Origin: Acetomicrobium hydrogeniformans ATCC BAA-1850
Lineage (GTDB): Bacteria > Synergistota > Synergistia > Synergistales > Acetomicrobiaceae
Direction of reading: 5' to 3'
Assembly: GCF_000160455.2 (NCBI RefSeq)
Contig: NZ_ACJX03000001.1
Span: forward strand, 434,001-498,000
Length of the DNA: 64,000 nt
Shown: positions 1 through 64,000 of the stretch, piece by piece
Layout: every line of letters starts with the position of its first letter
Numbering within the stretch: the first letter of the stretch is position 1
Program-made: the position numbers and the translations under genes
The notes under the pieces: model-generated
Seen by the model: only the letters and a program-made list of their open reading frames with translations
The model's database searches: none
Told to the model about the DNA's origin: nothing

Positions 1-597
1 CGTTACTTTATAGCGATCTATCAACCACCTGGCTACAGGGCCTCCCAAAAGACCTCCTGCAATCAGCCCGTATGTAGCTGAAGCGATTGCAACTACTTGT
101 GCTCCAGAAACGCCTAAACTTTCTGCAACAGGGCCGAAGGCTGCTGCTCCTCCATGCCCTCCTTCCAATGATACAGCACCGGCCATGACACCCAAAACAG
201 GATGTATGCCCAACAGCTTCGCCAAGCCGACCCCGAAGCCATTTTGAAAAAGCGCCATTCCCCAACAAAACACCAGGTAGATGATTAGGGCTTTCCCGCC
301 TCGCTTGAGCAGTCCAAAGCTGCCTCCGATGCCAACGGTCGTGAAAAAGGCTATCATCAAGGGAGACTGAAGAGCAGTGTTGAATTTAATTGAACTGCCA
401 CCCCGGTGGTGCAAGAACAAGACTAATAGCGACATTAAAACACCACCTATAACAGGTGCAGGGATGCAAAAATGCTCTAAAATGCCTATTCGTCGCCTCA
501 AGCCATAACCAACCAAAAGCAGTACAGCAGCTAAAGCTGTAGTCCACATGCCATCCAGATTGATTGTAAATATGCCGTTAATCAGACCCCAAGACAT
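1..597 (-). CDS. gltS: Sodium/glutamate symporter GltS, N-terminal part (runs off the window)
   Basis: The minus-strand frame is open from an ATG at 597, behind GGAGG with good spacing, to the window edge, giving 199 residues without a stop. The protein is hydrophobic. It carries the GltS-type hallmarks: an early segment PAPVIGGVLMSL, a Gly-rich GIGGSFGLLKRGG stretch, and the SLEGGHGGAAAFGP loop near residue 145 that is typical of the ESS family (Na+-coupled glutamate uptake). The usual family length is about 400 residues, so roughly half the gene lies outside. A stand-alone glutamate symporter suits an amino-acid-fermenting organism. The family call is firm; substrate is by family only. Confidence 0.88.
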   Translation of the reverse strand, partial: MSWGLINGIFTINLDGMWTTALAAVLLLVGYGLRRRIGILEHFCIPAPVIGGVLMSLLVLFLHHRGGSSIKFNTALQSPLMIAFFTTVGIGGSFGLLKRGGKALIIYLVFCWGMALFQNGFGVGLAKLLGIHPVLGVMAGAVSLEGGHGGAAAFGPVAESLGVSGAQVVAIASATYGLIAGGLLGGPVARWLIDRYKVT

Positions 598-922
598 TCG
601 ATGAACCTCCTTTTAAATTGATATTAAAAACCTTGACAATTAACAGGCCGTTTTACATAAACGATCCCTCCAAACACCTTTTCTGGGGTAAAATTTAACC
701 AACGAAAGCACATAACCTCGCCGATATATATTACATAGCGACATCAAGATGTGCAATAAAGAACAACATTTTTGCTCCTATAATTCATATTTTTTCGTTG
801 CTATGATAAAATATGAATACGACATATTAATAGTTTTTTATATAAATTTTAGTCATCTAGTTATCCTAAACTAATTAGAAAAACTATAATTTAAATTATT
901 AATATAATATTGACAAGTCATA
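598..922. other. AT-rich intergenic region between gltS and a truncated livG
   Basis: This 325-base stretch is strongly AT-rich beyond about position 720. It holds the SD of gltS (minus strand, just after 597). I see no ORF, hairpin with a T-run, or recognisable RNA in it. No Walker A coding sequence for the following livG remnant can be found in any frame here, so the missing part of that gene is truly absent rather than frameshifted. Confidence 0.5.
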
Positions 923-1525
923 ATGATGTATTTCGTGGTGCTGGGAGAGTTATCTAAAATTATTCTCGTCAATCAATACCTCTATAGGGCGAAGCTCGGG
1001 ATAGCGCGTACATTCCAAATAGCTAAACCCTTTAGTTTATTGACAGCAGAAGAAAACGTACTTGTCGGTATGGGCTGCAAATTACATGGCAACATCTCTT
1101 CGTTGTTTAAAAACTGTCGAAAAAAGGAAATCCTGCAAAAGGCAGATGAGATTATAAACCTGATCGGCCTTTCCGATTCTAAAAATCAGCTGGCCTCCTC
1201 TTTGCCCATAGGTTTATTAAGAAAACTTGAAATCGGAAGGGCCCTGGCAACTGCCCCTTCGTTGTTATTATTGGATGAACCTGCATCGGGGCTGAACAAC
1301 CAGGAGAGAAACGAACTTGCCGAGCTGGTAGAAAAAATCAGAAAACTGGGTATTTCGATCATCCTTATAGAACATACAATGAGTTTTGTGATGAATTTGA
1401 GCGACATAATTGTCGTGCTCCATAGGGGAAATAAAATTGCAGAGGGAACTCCGCAAGAAGTTGCCAACGATCCTTTGGTGATTGAGGTGTATCTTGGAAC
1501 AAAGGGGGTTAAATATGCTTCTTAA
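923..1525 (+). pseudogene. 5'-truncated LivG-type branched-chain amino acid ABC ATPase
   Basis: Homology to LivG begins only at GIARTFQIAKPF (about residue 25 of the open frame) and then runs to the usual C-terminus. A Q-loop, a degenerate signature region (LPIGLLRKLEIGRAL), Walker B LLLLDEP and the switch-His segment IEHTM are present. The roughly 70 N-terminal residues with the Walker A P-loop are missing and there is no SD before the first ATG, so it cannot be a normal ATPase. The stop overlaps the intact livF by 11 bases, as in normal liv operons. livK, livH and livM are absent upstream. I read this as the scar of a deletion; a functional half-ATPase is unlikely. Confidence 0.75.
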
Positions 1526-2222
1526 CGTTCAAGATATTGAGATTGCTTATAATCGCATTAAAGTCCTATGGGGCGTTACTTTATGTGTAGGCGAAGGTGA
1601 AATTGTCTCCTTACTTGGTGCCAATGGAGCAGGAAAAAGCACTTTGCTAAAAGGCATCATGGGTATAGTTCCTCTACAGAGGGGATCTATATCTTTCCTA
1701 GAAAAGGATGTTTCAAAAAAACGTCCCTGGGAAAAAGCTAAAATGGGGGTTGCCTATATACCTGAAGGGGGCAGAGTTTTTCCAGATCTTACAGTGGAGG
1801 AAAACTTGATGTTAATAGCCAGCCTTCATAAAGAAGCCTTCGACGTAAAGGAAAATCTGGACTTGGTTTATTCTTTATTTCCCGTCTTAAAGGAAAGGTT
1901 GCAGCAAAAGGCCGGAACTTTGAGCGGCGGGGAGAGACAAATGCTTGCGATCGGAAGAGCATTGATGTCGAAACCAAAGCTGCTTTTGATTGACGAAGTA
2001 TCGATGGGTTTAATGCCAAAGCTTGTATCAGAGGTGTTTAATACGCTAAGTTTATTAAAAGAATATGGAATAAGCATTTTGCTAACCGAACAAAATGTCC
2101 CAGAAGCATTGGCGATATCCGATAGGGGATACGTGTTAGAAAACGGGCGCATCACAATATCCGGCAATTCCGAAGAACTGCTCGGAAACGAGATGGTGAA
2201 GACGTCATTCCTTGGATTATAA
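1515..2222 (+). CDS. livF: Branched-chain amino acid ABC transporter ATP-binding protein LivF
   Basis: A complete ABC ATPase of 235 residues from an ATG at 1515, chosen over the longer frame because AGGGGG precedes it at the right distance. Visible motifs are Walker A GANGAGKST, the LivF-type Q-loop region YIPEGGRVFPDLTVEENL, signature LSGGERQ and Walker B LLLIDEVSMGL. LivF normally pairs with LivG to energise LivH/LivM for leucine, isoleucine and valine uptake. Here its partner is truncated and the permeases are not next to it, so the protein may be an orphan or serve a system elsewhere. Confidence 0.88.
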   Translation: MLLNVQDIEIAYNRIKVLWGVTLCVGEGEIVSLLGANGAGKSTLLKGIMGIVPLQRGSISFLEKDVSKKRPWEKAKMGVAYIPEGGRVFPDLTVEENLMLIASLHKEAFDVKENLDLVYSLFPVLKERLQQKAGTLSGGERQMLAIGRALMSKPKLLLIDEVSMGLMPKLVSEVFNTLSLLKEYGISILLTEQNVPEALAISDRGYVLENGRITISGNSEELLGNEMVKTSFLGL

Positions 2223-2291
2223 AATTTAGTAATAAAGACAGAAGCTTTTAATTTTATTCCCTGAATGATACATAGCTAAAATCATTTAAAT

Positions 2292-2345
2292 TTGATATAA
2301 TTTAGATGTACCTAACATATAGCTCAGAAGAGGAGGGGATGAAAT
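2292..2345 (+). promoter_or_regulatory. Possible -10 box and strong RBS of the rhodanese gene
   Basis: A TATAAT box lies near 2295-2300 within TTTGATATAATTTAG. The -35 side is weak. An AGAGGAGGGG ribosome binding site stands shortly before ATG 2346. This suggests the gene is transcribed from its own promoter rather than only read through from livF. Confidence 0.4.
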
Positions 2346-2657
2346 ATGCCAGATAGAATCGGAGTTGAAGAAGCGAGGAAGAAGGCACAGGCAGGGGAAG
2401 CACTTTTGGTTTGCGCCTATGCTGATGAAAATAAGTTTAAAATGGTGCATCTGGAAGGAGCCATATCTCTTCAGGAACTACAAAGCAAGGAGGATGGCTT
2501 GCCAAAGGATAAGGAGCTAATCTTCTACTGCGCCTGACCTGATGACGGCACAGCTGTCCGTGTGGCAGCTCAGTATGAAAGCAAAGGTTTTTCAAATGCA
2601 AAAGCATTGCGCGGCGGAGTGAAAGCCTGGAAAGAGGCAGGTTTTCCGATCCTTTAA
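2346..2657 (+). CDS. Rhodanese-like protein with in-frame UGA at the active site (probable selenoprotein)
   Basis: Reading from ATG 2346 gives a rhodanese fold whose last residues before a TGA at 2535-2537 are IFYCA. In the same frame the sequence continues for 39 more sense codons to TAA 2657, giving 103 residues in all. The downstream part holds PDDGTAVRVAAQ and LRGGVKAWKEAGFP, the normal C-terminal half of a single-domain rhodanese. Aligned by motif, the UGA falls in the active-site loop (CA-U-P), where related proteins carry Cys. Just after it, ACGG 2545-2548 can pair with CCGT 2558-2561 around a 9-base loop, at a distance plausible for a bacterial SECIS. I infer selenocysteine; the alternative is a single C-to-A nonsense mutation. 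No Sec machinery genes lie in the window. Confidence 0.75.
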
Positions 2658-2687
2658 ACGCTAATGCAAAGATGGGAGGGAAATGAA

Positions 2688-2810
2688 TTGGCGATCGAAG
2701 AAAGAAAACAAAATAAAGAGGTTTCCAACGAGGAAAAGGAAAAACTTATGAAGGAACTTTTTGAGCAGCTCGACGGATGTGCCGGATGTCCTGGCTGCTG
2801 TAACGAATAG
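2688..2810 (+). CDS. 40-residue cysteine-rich mini-protein downstream of the rhodanese
   Basis: A TTG start at 2688 follows GGGAGG with about 8 bases spacing, and the frame ends at TAG 2810. The N-terminal 30 residues are charged and helical in character (many E and K). The tail DGCAGCPGCCNE holds a CxxCxxCC cluster ending two residues before the stop. The competing ATG at 2684 in another frame runs into a stop and has no motif. The gene starts 30 bases after the rhodanese and precedes the shared terminator, so the two form a likely operon. A metal, persulfide or selenide carrier role is speculation from the cysteine cluster; I do not recognise a named family. Confidence 0.6.
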   Translation: MAIEERKQNKEVSNEEKEKLMKELFEQLDGCAGCPGCCNE

Positions 2811-2821
2811 TTCTTAACGAT

Positions 2822-2860
2822 AACAACAAAGAGGGGAGACTCCCCTCTTTGTTGTTATTT
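2822..2860. terminator. Bidirectional rho-independent terminator
   Basis: A perfect 16-bp stem, 2822-2837 with 2841-2856, encloses a 3-base loop. T-rich sequence follows on the plus strand and the A-rich start of the stem gives a T-run on the minus strand. It sits between convergent units: the rhodanese/mini-protein pair and the arsC end. Confidence 0.88.
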
Positions 2861-2892
2861 ACTGCACCAATTTACATCCTGGCAATGGCGTC

Positions 2893-3327
2893 TTACGTAA
2901 TTTCTCTCATCCATTCTTCGATCTTGGCCTTCATCTCTTCTCTTATTTCTCTGGTTCTTTGAAGCTTTTCTTTCCTTGTTCCTTCAAAGGAAGCCGGGTC
3001 AGGAAAGGGCCAGTGAAGTTGTTTTTTTACCCCCGGAAAAACAGGACAAAGCTCAGCCTGAGCCGCATCGCAGACGGCAATGACATAATCGTAAGTTTTT
3101 CCCGATTCGTATAGATCCATGATTTTCTTCGTCTTCTTAGCTGAAATATCGATCCCAATCTCTTGCAGCACCTCGACGACAAAGGGGTTTAAACTATCCC
3201 CTGCCTCCAATCCTGCACTTTCCGCTTCAAAACGGTCGCCTGCAATGGCGTTAAGCAAAGCTTCGCCCATTTGGCTTCGGGCTGTATTTTTGCCACAGAC
3301 GAAAAGCACTCTAATCCTATTTCGCAC
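2893..3327 (-). CDS. arsC: Arsenate reductase (low-molecular-weight phosphatase fold)
   Basis: A 144-residue protein from GTG 3327, after a GGAG SD. The P-loop FVCGKNTARSQMGEA near the N-terminus gives the nucleophilic Cys. A second Cys pair in VCDAAQAELCP (around residues 85-95) matches the redox pair of thioredoxin-coupled ArsC enzymes. FPDPASFEG supplies the conserved DP of the fold. These enzymes reduce arsenate to arsenite; the other reading is a general protein tyrosine phosphatase, made less likely by the extra Cys pair. It lies 27 bases after guaA on the same strand. No arsR, arsB or acr3 is adjacent. Confidence 0.78.
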   Translation of the reverse strand: MRNRIRVLFVCGKNTARSQMGEALLNAIAGDRFEAESAGLEAGDSLNPFVVEVLQEIGIDISAKKTKKIMDLYESGKTYDYVIAVCDAAQAELCPVFPGVKKQLHWPFPDPASFEGTRKEKLQRTREIREEMKAKIEEWMREIT

Positions 3328-3354
3328 CCTGCCACACTCCTCTCTACAAATTCA

Positions 3355-4899
3355 TCACTCCCACTCTATAGTTGCCGGCGGCTTGCTTGTAACATCTAAC
3401 ACCACTCTATTAATTCCAGGGATTTCGTTACATATACGGCGGGCAACTTTATCGAGCAACTCCCGATCTAAATAAGCCCAATCGGCCGTCATGCCGTCCA
3501 ACGACTCAACTGCCCTGAGCGCAACGGTATAACCATAAGTACGTTCATCCCCAGTGACGCCCACGCTCCTAACGGGTAACAAAACACAAAAGGCTTGCCA
3601 AACCTTTTCGTAATAGCCTGCGACGTCAAGCTCCTCAATGAACACGGCATCGGCTCGTCTCAACAGCTCAAGTTTTTCAGGTGTCACCTCCCCAAGACAT
3701 CTAACGGACAATCCCGGCCCGGGAAAGGGATGTCTTCTTAGTATAGAGCGAGGAATGCCAAGAATGGACCCTATAGCCCTAACTTCATCTTTGAAAAGGT
3801 CTTTTAACGGCTCAATTAGCTTTAATTTCATTTCCTCGGGCAATCCGCCTACGTTATGATGAGTCTTGATCACCGATGCTCCCTTACCCTGTCTTCCGCT
3901 TTCAATTACATCGGGATAAAGGGTGCCCTGAAGGAGCCATTTGGCATCTCCAACCTTTTCTGCTTCTCGCTCGAAAACCTCGATAAAGGTTCTGCCTACA
4001 GCTTTGCGCTTTTCTTCCGGATCGGTAACCCCTTTTAAGGCTTTAAGAAATTCTTCCGAAGCATCTACGTAACGAACGTTTAGTTTTAATTCATTGCGAT
4101 AGACAGAAAGAACGTTTTCAGCTTCATCGAGCCTCAGTAAACCGGTATTTACAAAGACACAATAGAGCCTGTTTCCCACTGCCCTTTGAGTAAGGACAGC
4201 AGCTACTGTGGAATCCACACCCCCAGACAAAGCAGATATGACTTTACCGTCGCCTACTGTTTGCGATATCTGCTTGACTTGTTCTTCCACCCAATCACCT
4301 AAATTCCACGTCTGGTCACAATGACATACTTCGAAAAGAAAGTTGCGTAAAATTTCAATTCCATGTTCAGTATGAGCTACTTCCGGATGAAACTGCAATC
4401 CAAAGATGGGTTTCTCCGTAAACGCCATAGCGGCTATGAGACCGCTTTCGCTTTTTGCCAAAACGCGGGCGCCAGGCGGTAGTTCTACTACCGTATCTCC
4501 ATGGCTCATCCACACGTAAAACTCCTTCGGAAGACCTCTAAAAATAGCTGCATTGAGGTCCAGCACCTCTATTTTTGCGCGACCATATTCGGCCAATTCG
4601 ACCTTTGCCACCTTGCCCCCCAAAAGATGGGATAAAAGTTGCATCCCATAACAAATGCCCAGAATGGGAACCCCTAAATCAAAAAGCTCATCAGATATTG
4701 TGGGTGCCCCCTGCGATAAAACGCTTTTAGGACTTCCGGAGATAACTATCCCCTTGGGATTTCTTGATCGTATTTCCTCCATAGGAGCATCCCAGGGCAG
4801 AATCTCGCTAAATACATGTTGCTCTCTGATGCGTCTTGCAATAAGTTGAGTATATTGAGAACCGCAGTCTAAGATAACAATGACGTCTTCCGCCTTCAA
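3355..4899 (-). CDS. guaA: GMP synthase (glutamine-hydrolysing)
   Basis: A full-length 514-residue enzyme converting XMP to GMP. The N-terminal class I glutamine amidotransferase has its nucleophile at C83 in GICYGMQ and the His/Glu pair in FHPEVAHTEHG. The central ATP-pyrophosphatase P-loop is SGGVDSTV (about residues 223-230), and the C-terminal dimerisation domain ends SKPPATIEWE as in the family. The start is TTG 4899, behind GGAGG at 9 bases. It follows the HtrA protease with about 30 bases between and probably shares its transcript. Confidence 0.97.
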   Translation of the reverse strand: MKAEDVIVILDCGSQYTQLIARRIREQHVFSEILPWDAPMEEIRSRNPKGIVISGSPKSVLSQGAPTISDELFDLGVPILGICYGMQLLSHLLGGKVAKVELAEYGRAKIEVLDLNAAIFRGLPKEFYVWMSHGDTVVELPPGARVLAKSESGLIAAMAFTEKPIFGLQFHPEVAHTEHGIEILRNFLFEVCHCDQTWNLGDWVEEQVKQISQTVGDGKVISALSGGVDSTVAAVLTQRAVGNRLYCVFVNTGLLRLDEAENVLSVYRNELKLNVRYVDASEEFLKALKGVTDPEEKRKAVGRTFIEVFEREAEKVGDAKWLLQGTLYPDVIESGRQGKGASVIKTHHNVGGLPEEMKLKLIEPLKDLFKDEVRAIGSILGIPRSILRRHPFPGPGLSVRCLGEVTPEKLELLRRADAVFIEELDVAGYYEKVWQAFCVLLPVRSVGVTGDERTYGYTVALRAVESLDGMTADWAYLDRELLDKVARRICNEIPGINRVVLDVTSKPPATIEWE

Positions 4900-4929
4900 T
4901 AAAATACACCTCCGACTGATATGAAAAAT

Positions 4930-6327
4930 TTACTTCCGCAAGGAGACAAAGAACGTACGTCCTTCGCGCATTACCAGAAGAACAACAGAATCAGGGTTTC
5001 TTTGTAATGCCTTCTTAAGGTCATCCACAGTTTTTAGAGCTACTCCGTTTGCCTCCAAGATTAAATCTCCCTCTCTAATGCCCACTCTGTCGCTTATCGA
5101 TCCAGGCTTTACCCTGACAACAACGACACCCTTTTCGCTATCTATGTTGTATTTCTGTTTCAAAGCCGGAGTTACTGGAGATACTTCGATACCTAAGCTT
5201 TCCTCCAAATCAGAAACTTCAAGACGAGGCGCCTCAGTCTGACCGGGTATTTCCTCGAGAGTCACCGTGACGCTTCTTTTTCCGCTTGAAGTTGCTATCT
5301 CCACCTTAACCTTGTCTCCAGCCATACGCTTGCGTATCTGAAATACCAAATCCTGAGCGTTGTTAATTTCAACATCATCAACCTTAGTTATGACGACTCC
5401 TCTTTTAATTCCAGCCTTATCGGCCGGAGAATTGGGAACGACATCTGCCACTACTGCTCCCTTTTCGACCTTCAGCCCGTATGCCTGAGCTATATCGCTC
5501 GTAAGCGGCTGAACGTAAACGCCAAGCCATCCTCTGCGAACTCTGCCATAGCTTACAAGATCGTCAATTACGCTTTTCGCCATGTTTACCGGTATGGCAA
5601 ATCCTATACCTTGAGCATAGGGTATGATAGCTGTGTTTATACCAACGACCTTGCCGTCCAAATCCAAAAGAGGACCGCCGCTGTTTCCCGGGTTGATCGC
5701 AGCATCGGTTTGCAAGAACCCATCAAAACTCACATTACCTGCTCTTATGGAGCGGTTTTTAGCGGATATGACTCCAACAGTAACTGTATGATCCAAACCA
5801 AAGGGATTCCCTATGGCTACCACCCATTCACCTACTTGAAGGGCATCCGAATCGCCCAATGGAAGGACCGGCAAATTGCCTGCCGTCACTTTTATAACGG
5901 CTAAATCAAAGGTTGGGTCCTTTCCCACTATCTTGGCATCGAGCTGCCTGCCATCGGCCAAGGATACAGTTATTTTATCAGCCCCTTCGATCACATGGTT
6001 ATTGGTTAATATATATCCGTCCTTGGAAACTATGAAGCCCGAGCCCTTCCCCTTCATGGGGATAATCTGAGTGAATTGATCCCATTGATCGCCAAAAAAC
6101 TGCCTAAAGAAAGGATCATCGGCAAAGGGAAAAAGAGGCCTTTTTACCATGGTCTCCGTATCTATATTGACCACAGCCGGAGACGCTTCATCTGCTATTT
6201 TTGCAATGGGGTTTCCGGCAATAGGATCTACAGGCTTCGCGATCGCCTCCATGGATATGCCCGTAAAAATTGCCCCGATCATTATAACCACCAACAATTT
6301 AGAAATTTTCTTTAACAAAACATTCAC
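4930..6327 (-). CDS. HtrA/DegP-type periplasmic serine protease with two PDZ domains
   Basis: A 465-residue protein with an N-terminal hydrophobic export segment ending near residue 30. The trypsin-like domain carries the catalytic triad His111 (TNNHVIEGA), Asp141 (DPTFDLAVIKV) and Ser216 (GNSGGPL). Two PDZ domains follow (about residues 265-360 and 380-465). It degrades or refolds damaged envelope proteins. The start is GTG 6327, or possibly TTG 6318, both downstream of a GGGGG SD. Its place before guaA is not informative about function. Confidence 0.93.
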   Translation of the reverse strand: MNVLLKKISKLLVVIMIGAIFTGISMEAIAKPVDPIAGNPIAKIADEASPAVVNIDTETMVKRPLFPFADDPFFRQFFGDQWDQFTQIIPMKGKGSGFIVSKDGYILTNNHVIEGADKITVSLADGRQLDAKIVGKDPTFDLAVIKVTAGNLPVLPLGDSDALQVGEWVVAIGNPFGLDHTVTVGVISAKNRSIRAGNVSFDGFLQTDAAINPGNSGGPLLDLDGKVVGINTAIIPYAQGIGFAIPVNMAKSVIDDLVSYGRVRRGWLGVYVQPLTSDIAQAYGLKVEKGAVVADVVPNSPADKAGIKRGVVITKVDDVEINNAQDLVFQIRKRMAGDKVKVEIATSSGKRSVTVTLEEIPGQTEAPRLEVSDLEESLGIEVSPVTPALKQKYNIDSEKGVVVVRVKPGSISDRVGIREGDLILEANGVALKTVDDLKKALQRNPDSVVLLVMREGRTFFVSLRK

Positions 6328-6625
6328 CCCCAGATCTGCTCATATAGACAAAAAATATATATACTTCGAAGCCCCACCTGGCATCGTAAATATTGCTTAA
6401 GGCACTTTTCGAAACAAACTTCTGGCCTCGAACAAAATTCTATCATGACGAGCACATAAAGACACCTCAAGTGAAGATAATAATTGCGCAACATTTTTCC
6501 AATTATTGCTTTAAATTAAGAAACATTTTGTTTTGAAGCTTAACACGGGGCTTAAAAATAGTGGTATTATTTAGTGGGTTTAACGCTTACATTTTTCTAT
6601 TTAAATCTATTTCGGAGGTAAAGTC

Positions 6626-7114
6626 ATGGCAGATACAGCTACAATAACGAAGATAGTTAACAGTTTTGCAGGCGCATTGATAGGCGTATGCAAAAACCTC
6701 GGTATAAGTGCCGTCCTAGACAAGTCTGAGATTTCTCCTGAGACTAAGGCTCCTAACAATCGAGCAGCGGCTTTGATAGGTTTCGTAACATCAACCGTCA
6801 ATGGCACTATCGGGCTTTTAGCCGACGAGCAGGCATTTAGTGAAATCGTTACCACCATGTCGGGAGGAGCTGTCAACCCGGATTTTAACGACCCCCTTGC
6901 CATGAGCGCCTTTGGAGAGTTGACAAATATGATCAGCGGTCAGGCCTTTATTAAATTCAACGAAAAGGAAATATCTATCACTCCACCCCAACTTTTGACG
7001 GGTGAATTTATCGTCGCCGTTCCCTCTGCAGAAGATGCCGTTCGAAGTTTTACAATCCCATTTAAATTGGATACAGGCAGCAAGTTATATCTGGTGCTTG
7101 CCCTGAACGCTTAA
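6626..7114 (+). CDS. cheX: Chemotaxis phosphatase CheX-like protein
   Basis: A 162-residue protein from ATG 6626 with a clear GGAGG SD. It has the CheX/CheC fold pattern with the ExxN catalytic motif in FGELTNMISG (around residue 95), and a C-terminal strand region IVAVPSAEDAVRSFTIPF. CheX dephosphorylates CheY-P. The gene stands alone without other che genes, which is common for cheX. Together with the YjfB-like peptide gene at 45.8 kb it implies a motile or formerly motile organism. Confidence 0.85.
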   Translation: MADTATITKIVNSFAGALIGVCKNLGISAVLDKSEISPETKAPNNRAAALIGFVTSTVNGTIGLLADEQAFSEIVTTMSGGAVNPDFNDPLAMSAFGELTNMISGQAFIKFNEKEISITPPQLLTGEFIVAVPSAEDAVRSFTIPFKLDTGSKLYLVLALNA

Positions 7115-7587
7115 AATGACCGAGGGCAATTCAAAGAAAAAAGTACGGCGTTAGATCAATGGACCTAAAAAAAGGCAAAGGTATTTGAAATGGGGTTATC
7201 GCGGAAGCCAATTCACTCAGCTGCCGCTTCACCTATAGCACGTCAACTGGATCGATATGCAGAAGCTCTCCCCTTTGCTCTGTATGTTGCAGTAGTTTAA
7301 TTTAAGCCCTAGCGAGATTGAAAGATAAGGGATTGTTAGATCGGCTTTCCGAAAAAAACGTGAAAATCAAAGTGGGACAGGGATATAAAAATAAAACGAA
7401 AGTCGGGATAGATATTGGAAATTGCTCTGCCAGAGCGGGCAAGAACTTATCGAGTTTTCCTACGAAAGCACTGGTACCTTAAAGTAACCCTTCGAAGGAT
7501 TGACATCTGTACAGTTAACCTGTAAACTTTTTTTGTTAATTTTGAACAAAAATATCTTATCTGATTCATTTAAGGACGGTGTGGAGC
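7115..7587 (+). other. Long non-coding stretch with possible decayed coding sequence
   Basis: This stretch has coding-like base composition but no intact ORF. A plus-strand run near 7192-7300 reads GLSRKPIHSAAASPIARQ and continues about 17 residues to a stop. Near 7323-7482 another frame reads KVGIDIGNCSARAG before a stop. These look like pieces of one or two degraded genes, but I cannot name the family. The last part (7490-7570), AT-rich, probably holds the promoter of the RpiR gene. Confidence 0.3.
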
Positions 7588-8454
7588 ATGAACCGAGAAG
7601 AGCTCGAATCTCTATTGAGAGATAAAATACCGACGTTGCCTAAAAAAGCCAGAAAGGTAGCAGAATATTTGCTGTCTAACATGAGAGAGGTGGCTTTTTA
7701 TTCAATAGGCGAGGTGGCGGATAAATTAAACGTTTCTAAAGCTCAACTGGTCCGTGTGGCAAGAATTTTGGGTTTCCAGGGATATGCCGATTTAAAGACA
7801 GCCCTCCAAATGGCCATATTGGAACAAATAGATCCCGTAACCATGTTGGCTAGAGCAAAAGAACGGGGCGAGGGCCTACTTCCCAATATCTTGGATACAG
7901 AGCACGCAAACCTCGATAACACATGGCGCATGCTGGATAGAGAAAAAATTAACGATTTCGTGGAACTAGTTAAAAAAGCGAAAAACATCTATTGCATGGG
8001 TTGGGGCATTTCCTCGCTGGTAGCTGAAACTTTCTATATGCGCTTCAGGGTAATGGGGCTTACCGGGCATCTCATCAAACGCGGTTCTTTGGCGATTTTA
8101 GAGCAAGTGCGGGGCATCAAAGAAGGGGACATGGTCATCGTTTGCGAATTACCCAGCTATGTCGTGGAAGTTACGGAGGCCATAACAAAATGCGCATCTC
8201 AAAAGGCAACAATCGTTACCATAACCGACACTGCAGCCGCTCCCGTTTGTTCCGTGGCCACTCTCCAATTTTACGCCAGCGCCCTAAGTCCTACATTCGG
8301 AAGCAGCATTATCGGGCCATTGTTTTTAGCCCACATATTAACTTCCGTGCTTTCGGTGGAGTTGGGCGAGACCGCCCACGAGGCTTTGGAAGAACAGGTC
8401 CAATTTTTGCACGACGAAAGGATATTTCATCCGGTATTTGGCCTTAGATACTAA
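7588..8454 (+). CDS. RpiR/MurR-family transcriptional regulator (HTH plus SIS domain)
   Basis: A 288-residue regulator. The N-terminal HTH (about residues 20-75) includes YSIGEVADKLNVSKAQLVRVARILGF in two parts typical of RpiR. The C-terminal SIS domain (about 120-260) carries the CMGWGISSLVA phosphosugar-binding type loop. I chose ATG 7588 over the GTG nine bases upstream because AAGGACGG is then well spaced. No obvious target operon is next to it. RpiR members sense sugar phosphates or amino-sugar compounds; the ligand cannot be read here. Confidence 0.88.
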   Translation: MNREELESLLRDKIPTLPKKARKVAEYLLSNMREVAFYSIGEVADKLNVSKAQLVRVARILGFQGYADLKTALQMAILEQIDPVTMLARAKERGEGLLPNILDTEHANLDNTWRMLDREKINDFVELVKKAKNIYCMGWGISSLVAETFYMRFRVMGLTGHLIKRGSLAILEQVRGIKEGDMVIVCELPSYVVEVTEAITKCASQKATIVTITDTAAAPVCSVATLQFYASALSPTFGSSIIGPLFLAHILTSVLSVELGETAHEALEEQVQFLHDERIFHPVFGLRY

Positions 8455-8478
8455 TCTAACCAAACTTGATAAATTACT

Positions 8479-8497
8479 GGGCGCCTCGCCCGTTTTT
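8479..8497 (+). terminator. Terminator of the RpiR-type regulator gene
   Basis: GGGCG 8479-8483 pairs with CGCCC 8487-8491 around a 3-base loop, followed by GTTTTT. It lies directly after the regulator stop and against the convergent hydrolase gene. The stem is short but G/C only. Confidence 0.7.
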
Positions 8498-8502
8498 ACT
8501 CA

Positions 8503-9186
8503 TTATACTTCGCAACTTTGCCCCGGTTCCAAGATGACGACTTCGGCTAAGGATCCAACCTTTGACTTAAATTCCGCGGGGTCTGCCTCTATGACGGGGA
8601 AAGTTCCATAGTGCATTGGGATTACCTTTTTGGGCTGTATAAGTTCGACTGCCCTAACGGCGTCATCGATATCCATAACGTAATTTCCTCCTATAGGTAA
8701 GATGGCAAGGTCTATGTTTTCGGCTTCGAGAAGTTTCATCTCCACAGTAAGTCCTGTATCGCCGGCATGATATACCTTTTTGCCGTCCACTTCGATGACA
8801 AATCCACAGGGAGTGCCTCCATACAACATTTTGTCCCCATCGGTGATCCCAGATCCGTGCCATGCCGGAGTTAGCTTGACCCGCCCGAAGGGAAAGGCGT
8901 ATCTTCCTCCTATGTGCATAGCATGACATTTAACTCCCTTGGAGGACAAGAAGCCGGATATCTCCGCATTAGTCACAACAGTGGCTTGAGTTTCTTTGGC
9001 TATTTGAACCGTATCTCCCAAGTGGTCATCGTGACCATGAGTTATAAATATGAAATTCAGCTCCTTTATATCGCTTGGCTTCCAAGCGCTGTTAGGATTA
9101 CCCGACAAAAAGGGGTCTACTAACGCCTTTAAACCTTTACCCTCGATATAAAAGGCCGCATGCCCAAGGTATGTCACTTTAGCCAT
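8503..9186 (-). CDS. Metal-dependent hydrolase, UPF0173 (metallo-beta-lactamase fold)
   Basis: A 227-residue protein with the zinc motif [10 protein letters not shown] (near residue 50), a second His in AWHGSG, the Asp in YHAGDTGL and the final His in PMHYGTFP. This matches the UPF0173/YtkL group, whose physiological substrate is not established. It is convergent with the RpiR gene and separated by about 150 bases from the next minus-strand gene. Confidence 0.88.
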
Positions 9187-9334
9187 TTACCATCGCCTCC
9201 TCATCGAAAAAATTCTTGAATACCAGCAAGTATCGAGATTATACGTTTACATTATACTGTAACCCTCACATTTCTGTTTATAGGGCAAATCCACAGGAGA
9301 TTTTGTCCAAGCAATGCTGCTTACTTCGAACTCG

Positions 9335-10234
9335 CTACGACATGTCATCCAAAAGGGATGTCTCAATTATCCCCTTTACGTAGCCGCTCTTTATGGATTT
9401 TAGATATCTCTGCGCTGCAAAAAACACCCTCTCGACGGAATGAGTCATTTTTCCTCCCCGTTCCCATAACCAGAGCCCTACTCCCCATTTCGGTATCTCC
9501 TTTGGAGAAGTAGGACCGAAAAGACCTATCACCGGGACCATTCCTCCGAGTGCTACGTGAAGGCCAAGCGTATCAACGCTTATAAGCAAATCGAGGTTAT
9601 AAATCCAATCGGCATAACCGACCATAGTTCCTCCCGGCTGCCACGCGACTTCGTATCCTGCGCTTTGAAGCTTTTTTGCCAGGCTCCACCAGCACTCCAT
9701 GGGCCAAGCTTTTTGTGGCCACTTTAGTCCTACACGAGGATTTAACCCCACTAAGGGACGCTTACGGAGATTGCCACCCTGTATACGGATGTAAGACCAA
9801 TAGGGCTCGCCTCTCCATTGCATGCCACACAACTTGTAAAGCCAGTGAGGATGAGAATGCCTGCTGTTGTCGTTTGAATCTATTAAGTTCTCCAATTCCG
9901 GAAATCTTGGCCTTGTTCGCCAACGGTTTCCGTCGAAATAAAATCCCTTTACTTTGGATGCCCACTCCTCAGGGAAAGGGATTTGAGTCCTTTCGAGGTA
10001 AAAAATGACATCGGGTTTTTGGACTTCTTCCAATATATCTATAAAATGCAAATTTTCTACAGGAGGAAAGAGCGCCTGTAACTTTCCGGGGACACCATAC
10101 CAATATACTTCGTTGTCTGGCACAAGACGAGAAAGCAATACTCCGCTCCTGAACACCTCGCCATCGGAAACACCTCCTATGGCGGAATCCCTAAGAAGCT
10201 CTGTCTCGCCGGTTTTGATAATTAAAAATCGCAT
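9335..10234 (-). CDS. Glycosyltransferase family 9-like (heptosyltransferase-related)
   Basis: A 299-residue protein starting at ATG 10234 after AAGGTGG. The C-terminal half shows the GT9 pattern: GLNPRVGLKWPQKAWPMECW, then a DLLISVDTLGLHVA segment and VIGLFGPTSP, which bind the nucleotide-sugar. The N-terminal part is shorter and more divergent than in classical WaaC/WaaF. GT9 enzymes build the lipopolysaccharide core, in line with a diderm envelope. It is the last gene of the hisS-aspS-unknown-GT9 run. Substrate unknown. Confidence 0.72.
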   Translation of the reverse strand: MRFLIIKTGETELLRDSAIGGVSDGEVFRSGVLLSRLVPDNEVYWYGVPGKLQALFPPVENLHFIDILEEVQKPDVIFYLERTQIPFPEEWASKVKGFYFDGNRWRTRPRFPELENLIDSNDNSRHSHPHWLYKLCGMQWRGEPYWSYIRIQGGNLRKRPLVGLNPRVGLKWPQKAWPMECWWSLAKKLQSAGYEVAWQPGGTMVGYADWIYNLDLLISVDTLGLHVALGGMVPVIGLFGPTSPKEIPKWGVGLWLWERGGKMTHSVERVFFAAQRYLKSIKSGYVKGIIETSLLDDMS

Positions 10235-10506
10235 TCTGCCACCACCTTAATTCGCGATGAGCTGTAATGACCCGATTCATCACATTCAATTCCCATAAGA
10301 CGAATAACAAAACTTTCATCAGATATCATTGCTGAAACGGAAGTGTCTTTGTTTATTTCATACCAGGCATTCATAAGTTTTGCTTCTTCCCAACCCTCGG
10401 CGGAGATAAAGCCATTCAACGTTTCATCTCCATTTAAGTCGTAAATCCAATTTTCAAATCTCCCTCCAAGAATAATTCCTCGACCCTTTAAGCACCTAGA
10501 ACCCAC
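10222..10506 (-). CDS. Small protein of unknown function between aspS and the GT9 gene
   Basis: The open frame could start at ATG 10527 inside aspS, but that codon has no SD. GTG 10506 follows AGGAAGG by 8 bases, giving 94 residues. The stop overlaps the start of the glycosyltransferase gene by 13 bases, so translation is coupled. The sequence shows alternating hydrophobic strands and no signal peptide or metal motif. I do not recognise a family. Confidence 0.55.
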   Translation of the reverse strand: MGSRCLKGRGIILGGRFENWIYDLNGDETLNGFISAEGWEEAKLMNAWYEINKDTSVSAMISDESFVIRLMGIECDESGHYSSSRIKVVAECDF

Positions 10507-10510
10507 TTTT

Positions 10511-12307
10511 TTAACCTTCCTCCTCATCAGTGGCCGTTACCTTAATATGAAGCTCTTCAAGTTGACGCTCGTCTACATAAGACGGGGCACCGGACAACAG
10601 ACACTGAGCTTTCTGAGTTTTAGGAAAGGCAATGACATCTCGTATAGATTTGGCACCAGCCAAGAGCATTACCAATCTGTCAAACCCTAATGCAATCCCC
10701 CCGTGTGGCGGTGTACCGTAAGAAAGCGCAGACAACAAAAAGCCGAACCGATTTTTTGCCTCAACCTCGTCCAATCCAAGGGCCTTAAAAACACTCTCCT
10801 GCACCTTAGGGTCATGTATTCTTATAGAACCTCCGCCGACCTCATTACCGTTTAGAACTATATCGTAGGCACGAGACCTGACCTTCCATGGTTCGCTTTC
10901 CAACAAGTACAAGTCCTCGTTTTTAGGAGACGTAAAGGGGTGATGAACGGAAACATATCGGTTTTCCGTTTCGCTCCATTCGAATAAAGGAAAATCGACC
11001 ACCCAAAGAAAGGCCCATTTGCCCTTTTCGATCAAATCGTACTTCCGTGCGACTTCCAAACGAAGTTGTCCCAATACCTCGCATACTTTGTTCCTATCTT
11101 GATCTGCCATTACAAATAGAGCGTTCCCTTGAAAAAGTTGTGATTTTTCTATAACGAGCTTCTTTCCGTCTTCGTCCAAGAATTTGACCATGGGACCTTT
11201 CAATTCGTTCCCCAGCTGAAAATAAGCCAACCCCTTGGCTCCCAGTTCCTTTGCCTTCCCCTCAATAGTGCTCATCTCTTGTCTGGACAGGGAAGCTCCG
11301 CCAGGAAGCACAAAACCTTTAATTGCCCCTCTTTCTCCAACTTCGAAAGCCCTAATACCTCTGCCCTGAAAGACTGCTTTTAAGTCGACAATCTCAAAGG
11401 GGATCCTCAAATCCGGCTTATCCGAACCGAAGCGCTCCATTGCTTCTGAATAGCTTAAACGCGGGAAGGGCGTTTGTATTTCCACCCCTATAGTCTCGCG
11501 AAATAATCCCTTCATATAGTCCTCTATTAGCTCAAAGATATCCTCCTCCGTCAAAAAGCTCATTTCTATATCGATTTGAGTAAACTCCGGTTGTCTATCT
11601 GCTCTCAAATCTTCATCTCTGAAACACTTAACTATCTGAAAATATCTGTCTAACCCGGAGATCATCAATATTTGTTTAAAAATTTGCGGAGACTGGGGAA
11701 GAGCATAAAATTTTCCAGGGTTTACCCTGCTCGGAACCAAATAATCTCTTGCCCCCTCAGGAGTCGATTTGGTCAACATCGGAGTTTCCACTTCAACAAA
11801 ACCTGCATCCGTCAAAAACGTTCTTGTATAATTCGCCGCTTTGCTTCTGAGGCGCAAATTCCTCTGCATAACCTCACGTCTTAAATCTAAATATCTATAT
11901 TTAAGCCTTATATTCTCATCGATGGCGCTGGCCTCATTTAAATCGAAGGGCGGCAAAGTTGATGGAGATAGCACCATGAGGTCGTCGGCTATAATTTCGA
12001 CATTACCGGTCTTTAAAGATGGGTTTTCCGTTCCGGCAGGCCTTTTTTTAACTACACCCTTGATGGCAACCACATACTCGCTTCTCAGCTGCTTTGCCCT
12101 TTCGTGAACTGATTCGCTCGTCTCGGGGTTAATGACCACCTGAACTAAACCGGTATGATCCCATATCTCAAGGAATATAATGCCACCCAGATCCCTTCGC
12201 TTTCTCACCCACCCGTTAATAACAACTTTTTTCTCTATATGGTCTTCGGTTGCATTGCCACAATAAACGGTTCTTTTCCAATTTTCATCGAACACTGCGT
12301 CAAACAT
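10511..12307 (-). CDS. aspS: Aspartyl-tRNA synthetase
   Basis: A full-length bacterial-type class II synthetase (about 598 residues) charging tRNA-Asp, possibly also tRNA-Asn. An N-terminal OB-fold anticodon domain contains GWVRKRRDLGGIIFLEI. Class II motif 2 lies around FRDEDLRADRQPEFTQID, the bacterial GAD insertion is mid-protein, and motif 3 is GIALGFDRLVMLLAG near the C-terminus. Start ATG 12307 is preferred because GGAGG stands 8 bases before it. It follows hisS by about 20 bases, a common aspS-hisS pairing. Confidence 0.96.
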   Translation of the reverse strand: MFDAVFDENWKRTVYCGNATEDHIEKKVVINGWVRKRRDLGGIIFLEIWDHTGLVQVVINPETSESVHERAKQLRSEYVVAIKGVVKKRPAGTENPSLKTGNVEIIADDLMVLSPSTLPPFDLNEASAIDENIRLKYRYLDLRREVMQRNLRLRSKAANYTRTFLTDAGFVEVETPMLTKSTPEGARDYLVPSRVNPGKFYALPQSPQIFKQILMISGLDRYFQIVKCFRDEDLRADRQPEFTQIDIEMSFLTEEDIFELIEDYMKGLFRETIGVEIQTPFPRLSYSEAMERFGSDKPDLRIPFEIVDLKAVFQGRGIRAFEVGERGAIKGFVLPGGASLSRQEMSTIEGKAKELGAKGLAYFQLGNELKGPMVKFLDEDGKKLVIEKSQLFQGNALFVMADQDRNKVCEVLGQLRLEVARKYDLIEKGKWAFLWVVDFPLFEWSETENRYVSVHHPFTSPKNEDLYLLESEPWKVRSRAYDIVLNGNEVGGGSIRIHDPKVQESVFKALGLDEVEAKNRFGFLLSALSYGTPPHGGIALGFDRLVMLLAGAKSIRDVIAFPKTQKAQCLLSGAPSYVDERQLEELHIKVTATDEEEG

Positions 12308-12329
12308 TGAATTCGCCTCCATAGCCAAG

Positions 12330-13598
12330 CTATCCAGCTAAATTTGCCTTTACGTAATCTATAAAGGAATCATTCGCCACTTCGCTTTGGGAACCTTTCC
12401 TGAGGTCTTTTACAGTAACAACGCCCTTCTCAATCTCGACACCGCCCAAGATGCAGGCAAGTTTTGCTTCTTTATTTGAAGCTGTCTTGAGCTGTGAGCC
12501 AATTGATTTACCGGTGTAGTCCATATCGACGCTAATTTGCTCGCGCCTCAAGTCGTAGAGCAATTTCAATGCCTTATTTTTAGCCAAATCATCAGCTGTC
12601 ACTATGAATACATCGATACCTGGTTGCTGGCCAAAATCGCAACCTTGCCCTTCCATGGTCAGGACTATGCGTTCTATCCCCGCCGCAAAGCCCACACCCG
12701 GGACGTGAGGTCCACCTATCGTTTCAGCAAGGTTATCGTATCTTCCGCCACCGCATACGGCATTTTGTGCGCCAAGCTCCCCCGAAAGGACCTCGAAGGC
12801 CGTCTTTGTATAATAATCCAAACCCCTAACGAGATTTTTATCTTCTTTATAGTTTATGCCAAGAATTGTCATGCCCTCTTTCACTCTTTTGAAGTGTTCG
12901 CTGCATTCGACGCACAAATAATCCACAATACCCGGGGCATCTTTCATTATTTCACGACACCTTTCGTTTTTACAATCCAAAATCCTGAGGGGGTTTCTTT
13001 CAAATCTATTTTGACATGTGTTGCATAACGCATCGAAATTACTTCCCACATATCTTTTCAATGCATCTCTATAACCTGGCCTGCAAACAGGGCATCCTAC
13101 CGAGTTTATCACGACTTCAAGATTGGAAAGGCCAAGCGCATTAAATAAATATATAGCGAAGGCAATGATCTCCAGGTCGACTTCCGGAGCTTCTGAACCA
13201 AGAGCCTCGACATCTAATTGCCAAAACTGACGATATCTTCCCTTTTGTGGGCGCTCATACCTAAACATTGGTCCTGCGCTCCAAAGTTTAACCGGCTGAA
13301 CCTTCTTTGACATGCCATGCTCCAAATAACACCTGACCATTGAAGCCGTAAGCTCCGGCCGCAAGGTTAAGCTTCTACCCGCTCTATCTAAAAAAGTGTA
13401 CATTTCCTTTTCCACTACATCCGTCGAATCTCCTATACCCCTGGAGAAAAGTTCTGTATGTTCGAAAAGCGGCAAATGTACTTCATTATAACCAAAAAAA
13501 CCTGCGACTTTTCTCGACGTCTCTAAAACGTAGGCCCACTTCCAAGCCTCATCGGGAAGAATATCCCTTACACCCCGCGGTGCTTTAATTATATCCAT
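12330..13598 (-). CDS. hisS: Histidyl-tRNA synthetase
   Basis: A 422-residue class II enzyme. It begins with the family's IKAPRGVRDILPDE segment and shows motif 2 (FRYERPQKGRYRQFWQ), the histidine-binding LVRGLDYYTKTAFEV segment and motif 3 GVGFAAGIERI. A C-terminal anticodon-binding domain follows from about residue 325. A central insert has four Cys (CPVCRP and CNTC) that could bind a metal. It is the first gene of the hisS-aspS unit, and no T-box leader is visible in the short space upstream. Confidence 0.96.
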   Translation of the reverse strand: MDIIKAPRGVRDILPDEAWKWAYVLETSRKVAGFFGYNEVHLPLFEHTELFSRGIGDSTDVVEKEMYTFLDRAGRSLTLRPELTASMVRCYLEHGMSKKVQPVKLWSAGPMFRYERPQKGRYRQFWQLDVEALGSEAPEVDLEIIAFAIYLFNALGLSNLEVVINSVGCPVCRPGYRDALKRYVGSNFDALCNTCQNRFERNPLRILDCKNERCREIMKDAPGIVDYLCVECSEHFKRVKEGMTILGINYKEDKNLVRGLDYYTKTAFEVLSGELGAQNAVCGGGRYDNLAETIGGPHVPGVGFAAGIERIVLTMEGQGCDFGQQPGIDVFIVTADDLAKNKALKLLYDLRREQISVDMDYTGKSIGSQLKTASNKEAKLACILGGVEIEKGVVTVKDLRKGSQSEVANDSFIDYVKANLAG

Positions 13599-13680
13599 AG
13601 CGCATCGACGCCTCCTGTTAATTTACATATGATGATATTTATTGACGTTGAAAATTATGATATCAAAAGATCGGAATAGT

Positions 13681-13713
13681 AAAAAGCGCGGCCACCACGA
13701 TGCCGCGCTTTTT
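13681..13713 (-). terminator. Terminator of spoVS
   Basis: A 12-bp perfect stem, 13681-13692 with 13702-13713, encloses a 9-base loop. The minus strand ends in TTTTT. It separates spoVS from hisS, so the two are distinct transcription units. Confidence 0.88.
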
Positions 13714-13754
13714 CGTGCATCTACGTCGGGGATTTACCCAAACATCTACAAGGA

Positions 13755-14015
13755 TTATCTTGATTCAAGTTGAAACTTAATTGCCGTCCTTTCTTCGCCA
13801 TCTATGCTGATTTTTGCAAAAGCAGGTATGCAAATCAGATCAATGCCGTTAGGAGCTACATAGCCCCGGGCAATTGCTATTGCCTTGACAGCCTGGTTCA
13901 CTGCCCCTGCACCTACAGCTTGCACTTCCACTGCACCCTTCTCCCTCATGACTGCAGCTATAGCTCCTGCGACAGATTTTGGTTGAGAGTTTGCGGAGAC
14001 CTTGAGAACTTCCAT
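13755..14015 (-). CDS. spoVS: Stage V sporulation protein S (SpoVS)
   Basis: An 86-residue protein that matches SpoVS over its full length: MEVLKVSANSQPKSVAGAIA, the Gly/Ala-rich VQAVGAGAVNQAVKAIAIARGY segment read in two parts, and the FAKISIDGEERTAIKFQLE end. SpoVS is a small Alba-like fold protein tied to sporulation and septation in Bacillus. It also occurs in many non-sporulating bacteria including Synergistota, so its presence does not imply spores. It is transcribed alone. Confidence 0.93.
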   Translation of the reverse strand: MEVLKVSANSQPKSVAGAIAAVMREKGAVEVQAVGAGAVNQAVKAIAIARGYVAPNGIDLICIPAFAKISIDGEERTAIKFQLESR

Positions 14016-14497
14016 AGCATTCGACCTCCCTGTAAATTAAGCTCTACATTCATCGAATATGCTCTTCCCCGACTACACCTTATAGTCTACACCATAGTAT
14101 AGCTACATATCCAAACTTTTTGCAAGCAGGAAATGCCATAAAAAATCAGTATATTAAAAGAATTTATAATCTCCATGAGGCAAACCCTCTCACCAAAAAA
14201 TTGCATTGCAAATATGAATACATCATTTTTAAATCATGGCCTTGGTATAGATCGTATGTGGCACAGTGTAACAAATATTCGTAAAGTCTTATATAATAAG
14301 AAGGGCAATAAGAATAAAACCAAATGCAGCATGTTCAATATAAATATCGCTTTTTAAAGAGATCGCTTTTAACTAATGATATAAGTTTATGTTTAAAACA
14401 AGATATTCTCCCTGAGACAGTAATTATTTTTCAGATATATTGTTTAACACATGGTTAAATATTCATCATTATATGACATAGGAGGTCAAAATATTAC
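14016..14497. other. AT-rich intergenic region between divergent spoVS and the DUF1538 gene
   Basis: Nearly 480 bases, very AT-rich in the right half. It must hold the divergent promoters, and AGGAGGT precedes ATG 14498. On the minus strand near 14270-14350 a short run, SDIYIEHAAFGFILIALLII, reads like a transmembrane helix but hits stops on both sides. I see no RNA gene. Confidence 0.45.
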
Positions 14498-15199
14498 ATG
14501 AGAATATTGGCCAATTTCAAGGATTTCTTGGAAACCACAAGAAGTGTACTGCCTCTAGCTGTAATTCTCATATTATTTCAATTGGTCATATTAAAAAGGC
14601 CAATAAAAAACGTCAAGGATATCATCTTTGGAATTTTATTGTGCATCTTCGGTCTACATATTTTTTTGAAAGGGGTGCTCATGAGCTTGCATCCCTTGGG
14701 AGATTCGGTAGGAGAGAATTTAGTATTCATGAGCAATAAATGGCTTATTGTAGGAGCTGCTTTTATTATTGGATATCTCGGAACGCTGGTCGAGCCGGCT
14801 TTGAAAACCCTGGCACTTGAAGTGGAAGAAGTATCAATAGGAGCAATACCTCATAAGACGCTGACACACGCAGTTGCCGTCGGTTTCGGCGTCGGGATGG
14901 GCATAGGCATATACAAAATTTTATTCGATATCCCCTATGCAAAAATAATTACCCTTTTGCTCCTACTCGTTCTAATATTAATACTATTCACACCCGATGA
15001 ATTTATTTCGATAGCAATGGATTCGGCCAGCGCAACCACGGGGCCGGTAAATATACCCATCAACATGGCAATAGCTATCGGCCTGGCAAAAGTTCTAGAG
15101 AACGTCGACCCACTTACCAGCGGTTTTGGTATTGTTGGACTAACGTCTATAGGAGCCATGATCTCGGTATTGATATTAGGCATATTGACGAAAATATAA
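14498..15199 (+). CDS. DUF1538 integral membrane protein
   Basis: A 233-residue membrane protein with about six hydrophobic segments. It carries family features: GYLGTLVEPALKTLA around residue 95 and ITLLLLLVLI followed by the polar loop MDSASATTGPVNIPI. DUF1538 proteins are predicted transporters of unknown substrate. The gene is followed after 30 bases by a PII-like regulator gene, an arrangement that suggests PII-type control of transport, as with AmtB-GlnK. AGGAGGT supports the start. Confidence 0.82.
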   Translation: MRILANFKDFLETTRSVLPLAVILILFQLVILKRPIKNVKDIIFGILLCIFGLHIFLKGVLMSLHPLGDSVGENLVFMSNKWLIVGAAFIIGYLGTLVEPALKTLALEVEEVSIGAIPHKTLTHAVAVGFGVGMGIGIYKILFDIPYAKIITLLLLLVLILILFTPDEFISIAMDSASATTGPVNIPINMAIAIGLAKVLENVDPLTSGFGIVGLTSIGAMISVLILGILTKI

Positions 15200-15229
15200 A
15201 TACTGATGCAAATGGGGAGAGGGATGTTT

Positions 15230-15553
15230 ATGGATGTCAAGTGTATTGTTGCCATCGTAGAAAGAGGCAAGGCCGACAAAATTGTTGAAGGAGCCAAAAA
15301 GGCGGGGGCCAAAGGTGCGACTATCCTCTACGGAAGAGGGACTGGTCAATCAGAGGCTTTGAGATTTTTTAACCTTCGCATCGAAGCCTCTAAGGAGGTT
15401 ATATTAATACTAAGCGAAGTCAACAAATATAAGGCAATATATGATGCCATTGTCGATATTGGAAAACTTAATGAACCAGGTACTGGGATTATATTCACAT
15501 TTATGGTTTCTGAACTCACCGGCTTACACCACAGGGAACAAATAAAAAACTAG
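15230..15553 (+). CDS. PII-like signalling protein paired with DUF1538
   Basis: A 107-residue protein. The start ATG 15230 is preferred because GGGGAGAGGG lies 6 bases upstream; the longer frame would place the SD inside the gene. It has the PII-type ferredoxin-like layout: CIVAIVERGKADKIVEGAKK, then the GATILYGRGTG turn, and a C-terminal GTGIIFTFMVSELTGL strand. It lacks the classical Tyr51 T-loop uridylylation motif, so its ligand is open. I infer that it binds the DUF1538 partner. Confidence 0.78.
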   Translation: MDVKCIVAIVERGKADKIVEGAKKAGAKGATILYGRGTGQSEALRFFNLRIEASKEVILILSEVNKYKAIYDAIVDIGKLNEPGTGIIFTFMVSELTGLHHREQIKN

Positions 15554-15773
15554 TTACTGTAAAAAATCATGAGGGGATATAGAGTTACTAGAACATAGAT
15601 GATTGCAAAGGGACATTTTTGCATATGACATCTTGAAATTAATGTTATCGATTTCTTTATATTTCATTTCAATATCTATAAAAAAATTAAAAAAATATTG
15701 CGATGCATGTAGATTTAATTGTCTCACGATAGTATAATAGGTCCAAAATTTAATACGAAAAGGAGGGTTTAAA

Positions 15774-16052
15774 TTGCCGGAAGGTAGAGGTAGAAGACGA
15801 AGAAGAAGCACTATAGAGGAAATGATTATTAAAACACAAGAAAAACTGGAAAAAACCAAGAAAAGATTTATCAACAAGCATACCAATGAGATCATTGATA
15901 TGTTCACTCAGATTGTTGAATCAGCAAGACTAGACACATTCGATGTACTTAATGACTATATTAGCATAAACAATGAAAATGAACGCAAGAAATTCGTCCA
16001 AGAACTCGTTATTAACGCAGCTCGTAATATCGACGCTAACTCTCAATCATAA
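15774..16052 (+). CDS. Basic small protein of unknown function
   Basis: A 92-residue frame from TTG 15774, directly after AAGGAGGG. The N-terminus has a dense arginine patch (GRGRRRRRS) followed by a helical, lysine/glutamate-rich region to about residue 35. The rest looks like two amphipathic helices. The arginine patch suggests binding to nucleic acid or membrane, but I know no family. A terminator follows at 16096. Confidence 0.55.
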   Translation: MPEGRGRRRRRSTIEEMIIKTQEKLEKTKKRFINKHTNEIIDMFTQIVESARLDTFDVLNDYISINNENERKKFVQELVINAARNIDANSQS

Positions 16053-16095
16053 AAAACGATAAACATCCTCTTTATCTAAGACTAACGTTCCAACG

Positions 16096-16132
16096 AAATT
16101 AAGGGGGCAAAATAAAAGGGCCTCCTTAATTT
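16096..16132 (+). terminator. Terminator of the basic small protein gene
   Basis: AAATTAAGGGGG at 16096-16107 pairs with 16121-16132 (12 bp, one G-T) around a loop of 13 bases. The T-tract is weak. Confidence 0.55.
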
Positions 16133-16147
16133 ATATGCTATCACACA

Positions 16148-16180
16148 AAATTTAAGAGGTGCCCCCTATGGGGCACCTCT
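16148..16180 (-). terminator. Terminator of the cold-shock gene
   Basis: An 11-bp perfect stem, 16155-16165 with 16170-16180, and a 4-base loop. The minus strand continues with AAATTTTG. It lies 34 bases after the csp stop. Confidence 0.8.
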
Positions 16181-16213
16181 GCGATAGGCTTATGTTATCT
16201 TCGTTTTTAAGAT

Positions 16214-16417
16214 TTATAGAGCCGATACTTCAGAAGCCTGTGGCCCTTTGCTTCCCTGGACTATCTCAAAAGAAACTCTCTGACCTTCAGCTAATGTTTT
16301 GAAACCATCTTGCTGGATTGCGCTGTAATGAACGAAAACGTCCTTACCGCCGTCTGCTGTGATGAAACCATAACCTTTGGACTCGTTGAACCATTTGACT
16401 GTACCCTGTGTTTTCAC
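16214..16417 (-). CDS. Cold-shock domain protein (CspA family)
   Basis: A 67-residue single cold-shock domain with RNP1 (KGYGFITA) and RNP2 (VFVHYSAI), opening with [13 protein letters not shown]. It binds single-stranded RNA or DNA as an RNA chaperone. It starts at GTG 16417 after GGAGG with 8 bases spacing. It is transcribed alone from a good promoter about 65 bases upstream and ends in a strong terminator. Confidence 0.95.
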
Positions 16418-16482
16418 TAATGTTGCCTCCTAAATACACGTTTTAAAAATTTTTTACGTCGATGGCGCCTATCGACAAATTT

Positions 16483-16510
16483 ATCATACACCTTATTTGA
16501 CATAAGTCAA
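16483..16510 (-). promoter_or_regulatory. Sigma-70-type promoter of the cold-shock gene
   Basis: On the minus strand TTGACT (16505-16510) and TATGAT (16483-16488) stand 16 bases apart. The -35 is part of the inverted repeat TTGACTTATGTCAA, a possible operator. The transcript would carry a leader of roughly 60 bases before the GTG. Confidence 0.7.
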
Positions 16511-16582
16511 GTACTTTTTAACTTTAAAATTTTGAGAGTTCCTTCACCCAAAAAATCCATCACGATCGATAATGCACCAAAA

Positions 16583-16921
16583 TTAAAACACTCTCGACCC
16601 CAAAGGAGGGTTGTCGTCAACGGATAACAAAAGTACCTTTCCTTCATCATTGGGAACGCCAAGAACCAGGATCTCGCTTTTAAAGCCCGCTACAATTTTC
16701 GGGGGGAAATTTACAACAGCGACTACCAATTTTCCCTGCAAAGCCTGAGGCGAATAAAGCTCTGTGACCTGGGCGCTAGATTGCTTAACTCCAATCTCGC
16801 CGCCGAAATCGACCCATAATTTATACGCAGGCTTTTTGGCCTTTTCGTTGTATTCAACTTTCACTATTTTCCCCACTCTCATATCCACAGCAACAAACTG
16901 CTCATAATTTATGGTATCCAC
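16583..16921 (-). CDS. tRNA-binding protein (CsaA/EMAP-II-like OB fold)
   Basis: A small OB-fold protein of about 112 residues. FVAVDMRVGKIVKVEYNEKA and VGVKQSSAQVTELYSP-type segments match the CsaA/MetG C-terminal tRNA-binding family, which ends here PPLGSRVF. GTG 16921 is favoured over TTG 16942 because GGGGAG precedes it by 6 bases and the product then begins as usual for the family. CsaA is described as a chaperone-like tRNA binder. It precedes the TRAP permease by 7-50 bases with no obvious functional link. Confidence 0.83.
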   Translation of the reverse strand: MDTINYEQFVAVDMRVGKIVKVEYNEKAKKPAYKLWVDFGGEIGVKQSSAQVTELYSPQALQGKLVVAVVNFPPKIVAGFKSEILVLGVPNDEGKVLLLSVDDNPPLGSRVF

Positions 16922-16969
16922 ATCTATCTCCCCTTGTTTCAACGCCTGGCTTTATCTCTTGATCTAGCA

Positions 16970-18835
16970 TCACATATCGTTTTTATGAAAGCTGCCCCTT
17001 CGAGCAAGGACAAAAAGCGTTATTATAGCCACAATGCCAATTAATTTTATTGTAGCCATAGGCCACAGACAACATACACCGAAAACCAAAAACAAGCTTC
17101 TTGATAAAAGACCTATTGGCTTATTTGAATAACCTTCCAAAGCACAACCTAATGCAACGGCAGAAAATAAGCCGCCCAGAAGGACCAATATGTTGGAAAC
17201 TGCATTGCCCTGCAATAAAAGACCGCCATCGTAGCAAAAAGCGAAGGGAACTACAAAAGCCAAAAGACCCAACCTCATCGCCTGGAATCCGGTCTTATCA
17301 GGATTGGCGCCTGCAAGGGAACTAGCGGCATAGGCAGCCAATGCAACGGGAGGCGTGATGTTAGATATAACTGCAAAATAAAACACAAACATATTTGCCG
17401 CCAAAGCCGTAAACCCTAATTTAACAAGAGCGGGAACTGTCAATGCCGATGCTACTATATATGCTGCAGTTGTAGGAAGCCCCATACCCAGAATAATAGA
17501 GAGTGCCATTACTAACAATAGCGCCAAAAACGGAAGGTTCATGGCCAAGGAGAATATAAAACTTACGACTTTAAAGCCAAAACCCGTTAGGGTCACAGAA
17601 CCGACGACAATTCCAGCAGTAGCACATGCTATGGCAACGATAAAAATGTTCTTAGATCCGTCGTGAATGGCATCGATAACTGCCCTTGGACCCATGCGAT
17701 AGTGTTTATCGAAAAGAGACATTGCCCAGGCCAAGGCTATGCTAATGACAGCTGCTCTCATGGGTGTGTAACCATATAAAAGCATCACGACCAATCCGCC
17801 GAGTGGAATTAAAAGATACGACTTCTTGATGACGTTGGCACGCGACGGAAGTTCTTCGCGGGGAAGACCTTTCAACCCTATCTTCAAGGCCCTAATATGC
17901 ACCATCACCAACACGGCTACGTAATACAAAACCGCCGGGACGAAAGCAGCAATCATGATATTCCTATAAGGAACCCCCAAAAAAGCTGCCATTATAAAAG
18001 CGCCTGCTCCCATTAAAGGGGGCATTATTTGCCCACCCGTACTGGCAACCGCCTCGACGGCACCTGCAAAGGTTGGTGAATATCCCGTCCGTTTCATAAG
18101 AGGTATCGTAAAAGCCCCGGTCGCATAAACATTGGCCACTGCCGATCCGGATATGGAGCCAAAAAACGCCGAACTTAAGACAGAAATTTTGGCCGGCCCG
18201 CCAGGAGAATGTCCCGCAAATGCCTCAGCCAACTCCATAAAGTATGTGCCTGTCCCCGATTTCTCCAAAAATCCTCCAAATATTAGAAAGATCATCACGT
18301 AAGTTGCCGATATGCCCAAGGGGGAGGAAAAGATACCTTCATCGGTGAGATAGAAATGTTCTATGATCCTATCAAAGGAAAAAGGATAGGCTCTAAATAT
18401 TCCGGGCATGTAATGACCAAAATACATGTACAAAGCAAAAAGTGCCCCAATAATCGCTAAAGGCAAACCCACCACCCGTCGCGTTCCTTCAAGCAAAAGA
18501 ACAACGAGCAACGTCCCAATTACTATCTGAGTAACGGTTACAGGATCAACTTGGATCATTCTATAAATTATAGATTCGTAATTAAATATTACATATAAAC
18601 CCGGCAGCGTGGCCAAAAAAGCCAGCAACCAATCAAACCAGGGAACTCTATCCTTTGGACTTTGCTTAGTTGGAGGAAATAACAAAAATGTCAAAGGCAA
18701 TACCCATAGTAAATGCACATTTCGTTGTAAATAGGCTTCAAGAGATCCAAATACGGCTGTATAAAGATGGAACAAGCCCATGCACACTATATATACGTAA
18801 ACAAAAGATCTCAAAGGACCAGTAAAACTCCTCAA
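16970..18835 (-). CDS. TRAP transporter fused permease (4TM/12TM), TAXI type
   Basis: A 621-residue membrane protein with more than 15 hydrophobic segments. It carries the fused small and large TRAP permease subunits typical of TAXI systems: GSISGSAVANVYATGAFTIP and EAVASTGGQIMPPLMGAGAF in the middle, and LGMGLPTTAAYIVASA later. It drives ion-coupled uptake of the ligand delivered by the binding protein encoded just upstream (18922-19908). The start is TTG 18835. The substrate class (often dicarboxylates, glutamate or sugars) is not readable. Confidence 0.92.
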   Translation of the reverse strand: MRSFTGPLRSFVYVYIVCMGLFHLYTAVFGSLEAYLQRNVHLLWVLPLTFLLFPPTKQSPKDRVPWFDWLLAFLATLPGLYVIFNYESIIYRMIQVDPVTVTQIVIGTLLVVLLLEGTRRVVGLPLAIIGALFALYMYFGHYMPGIFRAYPFSFDRIIEHFYLTDEGIFSSPLGISATYVMIFLIFGGFLEKSGTGTYFMELAEAFAGHSPGGPAKISVLSSAFFGSISGSAVANVYATGAFTIPLMKRTGYSPTFAGAVEAVASTGGQIMPPLMGAGAFIMAAFLGVPYRNIMIAAFVPAVLYYVAVLVMVHIRALKIGLKGLPREELPSRANVIKKSYLLIPLGGLVVMLLYGYTPMRAAVISIALAWAMSLFDKHYRMGPRAVIDAIHDGSKNIFIVAIACATAGIVVGSVTLTGFGFKVVSFIFSLAMNLPFLALLLVMALSIILGMGLPTTAAYIVASALTVPALVKLGFTALAANMFVFYFAVISNITPPVALAAYAASSLAGANPDKTGFQAMRLGLLAFVVPFAFCYDGGLLLQGNAVSNILVLLGGLFSAVALGCALEGYSNKPIGLLSRSLFLVFGVCCLWPMATIKLIGIVAIITLFVLARRGSFHKNDM

Positions 18836-18921
18836 ACTTCATCACCCTTTATTCTTGCAAAAATTAATTGGGCGGACGATAGTAAAAGCTATCCGCCCAA
18901 TATAAATTGCGATTAATATCT

Positions 18922-19908
18922 TTATTTAACTTCCGACCAAAATTTTATGCTTCCGGGATGAGCCGGCACTCCTTCGGTGATTGCTTCCTTGGGATTTAAC
19001 TCCTTGATATCGGCAAAGGCTTCCGCCAGACTTTCCTTGTTTTCCCACAGTGCTTTCGCAAGTTCATATACCAGATCCTCGGGTAGGGTATCTCTTACAA
19101 CAATACAGGTATAGTCGCCTACCGTGGGCACCGGCTCCTGTGCTCCTTTATATAATCCTGCTTCTATATTAAATGTTGTGGTGCCATATACTTCCGACAT
19201 GGCACTGCGGGCTTCCTCGTCGACAGGAAGCAAAACTACGTCAACGCGACTTTCGATATCCATAATTACAGGAGAAATTCTTCCTACCTGAAAGGCAAAG
19301 CAGTCCAGATGGTTGTCTGCCAACAGATCAGCGCCATCCGAATAGGATGCAAACTGTATCGATGCTCCCCATTTTTTCATATCATCCCAGGTTACACCAT
19401 AACCCCTTTCGAAAATACCGCGGATTGCCATTTCGGAGGAAGTTCCGGGCTTCAACGTGGCAAAACGAATGGGCAGCTTCTTCTCGACTATATCCTTGAC
19501 GGACTTGACGCCCTGGGCTTCGGCATAATCTTTACGCATAATAAAATAGGTATACTGCCTGTAAAGGTTTGCGAAAAGACTTACCCCCTTAACGGGCTCC
19601 TTAAAAGGGTCTATACCTTTGACTGCTGCACCCAAAGCCGATGTCACAGAAAGCCCAAGATCCGCTTGGCCTCTCGCAATATTGACAATGTTACTCGTTC
19701 CCCCACCACTGCCGCTGCCGACTTGAATCACATTTTTGGTCCACATATCTGAAATGGCACCTCCTAAAGCGAACCACGTACCTCCAGGAGGACCAGAGGG
19801 GAACCTCAACTGCTGAGGCCAATCGCTTTTCGCCGCAAAAGCAAAAGATCCAACGCTACTTAAGAACAACAGGGTAATCAAGAATACTACAATCTTTCTG
19901 ACCTTCAT
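18922..19908 (-). CDS. TAXI family TRAP transporter solute-binding protein
   Basis: An exported 328-residue protein with an N-terminal signal (KIVVFLITLLFLSSVGSFAFA). ATG 19908 is chosen because GGGAGGTG lies just upstream, while the longer frame has none. Family features are LRFPSGPPGGTWFALGGAIS, the GSGSGGGTSNIVNIARGQAD loop and IRFATLKPGTSSEMAIRGIF. It captures the ligand in the periplasm for the fused permease encoded next. First gene of the two-gene operon. Confidence 0.93.
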   Translation of the reverse strand: MKVRKIVVFLITLLFLSSVGSFAFAAKSDWPQQLRFPSGPPGGTWFALGGAISDMWTKNVIQVGSGSGGGTSNIVNIARGQADLGLSVTSALGAAVKGIDPFKEPVKGVSLFANLYRQYTYFIMRKDYAEAQGVKSVKDIVEKKLPIRFATLKPGTSSEMAIRGIFERGYGVTWDDMKKWGASIQFASYSDGADLLADNHLDCFAFQVGRISPVIMDIESRVDVVLLPVDEEARSAMSEVYGTTTFNIEAGLYKGAQEPVPTVGDYTCIVVRDTLPEDLVYELAKALWENKESLAEAFADIKELNPKEAITEGVPAHPGSIKFWSEVK

Positions 19909-20095
19909 CGTTAAACACCTCCCAAGTGTTATTATAAAAAGAAACAAAACGACGATGCAATATATACCCCAGGCGGTTCAATGGGGCAAATTAGCTACAA
20001 ATATACCACAAAGAAAAAATTGGTGTACATTTTTTATGACCGATCGAGGATAATATTACTTACAATGCATAAAAAATTTCCAGGGAGGCTTTTAG

Positions 20096-20275
20096 ATGGG
20101 TAAAACGTTAAGGATAATCGGGATAGTAGGAATAATCTTAGGAATTCTGATCATGATACCAATAGTGACGATCCCATCCGGGATAGCCATATGCATTAAC
20201 GGGATAGTTCTTTACGCAATTGGAAGAATATATGACGACGTAAGGACAATCAAAGACAAGTTAAACCTCCCCTGA
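20096..20275 (+). CDS. 59-residue two-helix membrane protein
   Basis: A short frame from ATG 20096 behind CAGGGAGG, ending at TGA 20275. It has two hydrophobic stretches (IIGIVGIILGILIMIPIV and SGIAICINGIVLYAIG) and a charged tail. The stop is 12 bases from the end of convergent hisD. I know no named family; the clean SD and composition argue that it is real. Confidence 0.6.
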   Translation: MGKTLRIIGIVGIILGILIMIPIVTIPSGIAICINGIVLYAIGRIYDDVRTIKDKLNLP

Positions 20276-20286
20276 TTTTTAGCCCG

Positions 20287-21540
20287 TCAATACAGACCAC
20301 GCATGCGCATAGACAGGCTATGAGCAGCTAAACCCTCAGCATCGGCAATTCTTGCTCCATGCCGTGCGAGGTTGAGGGCTGCTTCTTTGGAGGCATATAA
20401 ATGCTGCAGAGGGCGAAGAAAGGTGCCAACCCATAAACCGCCTTGGAATTTTGCCGACCTTCCTGTTGGCAAAATATGGTTTGTGCCCGCTATATAATCA
20501 CCAAAGGGTACGGGAGAATAATTTCCAAGGAAGGCAGCGCCGTAACAAGTAAAAAGCTCAAGCACGGATTCAGGCTTTTCAACGGCCAGTTCCAGATGTT
20601 CCGGAGCAACCTCATTGGCCATCCGTGAAATTTCCTCCAATGTACCTACAGCAACAGCCCCGCCATTTTCCCACGCTACAGAAGCTACGGATGAAGTCCT
20701 TATATTATCAAGCAGTTTATAAACTTCTCCTATCGCCCTTTTGGCAATGGATTCATCTGTGGTCAATAGCATAGCCCTTGCGCTGGGGTCGTGTTCGAGT
20801 TGGGCTACCATGTCGGCGGCTAGGAACTTCGGATCTGCATTGCTGTCGGCAACTATCATCACTTCGCTCGGACCGGCCAGCCCATCTATGCCAACGATGC
20901 CGAAAACTTGCCTTTTAGCTTCCGTGACATAGGCGTTGCCTGGCCCGACGACGATATCCGCCTGTTTTATATCGCCAGCCCCAAAGGCAACGGCCGCTAT
21001 TGCCTGTGCACCTCCAATGGCCCAAGCTTCCCTTATGCCAAGCATTCCCATAGCGGCAAGCGTAACCGAATTAGGCCTGCCATCCCTGCCGGGAGGAGTT
21101 AAAACCGCAATCCTTTCTACTCCGGCTTCTTGTGCAGGTATTACTCCCATCAAAACAGTGCTGGGCAAGGGGTATCTGCCTCCGGGGACATAGACGGCAG
21201 CGCTTTTTACAGGAATAAATCTCATTCCCGCCTTTATCCCTTCGTCAATATCGCATGTAAAGTCTTTTAATATTTCTCTTTGAGCCCTATGAAAGGACCT
21301 GATGTTTTTCTCTGCAACTTTTAAGGCTTCTTTCATCTCAGTGGACAATTTTTGCCAAGCTTCTTGGATTTCATCTGGTTTTATCTTTGAAGGTGCGAAT
21401 CCATCCAAGGACTCGCATATCCTGGCCAGGGCATCCCAACCTTCCAGCCTAATCTGATTCAATATATCCTCTACTCTTCCGCGAACCTCATCCATTAATT
21501 CCTTTGCTTTAGATTCGTCAAAACGTTTTAGAAATTGCAC
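20287..21540 (-). CDS. hisD: Histidinol dehydrogenase (stand-alone HisD)
   Basis: A roughly 417-residue zinc enzyme of the HisD family: AVYVPGGRYPLPSTVLMGVIPA, DIVVGPGNAYVTEAKR, GPSEVMIVAD, and the Zn/catalytic region AQLEHDPSARA with NEVAPEHLEL. GTG 21540 is preferred (GGAG at 8 bases). No other his genes are nearby. Its partner is a MetH-activation-like protein ending only a few bases upstream, so it may serve another NAD-linked alcohol oxidation, as some HisD homologues do. Ordinary histidine biosynthesis remains the default. Confidence 0.9.
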   Translation of the reverse strand: MQFLKRFDESKAKELMDEVRGRVEDILNQIRLEGWDALARICESLDGFAPSKIKPDEIQEAWQKLSTEMKEALKVAEKNIRSFHRAQREILKDFTCDIDEGIKAGMRFIPVKSAAVYVPGGRYPLPSTVLMGVIPAQEAGVERIAVLTPPGRDGRPNSVTLAAMGMLGIREAWAIGGAQAIAAVAFGAGDIKQADIVVGPGNAYVTEAKRQVFGIVGIDGLAGPSEVMIVADSNADPKFLAADMVAQLEHDPSARAMLLTTDESIAKRAIGEVYKLLDNIRTSSVASVAWENGGAVAVGTLEEISRMANEVAPEHLELAVEKPESVLELFTCYGAAFLGNYSPVPFGDYIAGTNHILPTGRSAKFQGGLWVGTFLRPLQHLYASKEAALNLARHGARIADAEGLAAHSLSMRMRGLY

Positions 21541-21552
21541 GCCTACCACTCC

Positions 21553-22242
21553 TTAAAGGTTTCTCCACGCACAGCTTTTTGCACGAGAACAACCCGGACA
21601 TTTGGGGTATAAATCGTGATTATTATATGCTGTTCCAATGCCAACCAAGAAAGTAACCGAATAAAATGGCTCAATCATCATATGTTGATTTACCGTAATA
21701 CCTTTATTTTCGCCTTTCAAGACATTTAATATGAAGGGTTGTATCGATAGAGACAACCCGGGAGTGGAGCCGGGAATATGAACTAGGCTCACACAAAAAT
21801 CCTTGGTGCGGGCCAAATCCATAATCATCTTTTTCGTTTTTGCAATAAGTTGCCCCATCATTGATATGCTAATCTCACTTAAAAGATACGAGGCCAGCAG
21901 TTGGTTTTCGGAATTATATTTTCGTATTTCCCATTCAATGGCCGAACCTAGGGTAATTAAACCTATGACAACTTCCCTGGCAGGGGTTAATTCGGATAAA
22001 CCGTCATTGATGTCTAAGGAGTATATTTCATCTCCCGCATAAAAAAGAAGCCTGCCATCCTTCACGCTGACGGGGCAAATTTCGTAGAGCAATGTGGGAT
22101 CTACCAATTTACCGGCAACCGAAGTCAATTCGTCCAACCGTTGGTAAACCATCTCTGAATTTAATTTAGATTTATCACCATCTTTAGCTAGAGTATCGAA
22201 ATTCAATTCTGACAAAGAAATTTCCAAATTTTCGACTGCCAT
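21553..22242 (-). CDS. Protein resembling the MetH reactivation domain
   Basis: A 229-residue protein. The C-terminal part shows the pattern of cobalamin-dependent methionine synthase activation domains: an SPG-like turn (PGSTPGLSLSIQPFILNVL), a MMIEPFYSVTFLVGIG segment where MetH has its 'P..S...' SAM site, and a Cys tail CPGCSRAKSCAW. Stand-alone versions occur next to corrinoid proteins in anaerobes. It is translationally close to hisD. Function is inferred and the similarity is moderate. Confidence 0.55.
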   Translation of the reverse strand: MAVENLEISLSELNFDTLAKDGDKSKLNSEMVYQRLDELTSVAGKLVDPTLLYEICPVSVKDGRLLFYAGDEIYSLDINDGLSELTPAREVVIGLITLGSAIEWEIRKYNSENQLLASYLLSEISISMMGQLIAKTKKMIMDLARTKDFCVSLVHIPGSTPGLSLSIQPFILNVLKGENKGITVNQHMMIEPFYSVTFLVGIGTAYNNHDLYPKCPGCSRAKSCAWRNL

Positions 22243-22390
22243 ATGCTTTCTCCCTCCGCAAAAAACTGGCCTGCTGTATAAACTTTCCAGTCACAAAAAC
22301 AGTGATAGTCATCATTGACGTTTAATCAAAAGGTTCATTATATTCTATCTGAACGACCACAAAGTTCAACAAAAAAGGAGCGTTTAAATC

Positions 22391-23575
22391 ATGTCCACTC
22401 TAACCTTGATGAATAGGGCAGCAGAAATTAGGGATTGGATGACAGAAGTCAGAAGAGATTTTCATAAACACCCTGAACTTTCGACAGAGGAGAGGCGAAC
22501 AAGGGAAAAGATAAAGGACTACCTAAAGGATTTAGAAATTCCTTTTAAGACATTTGAACATCATTACGGAATAGTAGGGTTTATAAAAGGAAAGGGAGAC
22601 AATACAATTGCCCTCCGTGCCGATATGGATGCATTGCCAATCCAGGACAAAAAAGAAGTGGAGTATGCCTCACAAAATACTGGCGTTATGCATGCCTGCG
22701 GTCATGATGCTCATATGTCGATATTGCTCGGAGCAGCAAAATTGTTAAAAGAAGTTGAGGACCGCCTGCAGGGCAACGTCCTTTTGGTCTTTCAGCCGGC
22801 CGAAGAAACGGTAGGCGGGGCCAAGCAGATGATAAAAGACGGTGTGCTGGATAAAGACGTCAAGGCTATCTTCGGACTTCACGTTTCTACGGAAATACCG
22901 ACGGGAAAGATCGGTATAAGACTTCATCAAATGAACGCCGCTTCAGACGTCCTGACCCTTAGGGTATTGGGCAAAAGCACTCATGGCGCCTATCCCCACG
23001 AAGGCATTGATGCCATAGTAATAGCAGGGCAACTAATCTGTGCTTTGCAAACAATCGTTAGCAGGGCGACGGATCCCAGAGATTCTGCCGTATTGACCTT
23101 CGGAACCATAGAAGGTGGCAGTCAAAATAACATCGTAGCGGATGAGGTAACGCTGACCGGCACTTTGAGAACTCTATCGCCAAAAACTCGCGAGATGCTA
23201 AACGATAAAATAGCGCAATATGTGGAACTTATTCCAAAAGCCATGGGAGGACAGGGAGTTTTGGAAAGGATCAAAGGATACCCTGCCTTAATAAATCATC
23301 CCGCATGGGCCCAATTGGTAGTTGATACCTCCATCTCTTTTCTCGGCGAAAACTCGGTGCTGGAACTTGAAAAACCGAGCATGGGAGTCGAAGATTTCGC
23401 ATATTTTCTCGAAAGGGTGCCAGGCGCATTCTATCAACTGGGGTGCAGGAACGAAGAAAGAGGAATAACCCATCCCGGTCATAACGATCTATTTGACATT
23501 GACGAGGAATGCCTTCCCATCGGAGCGGCACTGCAGGCGGGCTGTGTTTTAAATTCACTCTCGCGGTTAAGCTAA
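22391..23575 (+). CDS. M20 family amidohydrolase / aminoacylase
   Basis: A 394-residue metallopeptidase of the M20D type (N-acyl-amino acid or hippurate hydrolases). Motifs are RRDFHKHPELSTEE, ALRADMDALPIQ, HACGHDAHMSILLGAAK and FQPAEETVGGAKQMI. The dimerisation domain spans about residues 185-300 (LGKSTHGAYPHEGIDAI) and the last metal ligand lies in GITHPGHNDLFDID. AAGGAG precedes ATG 22391. It is cytoplasmic and fits an amino-acid fermenter. A strong terminator follows. Confidence 0.93.
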   Translation: MSTLTLMNRAAEIRDWMTEVRRDFHKHPELSTEERRTREKIKDYLKDLEIPFKTFEHHYGIVGFIKGKGDNTIALRADMDALPIQDKKEVEYASQNTGVMHACGHDAHMSILLGAAKLLKEVEDRLQGNVLLVFQPAEETVGGAKQMIKDGVLDKDVKAIFGLHVSTEIPTGKIGIRLHQMNAASDVLTLRVLGKSTHGAYPHEGIDAIVIAGQLICALQTIVSRATDPRDSAVLTFGTIEGGSQNNIVADEVTLTGTLRTLSPKTREMLNDKIAQYVELIPKAMGGQGVLERIKGYPALINHPAWAQLVVDTSISFLGENSVLELEKPSMGVEDFAYFLERVPGAFYQLGCRNEERGITHPGHNDLFDIDEECLPIGAALQAGCVLNSLSRLS

Positions 23576-23581
23576 AAACTT

Positions 23582-23612
23582 ATTGGAGGTATGGGGAATC
23601 CATACCTCCAAT
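23582..23612. terminator. Bidirectional terminator between the amidohydrolase and rhodanese genes
   Basis: A perfect 13-bp stem, 23582-23594 with 23600-23612, and a 5-base loop. It lies between the two convergent stops. The T-tracts on either side are weak. Confidence 0.7.
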
Positions 23613-23639
23613 TATCAAGATCTTCAAGTTTGCGTTATT

Positions 23640-24611
23640 TTACTTTGGCTCTCCCGTCTCTATCGGCAACTCTTCGTAGTAACTCCACTCGATCCAAGAG
23701 CCATCATAGTTCCTCACGTTTTCGTAACCAAGCAATTGAGTCAGAACGAAAGTAGTGTGCGCAGAACGTACTCCCGATTGACAATAAACTATTATATTTT
23801 TATCGGGAGTTACACCCCTAGATTCGTATATTTCTCTCAGCTCATCTGCTGTTTTGAAGGTATTGTCTTCATTAAGAGCTTCTTTGTACTCTATCCAGAT
23901 GCTACCGGGAATTCTGCCTTTTCTGTATGCACCACTTTTCAATGTTTCTCCCGTGAATTCATCAAAGGCTCTCACGTCAAGTATTATGGAATCCGGGTCG
24001 GACATTGCTTCTTTGACATCTTCTAATGTTGCTAATTTCTGTAAATCCATTTCTCCTTTAAACCTGAACTCTTTCGCAGTGATTTCCGGCTTGCTCGTCG
24101 TCATTTCGAAACCGGCAGCTTTCCAGCCATCTAATCCTCCATCTATCAAAGCAACCTTATTGTGCCCATACATATCTAACTGCCACCAAAATCTTGCGGC
24201 GTCATAATCTCCCCTGTCATCGTACAAAAGTATGAAGGTATTTTCGTCAGCACCCAAACTTCCCAATAATATCTCCATCTTTTCTTTGCTGCATCTCATG
24301 CCTTCAAAGGGGTATTCGTCATTATCCGCGCTGTAATCAGGTCTCCATACATTGACGGCTCCTGGAATATGACCTAAGGAGTAGGCAATGGATCTTCTGA
24401 TATCTATTATCAACACATCTTCTTTTTCCATTATCTCCTTTGCCCTTACCGCAGACACGACAATATCAGAGTTAGCGTAATCGGCATATTTTCCCTCTTG
24501 CTCTCTTAACTCTATTTCCGACTTTACCTCCACGCCACGGCCACGATACCATAGCATTCCGCCAACCAAAGCAATAACCAAGATTAATATAGCAATCCCG
24601 AACTTCTTCAT
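23640..24611 (-). CDS. Membrane-anchored double-rhodanese sulfurtransferase
   Basis: A 323-residue protein with an N-terminal membrane anchor or signal (IAILILVIALVGGMLW). Two rhodanese domains follow. The first keeps the fold (IIDIRRSIAYSLGHIPGAVN) but has LYDDRGD in place of the Cys loop, so it is inactive. The second has the catalytic loop YCQSGVRSA near residue 283. ATG 24611 is used because GGAGG stands 7 bases upstream. It likely transfers sulfane sulfur outside the cytoplasmic membrane. It is divergent from the glycosyltransferase fusion and similar in build to the protein at 26330-27241. Confidence 0.9.
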   Translation of the reverse strand: MKKFGIAILILVIALVGGMLWYRGRGVEVKSEIELREQEGKYADYANSDIVVSAVRAKEIMEKEDVLIIDIRRSIAYSLGHIPGAVNVWRPDYSADNDEYPFEGMRCSKEKMEILLGSLGADENTFILLYDDRGDYDAARFWWQLDMYGHNKVALIDGGLDGWKAAGFEMTTSKPEITAKEFRFKGEMDLQKLATLEDVKEAMSDPDSIILDVRAFDEFTGETLKSGAYRKGRIPGSIWIEYKEALNEDNTFKTADELREIYESRGVTPDKNIIVYCQSGVRSAHTTFVLTQLLGYENVRNYDGSWIEWSYYEELPIETGEPK

Positions 24612-24753
24612 AACCAATCCTCCTAGCCGGTTTTGCGATAAGTGATAAATCTCAATAAAATACGTGTATAAAATAAAAAAATGATTCTATGTTGTCAACT
24701 CTTTCAGGATGAGTTGGACAAAAAGTATAAAAAAATATAACAAGGAGGCAAAG

Positions 24754-26121
24754 ATGGCACGCATAGCGGTTTTCACGAAGTACCCCGAAAGCGGCAAGGT
24801 AAAAACACGCCTTGCAAAAGATATCGGAGAGGACAAGGCAGCACGGCTGCAAAAAGAAATGACAGAATTCGCCCTTTCCAATTTATGGCCTTTAATTTCT
24901 CGGGGCCATAAATTGGAGGTCAGATTTGACGGAGCTACTTTAGACCAGATGATCTCTTGGCTTGGCGACGGGCTTGAATACGTACAACAAGGTGACGGAG
25001 AACTTGGTGTCCGCATGGCACGGGCTATAGCAGATGGCTTAAAAAAAGACAAAGAACCTGTTATCGTCGTAGGAAGCGATTGTCCTGAGATCAACGCTGA
25101 GCTAGTTTTGGAAGCAATCGAAGCTTGCAAACACAGCGATATCGTTATCGGCCCTGCCTTCGACGGTGGATACTATTTGATCGGTATGAAAAACTTTGAG
25201 CCCGATTTATTTGAACATATTACCTGGGGCAGCAGTACTGTGTTCGAAGAAACCATAAGAAAAGCAAAAAAGCTTGGCCTTTCTGTCTGTAGTCTTACAT
25301 TGTTAAAAGATGTAGACAGATTTGGTGATATAGAAATATTTGATAAAGCAAAAAGAAAAATAGGTTGGCAGGGGTTGCCCTTTATCAGTGTTATTATCCC
25401 AACGTTGAACGAAGAGAGAAATATAGCTAAAACCTTAGAAAACGCCCGAGGAGTAAAGGTCGAAAGAATCGTCGCGGACGGAGGCAGCACTGATAGAACT
25501 AGGGATGTCGTTAAGAAATGTAATGTTAAGTTAATATATTCAAAAAAAGGAAGGGCCGTCCAACAAAATGCCGGTGCCCAATATGCTAAAGGCAAAATAC
25601 TTTTGTTTTTGCATGCTGATTCATCTCTTCCCGGCGGATTTGACAGCGCCATAAGACAAGCCTATGTCAATAACTTTTCCTTTGGAACCTTTAGCCTAGG
25701 TATAGATGCCAGTGGCCTTGGTTTTCGTGCTACAGAAATGATCGCTAATGCAAGAAGTAAATATTTAGGCTTGCCCTATGGTGATCAAGCTATTTTCGTT
25801 GACAAAAAACTTTTCGAAGATGTCGGCGGATTTCCAATAGTACCCATCATGGAGGATTTCCTGTTGATCAAAAATTTAACTAAGGAATCAGGGAACAAGC
25901 CCACGATCCTCCCTCAAAAGGTTATGACCTCTCCAAGAAGATGGCAACAATACGGTCTTTGCAAAGTTTTCTTCGTCAACCAGCTCATCATTTTAGGATA
26001 TTATGCAGGTGTTTCTCTTGAGGTACTTGCTGAATTTTATAAAAAACCATCGATGCAAATGGGAAAAGCAATAGTATACGAGCTACTTAAAAAATTTTTA
26101 CACATCAAAAACAATGCCTGA
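24754..26121 (+). CDS. Fused TIGR04282/TIGR04283-type glycosyltransferase ('arsenosugar' family)
   Basis: A 455-residue fusion. The N-terminal half (1-200) is a nucleotidyl/glycosyltransferase-like A domain: FTKYPESGKVKTRLAKDIG, VVGSDCPEI, GPAFDGGYYLIGM and DVDRFGD. The C-terminal half (about 210-430) is a GT2-like domain: ISVIIPTLNEERNI, ADGGSTDRT, AVQQNAGA and LFLHADSSLP. These halves usually are separate genes in clusters named after arsenosugar biosynthesis. AAGGAGG supports ATG 24754. Neighbours (rhodaneses, ArsS, peroxidase-like protein) match that cluster type. The true product is not established. Confidence 0.88.
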   Translation: MARIAVFTKYPESGKVKTRLAKDIGEDKAARLQKEMTEFALSNLWPLISRGHKLEVRFDGATLDQMISWLGDGLEYVQQGDGELGVRMARAIADGLKKDKEPVIVVGSDCPEINAELVLEAIEACKHSDIVIGPAFDGGYYLIGMKNFEPDLFEHITWGSSTVFEETIRKAKKLGLSVCSLTLLKDVDRFGDIEIFDKAKRKIGWQGLPFISVIIPTLNEERNIAKTLENARGVKVERIVADGGSTDRTRDVVKKCNVKLIYSKKGRAVQQNAGAQYAKGKILLFLHADSSLPGGFDSAIRQAYVNNFSFGTFSLGIDASGLGFRATEMIANARSKYLGLPYGDQAIFVDKKLFEDVGGFPIVPIMEDFLLIKNLTKESGNKPTILPQKVMTSPRRWQQYGLCKVFFVNQLIILGYYAGVSLEVLAEFYKKPSMQMGKAIVYELLKKFLHIKNNA

Positions 26122-26226
26122 CTATATAGAGTAAGATTCCACTATTCATAATAAAAAAAGTTATAAAAGTGCACAATTTAGTCCAATGACCAATAACACA
26201 AATTTTTTAAATGACTTCAAATCCCC

Positions 26227-26290
26227 TTGACACCTATACAGGTAAATGTAAAAATGTACTACGAATGTTAAACATGTGCATATTAGCACA
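26227..26290 (+). promoter_or_regulatory. Probable promoter and operator before the second rhodanese operon
   Basis: TTGACA at 26227-26232 is followed 17 bases later by an A-rich -10 candidate near 26250. Further down, TGTGC 26275-26279 and GCACA 26286-26290 form an inverted repeat with a 6-base spacer. It lies in the 208-base gap before ATG 26330. The -10 is poor, so this is tentative. Confidence 0.4.
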
Positions 26291-26329
26291 GGTGATAGTG
26301 ATAACTAATGCAATATATGGAGGTGTTAG

Positions 26330-27241
26330 ATGGCAATGTGGTTGAAAAAGGTCAAATTGTTTGCTCTGTTATGTTTGTTTATTTTGATTAGGATTGGAGG
26401 AACCGCCTTCGCGTCAGATTATGCTAATCCCGACGCAATAGTTAGTGTCGATGAATTGCATTCGCATATCGAAAAAGGAGAGGTCAAGATTATCGACGTA
26501 AGGGGGGGAATGAAATATAAGTTGGGTCATATACCTGGAGCCGTCAACCTAGATTTCGGCAATTTCATCGACAAAAGTTCTCCCTATCCTTACATGTGTC
26601 CATCAAAAGAACAAGTTGAAGAAACTTTGAGAGCATTAGGGTTAAAAAATAATGATACGTTGGTAATATACGGAGACACTCCAAACAATGCAGCTGCCCG
26701 GGTATGGTGGATATTGGATCGCTATGGGCACAAAAACATTAAACTTTTAAACGGTGATATTGCCGCTTGGGAATCCGCCAACTTTAACAAGGAAATGCTA
26801 TCCCCCAAGATTGAAGCCACGACTTACATTATAAATGGCGTGGATAATTCAAAGTATGCATCAGCTGAAGATGTAAAAGCTTCCTTAGATGACCCTAACG
26901 TCGTAATTTTGGACGTGAGATCATATGAAGAATACACTGGAGAAAAACTTCTCAAGGGTGCCAAAAAAGCGGGACGTATTCCCGGAGCCGTTTGGGTTGA
27001 ATGGACTCAGGCTCTGGATGAAAAGGGGCACTTTAAATCATTTAACGCACTTAAGGAACTTTATGAATCTAAGGGTGTTACTCCCGATAAAACAATTATC
27101 GTATATTGCCAGGGAGGCTATCGTGCGGCACATACAACATTTGTGCTACATCGCCTCTTAGGATACCCCAACGTCAAGAATTACGATGGATCATGGGTAG
27201 AGTGGACAGCTTTGGACTTACCTGTGGAAACGGGAAAGTAA
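26330..27241 (+). CDS. Exported double-rhodanese sulfurtransferase
   Basis: A 303-residue protein with a signal peptide (LFALLCLFILIRIGGTAFAS). The N-terminal rhodanese domain has an inactive loop (VIYGDTPNNAA instead of a Cys loop). The C-terminal domain has YCQGGYRAAHTT and ends DGSWVEWTALDLPVETGK. It is a close relative of the protein at 23640-24611 in plan and in its final motif, so the pair probably arose by duplication within the cluster. TGGAGGTG precedes the ATG. It is followed by a long palindrome and the TVP38-type gene. Confidence 0.9.
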   Translation: MAMWLKKVKLFALLCLFILIRIGGTAFASDYANPDAIVSVDELHSHIEKGEVKIIDVRGGMKYKLGHIPGAVNLDFGNFIDKSSPYPYMCPSKEQVEETLRALGLKNNDTLVIYGDTPNNAAARVWWILDRYGHKNIKLLNGDIAAWESANFNKEMLSPKIEATTYIINGVDNSKYASAEDVKASLDDPNVVILDVRSYEEYTGEKLLKGAKKAGRIPGAVWVEWTQALDEKGHFKSFNALKELYESKGVTPDKTIIVYCQGGYRAAHTTFVLHRLLGYPNVKNYDGSWVEWTALDLPVETGK

Positions 27242-27266
27242 TTCTCGATTTGAAAATAATCGAAAG

Positions 27267-27322
27267 ACTTATCTTTTGCTCATACAACTTTAACGTTAAA
27301 GTTGTATGAGCAAAAGATAAGT
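27267..27322. repeat. Perfect 56-bp palindrome (28-bp arms, no loop)
   Basis: Bases 27267-27294 are the exact reverse complement of 27295-27322 with no spacer. The centre is TTTAACGTTAAA. It begins 26 bases after the rhodanese stop and ends just before the SD of the next gene (GGGAG at about 27326). There is no T-tract after it, so it is not a classical terminator. It could form a cruciform in DNA or a long hairpin in mRNA that protects or separates the two messages. Confidence 0.93.
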
Positions 27323-27338
27323 GAAGGGAGTGTTCAAT

Positions 27339-28061
27339 ATGACTGTAAATAACCTAAAAAATCAAAAAACGAAAAATTCCTCCGGCAACATTAAAAGAGT
27401 CTTGACTGCAGTAGTCATTATTGGGGCTATCATATTGATACTGCATAGACTAGGCGTTTTTTCCTACTTGACTCTTGAAAATATTTCAAGGATAAGAGAA
27501 TGGATTTTAAGTTTTGGAATTTGGGGACCCGTTATTTATATAATCCTATGGATAGCGGCCTGTGTCTTCTTTTTGCCGGGATTGCCTGTTGCATTAGTGG
27601 GAGGGATTGCCTTCGGCCCCCTTTGGGCAACTGTTTATTCCTCTATCGGTTCTACGTTGGGAGCAACTGCAGCTTTCCTTATAGCCCGATATGTGGCGAG
27701 AAACATGGTGGAAGAATGGGTAAACAAATCTCCACAGCTCAAGAAAATCGACGAAGGCGTAAAAAAACACGGATGGCGTATGCTTATGATCACGAGATTG
27801 GTTCCTATTTTTCCTTTTAACGTACAAAATTACGTATATGGATTGACAAAAATATCGCTGACAACTTACATGTTGGTATCATGGATTTGCATGTTGCCCG
27901 GCACCATAGCCTATAGCTTTGCTGGAGGGTCTCTGTCTCAGGGAGGAGATATGAAGCAGACATTTATTTATTTGAGCATAGCCGCAGTCTTCTTCGTAAT
28001 TATATCTTTAATTCCCGGCTGGATTCGAAAGAAAAAAGGTGACGTTATAGATAACGTCTAA
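27339..28061 (+). CDS. TVP38/TMEM64 (DedA-like) membrane protein
   Basis: A 240-residue membrane protein with five or six hydrophobic segments. Family motifs are FFLPGLPVALVGGIAFGPLW, the Gly/Ala-rich SIGSTLGATAAFLIARYVAR and the LITRLVPIFPFNVQNYVYGL re-entrant loop in parts. ATG 27339 is preferred over GTG 27321, which lies in the palindrome. TVP38-type proteins are probable lipid or ion-handling membrane proteins and recur in ArsS/glycosyltransferase clusters. Its stop is 37 bases before the oxidoreductase gene. Confidence 0.88.
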   Translation: MTVNNLKNQKTKNSSGNIKRVLTAVVIIGAIILILHRLGVFSYLTLENISRIREWILSFGIWGPVIYIILWIAACVFFLPGLPVALVGGIAFGPLWATVYSSIGSTLGATAAFLIARYVARNMVEEWVNKSPQLKKIDEGVKKHGWRMLMITRLVPIFPFNVQNYVYGLTKISLTTYMLVSWICMLPGTIAYSFAGGSLSQGGDMKQTFIYLSIAAVFFVIISLIPGWIRKKKGDVIDNV

Positions 28062-28098
28062 ACCATTCAAATTTTGTTCATGGAGGTGTGTTTGCTAA

Positions 28099-30711
28099 AT
28101 GACTGAAAAGATAAAAGTAAAACAATATCCGCCTGATGTTATAGAGAAAATGAAAGAGATAGTAGAAGAATGTATGGGAGACGCACCCCCTTTTTGTCAA
28201 GCGGCATGTCCTATGCATACGGATGCAAAGGGTTATATACAAATGATTTCGGAAGGAAAATATAAGGATGCGATCAAGTTAATCCGAGAAAAACTCTTCT
28301 TGCCGGGAACGCTGGGTCGCATCTGCGCTCACCCCTGTGAGGAAAGATGTAAACGAGGGGACTTGAAATACCCTATGTCTATAGCCGAGCTGAAAAGGTT
28401 CGCATCTCAATTTGATAACCCGAGCGATTGGGACCTGCACTGTGAACAAGATAAAGGCAAATCTGTAGCTATTATAGGAGGAGGACCAGCAGGGGCTCAG
28501 GCGGCCATAGATTTGAAAAAAAAGGGTTATTCCGTAACTATATTTGAAAAGCTACCTAAAGCGGGAGGGATGCTGCAGGTAGGTATACCTGAGTATAGAT
28601 TGCCAAGGGAAATTGTCGACTTTGAATACAGCTATCTTTATAAACTGGGTATAGAGATTCGAACGGGAACTGAAGTAGGTAAGGATATATCTTTTAACGA
28701 TATAAAGGACAATTATGATGCCATATTGATAGCTACTGGCGCTACAAAAAGCCTAATCCTTCCCATTCCTGGTAATGATTTGAATGGAGTATTGGGCGCA
28801 CTAGAACTGCTAAAGGACGTTAGTGAGAAAAAACCTGTCGAAGTAGGCAATAAAGCAGTGGTAATTGGCGGAGGAAATGTCGCCATGGACGCTGCTAGAA
28901 CGCTTCTACGAGTAGGAGCCAAAGAAGTACAACTCTTTTGCCTTGAACAAAGGCATGAGATGCCGGCCCATACTTGGGAAGTGGAAGAAGCGGAAGATGA
29001 AGGTGTTATAGTCAACAACGGTTACGGACCCAAGGAGATACTGGGGAAAAATGGAAAAGTTAAGGCCATCAGATTTAAAAAGTGCCTTTCCGTCTTTGAT
29101 GCAGAAGGTAAATTCAATCCCAGTTACGACGAAAATGACATAATTGAAATAGACGCAGATAGTATTATATTCGCAGTGGGTCAACGACCTGACACATCTT
29201 TTATCCCAACAGAGATTGGACTGGAGCTTGAAAAAAACGGAAGGATAAAAGTCCTTCCGGAAACATTAGAGACCAACATCCCGGGAATTTTCGCAGCCGG
29301 TGATGTTGTTATAAAGCCATGGTTTGTCATCGAAGCTTTAGCCCTCGGGCGAAAGGCAGCAATATCAATAGACAGATACCTGGAAGGAAAAGATTTGTTT
29401 GCAGACAGAGACCTCACCTGGGAAGGTCCTTTTGATACATGGTTGGAAAAGGATATTGAAGGGGAGGAAATCTTGCCGAGAGTGCAAACACGCATGAGGC
29501 CTTCACAGGAGCGAATCAATGATTTTAAAGAAGTAAATCTAGGCTTTACCGAAGAAATGGCTCGCAGAGAGGCAGAGCGCTGTTTGCAATGCGAATGCAG
29601 GCTATGCATGCAAGAATGCTTAATGCTTAATGATTTCGCTCACTGTCCAAGGGAGCTTTTCGAAGAAATCCTTAAAAGCAATGAGGTTAATCCCCTAGTT
29701 CCCTACTCTTGCAACATGTGCGACCAATGTACGCTTCAATGTCCAAAGGAGTTTAAGCTGGGAGACAGATTTAGCGACATAAGAAAGGAATTAGTTCAAG
29801 AAGGGTTAGCTCCATTGAAGGAACATAAGCCCATATTGGCACATCAACGACTTGGCTTTTCTAAACTTTTTAACGTTACCGTTCCCGACACAAATACAGG
29901 TAAGACTGTCAGGGTCTTTTTTCCGGGATGTAGCTTGCCTTCATATAACCCCGAGGCCGTAGGTGCTATTTATGCATATTTAAAAGAGAAGTTGCCCGGA
30001 ACCGGAGCTATACTGAAATGCTGCGGAAAACCTACAAAGGCATTGGGAATGATGGAAGATTTCCATCATAAATTTGACAGCGTCATAGAGGAAATAGAAA
30101 AACTGGGCGCTACAGAAGTTATAGTGGCCTGCCAGTCCTGCTATAATACCTTCAGGCAGTACTTGCCTGAGCATATAAGTGTCAAATCTTTATGGCAACT
30201 GCTACCGGAAATTGGTCTTCCCGATGATGCCGTAGGTATTGGCAAAGATACGGGTATAACAGTTGCTATTCACGATTCCTGTGTTACCAGAGATGTTCCA
30301 TCTATACATGATGGCATCAGGTGGATAGTAAAGCAGCTGGGCTATGAAATCGAAGAACTGTCACACAGTAGAGAAAACACGCGTTGTTGCGGATATGGAG
30401 GTATGATAGTTCCTGTTAATCCCGATCTAGCGAAACGTGTGATGTCGAGACGTGCACAGGAAGCAAATTCCGATTGCATAGTAACCTATTGTGCCGCTTG
30501 CAGGGCATCTATGATGGCTGGAGGAAAACAAGGTTTCCATATATTGGACTTAATTTTCGGCGGAAGCCTTGCCGGGCGGGAAGCTCCAGCCCCTGATGGT
30601 TCACTAGCCAGCTGGTACAAGCGCTGGAAGACGAAGCGATTACTGAAAAAAGTAGCCGAAACCCAGTCCAGAAAATCATCGTTAAGCAGCAACAACGCGC
30701 GGGCGGCATAA
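28099..30711 (+). CDS. 870-residue FAD/NAD(P) oxidoreductase fused to Fe-S and CCG (HdrD-like) domains
   Basis: Domain order: a GltD-type Fe-S entry domain (residues 20-110, Cys in CQAACPMHTDA and CAHPCEERCKRG), a FAD- and NAD(P)-binding core (about 115-450, IIGGGPAGAQAA and VIGGGNVAMDAART), a ferredoxin-like pair (about 490-560, CLQCECRLCMQEC and CNMCDQCTLQCP), and two CCG cysteine domains (FFPGCSLPSY with CCGKPTKA; HDSCVTRD with CCGYGG). Such proteins couple NAD(P)H to Fe-S/disulfide-type redox steps. GGAGGTG precedes ATG 28099. It is the largest enzyme of the rhodanese/ArsS cluster. Its electron acceptor is unknown. Confidence 0.88.
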   Translation: MTEKIKVKQYPPDVIEKMKEIVEECMGDAPPFCQAACPMHTDAKGYIQMISEGKYKDAIKLIREKLFLPGTLGRICAHPCEERCKRGDLKYPMSIAELKRFASQFDNPSDWDLHCEQDKGKSVAIIGGGPAGAQAAIDLKKKGYSVTIFEKLPKAGGMLQVGIPEYRLPREIVDFEYSYLYKLGIEIRTGTEVGKDISFNDIKDNYDAILIATGATKSLILPIPGNDLNGVLGALELLKDVSEKKPVEVGNKAVVIGGGNVAMDAARTLLRVGAKEVQLFCLEQRHEMPAHTWEVEEAEDEGVIVNNGYGPKEILGKNGKVKAIRFKKCLSVFDAEGKFNPSYDENDIIEIDADSIIFAVGQRPDTSFIPTEIGLELEKNGRIKVLPETLETNIPGIFAAGDVVIKPWFVIEALALGRKAAISIDRYLEGKDLFADRDLTWEGPFDTWLEKDIEGEEILPRVQTRMRPSQERINDFKEVNLGFTEEMARREAERCLQCECRLCMQECLMLNDFAHCPRELFEEILKSNEVNPLVPYSCNMCDQCTLQCPKEFKLGDRFSDIRKELVQEGLAPLKEHKPILAHQRLGFSKLFNVTVPDTNTGKTVRVFFPGCSLPSYNPEAVGAIYAYLKEKLPGTGAILKCCGKPTKALGMMEDFHHKFDSVIEEIEKLGATEVIVACQSCYNTFRQYLPEHISVKSLWQLLPEIGLPDDAVGIGKDTGITVAIHDSCVTRDVPSIHDGIRWIVKQLGYEIEELSHSRENTRCCGYGGMIVPVNPDLAKRVMSRRAQEANSDCIVTYCAACRASMMAGGKQGFHILDLIFGGSLAGREAPAPDGSLASWYKRWKTKRLLKKVAETQSRKSSLSSNNARAA

Positions 30712-30735
30712 GTTTAAACAAGGCAATTTGCCGTG

Positions 30736-30777
30736 AAAATAAAACTGGGAGGGATCAATCCTCCCAGTTTTATTTTT
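30736..30777. terminator. Bidirectional terminator
   Basis: A 17-bp stem, 30736-30752 with 30760-30776, and a 7-base loop, with T-runs on both strands. It separates the plus-strand oxidoreductase from the convergent radical SAM gene. Confidence 0.9.
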
Positions 30778-30791
30778 CGTTGTAAACTTTA

Positions 30792-31763
30792 CTATTTAAC
30801 TGTTTCGCCTTGACAGGAGGAGCCGGCTCCTGCCGTACAACCGAAACAATGTTCGCCCACAACTATCTTTCTATTGGAAAGTTTGTCATAATCAAAATCG
30901 AATATATGGGAAGGACCATCCTTAATCTTTAAACCCAACATTTGGTTAAAATCACAATCATAAAGATACCCCTCCCAATCAACAGAGATGGTCGTTCTGC
31001 ACATTACATTTTGTACAGCAACGGGATTAAAGGCGGAGATCAATTCCTCCATATAGCCACCATAATTTTCGCTTCTTTGTAGAAATTCCATGAATCTTCC
31101 AATAGGCATGTTTACAATCACAAAAAGGTTATTGAAGTGTACACCGTATTTCCGCAGCAAATGTTTTTTGTACTCTGTTTCCAGCGCTTTTTGGCTTGCG
31201 GGCAAGTAGGCCCCTGCAGGATTGTGAACCAAATGAACTTGCAAATTTGACCCAGACATTCCGTAACCAAGCTTGTTGAGTTCCTTCAATGCTTCTATAG
31301 ACCGAATGAACGTATTTTCGCCACGTTGTCTATCCGTTCTCGAGGGATTATAATCGGGAAGCGAACCCACTAGTTCGATGCCCAATTTACTGTAAATTTC
31401 TAAATATCGACGCCATGGTTCATTGAGTAATATCACCAGATTTGTTCGCACGATAATCCGTCTAGAAGGCCTTGCGAGCATTTTCAAAAACCAAGCAAGA
31501 TCGGGATGCATCTCAGGAGATCCTCCTGTTATGTCAACTACAGAAATATTATTGGCATCAATAACATTGAGGCAGGCTTCCAGAATCTCTCTAGACATTA
31601 TCTCCTCTCTTTTGGGCGAGGCATTGACATGGCAATGCTTGCAACATAAATTGCATCGTCTAGTGATATTAAGCTGTAATATTTGCACTCCTGTAGCTCG
31701 CAAGGGCATCATATTCAAGCTGCAAAGCTTATTTTCAAAACTTTCAGCAACTTTTGTCTCCAT
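30792..31763 (-). CDS. arsS: ArsS-like radical SAM protein (DUF3641 C-terminal domain)
   Basis: A 323-residue enzyme. The radical SAM cluster motif is CNLCCKHCHVNA near residue 38, followed by the SAM-binding VVDITGGSPEMHP. The C-terminal half carries the DUF3641 signature NMPIGRFMEFLQRS, VMCRTTISVDWEGYLYDCDF, and the HCFGCTAGAGSSCQG tail that binds a further cluster. ArsS of photosynthetic microbes acts on methylated arsenic in arsenosugar formation, but no arsM is in this window. It is followed in families by the peroxidase-like gene, encoded here just upstream. It is convergent with the oxidoreductase. Confidence 0.9.
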   Translation of the reverse strand: METKVAESFENKLCSLNMMPLRATGVQILQLNITRRCNLCCKHCHVNASPKREEIMSREILEACLNVIDANNISVVDITGGSPEMHPDLAWFLKMLARPSRRIIVRTNLVILLNEPWRRYLEIYSKLGIELVGSLPDYNPSRTDRQRGENTFIRSIEALKELNKLGYGMSGSNLQVHLVHNPAGAYLPASQKALETEYKKHLLRKYGVHFNNLFVIVNMPIGRFMEFLQRSENYGGYMEELISAFNPVAVQNVMCRTTISVDWEGYLYDCDFNQMLGLKIKDGPSHIFDFDYDKLSNRKIVVGEHCFGCTAGAGSSCQGETVK

Positions 31764-31784
31764 GGCCTGGCTATCTCCCCTTTT

Positions 31785-32120
31785 TTACATTTCTTTCTGC
31801 TTTATAATCTTACGCATCTGCGTTGCATGGGCTAAAGTATCTCCAGCAACCATCGAGGCTGCTACATGCACAGCCTCCATCATCTCATCATTGCTTACAC
31901 CCAAAGACAGACACTTATTAGTATAAGCATCTATGCAATATGGACAGTGACGAACTGTTGCAACTGCTAGGGCTATCAAGGCTTTTTCGCGTTCTGTCAA
32001 AGTTCCTGCGCTTGTGGCAGCACCGTAATAATCGAAAAATTTCTTACCTAACTCAGATGCATATTCCACTATATTAGGAAAATCCTTAAGATCTTTTTGT
32101 TCATAATATGATTGAGACAT
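31785..32120 (-). CDS. AhpD/carboxymuconolactone decarboxylase-like protein (ArsS-associated)
   Basis: A 111-residue protein with the AhpD-type redox motif CPYC followed by a conserved His region (HCPYCIDAYTNKCLSLG, then VHVAASMVAGDTLAHA). ATG 32120 is used because GGAGGTG stands upstream; the longer frame has no SD. This subfamily is regularly adjacent to ArsS and is annotated as an arsenosugar-associated peroxidase-like protein. It forms an operon with the radical SAM gene (22-base gap). The catalytic first residue is Cys here, not selenocysteine. Confidence 0.88.
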   Translation of the reverse strand: MSQSYYEQKDLKDFPNIVEYASELGKKFFDYYGAATSAGTLTEREKALIALAVATVRHCPYCIDAYTNKCLSLGVSNDEMMEAVHVAASMVAGDTLAHATQMRKIIKQKEM

Positions 32121-32234
32121 ATAAATTACACCTCCGATGAAATTCAATTTATACCTATCAGGGTTTATTATACATAAAAATAATGTATTTAGAAGACCTA
32201 TATACAGAAGTCATTCTTATATTTAATTCCACAT

Positions 32235-33464
32235 CTAAATATTGGTAAAAGTTTTTAAAAACCTTAGCCTCTCCGGAATGGGCGGATGTGTGCAGTACCA
32301 CGCTTTATATAAAAAATGCCGAGGCAACCAGGCCATGTTATCGGTCGATATTTTTGAAAGTGCGTTTATCATTAGACTACTGCCTGCATGTCGGGCAGCA
32401 AATAAGTCGGCCTTTGTTTCTTGTCGCCTTATAAAGTTCAGCAGGCAGGGTTGAAAAAAGAGAGTAACTACCATATTTAACAGAAGAAAGGCATAAATGG
32501 CGAACTGTTGAGGATTTTGAATTTGAAAATCATACATGAAGCCGACATTGGACATGACAAAGGCGAAGTATACTAAGACCGCTTGAATCGCTAAAACCAA
32601 GCCTATGCGCTTCAGGGCGTGTGCAAGTTTCCAATGCCCCAGTTCATGTAACAAAACGGCAATAACTTCATCCGCGGCGAGGCTCGAAACAAGGGTATCG
32701 AAGAGCACTATCTTTTTATTCCTTCCAAGACCTGTTACGAAGGCATTGCTATGCAACGTCCTCTTGGATGCATTGGCGACAAAAACTTTTATTTTATTGA
32801 TGCCCAATTTACGCAACAACTCATTGATTTTAAATATGAGCTCCTCATCGGCAAGAGGGTTAAGTTCAAAGAAAAGCGGGATGACCACCAAGGGGACAAG
32901 TATCATGGCAACGATTTCAAACAAAGCGAAGACAAACATCAGATAAAGTGGCCATATCCGACTTTCAAATATAACGGCAAAACAGGCAAATCCCAAAAAA
33001 GACAACAAAACAATAAAACTTAATACTATGGCTTGGTCTTTGATGAATATGCTTTTAGTAGTCTTATTAAATTTATACTTACTTTCGACATAGAATACTT
33101 TAGCCCACGCCCATGGGAAAGAAGATACCCAAAAAAGAAGCCCAAAAGCAATGCCGAATGCTCCGGCCCTGAAAATGGGCGAACTAATTTGAGCGGTTAA
33201 ACCATCGACAAGTTTTGGAAGGTCATAGGCGACGATAATAGCGCTTATTAAGTAATTGGTGAGCGTTTCTCCCAAAGAGATTCTCAAGTGTTCAATGGCG
33301 TAGTCAACGTTTTTGTCGTTAACTGTGGACTTTTGGACGTAGCCATCAAAAACCGTATTGAGATTTAACTTCATTTTAATCAGATGTCGCCACTCCAGTG
33401 AATGAAGAAAAACCTCCCACGTTACGGCTCCGATCCACAAAATCCAAAAAATTTGTTTCCACAT
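32235..33464 (-). CDS. M48 family membrane metalloprotease (Ste24/CAAX protease type)
   Basis: A 409-residue membrane protein with about six transmembrane segments. It has the zinc motif LLHELGHWKLAH (around residue 275) and the third-ligand region RQETKADLFAARHAG. An N-terminal Peptidase_M48_N-like half precedes the catalytic half. The C-terminal end HPPIPERLRFL is typical. Ste24-like proteases clear membrane proteins. It lies 18 bases downstream of thiE on the same strand, perhaps by read-through only. Confidence 0.92.
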   Translation of the reverse strand: MWKQIFWILWIGAVTWEVFLHSLEWRHLIKMKLNLNTVFDGYVQKSTVNDKNVDYAIEHLRISLGETLTNYLISAIIVAYDLPKLVDGLTAQISSPIFRAGAFGIAFGLLFWVSSFPWAWAKVFYVESKYKFNKTTKSIFIKDQAIVLSFIVLLSFLGFACFAVIFESRIWPLYLMFVFALFEIVAMILVPLVVIPLFFELNPLADEELIFKINELLRKLGINKIKVFVANASKRTLHSNAFVTGLGRNKKIVLFDTLVSSLAADEVIAVLLHELGHWKLAHALKRIGLVLAIQAVLVYFAFVMSNVGFMYDFQIQNPQQFAIYAFLLLNMVVTLFFQPCLLNFIRRQETKADLFAARHAGSSLMINALSKISTDNMAWLPRHFLYKAWYCTHPPIPERLRFLKTFTNI

Positions 33465-33482
33465 ACGAGGTATACCGCTAAA

Positions 33483-34115
33483 TTAAGAAACTAAAGACCT
33501 CAAAGTCCTTGCAGCGCCAGCTATGTCCTTTTGCGATATTACAGCAGATATTACAGCAACGCCCACTGCTCCAGCTTGCAAAGCCTGCTTTACGTTATGT
33601 ACCCCTATCCCCCCAATTGCCACGCAGGGCAATTTTGTGTTAACGCAAACCTCTTTCAACCCTTCGATGCCTATCGTCTTCGCATCAGGCTTGCTGGACG
33701 TTCCGAAGACATCTCCTACTCCAAGATAATCAGCGCCTTTCCTTTCTGCTTCGATTGCCTGATCTGGAGTTCTAACGGATATGCCTATAATAAAACCTTC
33801 GGGAGCTATTTTTTCCGCTGCCTCTAGAGGCAAATCTTCCTGTCCAAGATGGACGCCATCGGCACCGGCGGTCAAAGCTACATCTAACCTGTCGTTTACT
33901 ATGAAAAGAACGCCCTTTTCTTTGCATATTTCTTTTATCGCTAAAGCAGCCCGATAAAAGTCTCGCCCCTGCATCCTTTTATCGCGAAGTTGAATGGCTG
34001 TAGCGCCCCCTTGTATAGCCAATCTTGCCTGGTCGCACAAAGGCACTCCCCTTCCCAATCTCCTGTCCAATATAACGTAAAGCTTTAATCTATCCTTCAA
34101 ATCCAATAACTTCAC
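33483..34115 (-). CDS. thiE: Thiamine-phosphate synthase
   Basis: A 210-residue TIM-barrel enzyme joining HMP-PP and HET-P to thiamine phosphate. Motifs are QLRDKRMQGRDF, FIVNDRLDVALTAGADGVHLGQEDLP, GISVRTPDQA and the phosphate loop AIGGIGVHNVKQALQAGA. The start may be GTG 34115 or TTG 34106; the AAGG SD fits the second slightly better. Last enzyme gene of thiD-thiM-thiE, which are tightly packed. Confidence 0.94.
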   Translation of the reverse strand: MKLLDLKDRLKLYVILDRRLGRGVPLCDQARLAIQGGATAIQLRDKRMQGRDFYRAALAIKEICKEKGVLFIVNDRLDVALTAGADGVHLGQEDLPLEAAEKIAPEGFIIGISVRTPDQAIEAERKGADYLGVGDVFGTSSKPDAKTIGIEGLKEVCVNTKLPCVAIGGIGVHNVKQALQAGAVGVAVISAVISQKDIAGAARTLRSLVS

Positions 34116-34127
34116 CTTCTTGCAGCA

Positions 34128-34943
34128 CTATAAATCTAATATTTGCCACTTTGGAAACACGATGGACGAGGGGTTTCTTACGCAAGCAAAAAGGGCATCA
34201 AATAGGTTGCAATGAAAACTCCCGGGACCGTAGGATTTCTTAACCGCCACTTCTGCAACAAAACCCATCAATGCCAGAGACGCCAAAGCTGCAACCAAAG
34301 GTTCAGTTATAGCCATGCAAGCTGCTATGATAGTGCCCACATAACATCCTGATCCGGAAATGAGGGAAAGCCATTCGTGACCGCTCTCTAAGGCAAAGAC
34401 GTCTCTTCCGTCAGAAACATAATCTATCGGGCCTGTGGCAACGGCAATACAGTTATATTTGCGTGAGACTGTTTTGGCAGCCAGTGCAGCTCGGGGAGAA
34501 TCTGCTGAATCAACTCCTCGCACTTGAGCGCCCTCACCGCCAAGCAATGAGATCTCAGCACCGTTGCCCTTTATTACGCCAAAAGCCTTAGTATCGAGTA
34601 ACCTTTCTACAAGATCCGTTCTCATATTAGTCGCTCCATAGCCAACCGGATCAATGAGGGCAGGTCTTCCCAATTCTCTAGCCTCTCTTGCCGCAACGAA
34701 CATGGCTTCAATTCCTTCTCTCGTAGGGGTACCTATGTTAACCAACAATGAATCAGATACGGCGACCAATTCAGCAGCTTCTCCGGGATAAAGCGACATA
34801 ACGGGAGAAGCACCAATAGCCAAAGCCAAATGAGCCTGCCCACTAATAGCTACCATGTTGGTCATGTGATATATTAATGGTTTATGCTGCAGCAAATTGT
34901 TAAATACATCGGCAAAGCGAGTTTCCAATTCTAGATTGTCCAT
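34128..34943 (-). CDS. thiM: Hydroxyethylthiazole kinase
   Basis: A 271-residue ThiM: it opens with PLIYHMTNMVAISGQAHLAL, carries GASPVMSLYPGEAAEL and LVNIGTPT, and has the catalytic region LISGSGCYVGTIIAA near residue 195 (GSGC motif). It salvages the thiazole moiety by phosphorylation for ThiE. With ThiD and ThiE this makes a thiamine salvage set; no de novo genes (thiC, thiG) are in the window. Confidence 0.94.
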   Translation of the reverse strand: MDNLELETRFADVFNNLLQHKPLIYHMTNMVAISGQAHLALAIGASPVMSLYPGEAAELVAVSDSLLVNIGTPTREGIEAMFVAAREARELGRPALIDPVGYGATNMRTDLVERLLDTKAFGVIKGNGAEISLLGGEGAQVRGVDSADSPRAALAAKTVSRKYNCIAVATGPIDYVSDGRDVFALESGHEWLSLISGSGCYVGTIIAACMAITEPLVAALASLALMGFVAEVAVKKSYGPGSFHCNLFDALFACVRNPSSIVFPKWQILDL

Positions 34944-34976
34944 CTACACACCCCCATCTAGCGAAAAGAAAGCTGT

Positions 34977-35789
34977 TTAATCGGAATTTTCAAGCCAGTC
35001 TACCTTGAAAATATGCCCCACACAGCCATACCCCTTTCCACCTTTGAACCTATGTTGAATAGCCAGCCTGGTATAATCTTTGGCCCTTTTCACCGCTTCT
35101 AAAGTATCGGTACCTGCAGCCAATTCCGCCGCAATCGCCGCCGACAATGTACAACCTGTTCCATGATGATCGTTCGTATGTATCCTTTCATGCTCGAAGA
35201 CATGAAACTTTCCCTCATAGTAAAAAAGGTCGGTAACCCTTTCACCCTCCAGATGTCCTCCCTTTACAAACACACCTTTAGGGCCTAATTCAGCAATGAC
35301 CTTAGCTGCCTCCTTCATTTCGTCAAGAGAGGTAATTTTCATCCCTGTTAGTTTTTCCGCTTCAGGAATGTTTGGGGTTACTATAAAGGCAAGGGGAAGA
35401 AGTTCACCGATCATAGCGTTAACGGCCCCTCCAAACATTAAAGGATCTCCGCTTTGAGCAACCATGACAGGATCCACCACCAATTTGGTCACTCTATAAG
35501 TTTTTATGCCCTCAGCTACCTCTGAAATGGTTTCCTCGCGCGAAAGCATGCCTGTTTTTACGGCACCTACAGAAAAATCAGTCAATATTGCCTTTATTTG
35601 GGCGCCAACCATCTCGCAAGGTATATCGAAGACCTTGTGCACTCCCAAACTGTTTTGAGCTGTTACTGCCGCCAAAGCAGCAGTACCAAAAACCTTCAAA
35701 TGCAAAAAAGTTGCAAGATCAGCTTCTATACCGGCTCCTCCACCGGAATCGCTGCCGGCTATCGTCATCGCAATACCCCTATATGTCAT
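34977..35789 (-). CDS. thiD: Hydroxymethylpyrimidine/phosphomethylpyrimidine kinase
   Basis: A 270-residue ribokinase-fold enzyme: AMTIAGSDSGGGAGIEADL, VVDPVMVAQSGDPL, TPNIPEAEKLTG and the catalytic NDHHGTGCTLSAAIAAELAA. It phosphorylates HMP twice to HMP-PP. ATG 35789 is chosen after AAGGTG. It is 16 bases downstream of ychF and starts the thi gene group. I looked for a TPP riboswitch in front of it and found none; there is no room between the genes. Confidence 0.94.
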   Translation of the reverse strand: MTYRGIAMTIAGSDSGGGAGIEADLATFLHLKVFGTAALAAVTAQNSLGVHKVFDIPCEMVGAQIKAILTDFSVGAVKTGMLSREETISEVAEGIKTYRVTKLVVDPVMVAQSGDPLMFGGAVNAMIGELLPLAFIVTPNIPEAEKLTGMKITSLDEMKEAAKVIAELGPKGVFVKGGHLEGERVTDLFYYEGKFHVFEHERIHTNDHHGTGCTLSAAIAAELAAGTDTLEAVKRAKDYTRLAIQHRFKGGKGYGCVGHIFKVDWLENSD

Positions 35790-35804
35790 TTTTATCACCT
35801 TGCT

Positions 35805-36899
35805 TTATATATTGAATCGTATTTCTATAATATCTCCGTCTTTTACTATGTAATCCTTGCCCTCCAGGCGAAGCAGGCCCTTCTCTCTGGCCACTGCCAT
35901 GGAAAATCCCAATTGCTTGAAATCATCGAAGTGTATTACCTGAGCCCTTATAAACCCCCTGGCTAAATCAGAATGGATAGCTCCTGCTGCATCCAAAGCG
36001 GTAGAACCTTGGGGTATAGTCCAAGCTCTAACTTCGTCATGGCCCACTGTAAAAAAGGAAATCAACCCAAGCATTTTGTAGGCCTCTCTTATTAGCCTCT
36101 CCCTTCCGGGATTCGTTATGCCAAGCTCTTTCATGAATTCTTTTTGGTCCTCCGAGGAAAGATCGGCCATCTCCATTTCCATCCTGCCGTAAATCTTTAT
36201 CAAGGAAAGTCCCCTCTCCGCTGCCAACCGGACTATTTTATCGTAATCGGGAATTTTATCGTCAGACGTCTGCGTTTCATCCAAGTTTAAAACTATCAAC
36301 TCCGGCTTTAGCGTCAAAAAGGAAAAACCTCTCGCTTTTTTATGCTCTGTATCGGAAAATACCAACTCCCTCAATGGCCTTTCAGACAGAAGATGGGAAT
36401 GACACTTTTCCAGCAATTCCTTTTCCTGTTCTTCTTCCTTCTGCAGCACTTTCTTTTTTGCCAGCCTTTCCAGACGATTTTCTATAACGGACAGATCTCT
36501 AAATATTAATTCCATCTCAACTATTTCGAAATCCCTTAAGGGGTCTATATTTCCCTCGGGATGGGCAACTTCAGCATTATCGAAACATCTTATGATGTGA
36601 ATCAATGCGTCAGAATCGGCAACGAAAGTCAAAAAGGCATTACCCAAACCGGCTCCTTTGCTTGCATCCTTAGAAAGGCCGGCCAAATCGACAAATTCGA
36701 TTTGGGCAGGAACCGTCTTTTTCGGTTTATATACTGATGCAAGTTCCTGCAATCTCCCATCAGGGACATCCACAACAGCTCTATTTGGGTCCGTCTTCCC
36801 TCCGGCATAGGACTTGACTTCCGCTCGAGCGCTCGTTAAGACATTGAAAATCGTCGTCTTGCCCGACAGGGGAAGCCCGACAATACCACAATTCAACAT
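35805..36899 (-). CDS. ychF: Ribosome-associated ATPase/GTPase YchF (OLA1 family)
   Basis: A 364-residue protein with the G1 loop GLPLSGKTTIFNVL, G3 FVDLAGLSKDASKGAGLGN in parts, and the degenerate G4 NLDE that explains ATP preference in the family. A coiled-coil insert follows and the C-terminal TGS domain ends KDGDIIEIRFNI. ATG 36899 follows AAGGAG by 8 bases. It is co-directional with the thi genes. Confidence 0.95.
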   Translation of the reverse strand: MLNCGIVGLPLSGKTTIFNVLTSARAEVKSYAGGKTDPNRAVVDVPDGRLQELASVYKPKKTVPAQIEFVDLAGLSKDASKGAGLGNAFLTFVADSDALIHIIRCFDNAEVAHPEGNIDPLRDFEIVEMELIFRDLSVIENRLERLAKKKVLQKEEEQEKELLEKCHSHLLSERPLRELVFSDTEHKKARGFSFLTLKPELIVLNLDETQTSDDKIPDYDKIVRLAAERGLSLIKIYGRMEMEMADLSSEDQKEFMKELGITNPGRERLIREAYKMLGLISFFTVGHDEVRAWTIPQGSTALDAAGAIHSDLARGFIRAQVIHFDDFKQLGFSMAVAREKGLLRLEGKDYIVKDGDIIEIRFNI

Positions 36900-37139
36900 G
36901 ACCACCACTCCTTTTTCAAGAGGCCCTATACATTTTAACCCAGGGTTATATATTATGCTAATTTCTTGCGATCAATTTCTCTTCTGCCCGAAAATCGTGC
37001 GTCTGCCATGGAGGTTCCTGCAATTCTAATATCCTTGGTTTCAATTGACACATCTCGGGCTTTTAATTAAGATTATTGGAAAAATTTCAGGCAAGCCAAT
37101 TCGATATTTTATCATAGCTTTTATGGAGGTGTTATTTAA

Positions 37140-38570
37140 TTGAGCGTTCAATTATTTATATTAATTGGTTATATTGCGATGTTATATGTTATCTCGTGGT
37201 ACGCGACACGCCTTGTCAATCGAGGCGGGGGAGGAGCTTTGAATTACCTGTTAGCAGGAAGGCACTTCCCGACCATCATTGTTGCGACGATGTTGACGGG
37301 GCTTGCAATAGGAGGGGCTTCTACTGTAGGGGTAGCCGAAGGAGCTTATACGCAGGGCATCTCGGCCGGTTGGTATAATGCAGCTTGGGGAGCAGGTGGC
37401 ATCATAGTAGGTATACTGGTCGCCGATGCTTTTAGGCGCATGGAGGTTCGTACAATACCGGAAATGATGGAGCGCATGTATGGCCCCTCCAGCAGATTGA
37501 TAAGCATAGTAGCTCAAATATTAATAATGATGGTCATCACTTCTCTTCAGTACGTTGCAGGAGGCGCAATTCTTACCGCTCTGCTGCCGTCTATTTTTAC
37601 CTTCCAGCAAGGAGTTCTCTTGACGGCCCTGGTCTTTGTCGGCATTACGCTGATAGGCGGATATTGGGCAGCAGGACTCTCCAATCTGATAAACGTAATC
37701 ATAATCTATCTCGGAGTAGTGGTAGCTATCTTTATCTCGGTCTCGAATTTTGGCGGTTTCGAAGCCATAACTTCCCGACTCCCGGCAGACGGACCATGGT
37801 TTCATCCTATTAGCGGTGTTGGGCTTTCTATTATAATGGCTTGGATGGTCGTCATGATCACTCAAACCTTCTCGATCCAGGCAATATCTCAAATTGCCTT
37901 TGCCGCCAGGAACGGCCGTACTGCACGCCGCGGTTTTATTATAGGAGGAATAATAACCATACCTGCTGGATTTTTGTGCGCGCTCTTTGGGATTATTGCC
38001 GCTGCCCAATTCCCTGGCCTGGAAAATGCCGCTATGGCACTGCCCATCCTGGTCACCCACATAACACCGGCAGTTGGAGGATTGTTGCTCGCATCCTTGT
38101 GGGCTGCGGATATATCGACAGCAGTGGGATTGCTTCTCGGGTGTTCAACCATGGTCACCGAAGATTTTCTAAAAAGGCTTATGCCTGAAAAAATAACGCC
38201 ACGGGGAGAGTTGCTCATTTCACGGCTCGCCGTCTTGCTCGTCAGTGCAGCCACGTTATGGCTGGCCCTGACATCTGTCGGAATTTTAAAGACCATTACA
38301 ACCGCTTTAGCCATGACATCCTCCTTTACCCTTTTAATATTAGCCAATATCTTCGCGCCGGCTCTGTGCAAAAAGAATTGTGGTTTTTGGACTATATTGG
38401 CATCGGTAGTGATTTGGGTAGCCTGGACTTTATTTCCTTCGACTCATATTGTTCCTCACGTAATATACTTAGAATGGCCAATTTGCCTCGGCGTGTTTTC
38501 GGCATGTGCCTTATTGAGCAAAGAACCTGCCGAAAGACTCTTGAAGGAAGTCCCTGAAATTGGAAGCTGA
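37140..38570 (+). CDS. Sodium:solute symporter (SSS family)
   Basis: A 476-residue membrane protein with about 13 hydrophobic segments. It begins from TTG 37140 after GGAGGTG. SSS features are the N-terminal GGGALNYLLAGRHFP, then MLTGLAIGGASTVGVAEGAY, the TIPEMMERMYGPSS loop and AADISTAVGLLLGCSTM near the C-terminus. Na+-coupled uptake of an unknown small solute; no catabolic gene next to it gives a clue. Confidence 0.9.
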   Translation: MSVQLFILIGYIAMLYVISWYATRLVNRGGGGALNYLLAGRHFPTIIVATMLTGLAIGGASTVGVAEGAYTQGISAGWYNAAWGAGGIIVGILVADAFRRMEVRTIPEMMERMYGPSSRLISIVAQILIMMVITSLQYVAGGAILTALLPSIFTFQQGVLLTALVFVGITLIGGYWAAGLSNLINVIIIYLGVVVAIFISVSNFGGFEAITSRLPADGPWFHPISGVGLSIIMAWMVVMITQTFSIQAISQIAFAARNGRTARRGFIIGGIITIPAGFLCALFGIIAAAQFPGLENAAMALPILVTHITPAVGGLLLASLWAADISTAVGLLLGCSTMVTEDFLKRLMPEKITPRGELLISRLAVLLVSAATLWLALTSVGILKTITTALAMTSSFTLLILANIFAPALCKKNCGFWTILASVVIWVAWTLFPSTHIVPHVIYLEWPICLGVFSACALLSKEPAERLLKEVPEIGS

Positions 38571-38621
38571 TCGGCCTGCAGGATCAGAAATATATGTAGC
38601 TGAAGCGACCTTAGAGGATGT

Positions 38622-39050
38622 TCAGGAATTGGGCATCCTCTCTTTTAAAATTTTTTGGTGAGCCCATTCAAGAATCGCTTTTAACCTTTCGTTCAAAAGA
38701 GCTCTCGCATCATCATAGGGCAACCACTTCCACTCATGATGCTCGGGACGCCCCAGGTCTGGAGATATTGGAAGAAATACGTCCTTGGTTTTGGCTTCTG
38801 CAATATAAAACATGGCAACCTTTCCTTTGCCATAGGGAGGTGTTTCAGTAACATTGTCATAAAATATCACATCGGTCAAACCCGTCTCCTCTGCAACCTC
38901 GCGCTTAGCGGTTTCTAAGGGATGTTCCTCCGGTTTTATCTCGCCCTTTGGAAAATCCCAATTTCTATAAGCCCTAAGAAGCAAATAAACAGGCCTGTCA
39001 TTTTCCCAATAAAAGATCACAGCACCTGCACTGATGGTTTTTATTCTCAT
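38622..39050 (-). CDS. Nudix hydrolase (Ap4A hydrolase-like)
   Basis: A 142-residue protein with a complete Nudix box: G36EIKPEEHPLETAKREV continuing AEETGL. The flanking elements, SAGAVIFY at the N-terminus and HEWKWLPYDDARALL at the C-terminus, resemble bis(nucleosyl)tetraphosphatases. It is probably a housekeeping nucleotide pyrophosphatase, convergent with the symporter gene. Confidence 0.9.
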   Translation of the reverse strand: MRIKTISAGAVIFYWENDRPVYLLLRAYRNWDFPKGEIKPEEHPLETAKREVAEETGLTDVIFYDNVTETPPYGKGKVAMFYIAEAKTKDVFLPISPDLGRPEHHEWKWLPYDDARALLNERLKAILEWAHQKILKERMPNS

Positions 39051-39156
39051 CTTCCAACGCCTCCTCGGATCCTAGAGCTATCTTATTTTGTCATTTTATT
39101 CTAATATAGTCCCGTAAGGATACGAAATTTTGAGAAAAAGCAAGGGAGATGTAAAA

Positions 39157-40656
39157 ATGAGGAAAATACGTCTGGGCCTATATTTATTTGCGGTGGCTTT
39201 AATGACATCGATGGGTACACACTCGTCTTTGGCTGTAGAAGGCGATTTTAACATGCTATCACCATCTAAAATAGAAATATTTTCCGAAGGAGCCCTGCTT
39301 TACTTTGAAATGCCTTCAGGCGAAGCAACCGTTATACTCCCTCCAACAATAGACCCTAACAGCATATCGATATATTCGGATTCGGGCGTAAATATATCGA
39401 AACTGGAAATAGACAAAGAATATCTGGGAGATTGGATCCCATCCGAACTTGGGGAGTTGAAAAAACAAATTAACTCATTGCAATCGAAAGTGGCCGAAAC
39501 GGCTTCCCAGTTAAATGCCCTCAAACAATCTGCCGGGATGTTTGAAACCATTCCACTTCCCTCCGATCCGCGTAAGGCTAAAGAGATAATCTCGGAATTG
39601 CAAAAAGATAGGTTCGCAACTGAACAAAGCATATTCGATTTGGAGCTAAAACTGGAAGCCCAAAAAAACAACTTGAAATATTTACAGGACCAATGGAATG
39701 CCCTTAGCCCTACCGATGATTTTGCAGCCAGGGTTGCGATTTCATCGACCGGAAAGGGCGAAATCCTCCTTAAGGCCTTCAGCCACGAAGCTCGATGGCG
39801 CCCAGTTTACTATGCTAATTACGACACCAAACGAGGAGAATTGACGCTGGATGTCAAGGCTGAAATATATCAAAAAACGGGAATTCCTTGGAATGGAAAA
39901 ATATCACTTTACACCCATACTGCCAAGGATGAAATCGGCATGCCCGAACTTCCGCCTTTGGTAGTGGAGTTCAGAGAACCGATTACCCTTAAAGCGCTTT
40001 CGCGAGATATCGCCAGTTTCGAGCAAAAGGCAGAAACAAGAGCCGAAGTTCTTCCGGGTATAGTTTATACCGTGGATTCCACTATTGCCGGTACGGGAAA
40101 ATTAGCATTACTCCCCCTCGAAAAGTACAGCGAAAAGACAGAAATAGAAATACGTTGCTTACCTCAAATAGATCCTGAAGCATGGATTATCGTACAAACT
40201 AAACCAATTGAAAAATCTCTTGCCAAAGGAGAAGTCCATCTTTCTATCGACAATACTCCTACGGGAACAAGCTTAATAGACAATACAAGTGCGGGCGAAA
40301 ATTTGAGGTTTTCCCTAGGTAAATCTCCATTGGTCAGAGCAACCAAAGTAGACCTGATACCAAAAACCGGTGAAAAGTGGACAAAAGGCACTCTTCTGGA
40401 TGGCTATGACATCACTGTAGTAAACGGACTTTCCCAAGAGAGTTATATTACAATCGTAGATAGAATTCCCGTAAGTTCCCATCAAGATATCAAAGTTTCA
40501 AATATAAGTATCGAACCGGAGCCAACGGAGACAACTCAAAAGGGTATTTACACCTGGAAATTGAGATTAAAACAGGGAGAGACAGGAGCCATAAAAGTGA
40601 GATATGAGATAAAATTTCCTGAAGACAAGGAGATTACAATACGACCCATCTTCTAA
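39157..40656 (+). CDS. Exported DUF4139 domain protein
   Basis: A 499-residue protein with a signal peptide (LYLFAVALMTSMGTHSSLA), an N-terminal beta-rich domain, a coiled coil (about residues 95-190, KKQINSLQSKVAETASQLNA) and the DUF4139 region (from about 205, including HEARWRPVYYANYD). ATG 39157 follows AAGGGAG. DUF4139 (mucoidy inhibitor A-like) proteins have no firm function. It is transcribed alone, upstream of feoAB. Confidence 0.82.
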   Translation: MRKIRLGLYLFAVALMTSMGTHSSLAVEGDFNMLSPSKIEIFSEGALLYFEMPSGEATVILPPTIDPNSISIYSDSGVNISKLEIDKEYLGDWIPSELGELKKQINSLQSKVAETASQLNALKQSAGMFETIPLPSDPRKAKEIISELQKDRFATEQSIFDLELKLEAQKNNLKYLQDQWNALSPTDDFAARVAISSTGKGEILLKAFSHEARWRPVYYANYDTKRGELTLDVKAEIYQKTGIPWNGKISLYTHTAKDEIGMPELPPLVVEFREPITLKALSRDIASFEQKAETRAEVLPGIVYTVDSTIAGTGKLALLPLEKYSEKTEIEIRCLPQIDPEAWIIVQTKPIEKSLAKGEVHLSIDNTPTGTSLIDNTSAGENLRFSLGKSPLVRATKVDLIPKTGEKWTKGTLLDGYDITVVNGLSQESYITIVDRIPVSSHQDIKVSNISIEPEPTETTQKGIYTWKLRLKQGETGAIKVRYEIKFPEDKEITIRPIF

Positions 40657-40685
40657 GACCTTTGATAAGCCTGTATCAATCAAGC

Positions 40686-40712
40686 TTGACATCTTTTGTT
40701 TTAGGATATAAA
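40686..40712 (+). promoter_or_regulatory. Promoter of feoAB
   Basis: TTGACA 40686-40691 is followed by GGATATAAATT, giving TATAAA at 40707-40712 (15 bases) or a shifted box at 17 bases. It stands about 90 bases before the feoA ATG. No clear Fur box is visible to me. Confidence 0.6.
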
Positions 40713-40801
40713 TTTGGCTAGGCTAACTTTTTTCGAATGTTCTTTGATTTTTTATTGGTCAGCAGCGCGTGCAATATATTTGGAAAGGAAGTTTTAATAA
40801 C

Positions 40802-41077
40802 ATGTTAGCGAGAAAATGTGATGATCAAGAGAGCATGTCCCTTATCCTATTGCCTAACGGTAAATATGCAGAGATAGCATCTTTGCCACTGGGCCAGTGT
40901 GGAAAAAGACTGGAAGCGCTGGGCCTTAGGCCTGGCAAAAAGATAAAAAAACTTTATGGAATGCCTTTTTGCGGACCGGTGACGATCGAAATCGACGGAA
41001 GACAGGCAGCGATAGGTTATATGGCAGCCTCACGAGTTAAGGTAAAACTTGTGGAAAACGGATCTCTAGAAGGGTGA
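40802..41077 (+). CDS. feoA: Ferrous iron transport protein FeoA domain
   Basis: A 91-residue SH3-like protein. The segment EIASLPLGQCGKRLEALGLRPGKKI and the end RQAAIGYMAASRVKV match FeoA. ATG 40802 follows AAAGGAAG. FeoA binds FeoB and supports Fe(II) uptake. It overlaps or abuts feoB, so the two are translationally coupled. Confidence 0.9.
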   Translation: MLARKCDDQESMSLILLPNGKYAEIASLPLGQCGKRLEALGLRPGKKIKKLYGMPFCGPVTIEIDGRQAAIGYMAASRVKVKLVENGSLEG

Positions 41078-41082
41078 TGCGT

Positions 41083-42999
41083 ATGTCCTGCCACGGACTT
41101 TTCGACATATTAAAAAAACGAAAAACCAATGGTCGAAACAATGCCAACCTAGATGACTTCGAGAGCAATACAGGTTGTGGTATGGGGATACATTGCAGCG
41201 AGTGCCCTCTGTCTTTTCGTTGCAGCCATAATGGCAATAAAGACGTATCAAAAACGACGAAGAGCGGCCAAAAAATTAAAAAAGTCCTTCTAATGGGAAA
41301 CCCAAACGTCGGCAAAAGCGCTATATTTTCCCGATTGACGGGATTACATGCCATTTCCTCCAATTACCCCGGGACTACCGTAGGTTTTCTTGAAGGATCC
41401 GTTTCAATCGACGGAGAAACGTACAAGCTCATAGATGTGCCGGGTGCTTACACATTGGATCCAACTAACGAAGCAGAGGAAGTTGCCCGTCGCATCTTAG
41501 ACGAAGGTGGAGATATAGTTGTAATAGTCGCGGATGCAACTGCGCTAGAGAGAAACCTCTATTTGGCACTTCAGGTACTTGAAAAAGGTTACCCTTCGGT
41601 ATTGGTCTTAAATATGGTTGATGAAGCCAGACACAAGGGCATACATATAGATTTGCAAACGCTGGAAAGAGAGCTGGGCATCCCCGTTGTGTCGACTGTT
41701 GCCGTTACCGGAGAAGGTATATCTGCACTCAAAGACGCCCTCGCAAAGGCACGCCCCTCCTTCATACTTCCCATGGGCAAAGACGAGCGATGGCGGTTGA
41801 TAGGCGATATAGTTATGCGATCCCAGCAGGTAACACACAGACACCACACTTTTCGCGATCGCCTTGAGGATATAAGCGTTCATCCCGTATCAGGTCTGAT
41901 ATTGAGCCTATTGGTCATAGGATTGAGCTTTTACACAATAAGAACTATTGGCGAGGGGTTGATTGATTACGTCTTTGACCCTCTATTCGACAGATTTTGG
42001 AGTCCACTCCTTGCTTCTTTGTCTAATCTGCTGGGTGGCTCGGGATTCCTCCATGACATACTCATCGGGCACCTCATTGACGGAAACTTGGACTGGGAAC
42101 AGAGCTTTGGAATTCTGTCGACGGGATTATACGTGGAATTTGCTATGGTATTCCCCTATATAATCTCATTTTATTTAATCTTATCTTTGCTTGAAGATAT
42201 TGGCTACCTACCACGCTTGGCCGTGCTTTTTGACGCGCTACTGCACAGGATAGGCCTTCACGGATTTGCAATAGTGCCCACCCTTTTGGGTCTAGGTTGT
42301 AATGTCCCAGGAATTCTGGCAACAAGGGTATTGGAATCGGAACGGGAAAGGTTTATTGCTGCTACCTTGATATCGGTTGCCGTGCCCTGCGCCGGCCTTC
42401 AGGCAATGATATTTGGTGCGATTGGTTCGCTAGGCATGAGGTATGTCGTGGTTATATATGCTTCCCTTTTTCTCGTATGGCTGATTCTTGGATATGTGCT
42501 TAATAAAATTTTATCGGGTCAAAGCCCCGAGCTAATTGTGGAAATTCCGCCTTACAGACTGCCTTCGTTTCGAGATCTAGGCCTGAAACTTTGGTTTCGC
42601 ATATCGGGGTTTTTATTAGAGGCAACTCCTCTGGTGCTTATAGGGATCCTGATCGCCAATCTTATTTATTCCAGCGGAATACTTCCCTTGATCTCTAATT
42701 TCTTAAAGCCTGCTGTGTATCTTCTCGGGTTACCCCCGGAGGCAATTGGCGCGATATTGCTTGGTTTCTTGAGAAAAGATGTGGCCGTAGGCCTGCTATT
42801 GCCTCTTGGGCTGACTCCCCAACAGCTTATCGTAGCAATTGTTGTGCTTTCCATGACCTTTCCATGCATCGCTACGTTCGTTGTGCTTTTCAAGGAATTA
42901 GGGGCAAAAAGGCTGTTGCAAAGCATAATTATCATGATTTCCATTGCCATGTTAGCGGGGATCGCTTTAAACTCCCTTTTTTCTCTCATGATTACATAG
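41083..42999 (+). CDS. feoB: Ferrous iron transporter FeoB
   Basis: A roughly 638-residue FeoB with its GTPase domain: G1 GNPNVGKSA, G2 SNYPGTTVGF, G3 DVPGAYTLD, G4 NMVDEA. The membrane domain has two Gate-type halves with GLGCNVPGILATRVLESERE and the FLRKDVAVGLLLPLGL region. Before the G domain there is an extension of about 65 residues with a Cys cluster (TGCGMGIHCSECPLSFRC) not present in E. coli FeoB. ATG 41083 follows AGAAGGG by 8 bases. It moves Fe(II) across the inner membrane. Confidence 0.95.
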   Translation: MSCHGLFDILKKRKTNGRNNANLDDFESNTGCGMGIHCSECPLSFRCSHNGNKDVSKTTKSGQKIKKVLLMGNPNVGKSAIFSRLTGLHAISSNYPGTTVGFLEGSVSIDGETYKLIDVPGAYTLDPTNEAEEVARRILDEGGDIVVIVADATALERNLYLALQVLEKGYPSVLVLNMVDEARHKGIHIDLQTLERELGIPVVSTVAVTGEGISALKDALAKARPSFILPMGKDERWRLIGDIVMRSQQVTHRHHTFRDRLEDISVHPVSGLILSLLVIGLSFYTIRTIGEGLIDYVFDPLFDRFWSPLLASLSNLLGGSGFLHDILIGHLIDGNLDWEQSFGILSTGLYVEFAMVFPYIISFYLILSLLEDIGYLPRLAVLFDALLHRIGLHGFAIVPTLLGLGCNVPGILATRVLESERERFIAATLISVAVPCAGLQAMIFGAIGSLGMRYVVVIYASLFLVWLILGYVLNKILSGQSPELIVEIPPYRLPSFRDLGLKLWFRISGFLLEATPLVLIGILIANLIYSSGILPLISNFLKPAVYLLGLPPEAIGAILLGFLRKDVAVGLLLPLGLTPQQLIVAIVVLSMTFPCIATFVVLFKELGAKRLLQSIIIMISIAMLAGIALNSLFSLMIT

Positions 43000-43011
43000 G
43001 TCGAGGTTACT

Positions 43012-43803
43012 TTAAAGGGGTATGGCGATCAACCCGCCATCCCAATGTTTTACGTACCAGGAAACGTCAAATACCTCGCTCAGCATATCTGCATCGACAT
43101 CTTTCGTGTCACAGATATTATAAACTGATCCATCTTTCATCAAAGCTATCCTGTCCGCAAAACGAAGCGCTAGATTGACATCGTGCATGACGCAAAGGGC
43201 CGCTCGGCCCCCGTTGGCGTAAGCCCTCAAGACTCTCATAACAGCCACCGAATGTTTCGGATCGAGAGCACTCGTTGGTTCATCTAACAGCAACAAGGCT
43301 GCGTCTTGAGCAAGACATTGAGCAAGCAAGACCCTTTGCAGTTCTCCGCCCGAGAGGGATGTAACTGATCTTTCTTCAAAGCCCTTCATTTCAACTTCCT
43401 GAAGATAACGCAATGCCAATTTTACATCTAAGGTTCCGTAGCTGCCCAAGAAGGAAACCCAGGGATAACGCCCCAACAAAACTACATCCAAAACTTTAAA
43501 AGGCATTGCCATATGTGCCTTCTGAGGCATATAAGATACCATCCTGGCTAACTCTCTGCGGGATAGCTTTTCTACGGAACGGTTTAAGATATTTACGCTT
43601 CCCTTCATATTTACCAACTTGACAAAGGCCTTTAACATCGTGCTTTTTCCGCTGCCATTAGGCCCGAGTACTGCAACAAGCTCATCTTTATGCACAGTAA
43701 GCGATATATCGCGCAAAACTTGCCTGTCTCCATAAAAGGCTGAAACGCCTTGGGCGTTTAACGCCTCTGCGGGGCGTTCTGAATCTATTTTATCCAACAG
43801 CAA
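43012..43803 (-). CDS. FepC/FecE-type ABC transporter ATP-binding protein
   Basis: A 263-residue ABC ATPase: Walker A GPNGSGKST, Q-loop region VSYMPQKAHMAMPFKVLDVVLLG, signature LSGGELQRV, Walker B LLLLDEPTSALDP and the switch CVMHDVNLA. It belongs to the iron-siderophore/cobalamin uptake class. It lies 14 bases after its permease gene and converges on feoB. The cognate binding protein is missing next to it. Confidence 0.92.
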   Translation of the reverse strand: MLLDKIDSERPAEALNAQGVSAFYGDRQVLRDISLTVHKDELVAVLGPNGSGKSTMLKAFVKLVNMKGSVNILNRSVEKLSRRELARMVSYMPQKAHMAMPFKVLDVVLLGRYPWVSFLGSYGTLDVKLALRYLQEVEMKGFEERSVTSLSGGELQRVLLAQCLAQDAALLLLDEPTSALDPKHSVAVMRVLRAYANGGRAALCVMHDVNLALRFADRIALMKDGSVYNICDTKDVDADMLSEVFDVSWYVKHWDGGLIAIPL

Positions 43804-43817
43804 ACACCACCTCTAAA

Positions 43818-44801
43818 TCAAGACGACTTCCACAGAAGAAAACAGAAAACAGGACCTCCCACAAGGACCGTCAGCACTCCCACAGGCAAAGAACCCAATG
43901 CACGTGCCGCAATGTCCGACCATAACAATATAAGGCCGCCGCCCATCCAAGAGGCAAAAATAAGCCGAATATGAGAATGTCCCACTATCATTCTAAATAA
44001 ATGCGGGACTATCAACCCTATGAAACCAATCACACCGCTATAGGAGACAGCAACTGATGTTATAAAAGAAACGATGCAAAGTAAGATCCATCTCGTACGA
44101 TGTGTGTTCATCCCCAAAGTTTCGGCCTTTCCCTCCCCTAGGGATATGAGATCTAACTCTCTATGCAGCAGCAAAAACAATAAGGCCAAGCCTGAAGCTA
44201 TTAAACACCCAGGAAGCCATCTCCAACTGGCAGAGTTGAAACTGCCCATGATCCAAAAGAAAAAAGCACCCAGCTTTTCAGGAAATAAAGTTTGAAGCAA
44301 CATCATGAAAGCCTGAAGAATGCTGCTTACTATGACTCCCGACAGAATAAGCCTGGTTGGATCGATCGAGCGTGATCTACTGCTCAATGCCCATACTCCG
44401 GAAAGAGTCAAAATGCCCCCCAAAAAAGCAAAGAGCCTTATCGATGGCAAGTTAAAGGCAATTGCAAGAGTTGCACCCAATGCAGCTCCAGAGGCAACGC
44501 CCAAGGTATAGCTTTCGGCCAAGGGATTAAGAAGGAGACCTTGATAAACCACACCCGAAGCCCCAAGGATCGAACCAATTAAGAAAGCTATTATTGTTCT
44601 AGGAAGCCTTACATAAAGGACAATTGCATTAAAAACGTCCCCCGAATCTCTTGCTTGTGAGGACGTGAGATAGGAAAAAACTATTGAAACGACATCCTTT
44701 AATGGAACATGTACCTCGCCAATCACGAGAGAAAGACACATAGTCAAAAGGACAACAAAACTTGAGGCAACTACAAAGGCAAAATAGCTCTTTTTTTTCA
44801 C
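43818..44801 (-). CDS. FecCD family ABC permease
   Basis: A 327-residue permease with about nine transmembrane segments. It carries RLPRTIIAFLIGSILGASG with VYQGLLLNPLAESYTLGVAS, and the FIGLIVPHLFRMIVGHSH segment of BtuCD/FepD proteins. The start is GTG 44801 after AAAGGGG. It imports ferric siderophore, heme or cobalamin type ligands; feoAB next door favours iron, but that is inference. Confidence 0.92.
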   Translation of the reverse strand: MKKKSYFAFVVASSFVVLLTMCLSLVIGEVHVPLKDVVSIVFSYLTSSQARDSGDVFNAIVLYVRLPRTIIAFLIGSILGASGVVYQGLLLNPLAESYTLGVASGAALGATLAIAFNLPSIRLFAFLGGILTLSGVWALSSRSRSIDPTRLILSGVIVSSILQAFMMLLQTLFPEKLGAFFFWIMGSFNSASWRWLPGCLIASGLALLFLLLHRELDLISLGEGKAETLGMNTHRTRWILLCIVSFITSVAVSYSGVIGFIGLIVPHLFRMIVGHSHIRLIFASWMGGGLILLWSDIAARALGSLPVGVLTVLVGGPVFCFLLWKSS

Positions 44802-44851
44802 CGGGTTCCCCTTTCTCGATTCTTCAGCTTAAAAAGCCATCATTAAAATTA

Positions 44852-45700
44852 TCATTCAATGGAAAATCTCACCAAATTTTTAAAAGGGACATCGCGATGT
44901 CTCAATATGTTGACTAAAAGCTTTGCTGCCAAAACGCCCATCTCAAAACAGGGGAAATGAATGCAATATCCACCCATGGCTTTTGCGAAATCTCGTTCGT
45001 CGAACAAAAGCAACATATCCCCTTTACGAAAATATTCTTCTTTAAATCCTGAATCCTGATCTATTTCGTAATTGGAGTTGATTAATCGCCCAATTCCCTT
45101 TGGCAAGGTCCCGTCGCATACCCAAAGGGAATTTTTACCCTTTCCTTTGTACCCTTTGAGTTTTACTTTTAGAGTTCTATTAGGCTTGGTATCTCCCGCA
45201 AATACTATCCTGCGCCCGTCAGCTAGTTTTATTATCATTTGAGCCAAGTCCTCCCAAAAGGGCACAATGCTTACATGTTTATCTATCGTCTCTCCTACTG
45301 CTATCAAGGGAAAATCGACATCCGGCGGAGGGCTTCCCACCCAAATAATGCCTTCTACTTTATGCGCTACAAAACGAGATCGCAAAAAGCTCGCCTCAAA
45401 ATCGTCGGCTACATAAATAATGGGCTCCTTATTCACAGTTGCCATGATGCGATTTATCCCTTTCAAAAACCTATTTAATCCAGAAAATTGCTGCTCTTCA
45501 ACCTCTACGCTTATTAACCCTGACTTTCTTTCCGATAGCCCTCTAGCCAAGGCATTAGGTTTATATTCCAGACGCTTTATGACCTCCCAGACCTTTTCCC
45601 TCGTTTTTGACGATATTCGGGGGTCTCCTCGCAACACGCGGCTGACAGTTGCCTTGTCAACACCTGCCTCTTTCGCTACATCAGCCATTGTCACAGACAT
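44852..45700 (-). CDS. Short LacI-family transcriptional regulator
   Basis: The N-terminal HTH is classical: TMADVAKEAGVDKATVSRVLRG with the hinge KPNALARGLSERKS. The effector domain is divergent and short, so the protein has about 282 residues against the usual 330-340. ATG 45700 follows GGGAG. The C-terminus still has FEMGVLAAKLLVNILRH. It lies upstream of the FecCD operon on the same strand with only about 50 bases between, and could control it, though LacI members usually govern carbon uptake. Confidence 0.85.
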   Translation of the reverse strand: MSVTMADVAKEAGVDKATVSRVLRGDPRISSKTREKVWEVIKRLEYKPNALARGLSERKSGLISVEVEEQQFSGLNRFLKGINRIMATVNKEPIIYVADDFEASFLRSRFVAHKVEGIIWVGSPPPDVDFPLIAVGETIDKHVSIVPFWEDLAQMIIKLADGRRIVFAGDTKPNRTLKVKLKGYKGKGKNSLWVCDGTLPKGIGRLINSNYEIDQDSGFKEEYFRKGDMLLLFDERDFAKAMGGYCIHFPCFEMGVLAAKLLVNILRHRDVPFKNLVRFSIE

Positions 45701-45772
45701 TAGTTTCACTCCCAGTTAACTTGCCTTTATATCATAAACATATTGTAATAGTCATTTTACACCACATAATAT

Positions 45773-45802
45773 CCGGGGCAGGAGGTTCCGCTCCTGCCCC
45801 GG
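45773..45802 (-). terminator. Strong G/C hairpin after the motility peptide gene
   Basis: A perfect 12-bp stem, 45773-45784 with 45791-45802, with a 6-base loop. It sits 8 bases after the peptide gene stop on the minus strand. The following sequence is AT-rich but without a true T-run. Confidence 0.65.
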
Positions 45803-45810
45803 AGGGGGCT

Positions 45811-45975
45811 TCAGGCTTGTATGTCCAAATTTGATCCAATGCCCAGACTTTGAAAGAGCTCCTGCAACATTGCCTGCTGCAAATTTAAGGTCCTTTTCAA
45901 CATAGCCGCAGCAACAACACCCTGCACGTCTTTTACTGCCTCACTGGAGATGTTGCTTGTTTGTCCTACCTCCAT
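45811..45975 (-). CDS. YjfB-like putative motility peptide
   Basis: A 54-residue frame from ATG 45975, which GGAGG precedes by 8 bases (an ATG six bases upstream is too close to the SD). The segment DVQGVVAAAMLKRTLNLQQA followed by MLQELFQSLG matches the small YjfB family of putative motility proteins. It has no signal peptide and only a helical core. It is transcribed alone between two hairpins. Confidence 0.72.
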   Translation of the reverse strand: MEVGQTSNISSEAVKDVQGVVAAAMLKRTLNLQQAMLQELFQSLGIGSNLDIQA

Positions 45976-46159
45976 GGGCATCACCTCCCCTTACGGCCCT
46001 AATAAATTATAGACTATTTTCAAAATACCCGCATACGACCTATAGTCCTTGCTGTATTTCATCGTCATAAGCCATGTAACAATACGGTATATTAGCTTCA
46101 GGATTCATGGCCATGCTATAATAATTTTGTATTAACATAATTTGAGGGGGTGCGAAATA

Positions 46160-48106
46160 ATGGAAATCAAATACAAAAACTTGTTTTCCGAAGGAAAGAT
46201 AGGCAATTTAAATGTTAGAAATCGCATTGTCATGCCTCCCATGGGCACAAACTTTGCAAATGCAGATGGCTCTGTAAGTCAGGTGCTTATCGATTATTAC
46301 AAAGAACGGGCCTGTGGTGGGGTTGGATTGATCATTACCGAAATAGTTTGCGTTGACAGCCCGGTGGGAAAGGCCATCACAAATCAACTCTGCCTTGACG
46401 ACGACAAATACATTGGCGGTTTTTCCGATTTAGCCGAAGCCGTCCACTTGGAAGGAGCCAAGGTATTCGTCCAGCTCCATCATGCCGGAAGACAAACTAC
46501 TCCGAACATTACCGGAGGAATTCAGCCGGTGTGTCCCTCTGCAACCCATGAAGGGTTTTTGAACGTCACACCCAGAGAACTGTCAAACGAAGAGATAGAA
46601 GATCTCGTACAAAAATTCGTAAGCGCTGCTGTTCGGGCCAAGATGGCCGGAATTGATGGCGTAGAGCTCCATGGAGCTCATGGTTACCTTATCGGCCAGT
46701 TTATGTCACCTCATATAAATAAGCGCACGGATAAGTGGGGAGGAAGCACTGAACGACGCATGCGGTTTCCCCTCGAGATTATAAAGGGCATTCGACAATC
46801 TTTGGGACCGAATTTTCCCATATGCTTCCGCTTTAATGCAGACGACTTTGTGGAAGATGGAATAACATTGGATGAAGCTAAAATAATTGCAAAGATATTA
46901 GAGGACGCAGGAGTAAACGTCCTAAGCGTGAGCGTTGGTATTTACGAAACCATGCCAAAACTGCTTGAGCCTTTCCATTTTGAAGAAGGGTGGCGGGTTT
47001 ATACGGCTGAAGCGATTAAAAAGGTTGTCAACATCCCTGTCATAACAGTCGGAGTTATACGCAATCCCGAGTTCGCAGAAACAGTCATAGCCGAAGGCAA
47101 AGCAGATTTTGTGGCCATTGGACGCGGCCTCATAGCCGATCCCGAATGGCCAAAAAAGGCTTATGAGGGACGCGACGAAGAGATACGAAAATGCATTTCC
47201 TGCAACACTTGCATTGGTTTGAAGGTCTTTGCTGGTCAAAAAATGAGATGTGCCGTTAACCCCAAAGTAGGGTATGAGTGGAAGTACCAATGCCTTCCTT
47301 CCGCCTGCGAGAGAAAAAAGGTCGTGGTGGTCGGAGGCGGGCCTGCCGGAACATATGCTGCCGTAACCGCTGCCCGGAGGGGGCACGAAGTCACTCTCAT
47401 TGAAAAGGAGGATAAAATTGGCGGTCAGCTAAACCTCTCAAGCCTGCCGCCTGGAAAGGATAAAATTAACTGGTTTACCGAATGGCTTGAAGGAGAATTA
47501 AAGCGAACAAATGTCACTGTCAGGCTAGGTGAATGTGCAACTGCTGAGAAATTATACGAATTAAAACCAGATGTCGTCATTGTAGCCACCGGGGCAGAGC
47601 CGATTGTACCAAACATCCCTGGCACAGAGAGGGCTCTTCTTTCTTGGGACGTTTTAAGAGGAAAGGCCAACATTCCATCAGGAGAAGATGTGGTAATAGT
47701 AGGCGGAGGGTTAGTGGGCTGTGAGACCGCTAACTACCTCCTTGGAAAGGGATGCAATGTCACTATAATCGAAATGCTTGACGATATAGCTCTAGATATG
47801 GAGCCAATCGAAAGATTTGATCTTCTTACACTCTTTGCCTCTAAGGGTGTAAAAGCTCTGACAAAAAGTCTGGTAACCAATATAACCCCTGACTCAATCG
47901 AGATGGTAGATGTTACATCGCGACAAATAAAACAAATACCGGCAAAGCACGTAGTATTGGCCGTGGGACAAAAACCCGTGGGATGCGAATTAGCAAGGGA
48001 TTTATCCGACAAAGGCATCCCCGTAATTACTGTGGGCGACGCTCGATCCGTAGGCAAGATAGTCGATGCATCGTTATTCGGTTTTAACGCAGGTGTAAAG
48101 GTATAA
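46160..48106 (+). CDS. Old-yellow-enzyme-type NADH:flavin oxidoreductase with FAD domain (enoate/dienoyl-CoA reductase type)
   Basis: A 648-residue enzyme. The TIM-barrel FMN domain (about 1-330) has RIVMPPMGTNFA, VELHGAHGYLIGQFMSP and AIGRGLIADPEW. A 4Fe-4S binding segment follows (CISCNTCIG plus a later Cys, near 345-365). The C-terminal part (380-648) binds FAD and NAD(P) (VVVVGGGPAGTYAA, VVIVGGGLVGCE). ATG 46160 is chosen after a GAGGGGG SD. Such enzymes reduce activated C=C bonds; the substrate is not readable from this context. Confidence 0.9.
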   Translation: MEIKYKNLFSEGKIGNLNVRNRIVMPPMGTNFANADGSVSQVLIDYYKERACGGVGLIITEIVCVDSPVGKAITNQLCLDDDKYIGGFSDLAEAVHLEGAKVFVQLHHAGRQTTPNITGGIQPVCPSATHEGFLNVTPRELSNEEIEDLVQKFVSAAVRAKMAGIDGVELHGAHGYLIGQFMSPHINKRTDKWGGSTERRMRFPLEIIKGIRQSLGPNFPICFRFNADDFVEDGITLDEAKIIAKILEDAGVNVLSVSVGIYETMPKLLEPFHFEEGWRVYTAEAIKKVVNIPVITVGVIRNPEFAETVIAEGKADFVAIGRGLIADPEWPKKAYEGRDEEIRKCISCNTCIGLKVFAGQKMRCAVNPKVGYEWKYQCLPSACERKKVVVVGGGPAGTYAAVTAARRGHEVTLIEKEDKIGGQLNLSSLPPGKDKINWFTEWLEGELKRTNVTVRLGECATAEKLYELKPDVVIVATGAEPIVPNIPGTERALLSWDVLRGKANIPSGEDVVIVGGGLVGCETANYLLGKGCNVTIIEMLDDIALDMEPIERFDLLTLFASKGVKALTKSLVTNITPDSIEMVDVTSRQIKQIPAKHVVLAVGQKPVGCELARDLSDKGIPVITVGDARSVGKIVDASLFGFNAGVKV

Positions 48107-48133
48107 ACTAGCGATAGCGCAATATGTAAAAAT

Positions 48134-48182
48134 TAACGCCTCTTTCTCCCTAATTAAGAAGAAAGAGGCGTTATATAATTTT
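48134..48182 (+). terminator. Terminator of the flavin oxidoreductase gene
   Basis: A 13-bp stem, 48134-48146 with 48161-48173, followed by ATAATTTT on the plus strand. Confidence 0.85.
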
Positions 48183-48206
48183 CGGTGCCTTATACGACCA
48201 ATTGCA

Positions 48207-48548
48207 TTACTTTTTCCCAAGCCTCACAAGCCAATAAGCAATGGCAAGCAAAAGAATCAGACCCAAGTTGCTACTGGTTTGACCCACCTTGAGGCTGACT
48301 ACCGTTACGATCATGATGGCAAACCCGATACCCATTAATACCTCTCCGGTTATTAGTCCAGCAGCTCCAAGAACGCCGATATCATTAGTCGACTCGTTTT
48401 TACCCCTTCTCAGTTTTCTGCTTACAGAATTCAGTATGCCTCCGAAAAATATGGCCACACCCAAACTAAAGGGAAGATAGAGACCGACAGCAACGGGCAT
48501 GACGGGAGTACGGAAGTTAGAACCTTTAGCAGCAAGGATTTCATTAAT
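48207..48548 (-). pseudogene. C-terminal remnant of an OPT-family oligopeptide transporter
   Basis: The frame holds only the last ~115 residues of an OPT/YSL-type transporter. INEILAAKGSNFRTPVMPVA, then VGLYLPFSLGVAIFFGGIL and AAGLITGEVLMGIGFAI, match the C-terminal membrane part of the ~600-residue family. The open frame runs back to 48719, but that part overlaps the L,D-transpeptidase gene and has no OPT similarity. There is no credible start. I read it as a 5'-deleted relic. Confidence 0.75.
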
Positions 48549-48558
48549 TTCGGTCCTT

Positions 48559-48584
48559 GGGAGGAGTGCTCCTCCCTGTTTTTT
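48559..48584 (+). terminator. Terminator-like hairpin inside the OPT relic boundary
   Basis: GGGAGGAG 48559-48566 pairs with CTCCTCCC 48569-48576 and is followed by TGTTTTTT on the plus strand. No plus-strand gene needs it here. On the minus strand it follows the L,D-transpeptidase gene but lacks a downstream T-run. It marks the edge of the OPT similarity. Confidence 0.55.
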
Positions 48585-48628
48585 GCGTACTATGCTCATC
48601 CCTGCACTCATACCCTTGTGAGTGGGAT

Positions 48629-49333
48629 TTAATTTAGTGACTCCAGAATAACTACCTTTTGGCCTTTCATGCTCATGCTCACGACTTCCAACAGATCGTC
48701 GTTCGCCATCCTTATACATCCGTGGCTTGCGTCCGTTCCTATTTCATGCAGATGTTCATCGTCGGTTCCATGAATTCCTATCCCTTTCCACCCCGTTTCA
48801 AGGCGAATAAAATAGGGCCCATACCCTATCCGCTCTTTTGTGGCTTTATCGACGTAGCTACCCCAAAAGCTGGAATCCTCGATAGATTTTACGTAAAAAA
48901 CACCTTCAGGAGTACGCATATCCCCTACTTTAAGTTTTTGCCCAGGATTTCTTCCCGTTGCCACCATCCATCCGCCGTATATCACTTTATCTGTTTCAGA
49001 GAGAGCCAGTAAAACATGTTCTTTCTTAGAACAAACCCATGTTATTTTAGCTAAATCACTGGGAGGAACATTTAGCGACAGCATAACTTCCGAAAATTCG
49101 ACGACAGAAGTGCCTTGCACTAAAGAAAAATAATTTACTGCCATTTGGATTAAATCATTTTCGGCAAGCCTATATGTGGCCTCCGCATTGGACACATTGC
49201 ATAACGTAAACATATACAAAAATAAACATATTATTAAAGATTTTAAAAATAAACAATAAGTTATTTTTATTTTTTTATACTGCATTATTATGTATTTTAT
49301 TAACATATTTGGATTTTTATTAAATCGTCTCAA
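48629..49333 (-). CDS. L,D-transpeptidase (YkuD domain)
   Basis: A roughly 234-residue exported protein. TTG 49333 is SD-supported (GGAGG, 8 bases); shorter starts at 49306 or 49285 would give a more typical signal peptide (KSLIICLFLYMFTLCNVSNA). The YkuD catalytic site is HGTDDEHLHEIGTDASHGCI, with the Cys nucleophile at its end. It forms 3-3 cross-links in peptidoglycan or attaches proteins to it. Its start overlaps the kinase gene end. Confidence 0.9.
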   Translation of the reverse strand: MRRFNKNPNMLIKYIIMQYKKIKITYCLFLKSLIICLFLYMFTLCNVSNAEATYRLAENDLIQMAVNYFSLVQGTSVVEFSEVMLSLNVPPSDLAKITWVCSKKEHVLLALSETDKVIYGGWMVATGRNPGQKLKVGDMRTPEGVFYVKSIEDSSFWGSYVDKATKERIGYGPYFIRLETGWKGIGIHGTDDEHLHEIGTDASHGCIRMANDDLLEVVSMSMKGQKVVILESLN

Positions 49334-50966
49334 AACAGCTTCCTCCAATGAACTCCCGTATTATCGAATTATTAGGAACGCCATCGGCAGGCATGAAAGG
49401 TACATAATGCAAAAAGGTCAACAATCTTTGCGCTTCGCCGAACATGGGCGAATCCTCATGGATATTTCTAAGCAAAGGTTCAGCATAACCTTTCAATACG
49501 GCAAGTTCGTATACGGTAGCAGAATTGAACATAACATGAGCTCTCTCTTGATAGGGAAATATATGTTTTTGTGCTCCCCTTGTCACCGATGGCCATTGGA
49601 TTAAAGTCGCTTCGGGACTCTTGCCCCTTGTCCGATAATCCCTGACCAATCGCCTTATAAGTCTGTTATCTGTCGTACTTGTCCTATTGTGGCGATCAAG
49701 ATTAATCCCCGTTAAGGGGGAAACGTATATCCTCCACTTATTGTACTCGGGGATACTTTTGGTGACCATTTCATTCAAACCATGAATCCCCTCAATAACT
49801 ATGATGTCACCATCTTTAATACGCATTCGTCTTCCTCTTTCTCTTTTGCCCGTGAAAAAGTTAAATTTAGAGATTTCGACCTCTTCGCCATCGAAGAGGT
49901 TAACTAAACTTTCGTTTATCAAATCCAAGTCAAGGGCTTCGATAGCTTCGAAATCATAATTGCCCTTTTCATCCTTAGGTGTTTTTTCTCTCTCAACAAA
50001 ATAATCGTCCAGGGAAATTATAAATACCCGCTTACCAAACACCTGAAGTTGAATACGCAATCGATGAGCAGATGTGGTCTTACCTGAAGCCGAAGGTCCG
50101 GCAATACAGATCAACCTTATATTGTTATTTACCGCAATATTTTTAGCCAATTGCGACAACCACTGAGAATGCAACGCTTCCGATATTTGTATTACATCAT
50201 TGGATTCACCCCTTGAAACCAAGGCGTGAAGGTTTTCCATGGTATTTATTCCTAAGATATCAAGCCATCTTGCATATACCGTAAAAACTTCTGCCAAACG
50301 CTTAGAGGGCATAAAGGGCGGAAGCCCCTGAGGATAGGCAACTGTCGGAAACCTCAATACCATGCCCTGGTCGTATGGTATGAGGTCATAGGTTTTCATA
50401 TAACCTGTTGACGGGGCAAGAGGCGCGTAAAAATAACCGTAGGTATTATCGCTTCTATAAACCTCTATAGGATCGACAGCTGCCCACCTCAACAAGTTGG
50501 CCTTATCCATATTTCCTTGACGGGTAAATATTCTCTTGGCTTTGTCGCCCGATATTACCTCTCGTTTTATGGGAATATCGGCATTAACCAGTCTATCCAA
50601 TTCGCGTTTTATGGCATCTAACTTTTTCTCCGTGACTGAACCGGATTCAAGCTCACAGTAATAGCCGTCGCTAATCGAGTGCCTGATGAATACGTCTTCC
50701 GACAAAGCGTTCATACAGGCAAGAACCAGCAAAAAACTGAGACTTCTTCTGTATACTTCCATCCCCTCAAAGCTTGAGGTGTCCACAAACTCTATGCAAC
50801 TATCGTCATCCACGACCCAATCCAAAGGGCGCAAGTAGCGATTTACTCTCCAAGCCACTATATTGGACTCGTGCCCCTTGCCACAGGCAACAAGCACGTC
50901 CTGCCCCTTTACAGGTCGCGCAAAAAGCAGCCTGTTTCCGTTCTTTACCTTGACGACAAAGCTCAT
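49320..50966 (-). CDS. Uridine kinase-like nucleoside kinase with TGS/ThrRS-like N-terminus
   Basis: A protein of about 548 residues. The N-terminal ~200 residues resemble TGS and the threonyl-tRNA synthetase editing-like region. The kinase P-loop GPSASGKTT lies near residue 290, followed by ISLDDYFVERE and IVIEGIHGLNEMV, as in uridine/cytidine kinases. ATG 50966 is chosen; the TTG 51005 alternative lacks an SD. The family is widespread in anaerobes and Thermotoga, with undefined substrate. Confidence 0.85.
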   Translation of the reverse strand: MSFVVKVKNGNRLLFARPVKGQDVLVACGKGHESNIVAWRVNRYLRPLDWVVDDDSCIEFVDTSSFEGMEVYRRSLSFLLVLACMNALSEDVFIRHSISDGYYCELESGSVTEKKLDAIKRELDRLVNADIPIKREVISGDKAKRIFTRQGNMDKANLLRWAAVDPIEVYRSDNTYGYFYAPLAPSTGYMKTYDLIPYDQGMVLRFPTVAYPQGLPPFMPSKRLAEVFTVYARWLDILGINTMENLHALVSRGESNDVIQISEALHSQWLSQLAKNIAVNNNIRLICIAGPSASGKTTSAHRLRIQLQVFGKRVFIISLDDYFVEREKTPKDEKGNYDFEAIEALDLDLINESLVNLFDGEEVEISKFNFFTGKRERGRRMRIKDGDIIVIEGIHGLNEMVTKSIPEYNKWRIYVSPLTGINLDRHNRTSTTDNRLIRRLVRDYRTRGKSPEATLIQWPSVTRGAQKHIFPYQERAHVMFNSATVYELAVLKGYAEPLLRNIHEDSPMFGEAQRLLTFLHYVPFMPADGVPNNSIIREFIGGSCFETI

Positions 50967-51101
50967 GCTATGTTTTTTTACCTCCACTACGTCTTTATTG
51001 CGCAATCGTCTATATCACACGAAAATCCCGCTAGTTTTATATTTTAGCATGGGATAATTTTCAAAGGAAGAAGCTTTTAAATAATAGTTTTCCGATTATC
51101 C

Positions 51102-51950
51102 TTACCTGGGCGGCTCCCATTTCTTCGCTATGGACTGAGTCACTCTATCGATAACTATAGCCATCACAACAACTGACAATCCCGCTTCAAATCCTCTGCC
51201 TATATCTATTCTATTTATGGAGAGCAACACCTCCTGACCAAGCCCCCTGGCCCCGATCATCGAGGCAACGACAACCATAGCTAAAGCCATCATTGTAGTT
51301 TGATTGACACCGGTAAGAATGGAAGGCATTGCCAGCGGAATCCTTACTTCCTTGAGCAGTTGCCACTTCGTTGCGCCATAAGCCAAAGCGGCCTCTTCTA
51401 TGTTTTTAGGCACATGCCTTAAACCCATATTCGTCAGCCTTATTACAGGTGGTAACGAATATATCAAGGTGGCCAAAACCGCAGGCACCTTGCCAAGGCC
51501 AAAGAGCATCATGGCTGGGATTAAATACACGAAGCTCGGCATAGTCTGCATCCCATCCAAAATTGGCCTTATGACCACCGCAAAGGAGTTGATCTCCGCC
51601 ATCAGTATCCCCATGGGAATACCTATTAACAGCGAAATTATAACCGCCGTCAGCACGACGGCCAGCGATTCCATCGCCAATGCCCATAATCCGAAGGCAC
51701 CGATCAACAATGGCAAGATAGCCAAGGTCAAAGAAGCAATGAGCTTTTTCGTGGTTGTAAATAGCACCACAAAAACAATTATCATATACAACCACCAGGG
51801 GACCATCAGCAGTATTTCGTTTATCCTTAGCAACATAGTAAGGATACCAGTAGAAATAGCGTCAAATACAGGTGCATATGAATCTAGCAACCAATCTACG
51901 AAATTATTGACTTGTTCCGCTACATGAAAAGTGAAATGCTCTGGAAACAT
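51102..51950 (-). CDS. Glycine betaine/proline ABC transporter permease
   Basis: A 282-residue permease of the ProW/OpuAB class with about six membrane segments. The EAALAYGATKWQLLKEVRIPLA loop, read in parts, and TMMALAMVVVASMIGARGLG match. Preferred start ATG 51950 follows GGAGGTG. It is the last gene of the operon binding protein - ATPase - permease. Confidence 0.92.
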   Translation of the reverse strand: MFPEHFTFHVAEQVNNFVDWLLDSYAPVFDAISTGILTMLLRINEILLMVPWWLYMIIVFVVLFTTTKKLIASLTLAILPLLIGAFGLWALAMESLAVVLTAVIISLLIGIPMGILMAEINSFAVVIRPILDGMQTMPSFVYLIPAMMLFGLGKVPAVLATLIYSLPPVIRLTNMGLRHVPKNIEEAALAYGATKWQLLKEVRIPLAMPSILTGVNQTTMMALAMVVVASMIGARGLGQEVLLSINRIDIGRGFEAGLSVVVMAIVIDRVTQSIAKKWEPPR

Positions 51951-51968
51951 ATTCTCTTCACCTCCTCG

Positions 51969-52883
51969 TTACGAGCTTGCAGGCGTACTTGCCAGCTTGT
52001 TACCCAAACTCAGTTTCGTCTTTTCCAGCGTCCGCCTTTCGTCGGCAACGAAAGCAGCTACGTAGTCATCTGCCGGATTCGAAACGATCTCATCCGGTGT
52101 CCCGATTTGAACTATACTTCCCCTTCTCATGATGGCCATTCTGTCACCTAACCGCAAAGCTTCCGATAAATCATGAGTAACAAACATTATGCTTTTTTTC
52201 ATTTCTTCCTGCAGCCTCAACAGTTCGTCCTGTAGTTGTCTGCTGATAAGAGGATCCAGACCGCTAAAAGGTTCGTCCATCAGAAGTACAGGGGCATCCA
52301 TTACCAGCGCACGGGCAATTCCGACCCTTTGCTGCATTCCGCCGGACAATGCGGCAGGATAATAATTCTCCCATCCCTTCAAACCCACTCTTGCTATTGC
52401 AGCATTGGCTTTTCGATATCTTTCCTCTTCCGGTTCGCCTCGAAGCTTTAAGCCGAAGGCAACGTTATCCAGAACTGTTTTGTGGGGAAGCAAACCATAG
52501 TGCTGAAAAACCATCGCGGCTTGATATCTTCTGTGCTTAACCAATTCCTTTTTGCTCAAAGAGGTGATATCGAGATCATTGATTTTAATCGTTCCTGCCG
52601 TAACTTCTATCAATCTCATGAGACAGCGTATAAGGGTTGACTTTCCGCTGCCGGATAACCCCATGACGATAAAAATCTCTCCAGGATATATTTCGAAAGA
52701 TACATCCCTCACAGCCACTACAACTTTGCCGTCTTTTTCCATCTGTGAAATCGTTACTTCATCGTGAACGTCGATATTTAATGTTTTCTTCCCTTTTAAA
52801 CGTTGTCCTTTAGAAAACACCTTCCACAGGTTTTTTACCTCAACAACCGGAGAAATAGCATTTATAGACTTAATCTCACTCAT
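51969..52883 (-). CDS. Glycine betaine/proline ABC transporter ATP-binding protein
   Basis: A 304-residue ProV/OpuAA-type ATPase: Walker A GLSGSGKST, VFQHYGLLPHKTVLDNVAFG, signature LSGGMQQRVG, Walker B VLLMDEPFSGLDP. ATG 52883 follows GGGAG by 8 bases. The C-terminus is shorter than E. coli ProV and lacks a second CBS domain, so osmosensing by tandem CBS is unlikely. Confidence 0.93.
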   Translation of the reverse strand: MSEIKSINAISPVVEVKNLWKVFSKGQRLKGKKTLNIDVHDEVTISQMEKDGKVVVAVRDVSFEIYPGEIFIVMGLSGSGKSTLIRCLMRLIEVTAGTIKINDLDITSLSKKELVKHRRYQAAMVFQHYGLLPHKTVLDNVAFGLKLRGEPEEERYRKANAAIARVGLKGWENYYPAALSGGMQQRVGIARALVMDAPVLLMDEPFSGLDPLISRQLQDELLRLQEEMKKSIMFVTHDLSEALRLGDRMAIMRRGSIVQIGTPDEIVSNPADDYVAAFVADERRTLEKTKLSLGNKLASTPASS

Positions 52884-53085
52884 CCACATCACTCCCATTT
52901 TCGTGGACTTTCAAAAACAAATAGGGATAAAATTTGACCAAAATAATCGATCAAACTTTATCCCACCCAAACCACCCAAGTACTTTTATAAAATTTACAT
53001 ATTGTATTGAGCTAGAAAATCCGCCTCTTTCAACAGAAATTTAAGTTTTTAACCGAAATCTAACTCGATCAACGAATTTTAAGAT

Positions 53086-54117
53086 CTATTCCTTAACGAC
53101 CTCTTTATCCAATGCCTCTTTCAGCTTGTCTATATGAGGATCGCCAGAAATGGGAAACCACTGCTCCCATTGCTCGGGAAACTTTTTCAAAAACCATATG
53201 GCAGCATCTTTAGGTCGCAGCTCATTCTGCCACATGTAGGCAAGTGCTTCGTTTGTCTGTTCGATCGTCGCTTCGTAATTTGCTAAAAACGATATGACGA
53301 AGGGGTCTTTCTGCAGTAATTTTGCGCTCGCTCCTACATGGACTTTTGATTTAGGAAAATCACATCTGTAGCCGTTTTCTTCGTTCCATAATTTGATATC
53401 ATATGGCGGTTCCTCGATTTTAGTCATGTCAAAAAGGCCAAGAATCGGCGTAGGCTCCCAATAGTAGAAAAATATAGGCTCACCTTTTCGATAGGCACTT
53501 ACTATTGCAGTGGAGAGAGCTGCGTCAGAGCCTGGCTCAAAAGATTGATAATACTTATCCAATCCATATGATTTAAGTTTTTCCATGTTTATAGAGCTAA
53601 TCATCCAACCTGTGGGGCCATTGTAAAATCTACCCTTATTAGGATTCTCCGGATCCTTAAAAAGTTCCCAATATTTAGGAAGATCCTCAATACTTTTGAG
53701 GTCCGGCGCCATTGGTTTAATACCTCTTTCGGGATCGCCCTTAATGACATATGTGGGTACATACCAACCCTGGCCGGCATCTGGATAGGTCGAACCTAAA
53801 TCCAAACATTCGCCGCTTTCCACATATTTACCCCATGCCTCAATATTGTCCGACCATATTTCCATGGATACATCTACATCGCCTCGCGCCATCCCCAATA
53901 ACAAGGGAAGACTTTCTCCAAAGCTATAGGAAACGCTATATCCATAAGCCTTTTCCAATATATAACCGGCAATACGATTATGTATTTGTACACTATCCCA
54001 ACTAAAATCCCCAAAGGTGATGTTTTTCGCTTTGGCAAATGATATTGCAGGTGAAGAGAGAAGAAAGAAAGAAAATACTACTATTACTATCAGCACAGTG
54101 ATTGCCCTTTTAAACAT
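53086..54117 (-). CDS. Glycine betaine/proline/choline-binding protein
   Basis: A 343-residue exported protein with signal ITVLIVIVVFSFFLLSSPAI. It has the OpuAC/ProX-type fold: ITFGDFSWDSVQIHNRIAGY, MARGDVDVSMEIWSDNIEAW and repeated Trp/Tyr that form the quaternary amine cage (for example YYWEPTPIL). ATG 54117 follows GGGGGG. It delivers a betaine-like ligand, for osmoprotection or as a substrate in an anaerobe. First gene of the operon. Confidence 0.92.
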   Translation of the reverse strand: MFKRAITVLIVIVVFSFFLLSSPAISFAKAKNITFGDFSWDSVQIHNRIAGYILEKAYGYSVSYSFGESLPLLLGMARGDVDVSMEIWSDNIEAWGKYVESGECLDLGSTYPDAGQGWYVPTYVIKGDPERGIKPMAPDLKSIEDLPKYWELFKDPENPNKGRFYNGPTGWMISSINMEKLKSYGLDKYYQSFEPGSDAALSTAIVSAYRKGEPIFFYYWEPTPILGLFDMTKIEEPPYDIKLWNEENGYRCDFPKSKVHVGASAKLLQKDPFVISFLANYEATIEQTNEALAYMWQNELRPKDAAIWFLKKFPEQWEQWFPISGDPHIDKLKEALDKEVVKE

Positions 54118-54293
54118 GCAAATACCCCCCTTTAATTCATGCAAAACCTCACATCCTTCGATTCGAAAGCGACGGATAAAGGATTATCGGTTACTGAATA
54201 TTTGAACTTTATGTTTCGTCCACTGTAATATATGCGGTTTTTATATCTGGCCAGACTCATTTGAAAGTGGATTTGATTACGATCATCTATTTT

Positions 54294-54322
54294 AAAATAC
54301 AATAATATTAATATTTGTCAAG
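54294..54322 (-). promoter_or_regulatory. Promoter candidate of the betaine transport operon
   Basis: On the minus strand TTGACA (54317-54322) and TATTTT (54294-54299) are 17 bases apart. This lies about 180 bases before the binding-protein ATG. The remainder of 54145-54521 is AT-rich and shows no other feature I can support. Confidence 0.55.
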
Positions 54323-54521
54323 TTAACTGTATACATTTTATTGTCAATATATGAACACCAGAAAACAATAAACCCCTTGATATATTAGCCAAAATCAGAC
54401 ATTACGGACGAAATAACGTCAAAGAAAAAATTTTAAAAATACTGTACACAAACCTTCAAGCAAGATCAGACACAATCAAAGCGTCAAAATCGCTTTAGCA
54501 CACTGTCACCCAAAAAACTTC

Positions 54522-55535
54522 TCATAACCATTTCGCAGCCGTGGCCTTAAACACTACATATATATTCATCCCGGGGCTTAATTTGAGTTCCCTGGCAGCT
54601 TCATCGGTAATTAAGGCAACCAAGTTTATCTCCCCTATAGATAAGGTAACCCTTATCTGACTGCCATTACAATAGGCCATCTCTCTAATAAAACCATATA
54701 ACAAATTACGAGCAGAGGTCCTTTCAGGATATTCAGCCAAAAGTATCTCCGATGGACTGATTGACACTACGCCAGATTGCGATGGGGCTCCGGAAATAAA
54801 AATCTTTTGACCATCCCTTAACCTTTTACAGTACAAGCCGTTTTCAAGCTTTTCCCAAGGGCCGGGGATTATGTTCTCAGGCCCCTGACGCACAATGCGA
54901 CCGCCCCAAAGCGAAAGGATCTCATCGGCAGTGCTGTAAAGCCATCCCAGATCATGGCTTACCATGATAATAGTCGTTTTCCATTCCCTTTTTGCCTTGA
55001 TCACGGCCTGATTTATTAAGGCTTCCGATACTTTGTCGACATTTGCCGTCGGCTCATCGAGCAATAAAACATCGGGCCTTAAAGCGAGACGCGCTGCCAA
55101 GGCTACGCGCTGAGCTTCGCCTCCCGAGAGCTCATGCCAGGCTCTGTATAAAAAATCTCTTGGCTGCAAACCAACCATTTCAAGCGCTTCCACAACCCTG
55201 CTTTTAATGGTCTTCGAATCATATCCGCGTAATTTCAAGCCATAGGCCACATTGTCCTTTACCTTTCGAGTCAATAGACGTGCATTTTGTAAAAGCATTG
55301 TTACTTCTTGGCGGAAAAGTGAGGCCTTTTGCGACGTAACGGAAGAGCCTTTATATATAATTTGGCCTTCGCTCGGCTCATCTAAAAATGCCAAAATTCT
55401 GAGCAATGTCGTCTTACCGCTCCCGTTCGGGCCGACTAGGCCGTAAATCTTACCCCCTTCTATAGCCAAACGATCTACGGATAGAGCACATCTGTCGTTG
55501 TAAAAACGTTTAATATCTCTTAACTCATAAAGCAT
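54522..55535 (-). CDS. tupC: Tungstate ABC transporter ATP-binding protein with TOBE domain
   Basis: A 337-residue ATPase: Walker A GPNGSGKTT, signature LSGGEAQRVA, Walker B VLLLDEPTANVD, and a C-terminal TOBE/Mop-like segment (from about 270; NLLYGFIREMAYCNGSQIRV) that senses oxyanions. It is third in the tup operon, 6 bases after the permease gene. The pairing with a TupA-type binding protein supports tungstate over molybdate. Confidence 0.88.
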   Translation of the reverse strand: MLYELRDIKRFYNDRCALSVDRLAIEGGKIYGLVGPNGSGKTTLLRILAFLDEPSEGQIIYKGSSVTSQKASLFRQEVTMLLQNARLLTRKVKDNVAYGLKLRGYDSKTIKSRVVEALEMVGLQPRDFLYRAWHELSGGEAQRVALAARLALRPDVLLLDEPTANVDKVSEALINQAVIKAKREWKTTIIMVSHDLGWLYSTADEILSLWGGRIVRQGPENIIPGPWEKLENGLYCKRLRDGQKIFISGAPSQSGVVSISPSEILLAEYPERTSARNLLYGFIREMAYCNGSQIRVTLSIGEINLVALITDEAARELKLSPGMNIYVVFKATAAKWL

Positions 55536-55541
55536 ATCTGT

Positions 55542-56240
55542 TCACCTTGTCTGCCTTCTTCGCTTAGCATATGATAGTGTGCTGTTGACTATAAAGGCTA
55601 TCAACAGCAAGATCATCCCCAAGGCTATCCCCATGGCAAATTGCCCCTTGTTTGTTTCAAATGCCATTGCCGTGGTAATTGTTCTCGTTCTCCATTTTAT
55701 GTTTCCGCCTAACATTGAGGCAGCACCAACCTCGGATATAACGCGTCCATATGCGGTAATTGCTGCCATAAGCATCCCATATCTCGCCTCCCATAAGATG
55801 TCAAATAACAGCCTTTTTCCGCTGGCTCCTAGCGTTAAAAGGGTGTCCCTTACCGACAAATCCAGCTCTTCGATGGATTGTGCTGAAAGTGCAATCACAA
55901 TAGGCAGGGCCAGAACCACTTCGCCCACTATAACGCCTTTTAGAGTAAAAAGCAGATTCATACCGCCCAGTGGTCCACGATTTGAAATAAAGGCATACAC
56001 CCATAGTCCGACCAATACCGTGGGAAGGGCAAGCAATGCATCGAAAACGGATCTAAAAAACCGTCTGCCTGGAAAATCGAAGTAACCCAATAAAAAACCC
56101 AAAGGAAGACCTATAACAAGAGATATTATTATCGCAGCCGTAGAAGCCCTCAATGTAGCGGAGACGGCCGAATATACCTCCTCATCTCCTTTTAAAAGCA
56201 ACACAAAGGCTTCCGCTATTCCAGAAAGGATATATTCCAT
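55542..56240 (-). CDS. tupB: Tungstate ABC transporter permease
   Basis: A 232-residue permease with about five membrane segments. The EAA-type loop is TLGASGKRLLFDILWEARYG, and FDALLALPTVLVGLWVYAF is typical for TupB/ModB. ATG 56240 follows GGGAGG; the longer frame from 56303 would start in the intergenic hairpin. It is the membrane part of the tup system. Confidence 0.88.
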   Translation of the reverse strand: MEYILSGIAEAFVLLLKGDEEVYSAVSATLRASTAAIIISLVIGLPLGFLLGYFDFPGRRFFRSVFDALLALPTVLVGLWVYAFISNRGPLGGMNLLFTLKGVIVGEVVLALPIVIALSAQSIEELDLSVRDTLLTLGASGKRLLFDILWEARYGMLMAAITAYGRVISEVGAASMLGGNIKWRTRTITTAMAFETNKGQFAMGIALGMILLLIAFIVNSTLSYAKRRRQTR

Positions 56241-56290
56241 GATGTTACCTCCCTCGAAAGTTGCGATGCTCAAAAAGATTATATACACAA

Positions 56291-56330
56291 ATATAAAAAA
56301 CAATAAGCCGCCACAGGGGGATGCGGCGGC
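56291..56330 (-). terminator. Attenuating terminator between tupA and tupB
   Basis: GCCGCC 56307-56312 and GGCGGC 56325-56330 pair. On the minus strand the hairpin is followed by TTATTGTTTTTT. It sits in the gap after tupA and would lower tupBC expression relative to the binding protein. Confidence 0.7.
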
Positions 56331-56382
56331 CTATATGGGGGATTGGAGCATCTATATAAAACTTAAAAAGCGCAGGATGTCA

Positions 56383-57243
56383 TTAATTTGTCCCCAAAGC
56401 CATATTTGCGTTCGGGAAGAAAAGTTGTTTGCCCATGAGCCTGAAATCGGCTATGGCTTGCTGGGCTTTTGGAGTAACAATCCATTCGATAAACTTCTTT
56501 GCCAAATCGTATTTGACATTGGGGCAATTCTCAGGATTTACCGCAATTACGCTATATTGATTCATCAAGAAAGAATCCCCTTCAGATAAAATAACGAGTG
56601 GAGGATTCCCTTCGTAGTTAGCTTCATATCTAATGTAAGTGCCTCTATCGGTTAACGTATAGCCTCCCTTTTCGGCAGCTACGTTAATCGTAACTAACAT
56701 ACCTTGACCTGTCTGCACATACCATTCTTCTTTGTCAGGAATAGCCAAACCCGCCTGCACCCAAATAAATTTCTCCTTGGCATGAGTGCCCGATTCATCG
56801 GCTCTGCTGACAAATACGGCCTCCTTTTCGGCAACCTTCTTTAATGCTTCAGTAGAAGACAACCCCTTTATGCCAGCCGGATCGTCCTCTGGGCCAATTA
56901 TCACAAAGTCATTGTACATTACTTGAGTCCTATCAACTCCATATCCGGCTTCTATAAATTTCTCCTCAGAATCAGGATCGTGAACCAGCAGAACATCTAC
57001 ATCACAATTTTCTCCCAACTTTAAAGCCTTCCCAGTACCCGTAGCCGTCCATTGAAGAGTTATTCCCGTATCTTCATTGAACATGGGTGCAAGATAATCG
57101 AGAAGACCGGTATCGTCGGTACTTGTTGTAGTTGCCATTAAAAGGACGTCTTCTGCTTCTGCGAACCCTTGCCCAAGAGAAAAAACCACCAATATAGCTA
57201 CAAAAACAATCAGCAACCGCGAGGTCAACCTTTTCATGTCCAT
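56383..57243 (-). CDS. tupA: Tungstate-binding protein TupA
   Basis: A 286-residue exported protein. The mature part opens LLMATTTSTDDTGLLDYLAP, a hallmark of TupA, and continues with TGTGKALKLGENCDVDVLLV and FVSRADESGTHAKEKFIW. The signal peptide covers the first ~30 residues. ATG 57243 follows GGGAGG by 7 bases. It binds tungstate (WO4) with high affinity in the periplasm. Tungstate fits tungsten-pterin enzymes of anaerobes. It is preceded by a cofactor riboswitch candidate. Confidence 0.92.
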   Translation of the reverse strand: MDMKRLTSRLLIVFVAILVVFSLGQGFAEAEDVLLMATTTSTDDTGLLDYLAPMFNEDTGITLQWTATGTGKALKLGENCDVDVLLVHDPDSEEKFIEAGYGVDRTQVMYNDFVIIGPEDDPAGIKGLSSTEALKKVAEKEAVFVSRADESGTHAKEKFIWVQAGLAIPDKEEWYVQTGQGMLVTINVAAEKGGYTLTDRGTYIRYEANYEGNPPLVILSEGDSFLMNQYSVIAVNPENCPNVKYDLAKKFIEWIVTPKAQQAIADFRLMGKQLFFPNANMALGTN

Positions 57244-57273
57244 GATAATTCCTCCCTTGCTTAATTTTTTCAC

Positions 57274-57418
57274 AAAAAAATTAGTCCCCTTCCCGCCGGG
57301 AAAAGGACTAATGTTCTTTCTCCTCCTTTCCGAGCGGGAGGCCCTTTCGTTTCCGAAAAGACCCTATCGGTCAACGCTCATAGACCGCAAAGATCCTTAG
57401 AACCGTTGACTCGGAGGT
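57274..57418 (-). promoter_or_regulatory. Molybdenum/tungsten cofactor (Moco) riboswitch candidate with terminator
   Basis: On the minus strand, 57418 down to about 57316 shows Moco-RNA features: CUCC at the 5' end and GGAGG at the 3' end for the basal stem, GTCAACG pairing with CGTTGAC, a CTAAG/TATG tetraloop-receptor-like pair, the hairpin CTTTTCGGAAACGAAAG with a GNRA-type loop, and GCCTCCC...CGGAAAGGAGG. It is followed by a terminator: TTAGTCC 57281-57287 with its complement 57305-57311, and a T-run (57274-57280). Direct control of tupA by the cofactor is the likely meaning. Recognition is by eye only. Confidence 0.8.
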
Positions 57419-57488
57419 TATATTATTAAAATTAAGATATGTTTACATTGATAATAATACTAAACATAAAAATAAATGTCAATGAAGG

Positions 57489-58943
57489 TCATTCCCATAC
57501 CCTCATTACTGCTTTAACCGATGGTTTAGAGAGATAACTGGCCACTATAAACACGACAAAAGTTACGACAAAAGTAGGCACGATGGGATGTAATCCGTGA
57601 AGCAAAAAGGCATATTTGCTCAATGCAATAAATAAGATTACGCCGGTTATCATGGAGGCCAGAGCTCCTGAAGCAGTTGCGCGTTTCCAATAAAGGCCCA
57701 TCACAATCGGCCAAAAAAATACAGCCTCAAGCCCACCAAAGGCAAAAAGATTAATCCACACTATCAGACTTGGAGGCTTAAAGGCCACGAGAAACACCGT
57801 GACCCCTATAATAGTCGTAACTAAAAGGCTGATGCGCCTGATCTTTTTGTCGTCATATGCAGCGCCAGGATTAATATAACCAACGTACAGATCATTTATA
57901 ATTGCTGCCGAGGCCAATATAAGTTGAGAATCTACTGTGGACATAATAGATGCCATGGGCCCCGCTAAAAAGATCCCGGCAAAAATCGGAGGAAGGACTT
58001 TGACCGTTAAAGTCGGTATAACGGAATCAACTGCTTCTATGTTGGGCAGTACGGCCCTCCCCAATGCGCCAGCCAGATGCATACCCAACATTAGAAAGCC
58101 GGTCACGAATGTGCCAATTACTATTGCCTTATGCATGGATTTGGAATCTTTATAACTGATACACCTAACAGCGGTGTGAGGTAAGCCAATTATTCCAAAG
58201 CACACCAATATCCAAAAAGATAAGATAAAGGGCTTTGTGATAAATCCGTCGACCCCGAAAGGCGTCAATAAATCCGGGTTTATCTCCATCAATTTGGCGC
58301 TTATGGCATTCATCCCGCCTGCTGCCTTTGTGATTCCAAACACCAACGCCAAAGTCCCCAACATCATGACAATGCCCTGAAAGGCATCTGTCAATACCAC
58401 TGCCCTAAATCCTCCTATTACCGTATAAAATATTACGGTAATAGCAAATATAGTGAGACCTACCTCGTAAGGAAGGCCTATAGCCTCAAACAACCTGGCG
58501 CCTCCTATGAATTGTGCAACAATAGCTGCAGTGAAAAATAATAACAAACTGATTGATGCCATAATCACTATTGGTGTGCTTTCATATCTGGCTCTCAGGA
58601 AATCGTTAATTGTTATAGCATTAATCTTACGCGCAACAATGGCAAACTTCTTGCCCAAAAAGCCCAGAGTAAGGTATGCCGTTGGAACTTGAATCATCGC
58701 AAGCAACACCCAACCCAGCCCCATCTTATAGGCCATCCCCGGGCCACCCACAAAGCTACTTGCGCTAACATAGGAAGCAACCAACGTCATGGCAAGTACA
58801 AAGCCGCCCATTGAACGACTACCTATAAAGTATTCGCTAAGAAAGGACCCCTTTGTTTCCGACATTTTCCTGTTTGCAATATATCCAATCCCGCATATTA
58901 TAATAAGATAAAGCGCTAATGTAATTGCAATATCGATATTCAC
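57489..58943 (-). CDS. panF: Sodium/pantothenate-type symporter (SSS family)
   Basis: A 484-residue membrane protein with about 13 hydrophobic segments. PanF-like features are SEYFIGSRSMGGFVLAMTLV, SASSFVGGPGMAYKMGLGW and LAGPMASIMSTVDSQLILAS. The start is GTG 58943 after AGGTGAGG. It is encoded directly after a YhdT-like small membrane protein, the usual PanF partner, which favours pantothenate as substrate. Confidence 0.85.
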   Translation of the reverse strand: MNIDIAITLALYLIIICGIGYIANRKMSETKGSFLSEYFIGSRSMGGFVLAMTLVASYVSASSFVGGPGMAYKMGLGWVLLAMIQVPTAYLTLGFLGKKFAIVARKINAITINDFLRARYESTPIVIMASISLLLFFTAAIVAQFIGGARLFEAIGLPYEVGLTIFAITVIFYTVIGGFRAVVLTDAFQGIVMMLGTLALVFGITKAAGGMNAISAKLMEINPDLLTPFGVDGFITKPFILSFWILVCFGIIGLPHTAVRCISYKDSKSMHKAIVIGTFVTGFLMLGMHLAGALGRAVLPNIEAVDSVIPTLTVKVLPPIFAGIFLAGPMASIMSTVDSQLILASAAIINDLYVGYINPGAAYDDKKIRRISLLVTTIIGVTVFLVAFKPPSLIVWINLFAFGGLEAVFFWPIVMGLYWKRATASGALASMITGVILFIALSKYAFLLHGLHPIVPTFVVTFVVFIVASYLSKPSVKAVMRVWE

Positions 58944-58949
58944 GATTCC

Positions 58950-59258
58950 TCACCTTACCTTAAGGTCATTTCTCCCGTCCGTCTCGAGAGACATGTCGTG
59001 AAAGAAAAATTTAACCAAAAACCAGGAGGCGAAAGAAAAGACAATGAACCCTACGACACAACTCCAAAAAAACCAGCTTGGCAAACCCATAACGAACTTA
59101 TAGCTAGATAGAGGTTTTGACCCCATGCCATAGGCGAACCCATACCACCAAACGAAGTAAAGCACGGTCAATATTATCGAGTATAGAGCCTCACTCTTGG
59201 CTGACTTATAACGCTTGTCTTCTCCGATATCTTCCAAATTAACAGTCTTCACAACCAC
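58950..59258 (-). CDS. yhdT: YhdT-family small membrane protein, partner of PanF
   Basis: A protein of about 102 residues with two membrane segments: [20 protein letters not shown] and [20 protein letters not shown]. The layout matches YhdT, nearly always next to panF. GTG 59258 has the better SD spacing than ATG 59264 (GGAGG lies only 3 bases before it). It overlaps the end of ilvD and is 6 bases from panF. Confidence 0.83.
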
Positions 59259-60927
59259 CGCCATTCACCTCCAAAACTGCTCCTTTAGCTCCCGAAGTGA
59301 CAAAAGCGCGGTACCGCTCCAAAAAGGGGCTGTCAAGCTTTCGAAGAAAAGGTTTCCATCCTTCTTTTCTCGAGTTTAACTCTTCTTCGCTAATATTAAC
59401 ATCAAGTTTACGAGCGGGAATGTCTATTATGACCTCGTCCCCCTCTCTGAGAAGTCCTATCGGCCCTCCGTCAGCTGCCTCAGGAGACACATGCCCAATG
59501 GAAGCTCCCCTTGTGGCCCCGCTGAAACGGCCGTCAGTAATGAGGGCAACATGTCTGTCCAATCCCATCCCTGCCAATGCGGAGGTTGGACCTAACATCT
59601 CTCTCATTCCCGGTCCTCCTTTGGGACCCTCATACCTTATGACCACTACATCACCTTTTTTTATTTGGCCGGAAAAGATAGCCTTTGTGGCCGCTTCTTC
59701 AGAGTCGAAAATCCTGGCAGGGCCTTTATGCTTCATCATTTCAGAAGAAACGGCGGATTGCTTTACGACCGCTCCGTCGGGTGCCAGGTTTCCGTGAAGG
59801 ACGGCAATGCCGCCTTCCCGATGATGAGGCCTTTCTACGGGTCGAATAACCTCGTCATCAAGAACATAAGCATCCTTGAGATTATAAGCAACTGTATTTG
59901 TCGTTACGGTCATAGCGCTGCCGTCGATAAGACCTGCATCGGATAACCTTTTCATGACTGCCAAAACTCCTCCCGCAAAATACAAATCTTCAACGTGATC
60001 GCTGCCCCCGGGGCTCATGTTGCATAAATGAGGACACTTTTTGCTCATATCATCAAAGATGGAAAGGGGGAGATTCAGGCCTGCCGCCCAGGCAATGGCG
60101 GGTAGATGCAAAGTGGTATTGGTAGAACCCCCCAACGCCATATCGACAGCAATTGCGTTTAAGAATGAGGCCTTTGTCAGAATTTGCCGAGGCGTAATTT
60201 TCTTCTCGATTAGCTTCATAACCGCCCTTCCCGTCTCCTTTGCCAATCTAATTCTCTCGGAAAATACCGCCGGTATAGTCCCGTTGCCGGGCAAGGCAAG
60301 TCCTAAAGCCTCCATCATACAATTCATCGTATTAGCCGTAAACATTCCGGCACAGGACCCACAGGTAGGACAAGCAGATTTTTCAAGTTTAATCAGCTCG
60401 GCATCCGTCAGCGCTCCTGCTGCATGTTTTCCTACTGCTTCGAACATAGAAGAAAGATCTACGGTTTTTCCTCCGTCGACCTTTCCGGTGAGCATGGGGC
60501 CACCGCTCAAAACAACGGACGGAATATCCAAACGGGCAGCGGCCATAGCCATACCGGGCACTATCTTGTCGCAATTCGTCACCAACACAAGGGCATCGAT
60601 CCCATGAGCTCTTGCCATTATTTCGACGGAATCCATTATATGTTCCCTGCTCGTCAGGGAGTATTTCATGCCTTCGTGATTCATCGCCAGCCCGTCGCAA
60701 ACCCCTATAGCGGGAAACTCGAGAGGTAAACCACCAGCTGCATACACTCCAGCCTTAACGGCTTCGACTAACGTCCTCAAATGGACATGGCCGGGGATTA
60801 TTGCATTATAGGCATTGACAACTCCTACCCATGGTCTTTCGATCTCCCACTTTTCATATCCTGCTGCCATTAAAAGCGACCTATGGGGCGCTCTGGAAAC
60901 TCCCTTTTTTACCGTATCACTTCGCAT
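59239..60927 (-). CDS. ilvD: Dihydroxy-acid dehydratase
   Basis: A full-length 562-residue Fe-S dehydratase of branched-chain amino acid synthesis. The cluster Cys lie in [11 protein letters not shown] and [20 protein letters not shown]; the substrate region includes [12 protein letters not shown]. The C-terminal domain has [23 protein letters not shown] 60927 follows GGAG. It overlaps the aminotransferase gene end by 11 bases; no other ilv genes are in the window. Confidence 0.95.
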
Positions 60928-62083
60928 TATTCATTTCTCCTTCCACTTTTCTCAAAAAAATAGACAAACACTTAAGTCCTTCTTGCAATACTTCGCTGGA
61001 GCAAGCATAACCTATCCTTGCCCAACCGTTAAATTCCGGGCCAAAGGCACTCCCCGGCACCAAAAAGGCACCTGTCTCAGCCAACAATCCTTCGCAAAAA
61101 TCACTTGATGAAATGCCATAGTCGCTAAAATTGAGAAAAGCTGTCGTTCCCGCCTTCGGCGGGATCCAACCAACCTTTTTTTCATCGGCAACCCACGAAG
61201 ACAAGATCTTAAAATTTTTCCGCACGATCTTCAAATTCCTCTCCAAAAGTCGATCCCTGTTCTTCAAAGCTATAAGCGCAAGGTATTCATCAACGAGTCC
61301 ACAGCTTATGGTCATGTAATCTCGATGGGAAAAACATTGTTTTATAACCTCTGGAGACCCAACTATCCAGCCCAACCTCAATCCGGCAAGAGAAAACACC
61401 TTAGACATGCTTCCGGTACTAATCCCCTTTTCGTATAAATCGACTATTGAAGGGGTCTTAAAACTTGCTTCGTGCTCCAAACCCCTATAGACTTCGTCGC
61501 ACAAAATATAAGCATCGTATCTTTTCGCTATATCCACTATGCGCTTTAAAAAATCACCGTCCATTAAGGCGCCAGTGGGGTTATTCGGATTATTTAGGCA
61601 GATCATCTTAAGATTTTTGGCGGTTTTAGCCACTACCTCAAGCTCATTTAGATCGGGCAAGAAATTGTTTTCCGGACGTAGAGGCAAAAGATAAACGGAT
61701 GCTCCAAATGACTTTGGAACGCTATATAACTGTTGGTATGTGGGATAGACAGATACGACACCATCGCCGGGATTTACGAGTGAAAATTGCGTCAAAAAAT
61801 TTGCTCCTATTCCGCCCTGTGTGATCAAGACATTGTCTTCATCCATACTGTTATATAGCGAAGCAATGGCCCTTCGTAATTCGCCCGAACCGGGTATTTC
61901 CCCATAAGTAAGTTTAATTCCCGCAATATCCCTCATTGCTCCAGCCGGATCTTGCAATAAATTCAGAAGCTCTTCCACTTTGAGCGATTCCACACAAGTT
62001 TCGGCAATATTGTACTTGGCTTTAGTCTCGTACCGGTTCATCCACTCCTCAACACCGAAGGGTTCAATATACAACTCGATCAT
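60917..62083 (-). CDS. PLP-dependent aminotransferase (class I/II)
   Basis: A 388-residue fold-type I aminotransferase. [13 protein letters not shown], the Asp in [11 protein letters not shown] and the PLP lysine in [18 protein letters not shown] are in place. The C-terminal Arg region is [10 protein letters not shown]. Start ATG 62083 or TTG 62074. It is coupled to ilvD, so a branched-chain or related amino acid is a plausible substrate, though the family is broad. Confidence 0.88.
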
Positions 62084-62091
62084 CCCTTTCT

Positions 62092-62562
62092 TTAGTCCTG
62101 TTGTTTACAGATAAAACGATAAGCACATTTATAACACCTTCCGTCCCCTTCTTCCAGCGGGGGAGGAGGAAAATCTTTAGAGAGCACATCTAAAGCTTCA
62201 TCTGCAATTTGCATCAAATAGCCTTTCGTCCTCTTATTCCAGCGTATTTTGAACTTTTTCCCTCGATATTGCAATAGCCCGTAGGGTACTTTGAAACCTG
62301 CCTCTTCCAGCAGGAAGCAATAACATAAAAGTTGTAATCTGTGGCTTTCCATTGGTTCATCGTAGTTTGAGCTTTTATACTCTATCGGTATGTGCCAGGG
62401 GCCTTTTTTTATTACCGCATCGGGCCTGCCCGTAAAAATTTGCCCCTTCCACAATTTCGAATCGATGCTTAAGGGAATTTCCCTCATCCACCAAACGTAA
62501 ATACCCAATATGCAGATTGCAGCGATTGCAATGCCAGCTATTTCAACATCAAATACAAACAA
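62092..62562 (-). CDS. Membrane-anchored C-terminal half of a Cas4-like nuclease
   Basis: A 156-residue protein from TTG 62562. It opens with one transmembrane helix (IAGIAIAAICILGIYVWW). It then shows the PD-(D/E)XK core of Cas4/RecB-like proteins: FTGRPDAVIKKG, IPIEYKSS with the catalytic E-x-K, and the Cys tail CYKCAYRFIC that binds an Fe-S cluster. GGAGGT (62571-62576) gives it an independent ribosome site inside the preceding gene. The N-terminal Cys of Cas4 is on the neighbouring polypeptide. No cas1/cas2 or CRISPR is nearby. Confidence 0.72.
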   Translation of the reverse strand: MFVFDVEIAGIAIAAICILGIYVWWMREIPLSIDSKLWKGQIFTGRPDAVIKKGPWHIPIEYKSSNYDEPMESHRLQLLCYCFLLEEAGFKVPYGLLQYRGKKFKIRWNKRTKGYLMQIADEALDVLSKDFPPPPLEEGDGRCYKCAYRFICKQQD

Positions 62563-62789
62563 AGCAAGACACCTCCAACAGCGATGAGAAAAAAGGCAGC
62601 CCTCCAGACGCTACTCCAAAAACCTTTAAGCTTTTCCAGGAAGCCAAACCATCTATGGGCCCTTTGCCCCTTTTGAAGGGCTTTTCCGCCACCGTTGCCC
62701 TGAGGGGTAAAACCATGGGCCCTATACCATGCCGCACGGGGGCAATATACGTATTGTGCTAGTAATGATGCGCTTATTCTATCTTTCAT
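62538..62789 (-). CDS. N-terminal part of the split Cas4-like nuclease, with C-terminal membrane helix
   Basis: An 83-residue protein. SASLLAQYVYCPRAAWYRAH is the canonical Cas4 N-terminus with its first Fe-S Cys. A membrane helix follows near the C-terminus (AAFFLIAVGGVLLCLYLMLK). It ends 25 bases inside the next gene, in another frame. Together the two products carry all Cas4 elements, split at a pair of membrane helices. Role unknown. Confidence 0.7.
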   Translation of the reverse strand: MKDRISASLLAQYVYCPRAAWYRAHGFTPQGNGGGKALQKGQRAHRWFGFLEKLKGFWSSVWRAAFFLIAVGGVLLCLYLMLK

Positions 62790-62862
62790 GTAAGTTTAAA
62801 ACCCCCTAAAATAAAGAGTATTATTTACCTGTAATCGATGTTACCACAAAGGGGGATTGAAA

Positions 62863-63279
62863 ATGAGCCTTGTAAAACTACAGGGAACGCCATCGTGTCT
62901 TGTTTGTGGAAACGAAAATAATAATCCTCGAAGTCTCGGACTAAACATCTTCTGGGACAATGAATCAAGGTGCACATCTATAAGTTTCATTCCCGACGAA
63001 AGCTGGTGTGGTTACGAAGGAATAGTTCACGGCGGACTGCTTGCAGCTATTATAGACGATGCCATGGCATGGTCAATAAAAGCGTCGGACGATGACATCT
63101 ATGTTACTGGAAAACTAACCATATCCTTTAGAAGGGCGGTGCGCTCCGGGGAAAAATACGTGGCCCAAGGTTTCCTTGAAAGAAAGGAGGGCAGAAGAGC
63201 TTATACTTCTGCCGTTATCAAGGATGAAGAAGGAAACACTTGCGTCGAAGGCGAGGCCGTTTTCATACGTGCAAAATGA
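62863..63279 (+). CDS. PaaI-type acyl-CoA thioesterase (hotdog fold)
   Basis: A 138-residue hotdog protein: an N-terminal SCLVCGNENNNPRSLGL segment, then GYEGIVHGGLLAAIIDDAMAW with the catalytic Asp, and YVTGKLTISFRRAVRSGE. ATG 62863 follows AAAGGGGG. It likely hydrolyses acyl- or aryl-CoA thioesters. It shares a transcript direction with the adenosyltransferase gene 40 bases on. Confidence 0.85.
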   Translation: MSLVKLQGTPSCLVCGNENNNPRSLGLNIFWDNESRCTSISFIPDESWCGYEGIVHGGLLAAIIDDAMAWSIKASDDDIYVTGKLTISFRRAVRSGEKYVAQGFLERKEGRRAYTSAVIKDEEGNTCVEGEAVFIRAK

Positions 63280-63318
63280 AAAAAGGAATAAAATTTTCAT
63301 CTCAAAGGGGGGCCAGCG

Positions 63319-63834
63319 TTGGAGATTAAAATAACGACCAAGACAGGAGATCAAGGCATGACCAGCCTTGGTAATGGCAAAAGAGTTCCCAAGGATCATC
63401 CAAGGGTCGAGTTATACGGAACCTTAGATGAATGTCAGGCACACATCGGAATGGCGCGTGCTACCTGCAAAAACGAAGAAATAAAGGATACGCTCTTGCG
63501 ATTGGAAAGGGATTTAAGCCGCTTTATGGGTTACTTGGCTTTATTTCCTGACTTAAGCGCTCCCGATGTCATTTGGCTGGAAGAAATTATTTCAAAGGTA
63601 TTACGTTCTATTTCGAAGGACAAACCAAGCTTTGTATTGCCCGGCGAATCCATATCGGAAGCAGCTCTCCATACAGCACGCACAGTGGCCAGAAGAGCAG
63701 AAAGGATAGCTGTAAAGTTATTGAGAAACAAAGAAATAGAGGAAAACGCCTATGTTTTTATCAATAGGTTATCTGATGCGTTATATGCCTTAGCATTGTG
63801 GACGAACAACGATTTACAAAATAGGGAGAATTAA
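63319..63834 (+). CDS. Cob(I)alamin adenosyltransferase (PduO type)
   Basis: A 171-residue ATR enzyme. TKTGDQGMTSLGNGKRV is the ATP-binding N-terminus, followed by LYGTLDECQAHIGMAR; the C-terminal part has HTARTVARRAER and FINRLSDALYALALW. TTG 63319 follows GGGGGG. It makes adenosylcobalamin for B12-dependent mutases, which amino-acid fermenters use heavily. Confidence 0.93.
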   Translation: MEIKITTKTGDQGMTSLGNGKRVPKDHPRVELYGTLDECQAHIGMARATCKNEEIKDTLLRLERDLSRFMGYLALFPDLSAPDVIWLEEIISKVLRSISKDKPSFVLPGESISEAALHTARTVARRAERIAVKLLRNKEIEENAYVFINRLSDALYALALWTNNDLQNREN

Positions 63835-63881
63835 GTATACTTTGTAAAAAATAAATACAACCATTAAGGAGGAAAAGCTAT

Positions 63882-64000
63882 ATGACAAGTAATCCGCTTA
63901 CTCCCGCTGAAAGTACCGATTTAAGACAAATAGTTTATAACAAGATAAGGGACGCAATAATAATGGGAATCATCAAACCGGGAGAAAAACTCTCCGAGAC
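63882..64000 (+). CDS. GntR-family regulator, N-terminal part (runs off the window)
   Basis: From ATG 63882, after AAGGAGG, 39 residues are visible. IVYNKIRDAIIMGIIKPGEKLSE is the start of a GntR winged-helix domain, FadR-like spacing. The effector domain is outside the window, so ligand and targets are unknown. Confidence 0.82.
   Translation, partial: MTSNPLTPAESTDLRQIVYNKIRDAIIMGIIKPGEKLSE

Follow-up and report, generated by a model that had tools for sequence, protein, structure and literature searches.

A rhodanese gene of Acetomicrobium hydrogeniformans with one in-frame UGA probably encodes a selenoprotein

A rhodanese gene with a single in-frame UGA codon

We analyzed a 64,000-nucleotide stretch of the Acetomicrobium hydrogeniformans genome (hereafter the window) and found that its gene at positions 2346–2657 is a rhodanese with an intact C-terminal half, in which an internal UGA codon is very probably read as selenocysteine (Sec) under the direction of a downstream SECIS-type hairpin. 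Over 60 relatives of the gene, spread across many bacterial phyla, share the UGA and the hairpin, indicating that the gene is intact. For Acetomicrobium itself, we infer the insertion of Sec at codon 64 from sequence comparison.

Translation of the forward strand yields 103 codons that end in TAA and are interrupted only by the UGA at codon 64, in the context IFYCA-UGA-PDDGTA. The ATG is preceded by AGGAGGGG, and the ribosome-binding site there was judged good. When codon 64 is taken as an amino acid, the Pfam profile PF00581 (Rhodanese) matched residues 27–98 at 36.9 bits, against a cut-off of 22.2; the match thus spans the UGA. The AF2 model of the read-through protein had a pLDDT of 89.3 and could be superimposed on E. 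coli GlpE (1gmx) with a TM-score of 0.82 and an rmsd of 1.8 Å. The translation and the profile match confirm the claim of the initial annotation that one in-frame UGA lies in the rhodanese loop and is followed by a complete C-terminal half running to TAA. A standard gene caller would end the protein at residue 63 and the gene would be lost, which makes the family readily misannotated.

Table 1 Features of the window discussed in the text.
Feature	Position	Strand	Basis
Probable ribosome-binding site, AGGAGG region	2330..2338	+	Sequence inspection
Single-domain rhodanese, probably Sec-containing, 103 aa with UGA64 read through	2346..2657	+	Pfam, AF2 fold, 61 homologues
Cys23 codon, motif ALLVCAY, where rhodaneses usually have the Asp of the DVR motif	2412..2414	+	Alignments
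Cys62 TGC codon, canonical rhodanese catalytic Cys	2529..2531	+	HMM alignment to solved rhodaneses
Predicted Sec64, UGA codon	2535..2537	+	UGA in 61/61 subfamily loci and 27/27 strong matches
SECIS-type mRNA hairpin, probable, starting 15 nt past the UGA	2552..2570	+	Covariation over 58 sequences
Companion small ORF, 40 aa, end ...DGCAGCPGCCNE, TTG start, own GGGAGGG box	2688..2810	+	Kept in other Synergistota
Terminator-like hairpin, end of the rhodanese/small-ORF unit	2830..2850	+	Pattern scan only
Molybdenum/tungsten cofactor riboswitch	57307-57428	-	Rfam RF01055, 71.1 bits

Profile alignment to solved rhodaneses identified Cys62, and not residue 64, as the canonical catalytic cysteine; in this HMM alignment the counterpart of Cys62 in 6mxv and YnjE is the cysteine of FYC. 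The active-site loop accordingly has the form Cys62-Ala-Sec64 (FYCAU), a CxU motif. The earlier suggestion that Sec takes the place of the catalytic Cys does not hold, since Cys62 is retained and the predicted Sec64 sits two residues later. An alignment of 27 sequences showed that Cys23 is invariant, as are G81, G91 and W95 of the C-terminal half. The region around Cys23 aligns with the VDVR of BH2092.

These structural data bear on the view that the UGA is a regulatory switch, for example in selenium sensing, with a 63-residue product as the normal one and readthrough as the rare event. Insertion of Sec at a UGA is always in competition with termination, which speaks in favor of such a switch. 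We consider it very unlikely, however, because the 63-residue product lacks the post-loop helix, strand E85–88 and helix 91–97 of the rhodanese fold in the AF2 model, and because the three invariant residues just named lie in the missing half.

Conservation of the UGA codon among homologues

Homologues were collected with a GTDB-wide scan, the pattern of which stops short of the Cys/Sec residues and hence does not select for UGA. All 61 subfamily loci recovered (L048–L108) have UGA at the same codon, and they span at least seven phyla, including Desulfobacterota, Nitrospirota, Acidobacteriota, Planctomycetota and Synergistota. The strong matches among 61 Synergistota-order genomes likewise all carry UGA at this codon. 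When 395 genomes of the Geomesophilobacter phylum (Desulfobacterota) were searched with a profile, 27 matches scored above 115 bits, every one of them with the UGA; the next match down, at 83.5 bits, was a broken copy, and other rhodanese subfamilies, many of which also contain a UGA, reached at most 71 bits. The codon is UGA as well in a genome of the same species and in the 98% identical protein of a neighboring Acetomicrobium sp. (L048).

No form with Cys at position 64 was found in the subfamily, either among the 61 GTDB-wide loci or in the 395 genomes of the Geomesophilobacter phylum. The expectation that the homologues would show a conserved U/C column instead of random stops was therefore borne out as to the fixed UGA (61/61), but not as to Cys-containing members, none of which was found in the subfamily. 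The nearest Sec-free relatives, paralogues in two Synergistota genomes (L011/L012, family f9), carry Ser (AGT) or Thr (ACC) at the Sec position and retain both Cys23 and Cys62; their genomes also hold a form with UGA at codons 62 and 64 (UxU). A search of viral contigs found no relative of the rhodanese.

A lone internal stop resembles a recent nonsense mutation, and one family member, L156, is a decayed copy with the UGA and two TAA stops, a real pseudogene in contrast to the intact family. Nevertheless, we give virtually no credence to the reading of the UGA as a chance nonsense mutation or a sequencing error. It is refuted by the conserved UGA column, which extends over all 61 loci and at least seven phyla and includes the same-species genome and the 98% identical neighbor; the C-terminal half is kept in every intact copy.

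A SECIS-type hairpin downstream of the UGA

In the mRNA, UGA64 is very probably followed by a SECIS-type hairpin that has undergone compensatory changes. Six conserved pairs (2553–2558 / 2564–2569), extended by an additional A-U pair (2552/2570), close the loop CGUGU (2559–2563), which has a conserved G at 2560. In 58 distinct sequences, 91% of the cells in columns 16–21 / 27–32 after the UGA are paired, compared to 84% in shuffles, and 32 cells are altered on both sides; none of 500 shuffles comes as high. The pair 18/30, both members of which are third codon positions, occurs as UA (39), CG (13), UG (3), AU (1) and GC (1). The loop G is present in 63 of 63 sequences and the next U in 57 of 63, though the codon there specifies Arg, Gly, Ser or Trp. 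RNAalifold recovers the core of the stem. As read from the sequences, L011/L012, which have no Sec codon, also lack the hairpin.

Folding of the window sequence by itself gave no advantage over shuffles (z = 0.20); the evidence for the SECIS is thus comparative. The stem initially placed at 2545–2561 pairs in 39% of cells across 58 homologues, which is no better than shuffles, and gives way to the conserved stem described above.

Selenocysteine machinery and genetic code

The genes to which the initial annotation had pointed, selA, selB, selD and that of tRNA-Sec, were all found in the 2.1 Mb genome. The adjacent genes selA and selB score 574 and 374 bits, the tRNA-Sec (79.7 bits) has the anticodon TCA (= UCA), and selD (330 bits) itself contains one in-frame UGA, so that Sec is apparently in use in this genome. 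Together with the fixed UGA column in homologues, this machinery supports the original inference that the codon specifies Sec. Among carriers of the rhodanese gene in other phyla, 43 of 49 genomes have SelA and the remaining six are drafts; in the Synergistota set, genomes without SelA never carry the gene.

The frame is open under any alternative code. In principle, an altered code or a suppressor tRNA might place Trp, Gly or Cys at the UGA, and selenium would then play no part. An altered genetic code was ruled out, since UGA is the ordinary stop of 15 of the 58 chosen ORFs of the window. Recoding of this kind is, moreover, extremely improbable in a genome with tRNA-Sec, SelA, SelB and SelD, and it would leave the covarying hairpin at SECIS distance without a role.

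Forms with two UGA codons

At seven of the 61 loci (L063, L070, L071, L089, L103, L105 and L108), codon 62 is also UGA. In these loci, and in L007:1669-1683 and L008:1669-1683, the two UGAs stand six bases apart (FY-U-A-U or FY-U-N-U) with one hairpin downstream, and the genes are candidates for double-Sec rhodaneses. When the UxU state was placed on a tree of 64 proteins (99 columns), four state changes were needed, at least two of them forced by well-supported branches, and a single origin was accordingly rejected. We read UxU as a repeated conversion of Cys62 to a second Sec, on a tree that cannot separate gains from losses. No UxU rhodanese was found in the literature searched; the curation of Haft and Tolstoy 2025 (cited in PMC13188914) lay outside this search.

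Gene neighborhood and the rest of the window

A small ORF, Cys-rich and of 40–55 aa, lies 3' of the rhodanese gene in other Synergistota genomes as well (L003, L005/L006, L009), and none was found beside the relatives from other phyla. The ORF at 2688–2810, which contains the Cys-rich stretch DGCAGCPGCC and is conserved in Synergistota only, matched no known family. It is possible that the product is a metal- or sulfur-binding partner. Among 99 flanking ORFs of relatives, no Pfam family occurred more than three times, and nothing was common outside Synergistota, so these neighborhoods give no contextual support for a function. The rhodanese gene looks free-standing, and its function is for this reason deduced from the fold and the chemistry of the loop.

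Elsewhere in the window, an ORF for a LivG-like ABC transporter ATPase (923–1525) appears to be missing the N-terminal Walker A part, none being readable just upstream, and is possibly a truncated gene. The riboswitch listed in Table 1 was the sole match of an Rfam scan of the window.

Proposed mechanism

We propose that the gene product is a small selenoprotein of the cytosol. SelB and tRNA-Sec would decode UGA64 as Sec under the guidance of the hairpin, which begins some 15 nt past the codon, to give a full rhodanese domain with the active-site loop Cys62-Ala-Sec64. Cys62, the canonical nucleophile, would take up sulfane sulfur as a persulfide, which Sec64, perhaps with the help of Cys23, would attack or resolve. 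Release of HS-, or transfer of the sulfur to an acceptor, would leave a Cys62-Sec64 selenenylsulfide, to be reduced by a thioredoxin-type system. This chemistry is modeled by analogy on other CxU/CxC proteins, and a selenium-dependent persulfide reductase/sulfurtransferase of anaerobes, acting via the selenenylsulfide, is a plausible assignment to which we would give somewhat less than even weight.

The main rival to this persulfide mechanism is a selenium carrier, in which a perselenide on Cys62/Sec64 would be delivered to SelD, serving selenium assimilation instead of sulfane sulfur metabolism. The subfamily is essentially confined to genomes with Sec machinery and has no Cys form among those found, as might be expected of such a carrier. 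On the other hand, the relatives examined have no neighbor family in common and thus no linkage to sel genes, and most Sec users do without the gene, which was present in only 10 of 188 Synergistota genomes. We regard the carrier function as unlikely.

Relation to known rhodaneses and selenoproteins

In nearly all selenoprotein families, homologues with Cys are far commoner than the Sec forms (2026 review, PMC13188914). A Cys-less selenoprotein family would be unusual and a clean case for what selenium does beyond sulfur. We put forward, with reservation, a distinct Sec-only rhodanese subfamily, several lineages of which may have gained a second Sec at the catalytic position, one SECIS serving two UGAs six bases apart. 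If this is true, the protein is a sulfur- or selenium-transfer enzyme with chemistry that requires selenium and has no sulfur fallback, unlike nearly all known selenoproteins. The UxU forms are a natural test of how two close UGAs are served by a single SECIS.

GlpE-type single-domain thiosulfate sulfurtransferases have the same fold, as the superposition on 1gmx indicates. The Asp of the usual rhodanese DVR motif is replaced by Cys23 in the protein described here, and GlpE is not known to contain Sec or a CxU motif.

Rhodanese selenoproteins of the CxU type are already published, although the kind is poorly described; the Sec-only appearance, the recurrent UxU forms and the invariant Cys23 are possibly new. 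Table 3 of a 2016 survey (PMC5029168) has an entry 'Sulfurtransferase homologous to a rhodanese-like protein' that contains Sec and comprises 25 selenoproteins from 24 organisms; the survey counts Synergistetes among the selenoprotein-rich groups. The subfamily with the VCAY motif may be identical to this entry, as far as the description given in that table, which carries no sequence or motif, allows a comparison. An ocean survey (PMC2398784), in which this entry also appears, counts 19 Cys forms, whereas we found none in the VCAY subfamily.

The 2026 review distinguishes five forms of rhodanese selenoprotein (PMC13188914). TsoB, a rhodanese/DsbD fusion-like selenoprotein, has two Sec residues, in a UxxxxU arrangement according to that review, and is thus a precedent for double-Sec rhodaneses. 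It differs from the present protein in being a fusion of 572 positions with another Sec spacing. On its profile, NF045694, our sequence scores 16.7 bits, where the cut-off is 805. Closest is form 3 of the review, the CxU form, NF041203 rhodanese_LYCAU, which is related in sequence and shares the rhodanese domain and a UGA-encoded CxU loop. Membership was rejected on score, since the rhodanese at 2346–2657 reaches 61.6 bits and the equivalog cut-off is 115. The true NF041203 members in genomes G012/G021 (140–158 bits) begin with hydrophobic residues that resemble a signal sequence and do not have the VCAY Cys23; they are separate paralogues encoded in the same genomes as members of the VCAY subfamily. 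By sequence, the Acetomicrobium rhodanese thus belongs to a sister subfamily of NF041203.
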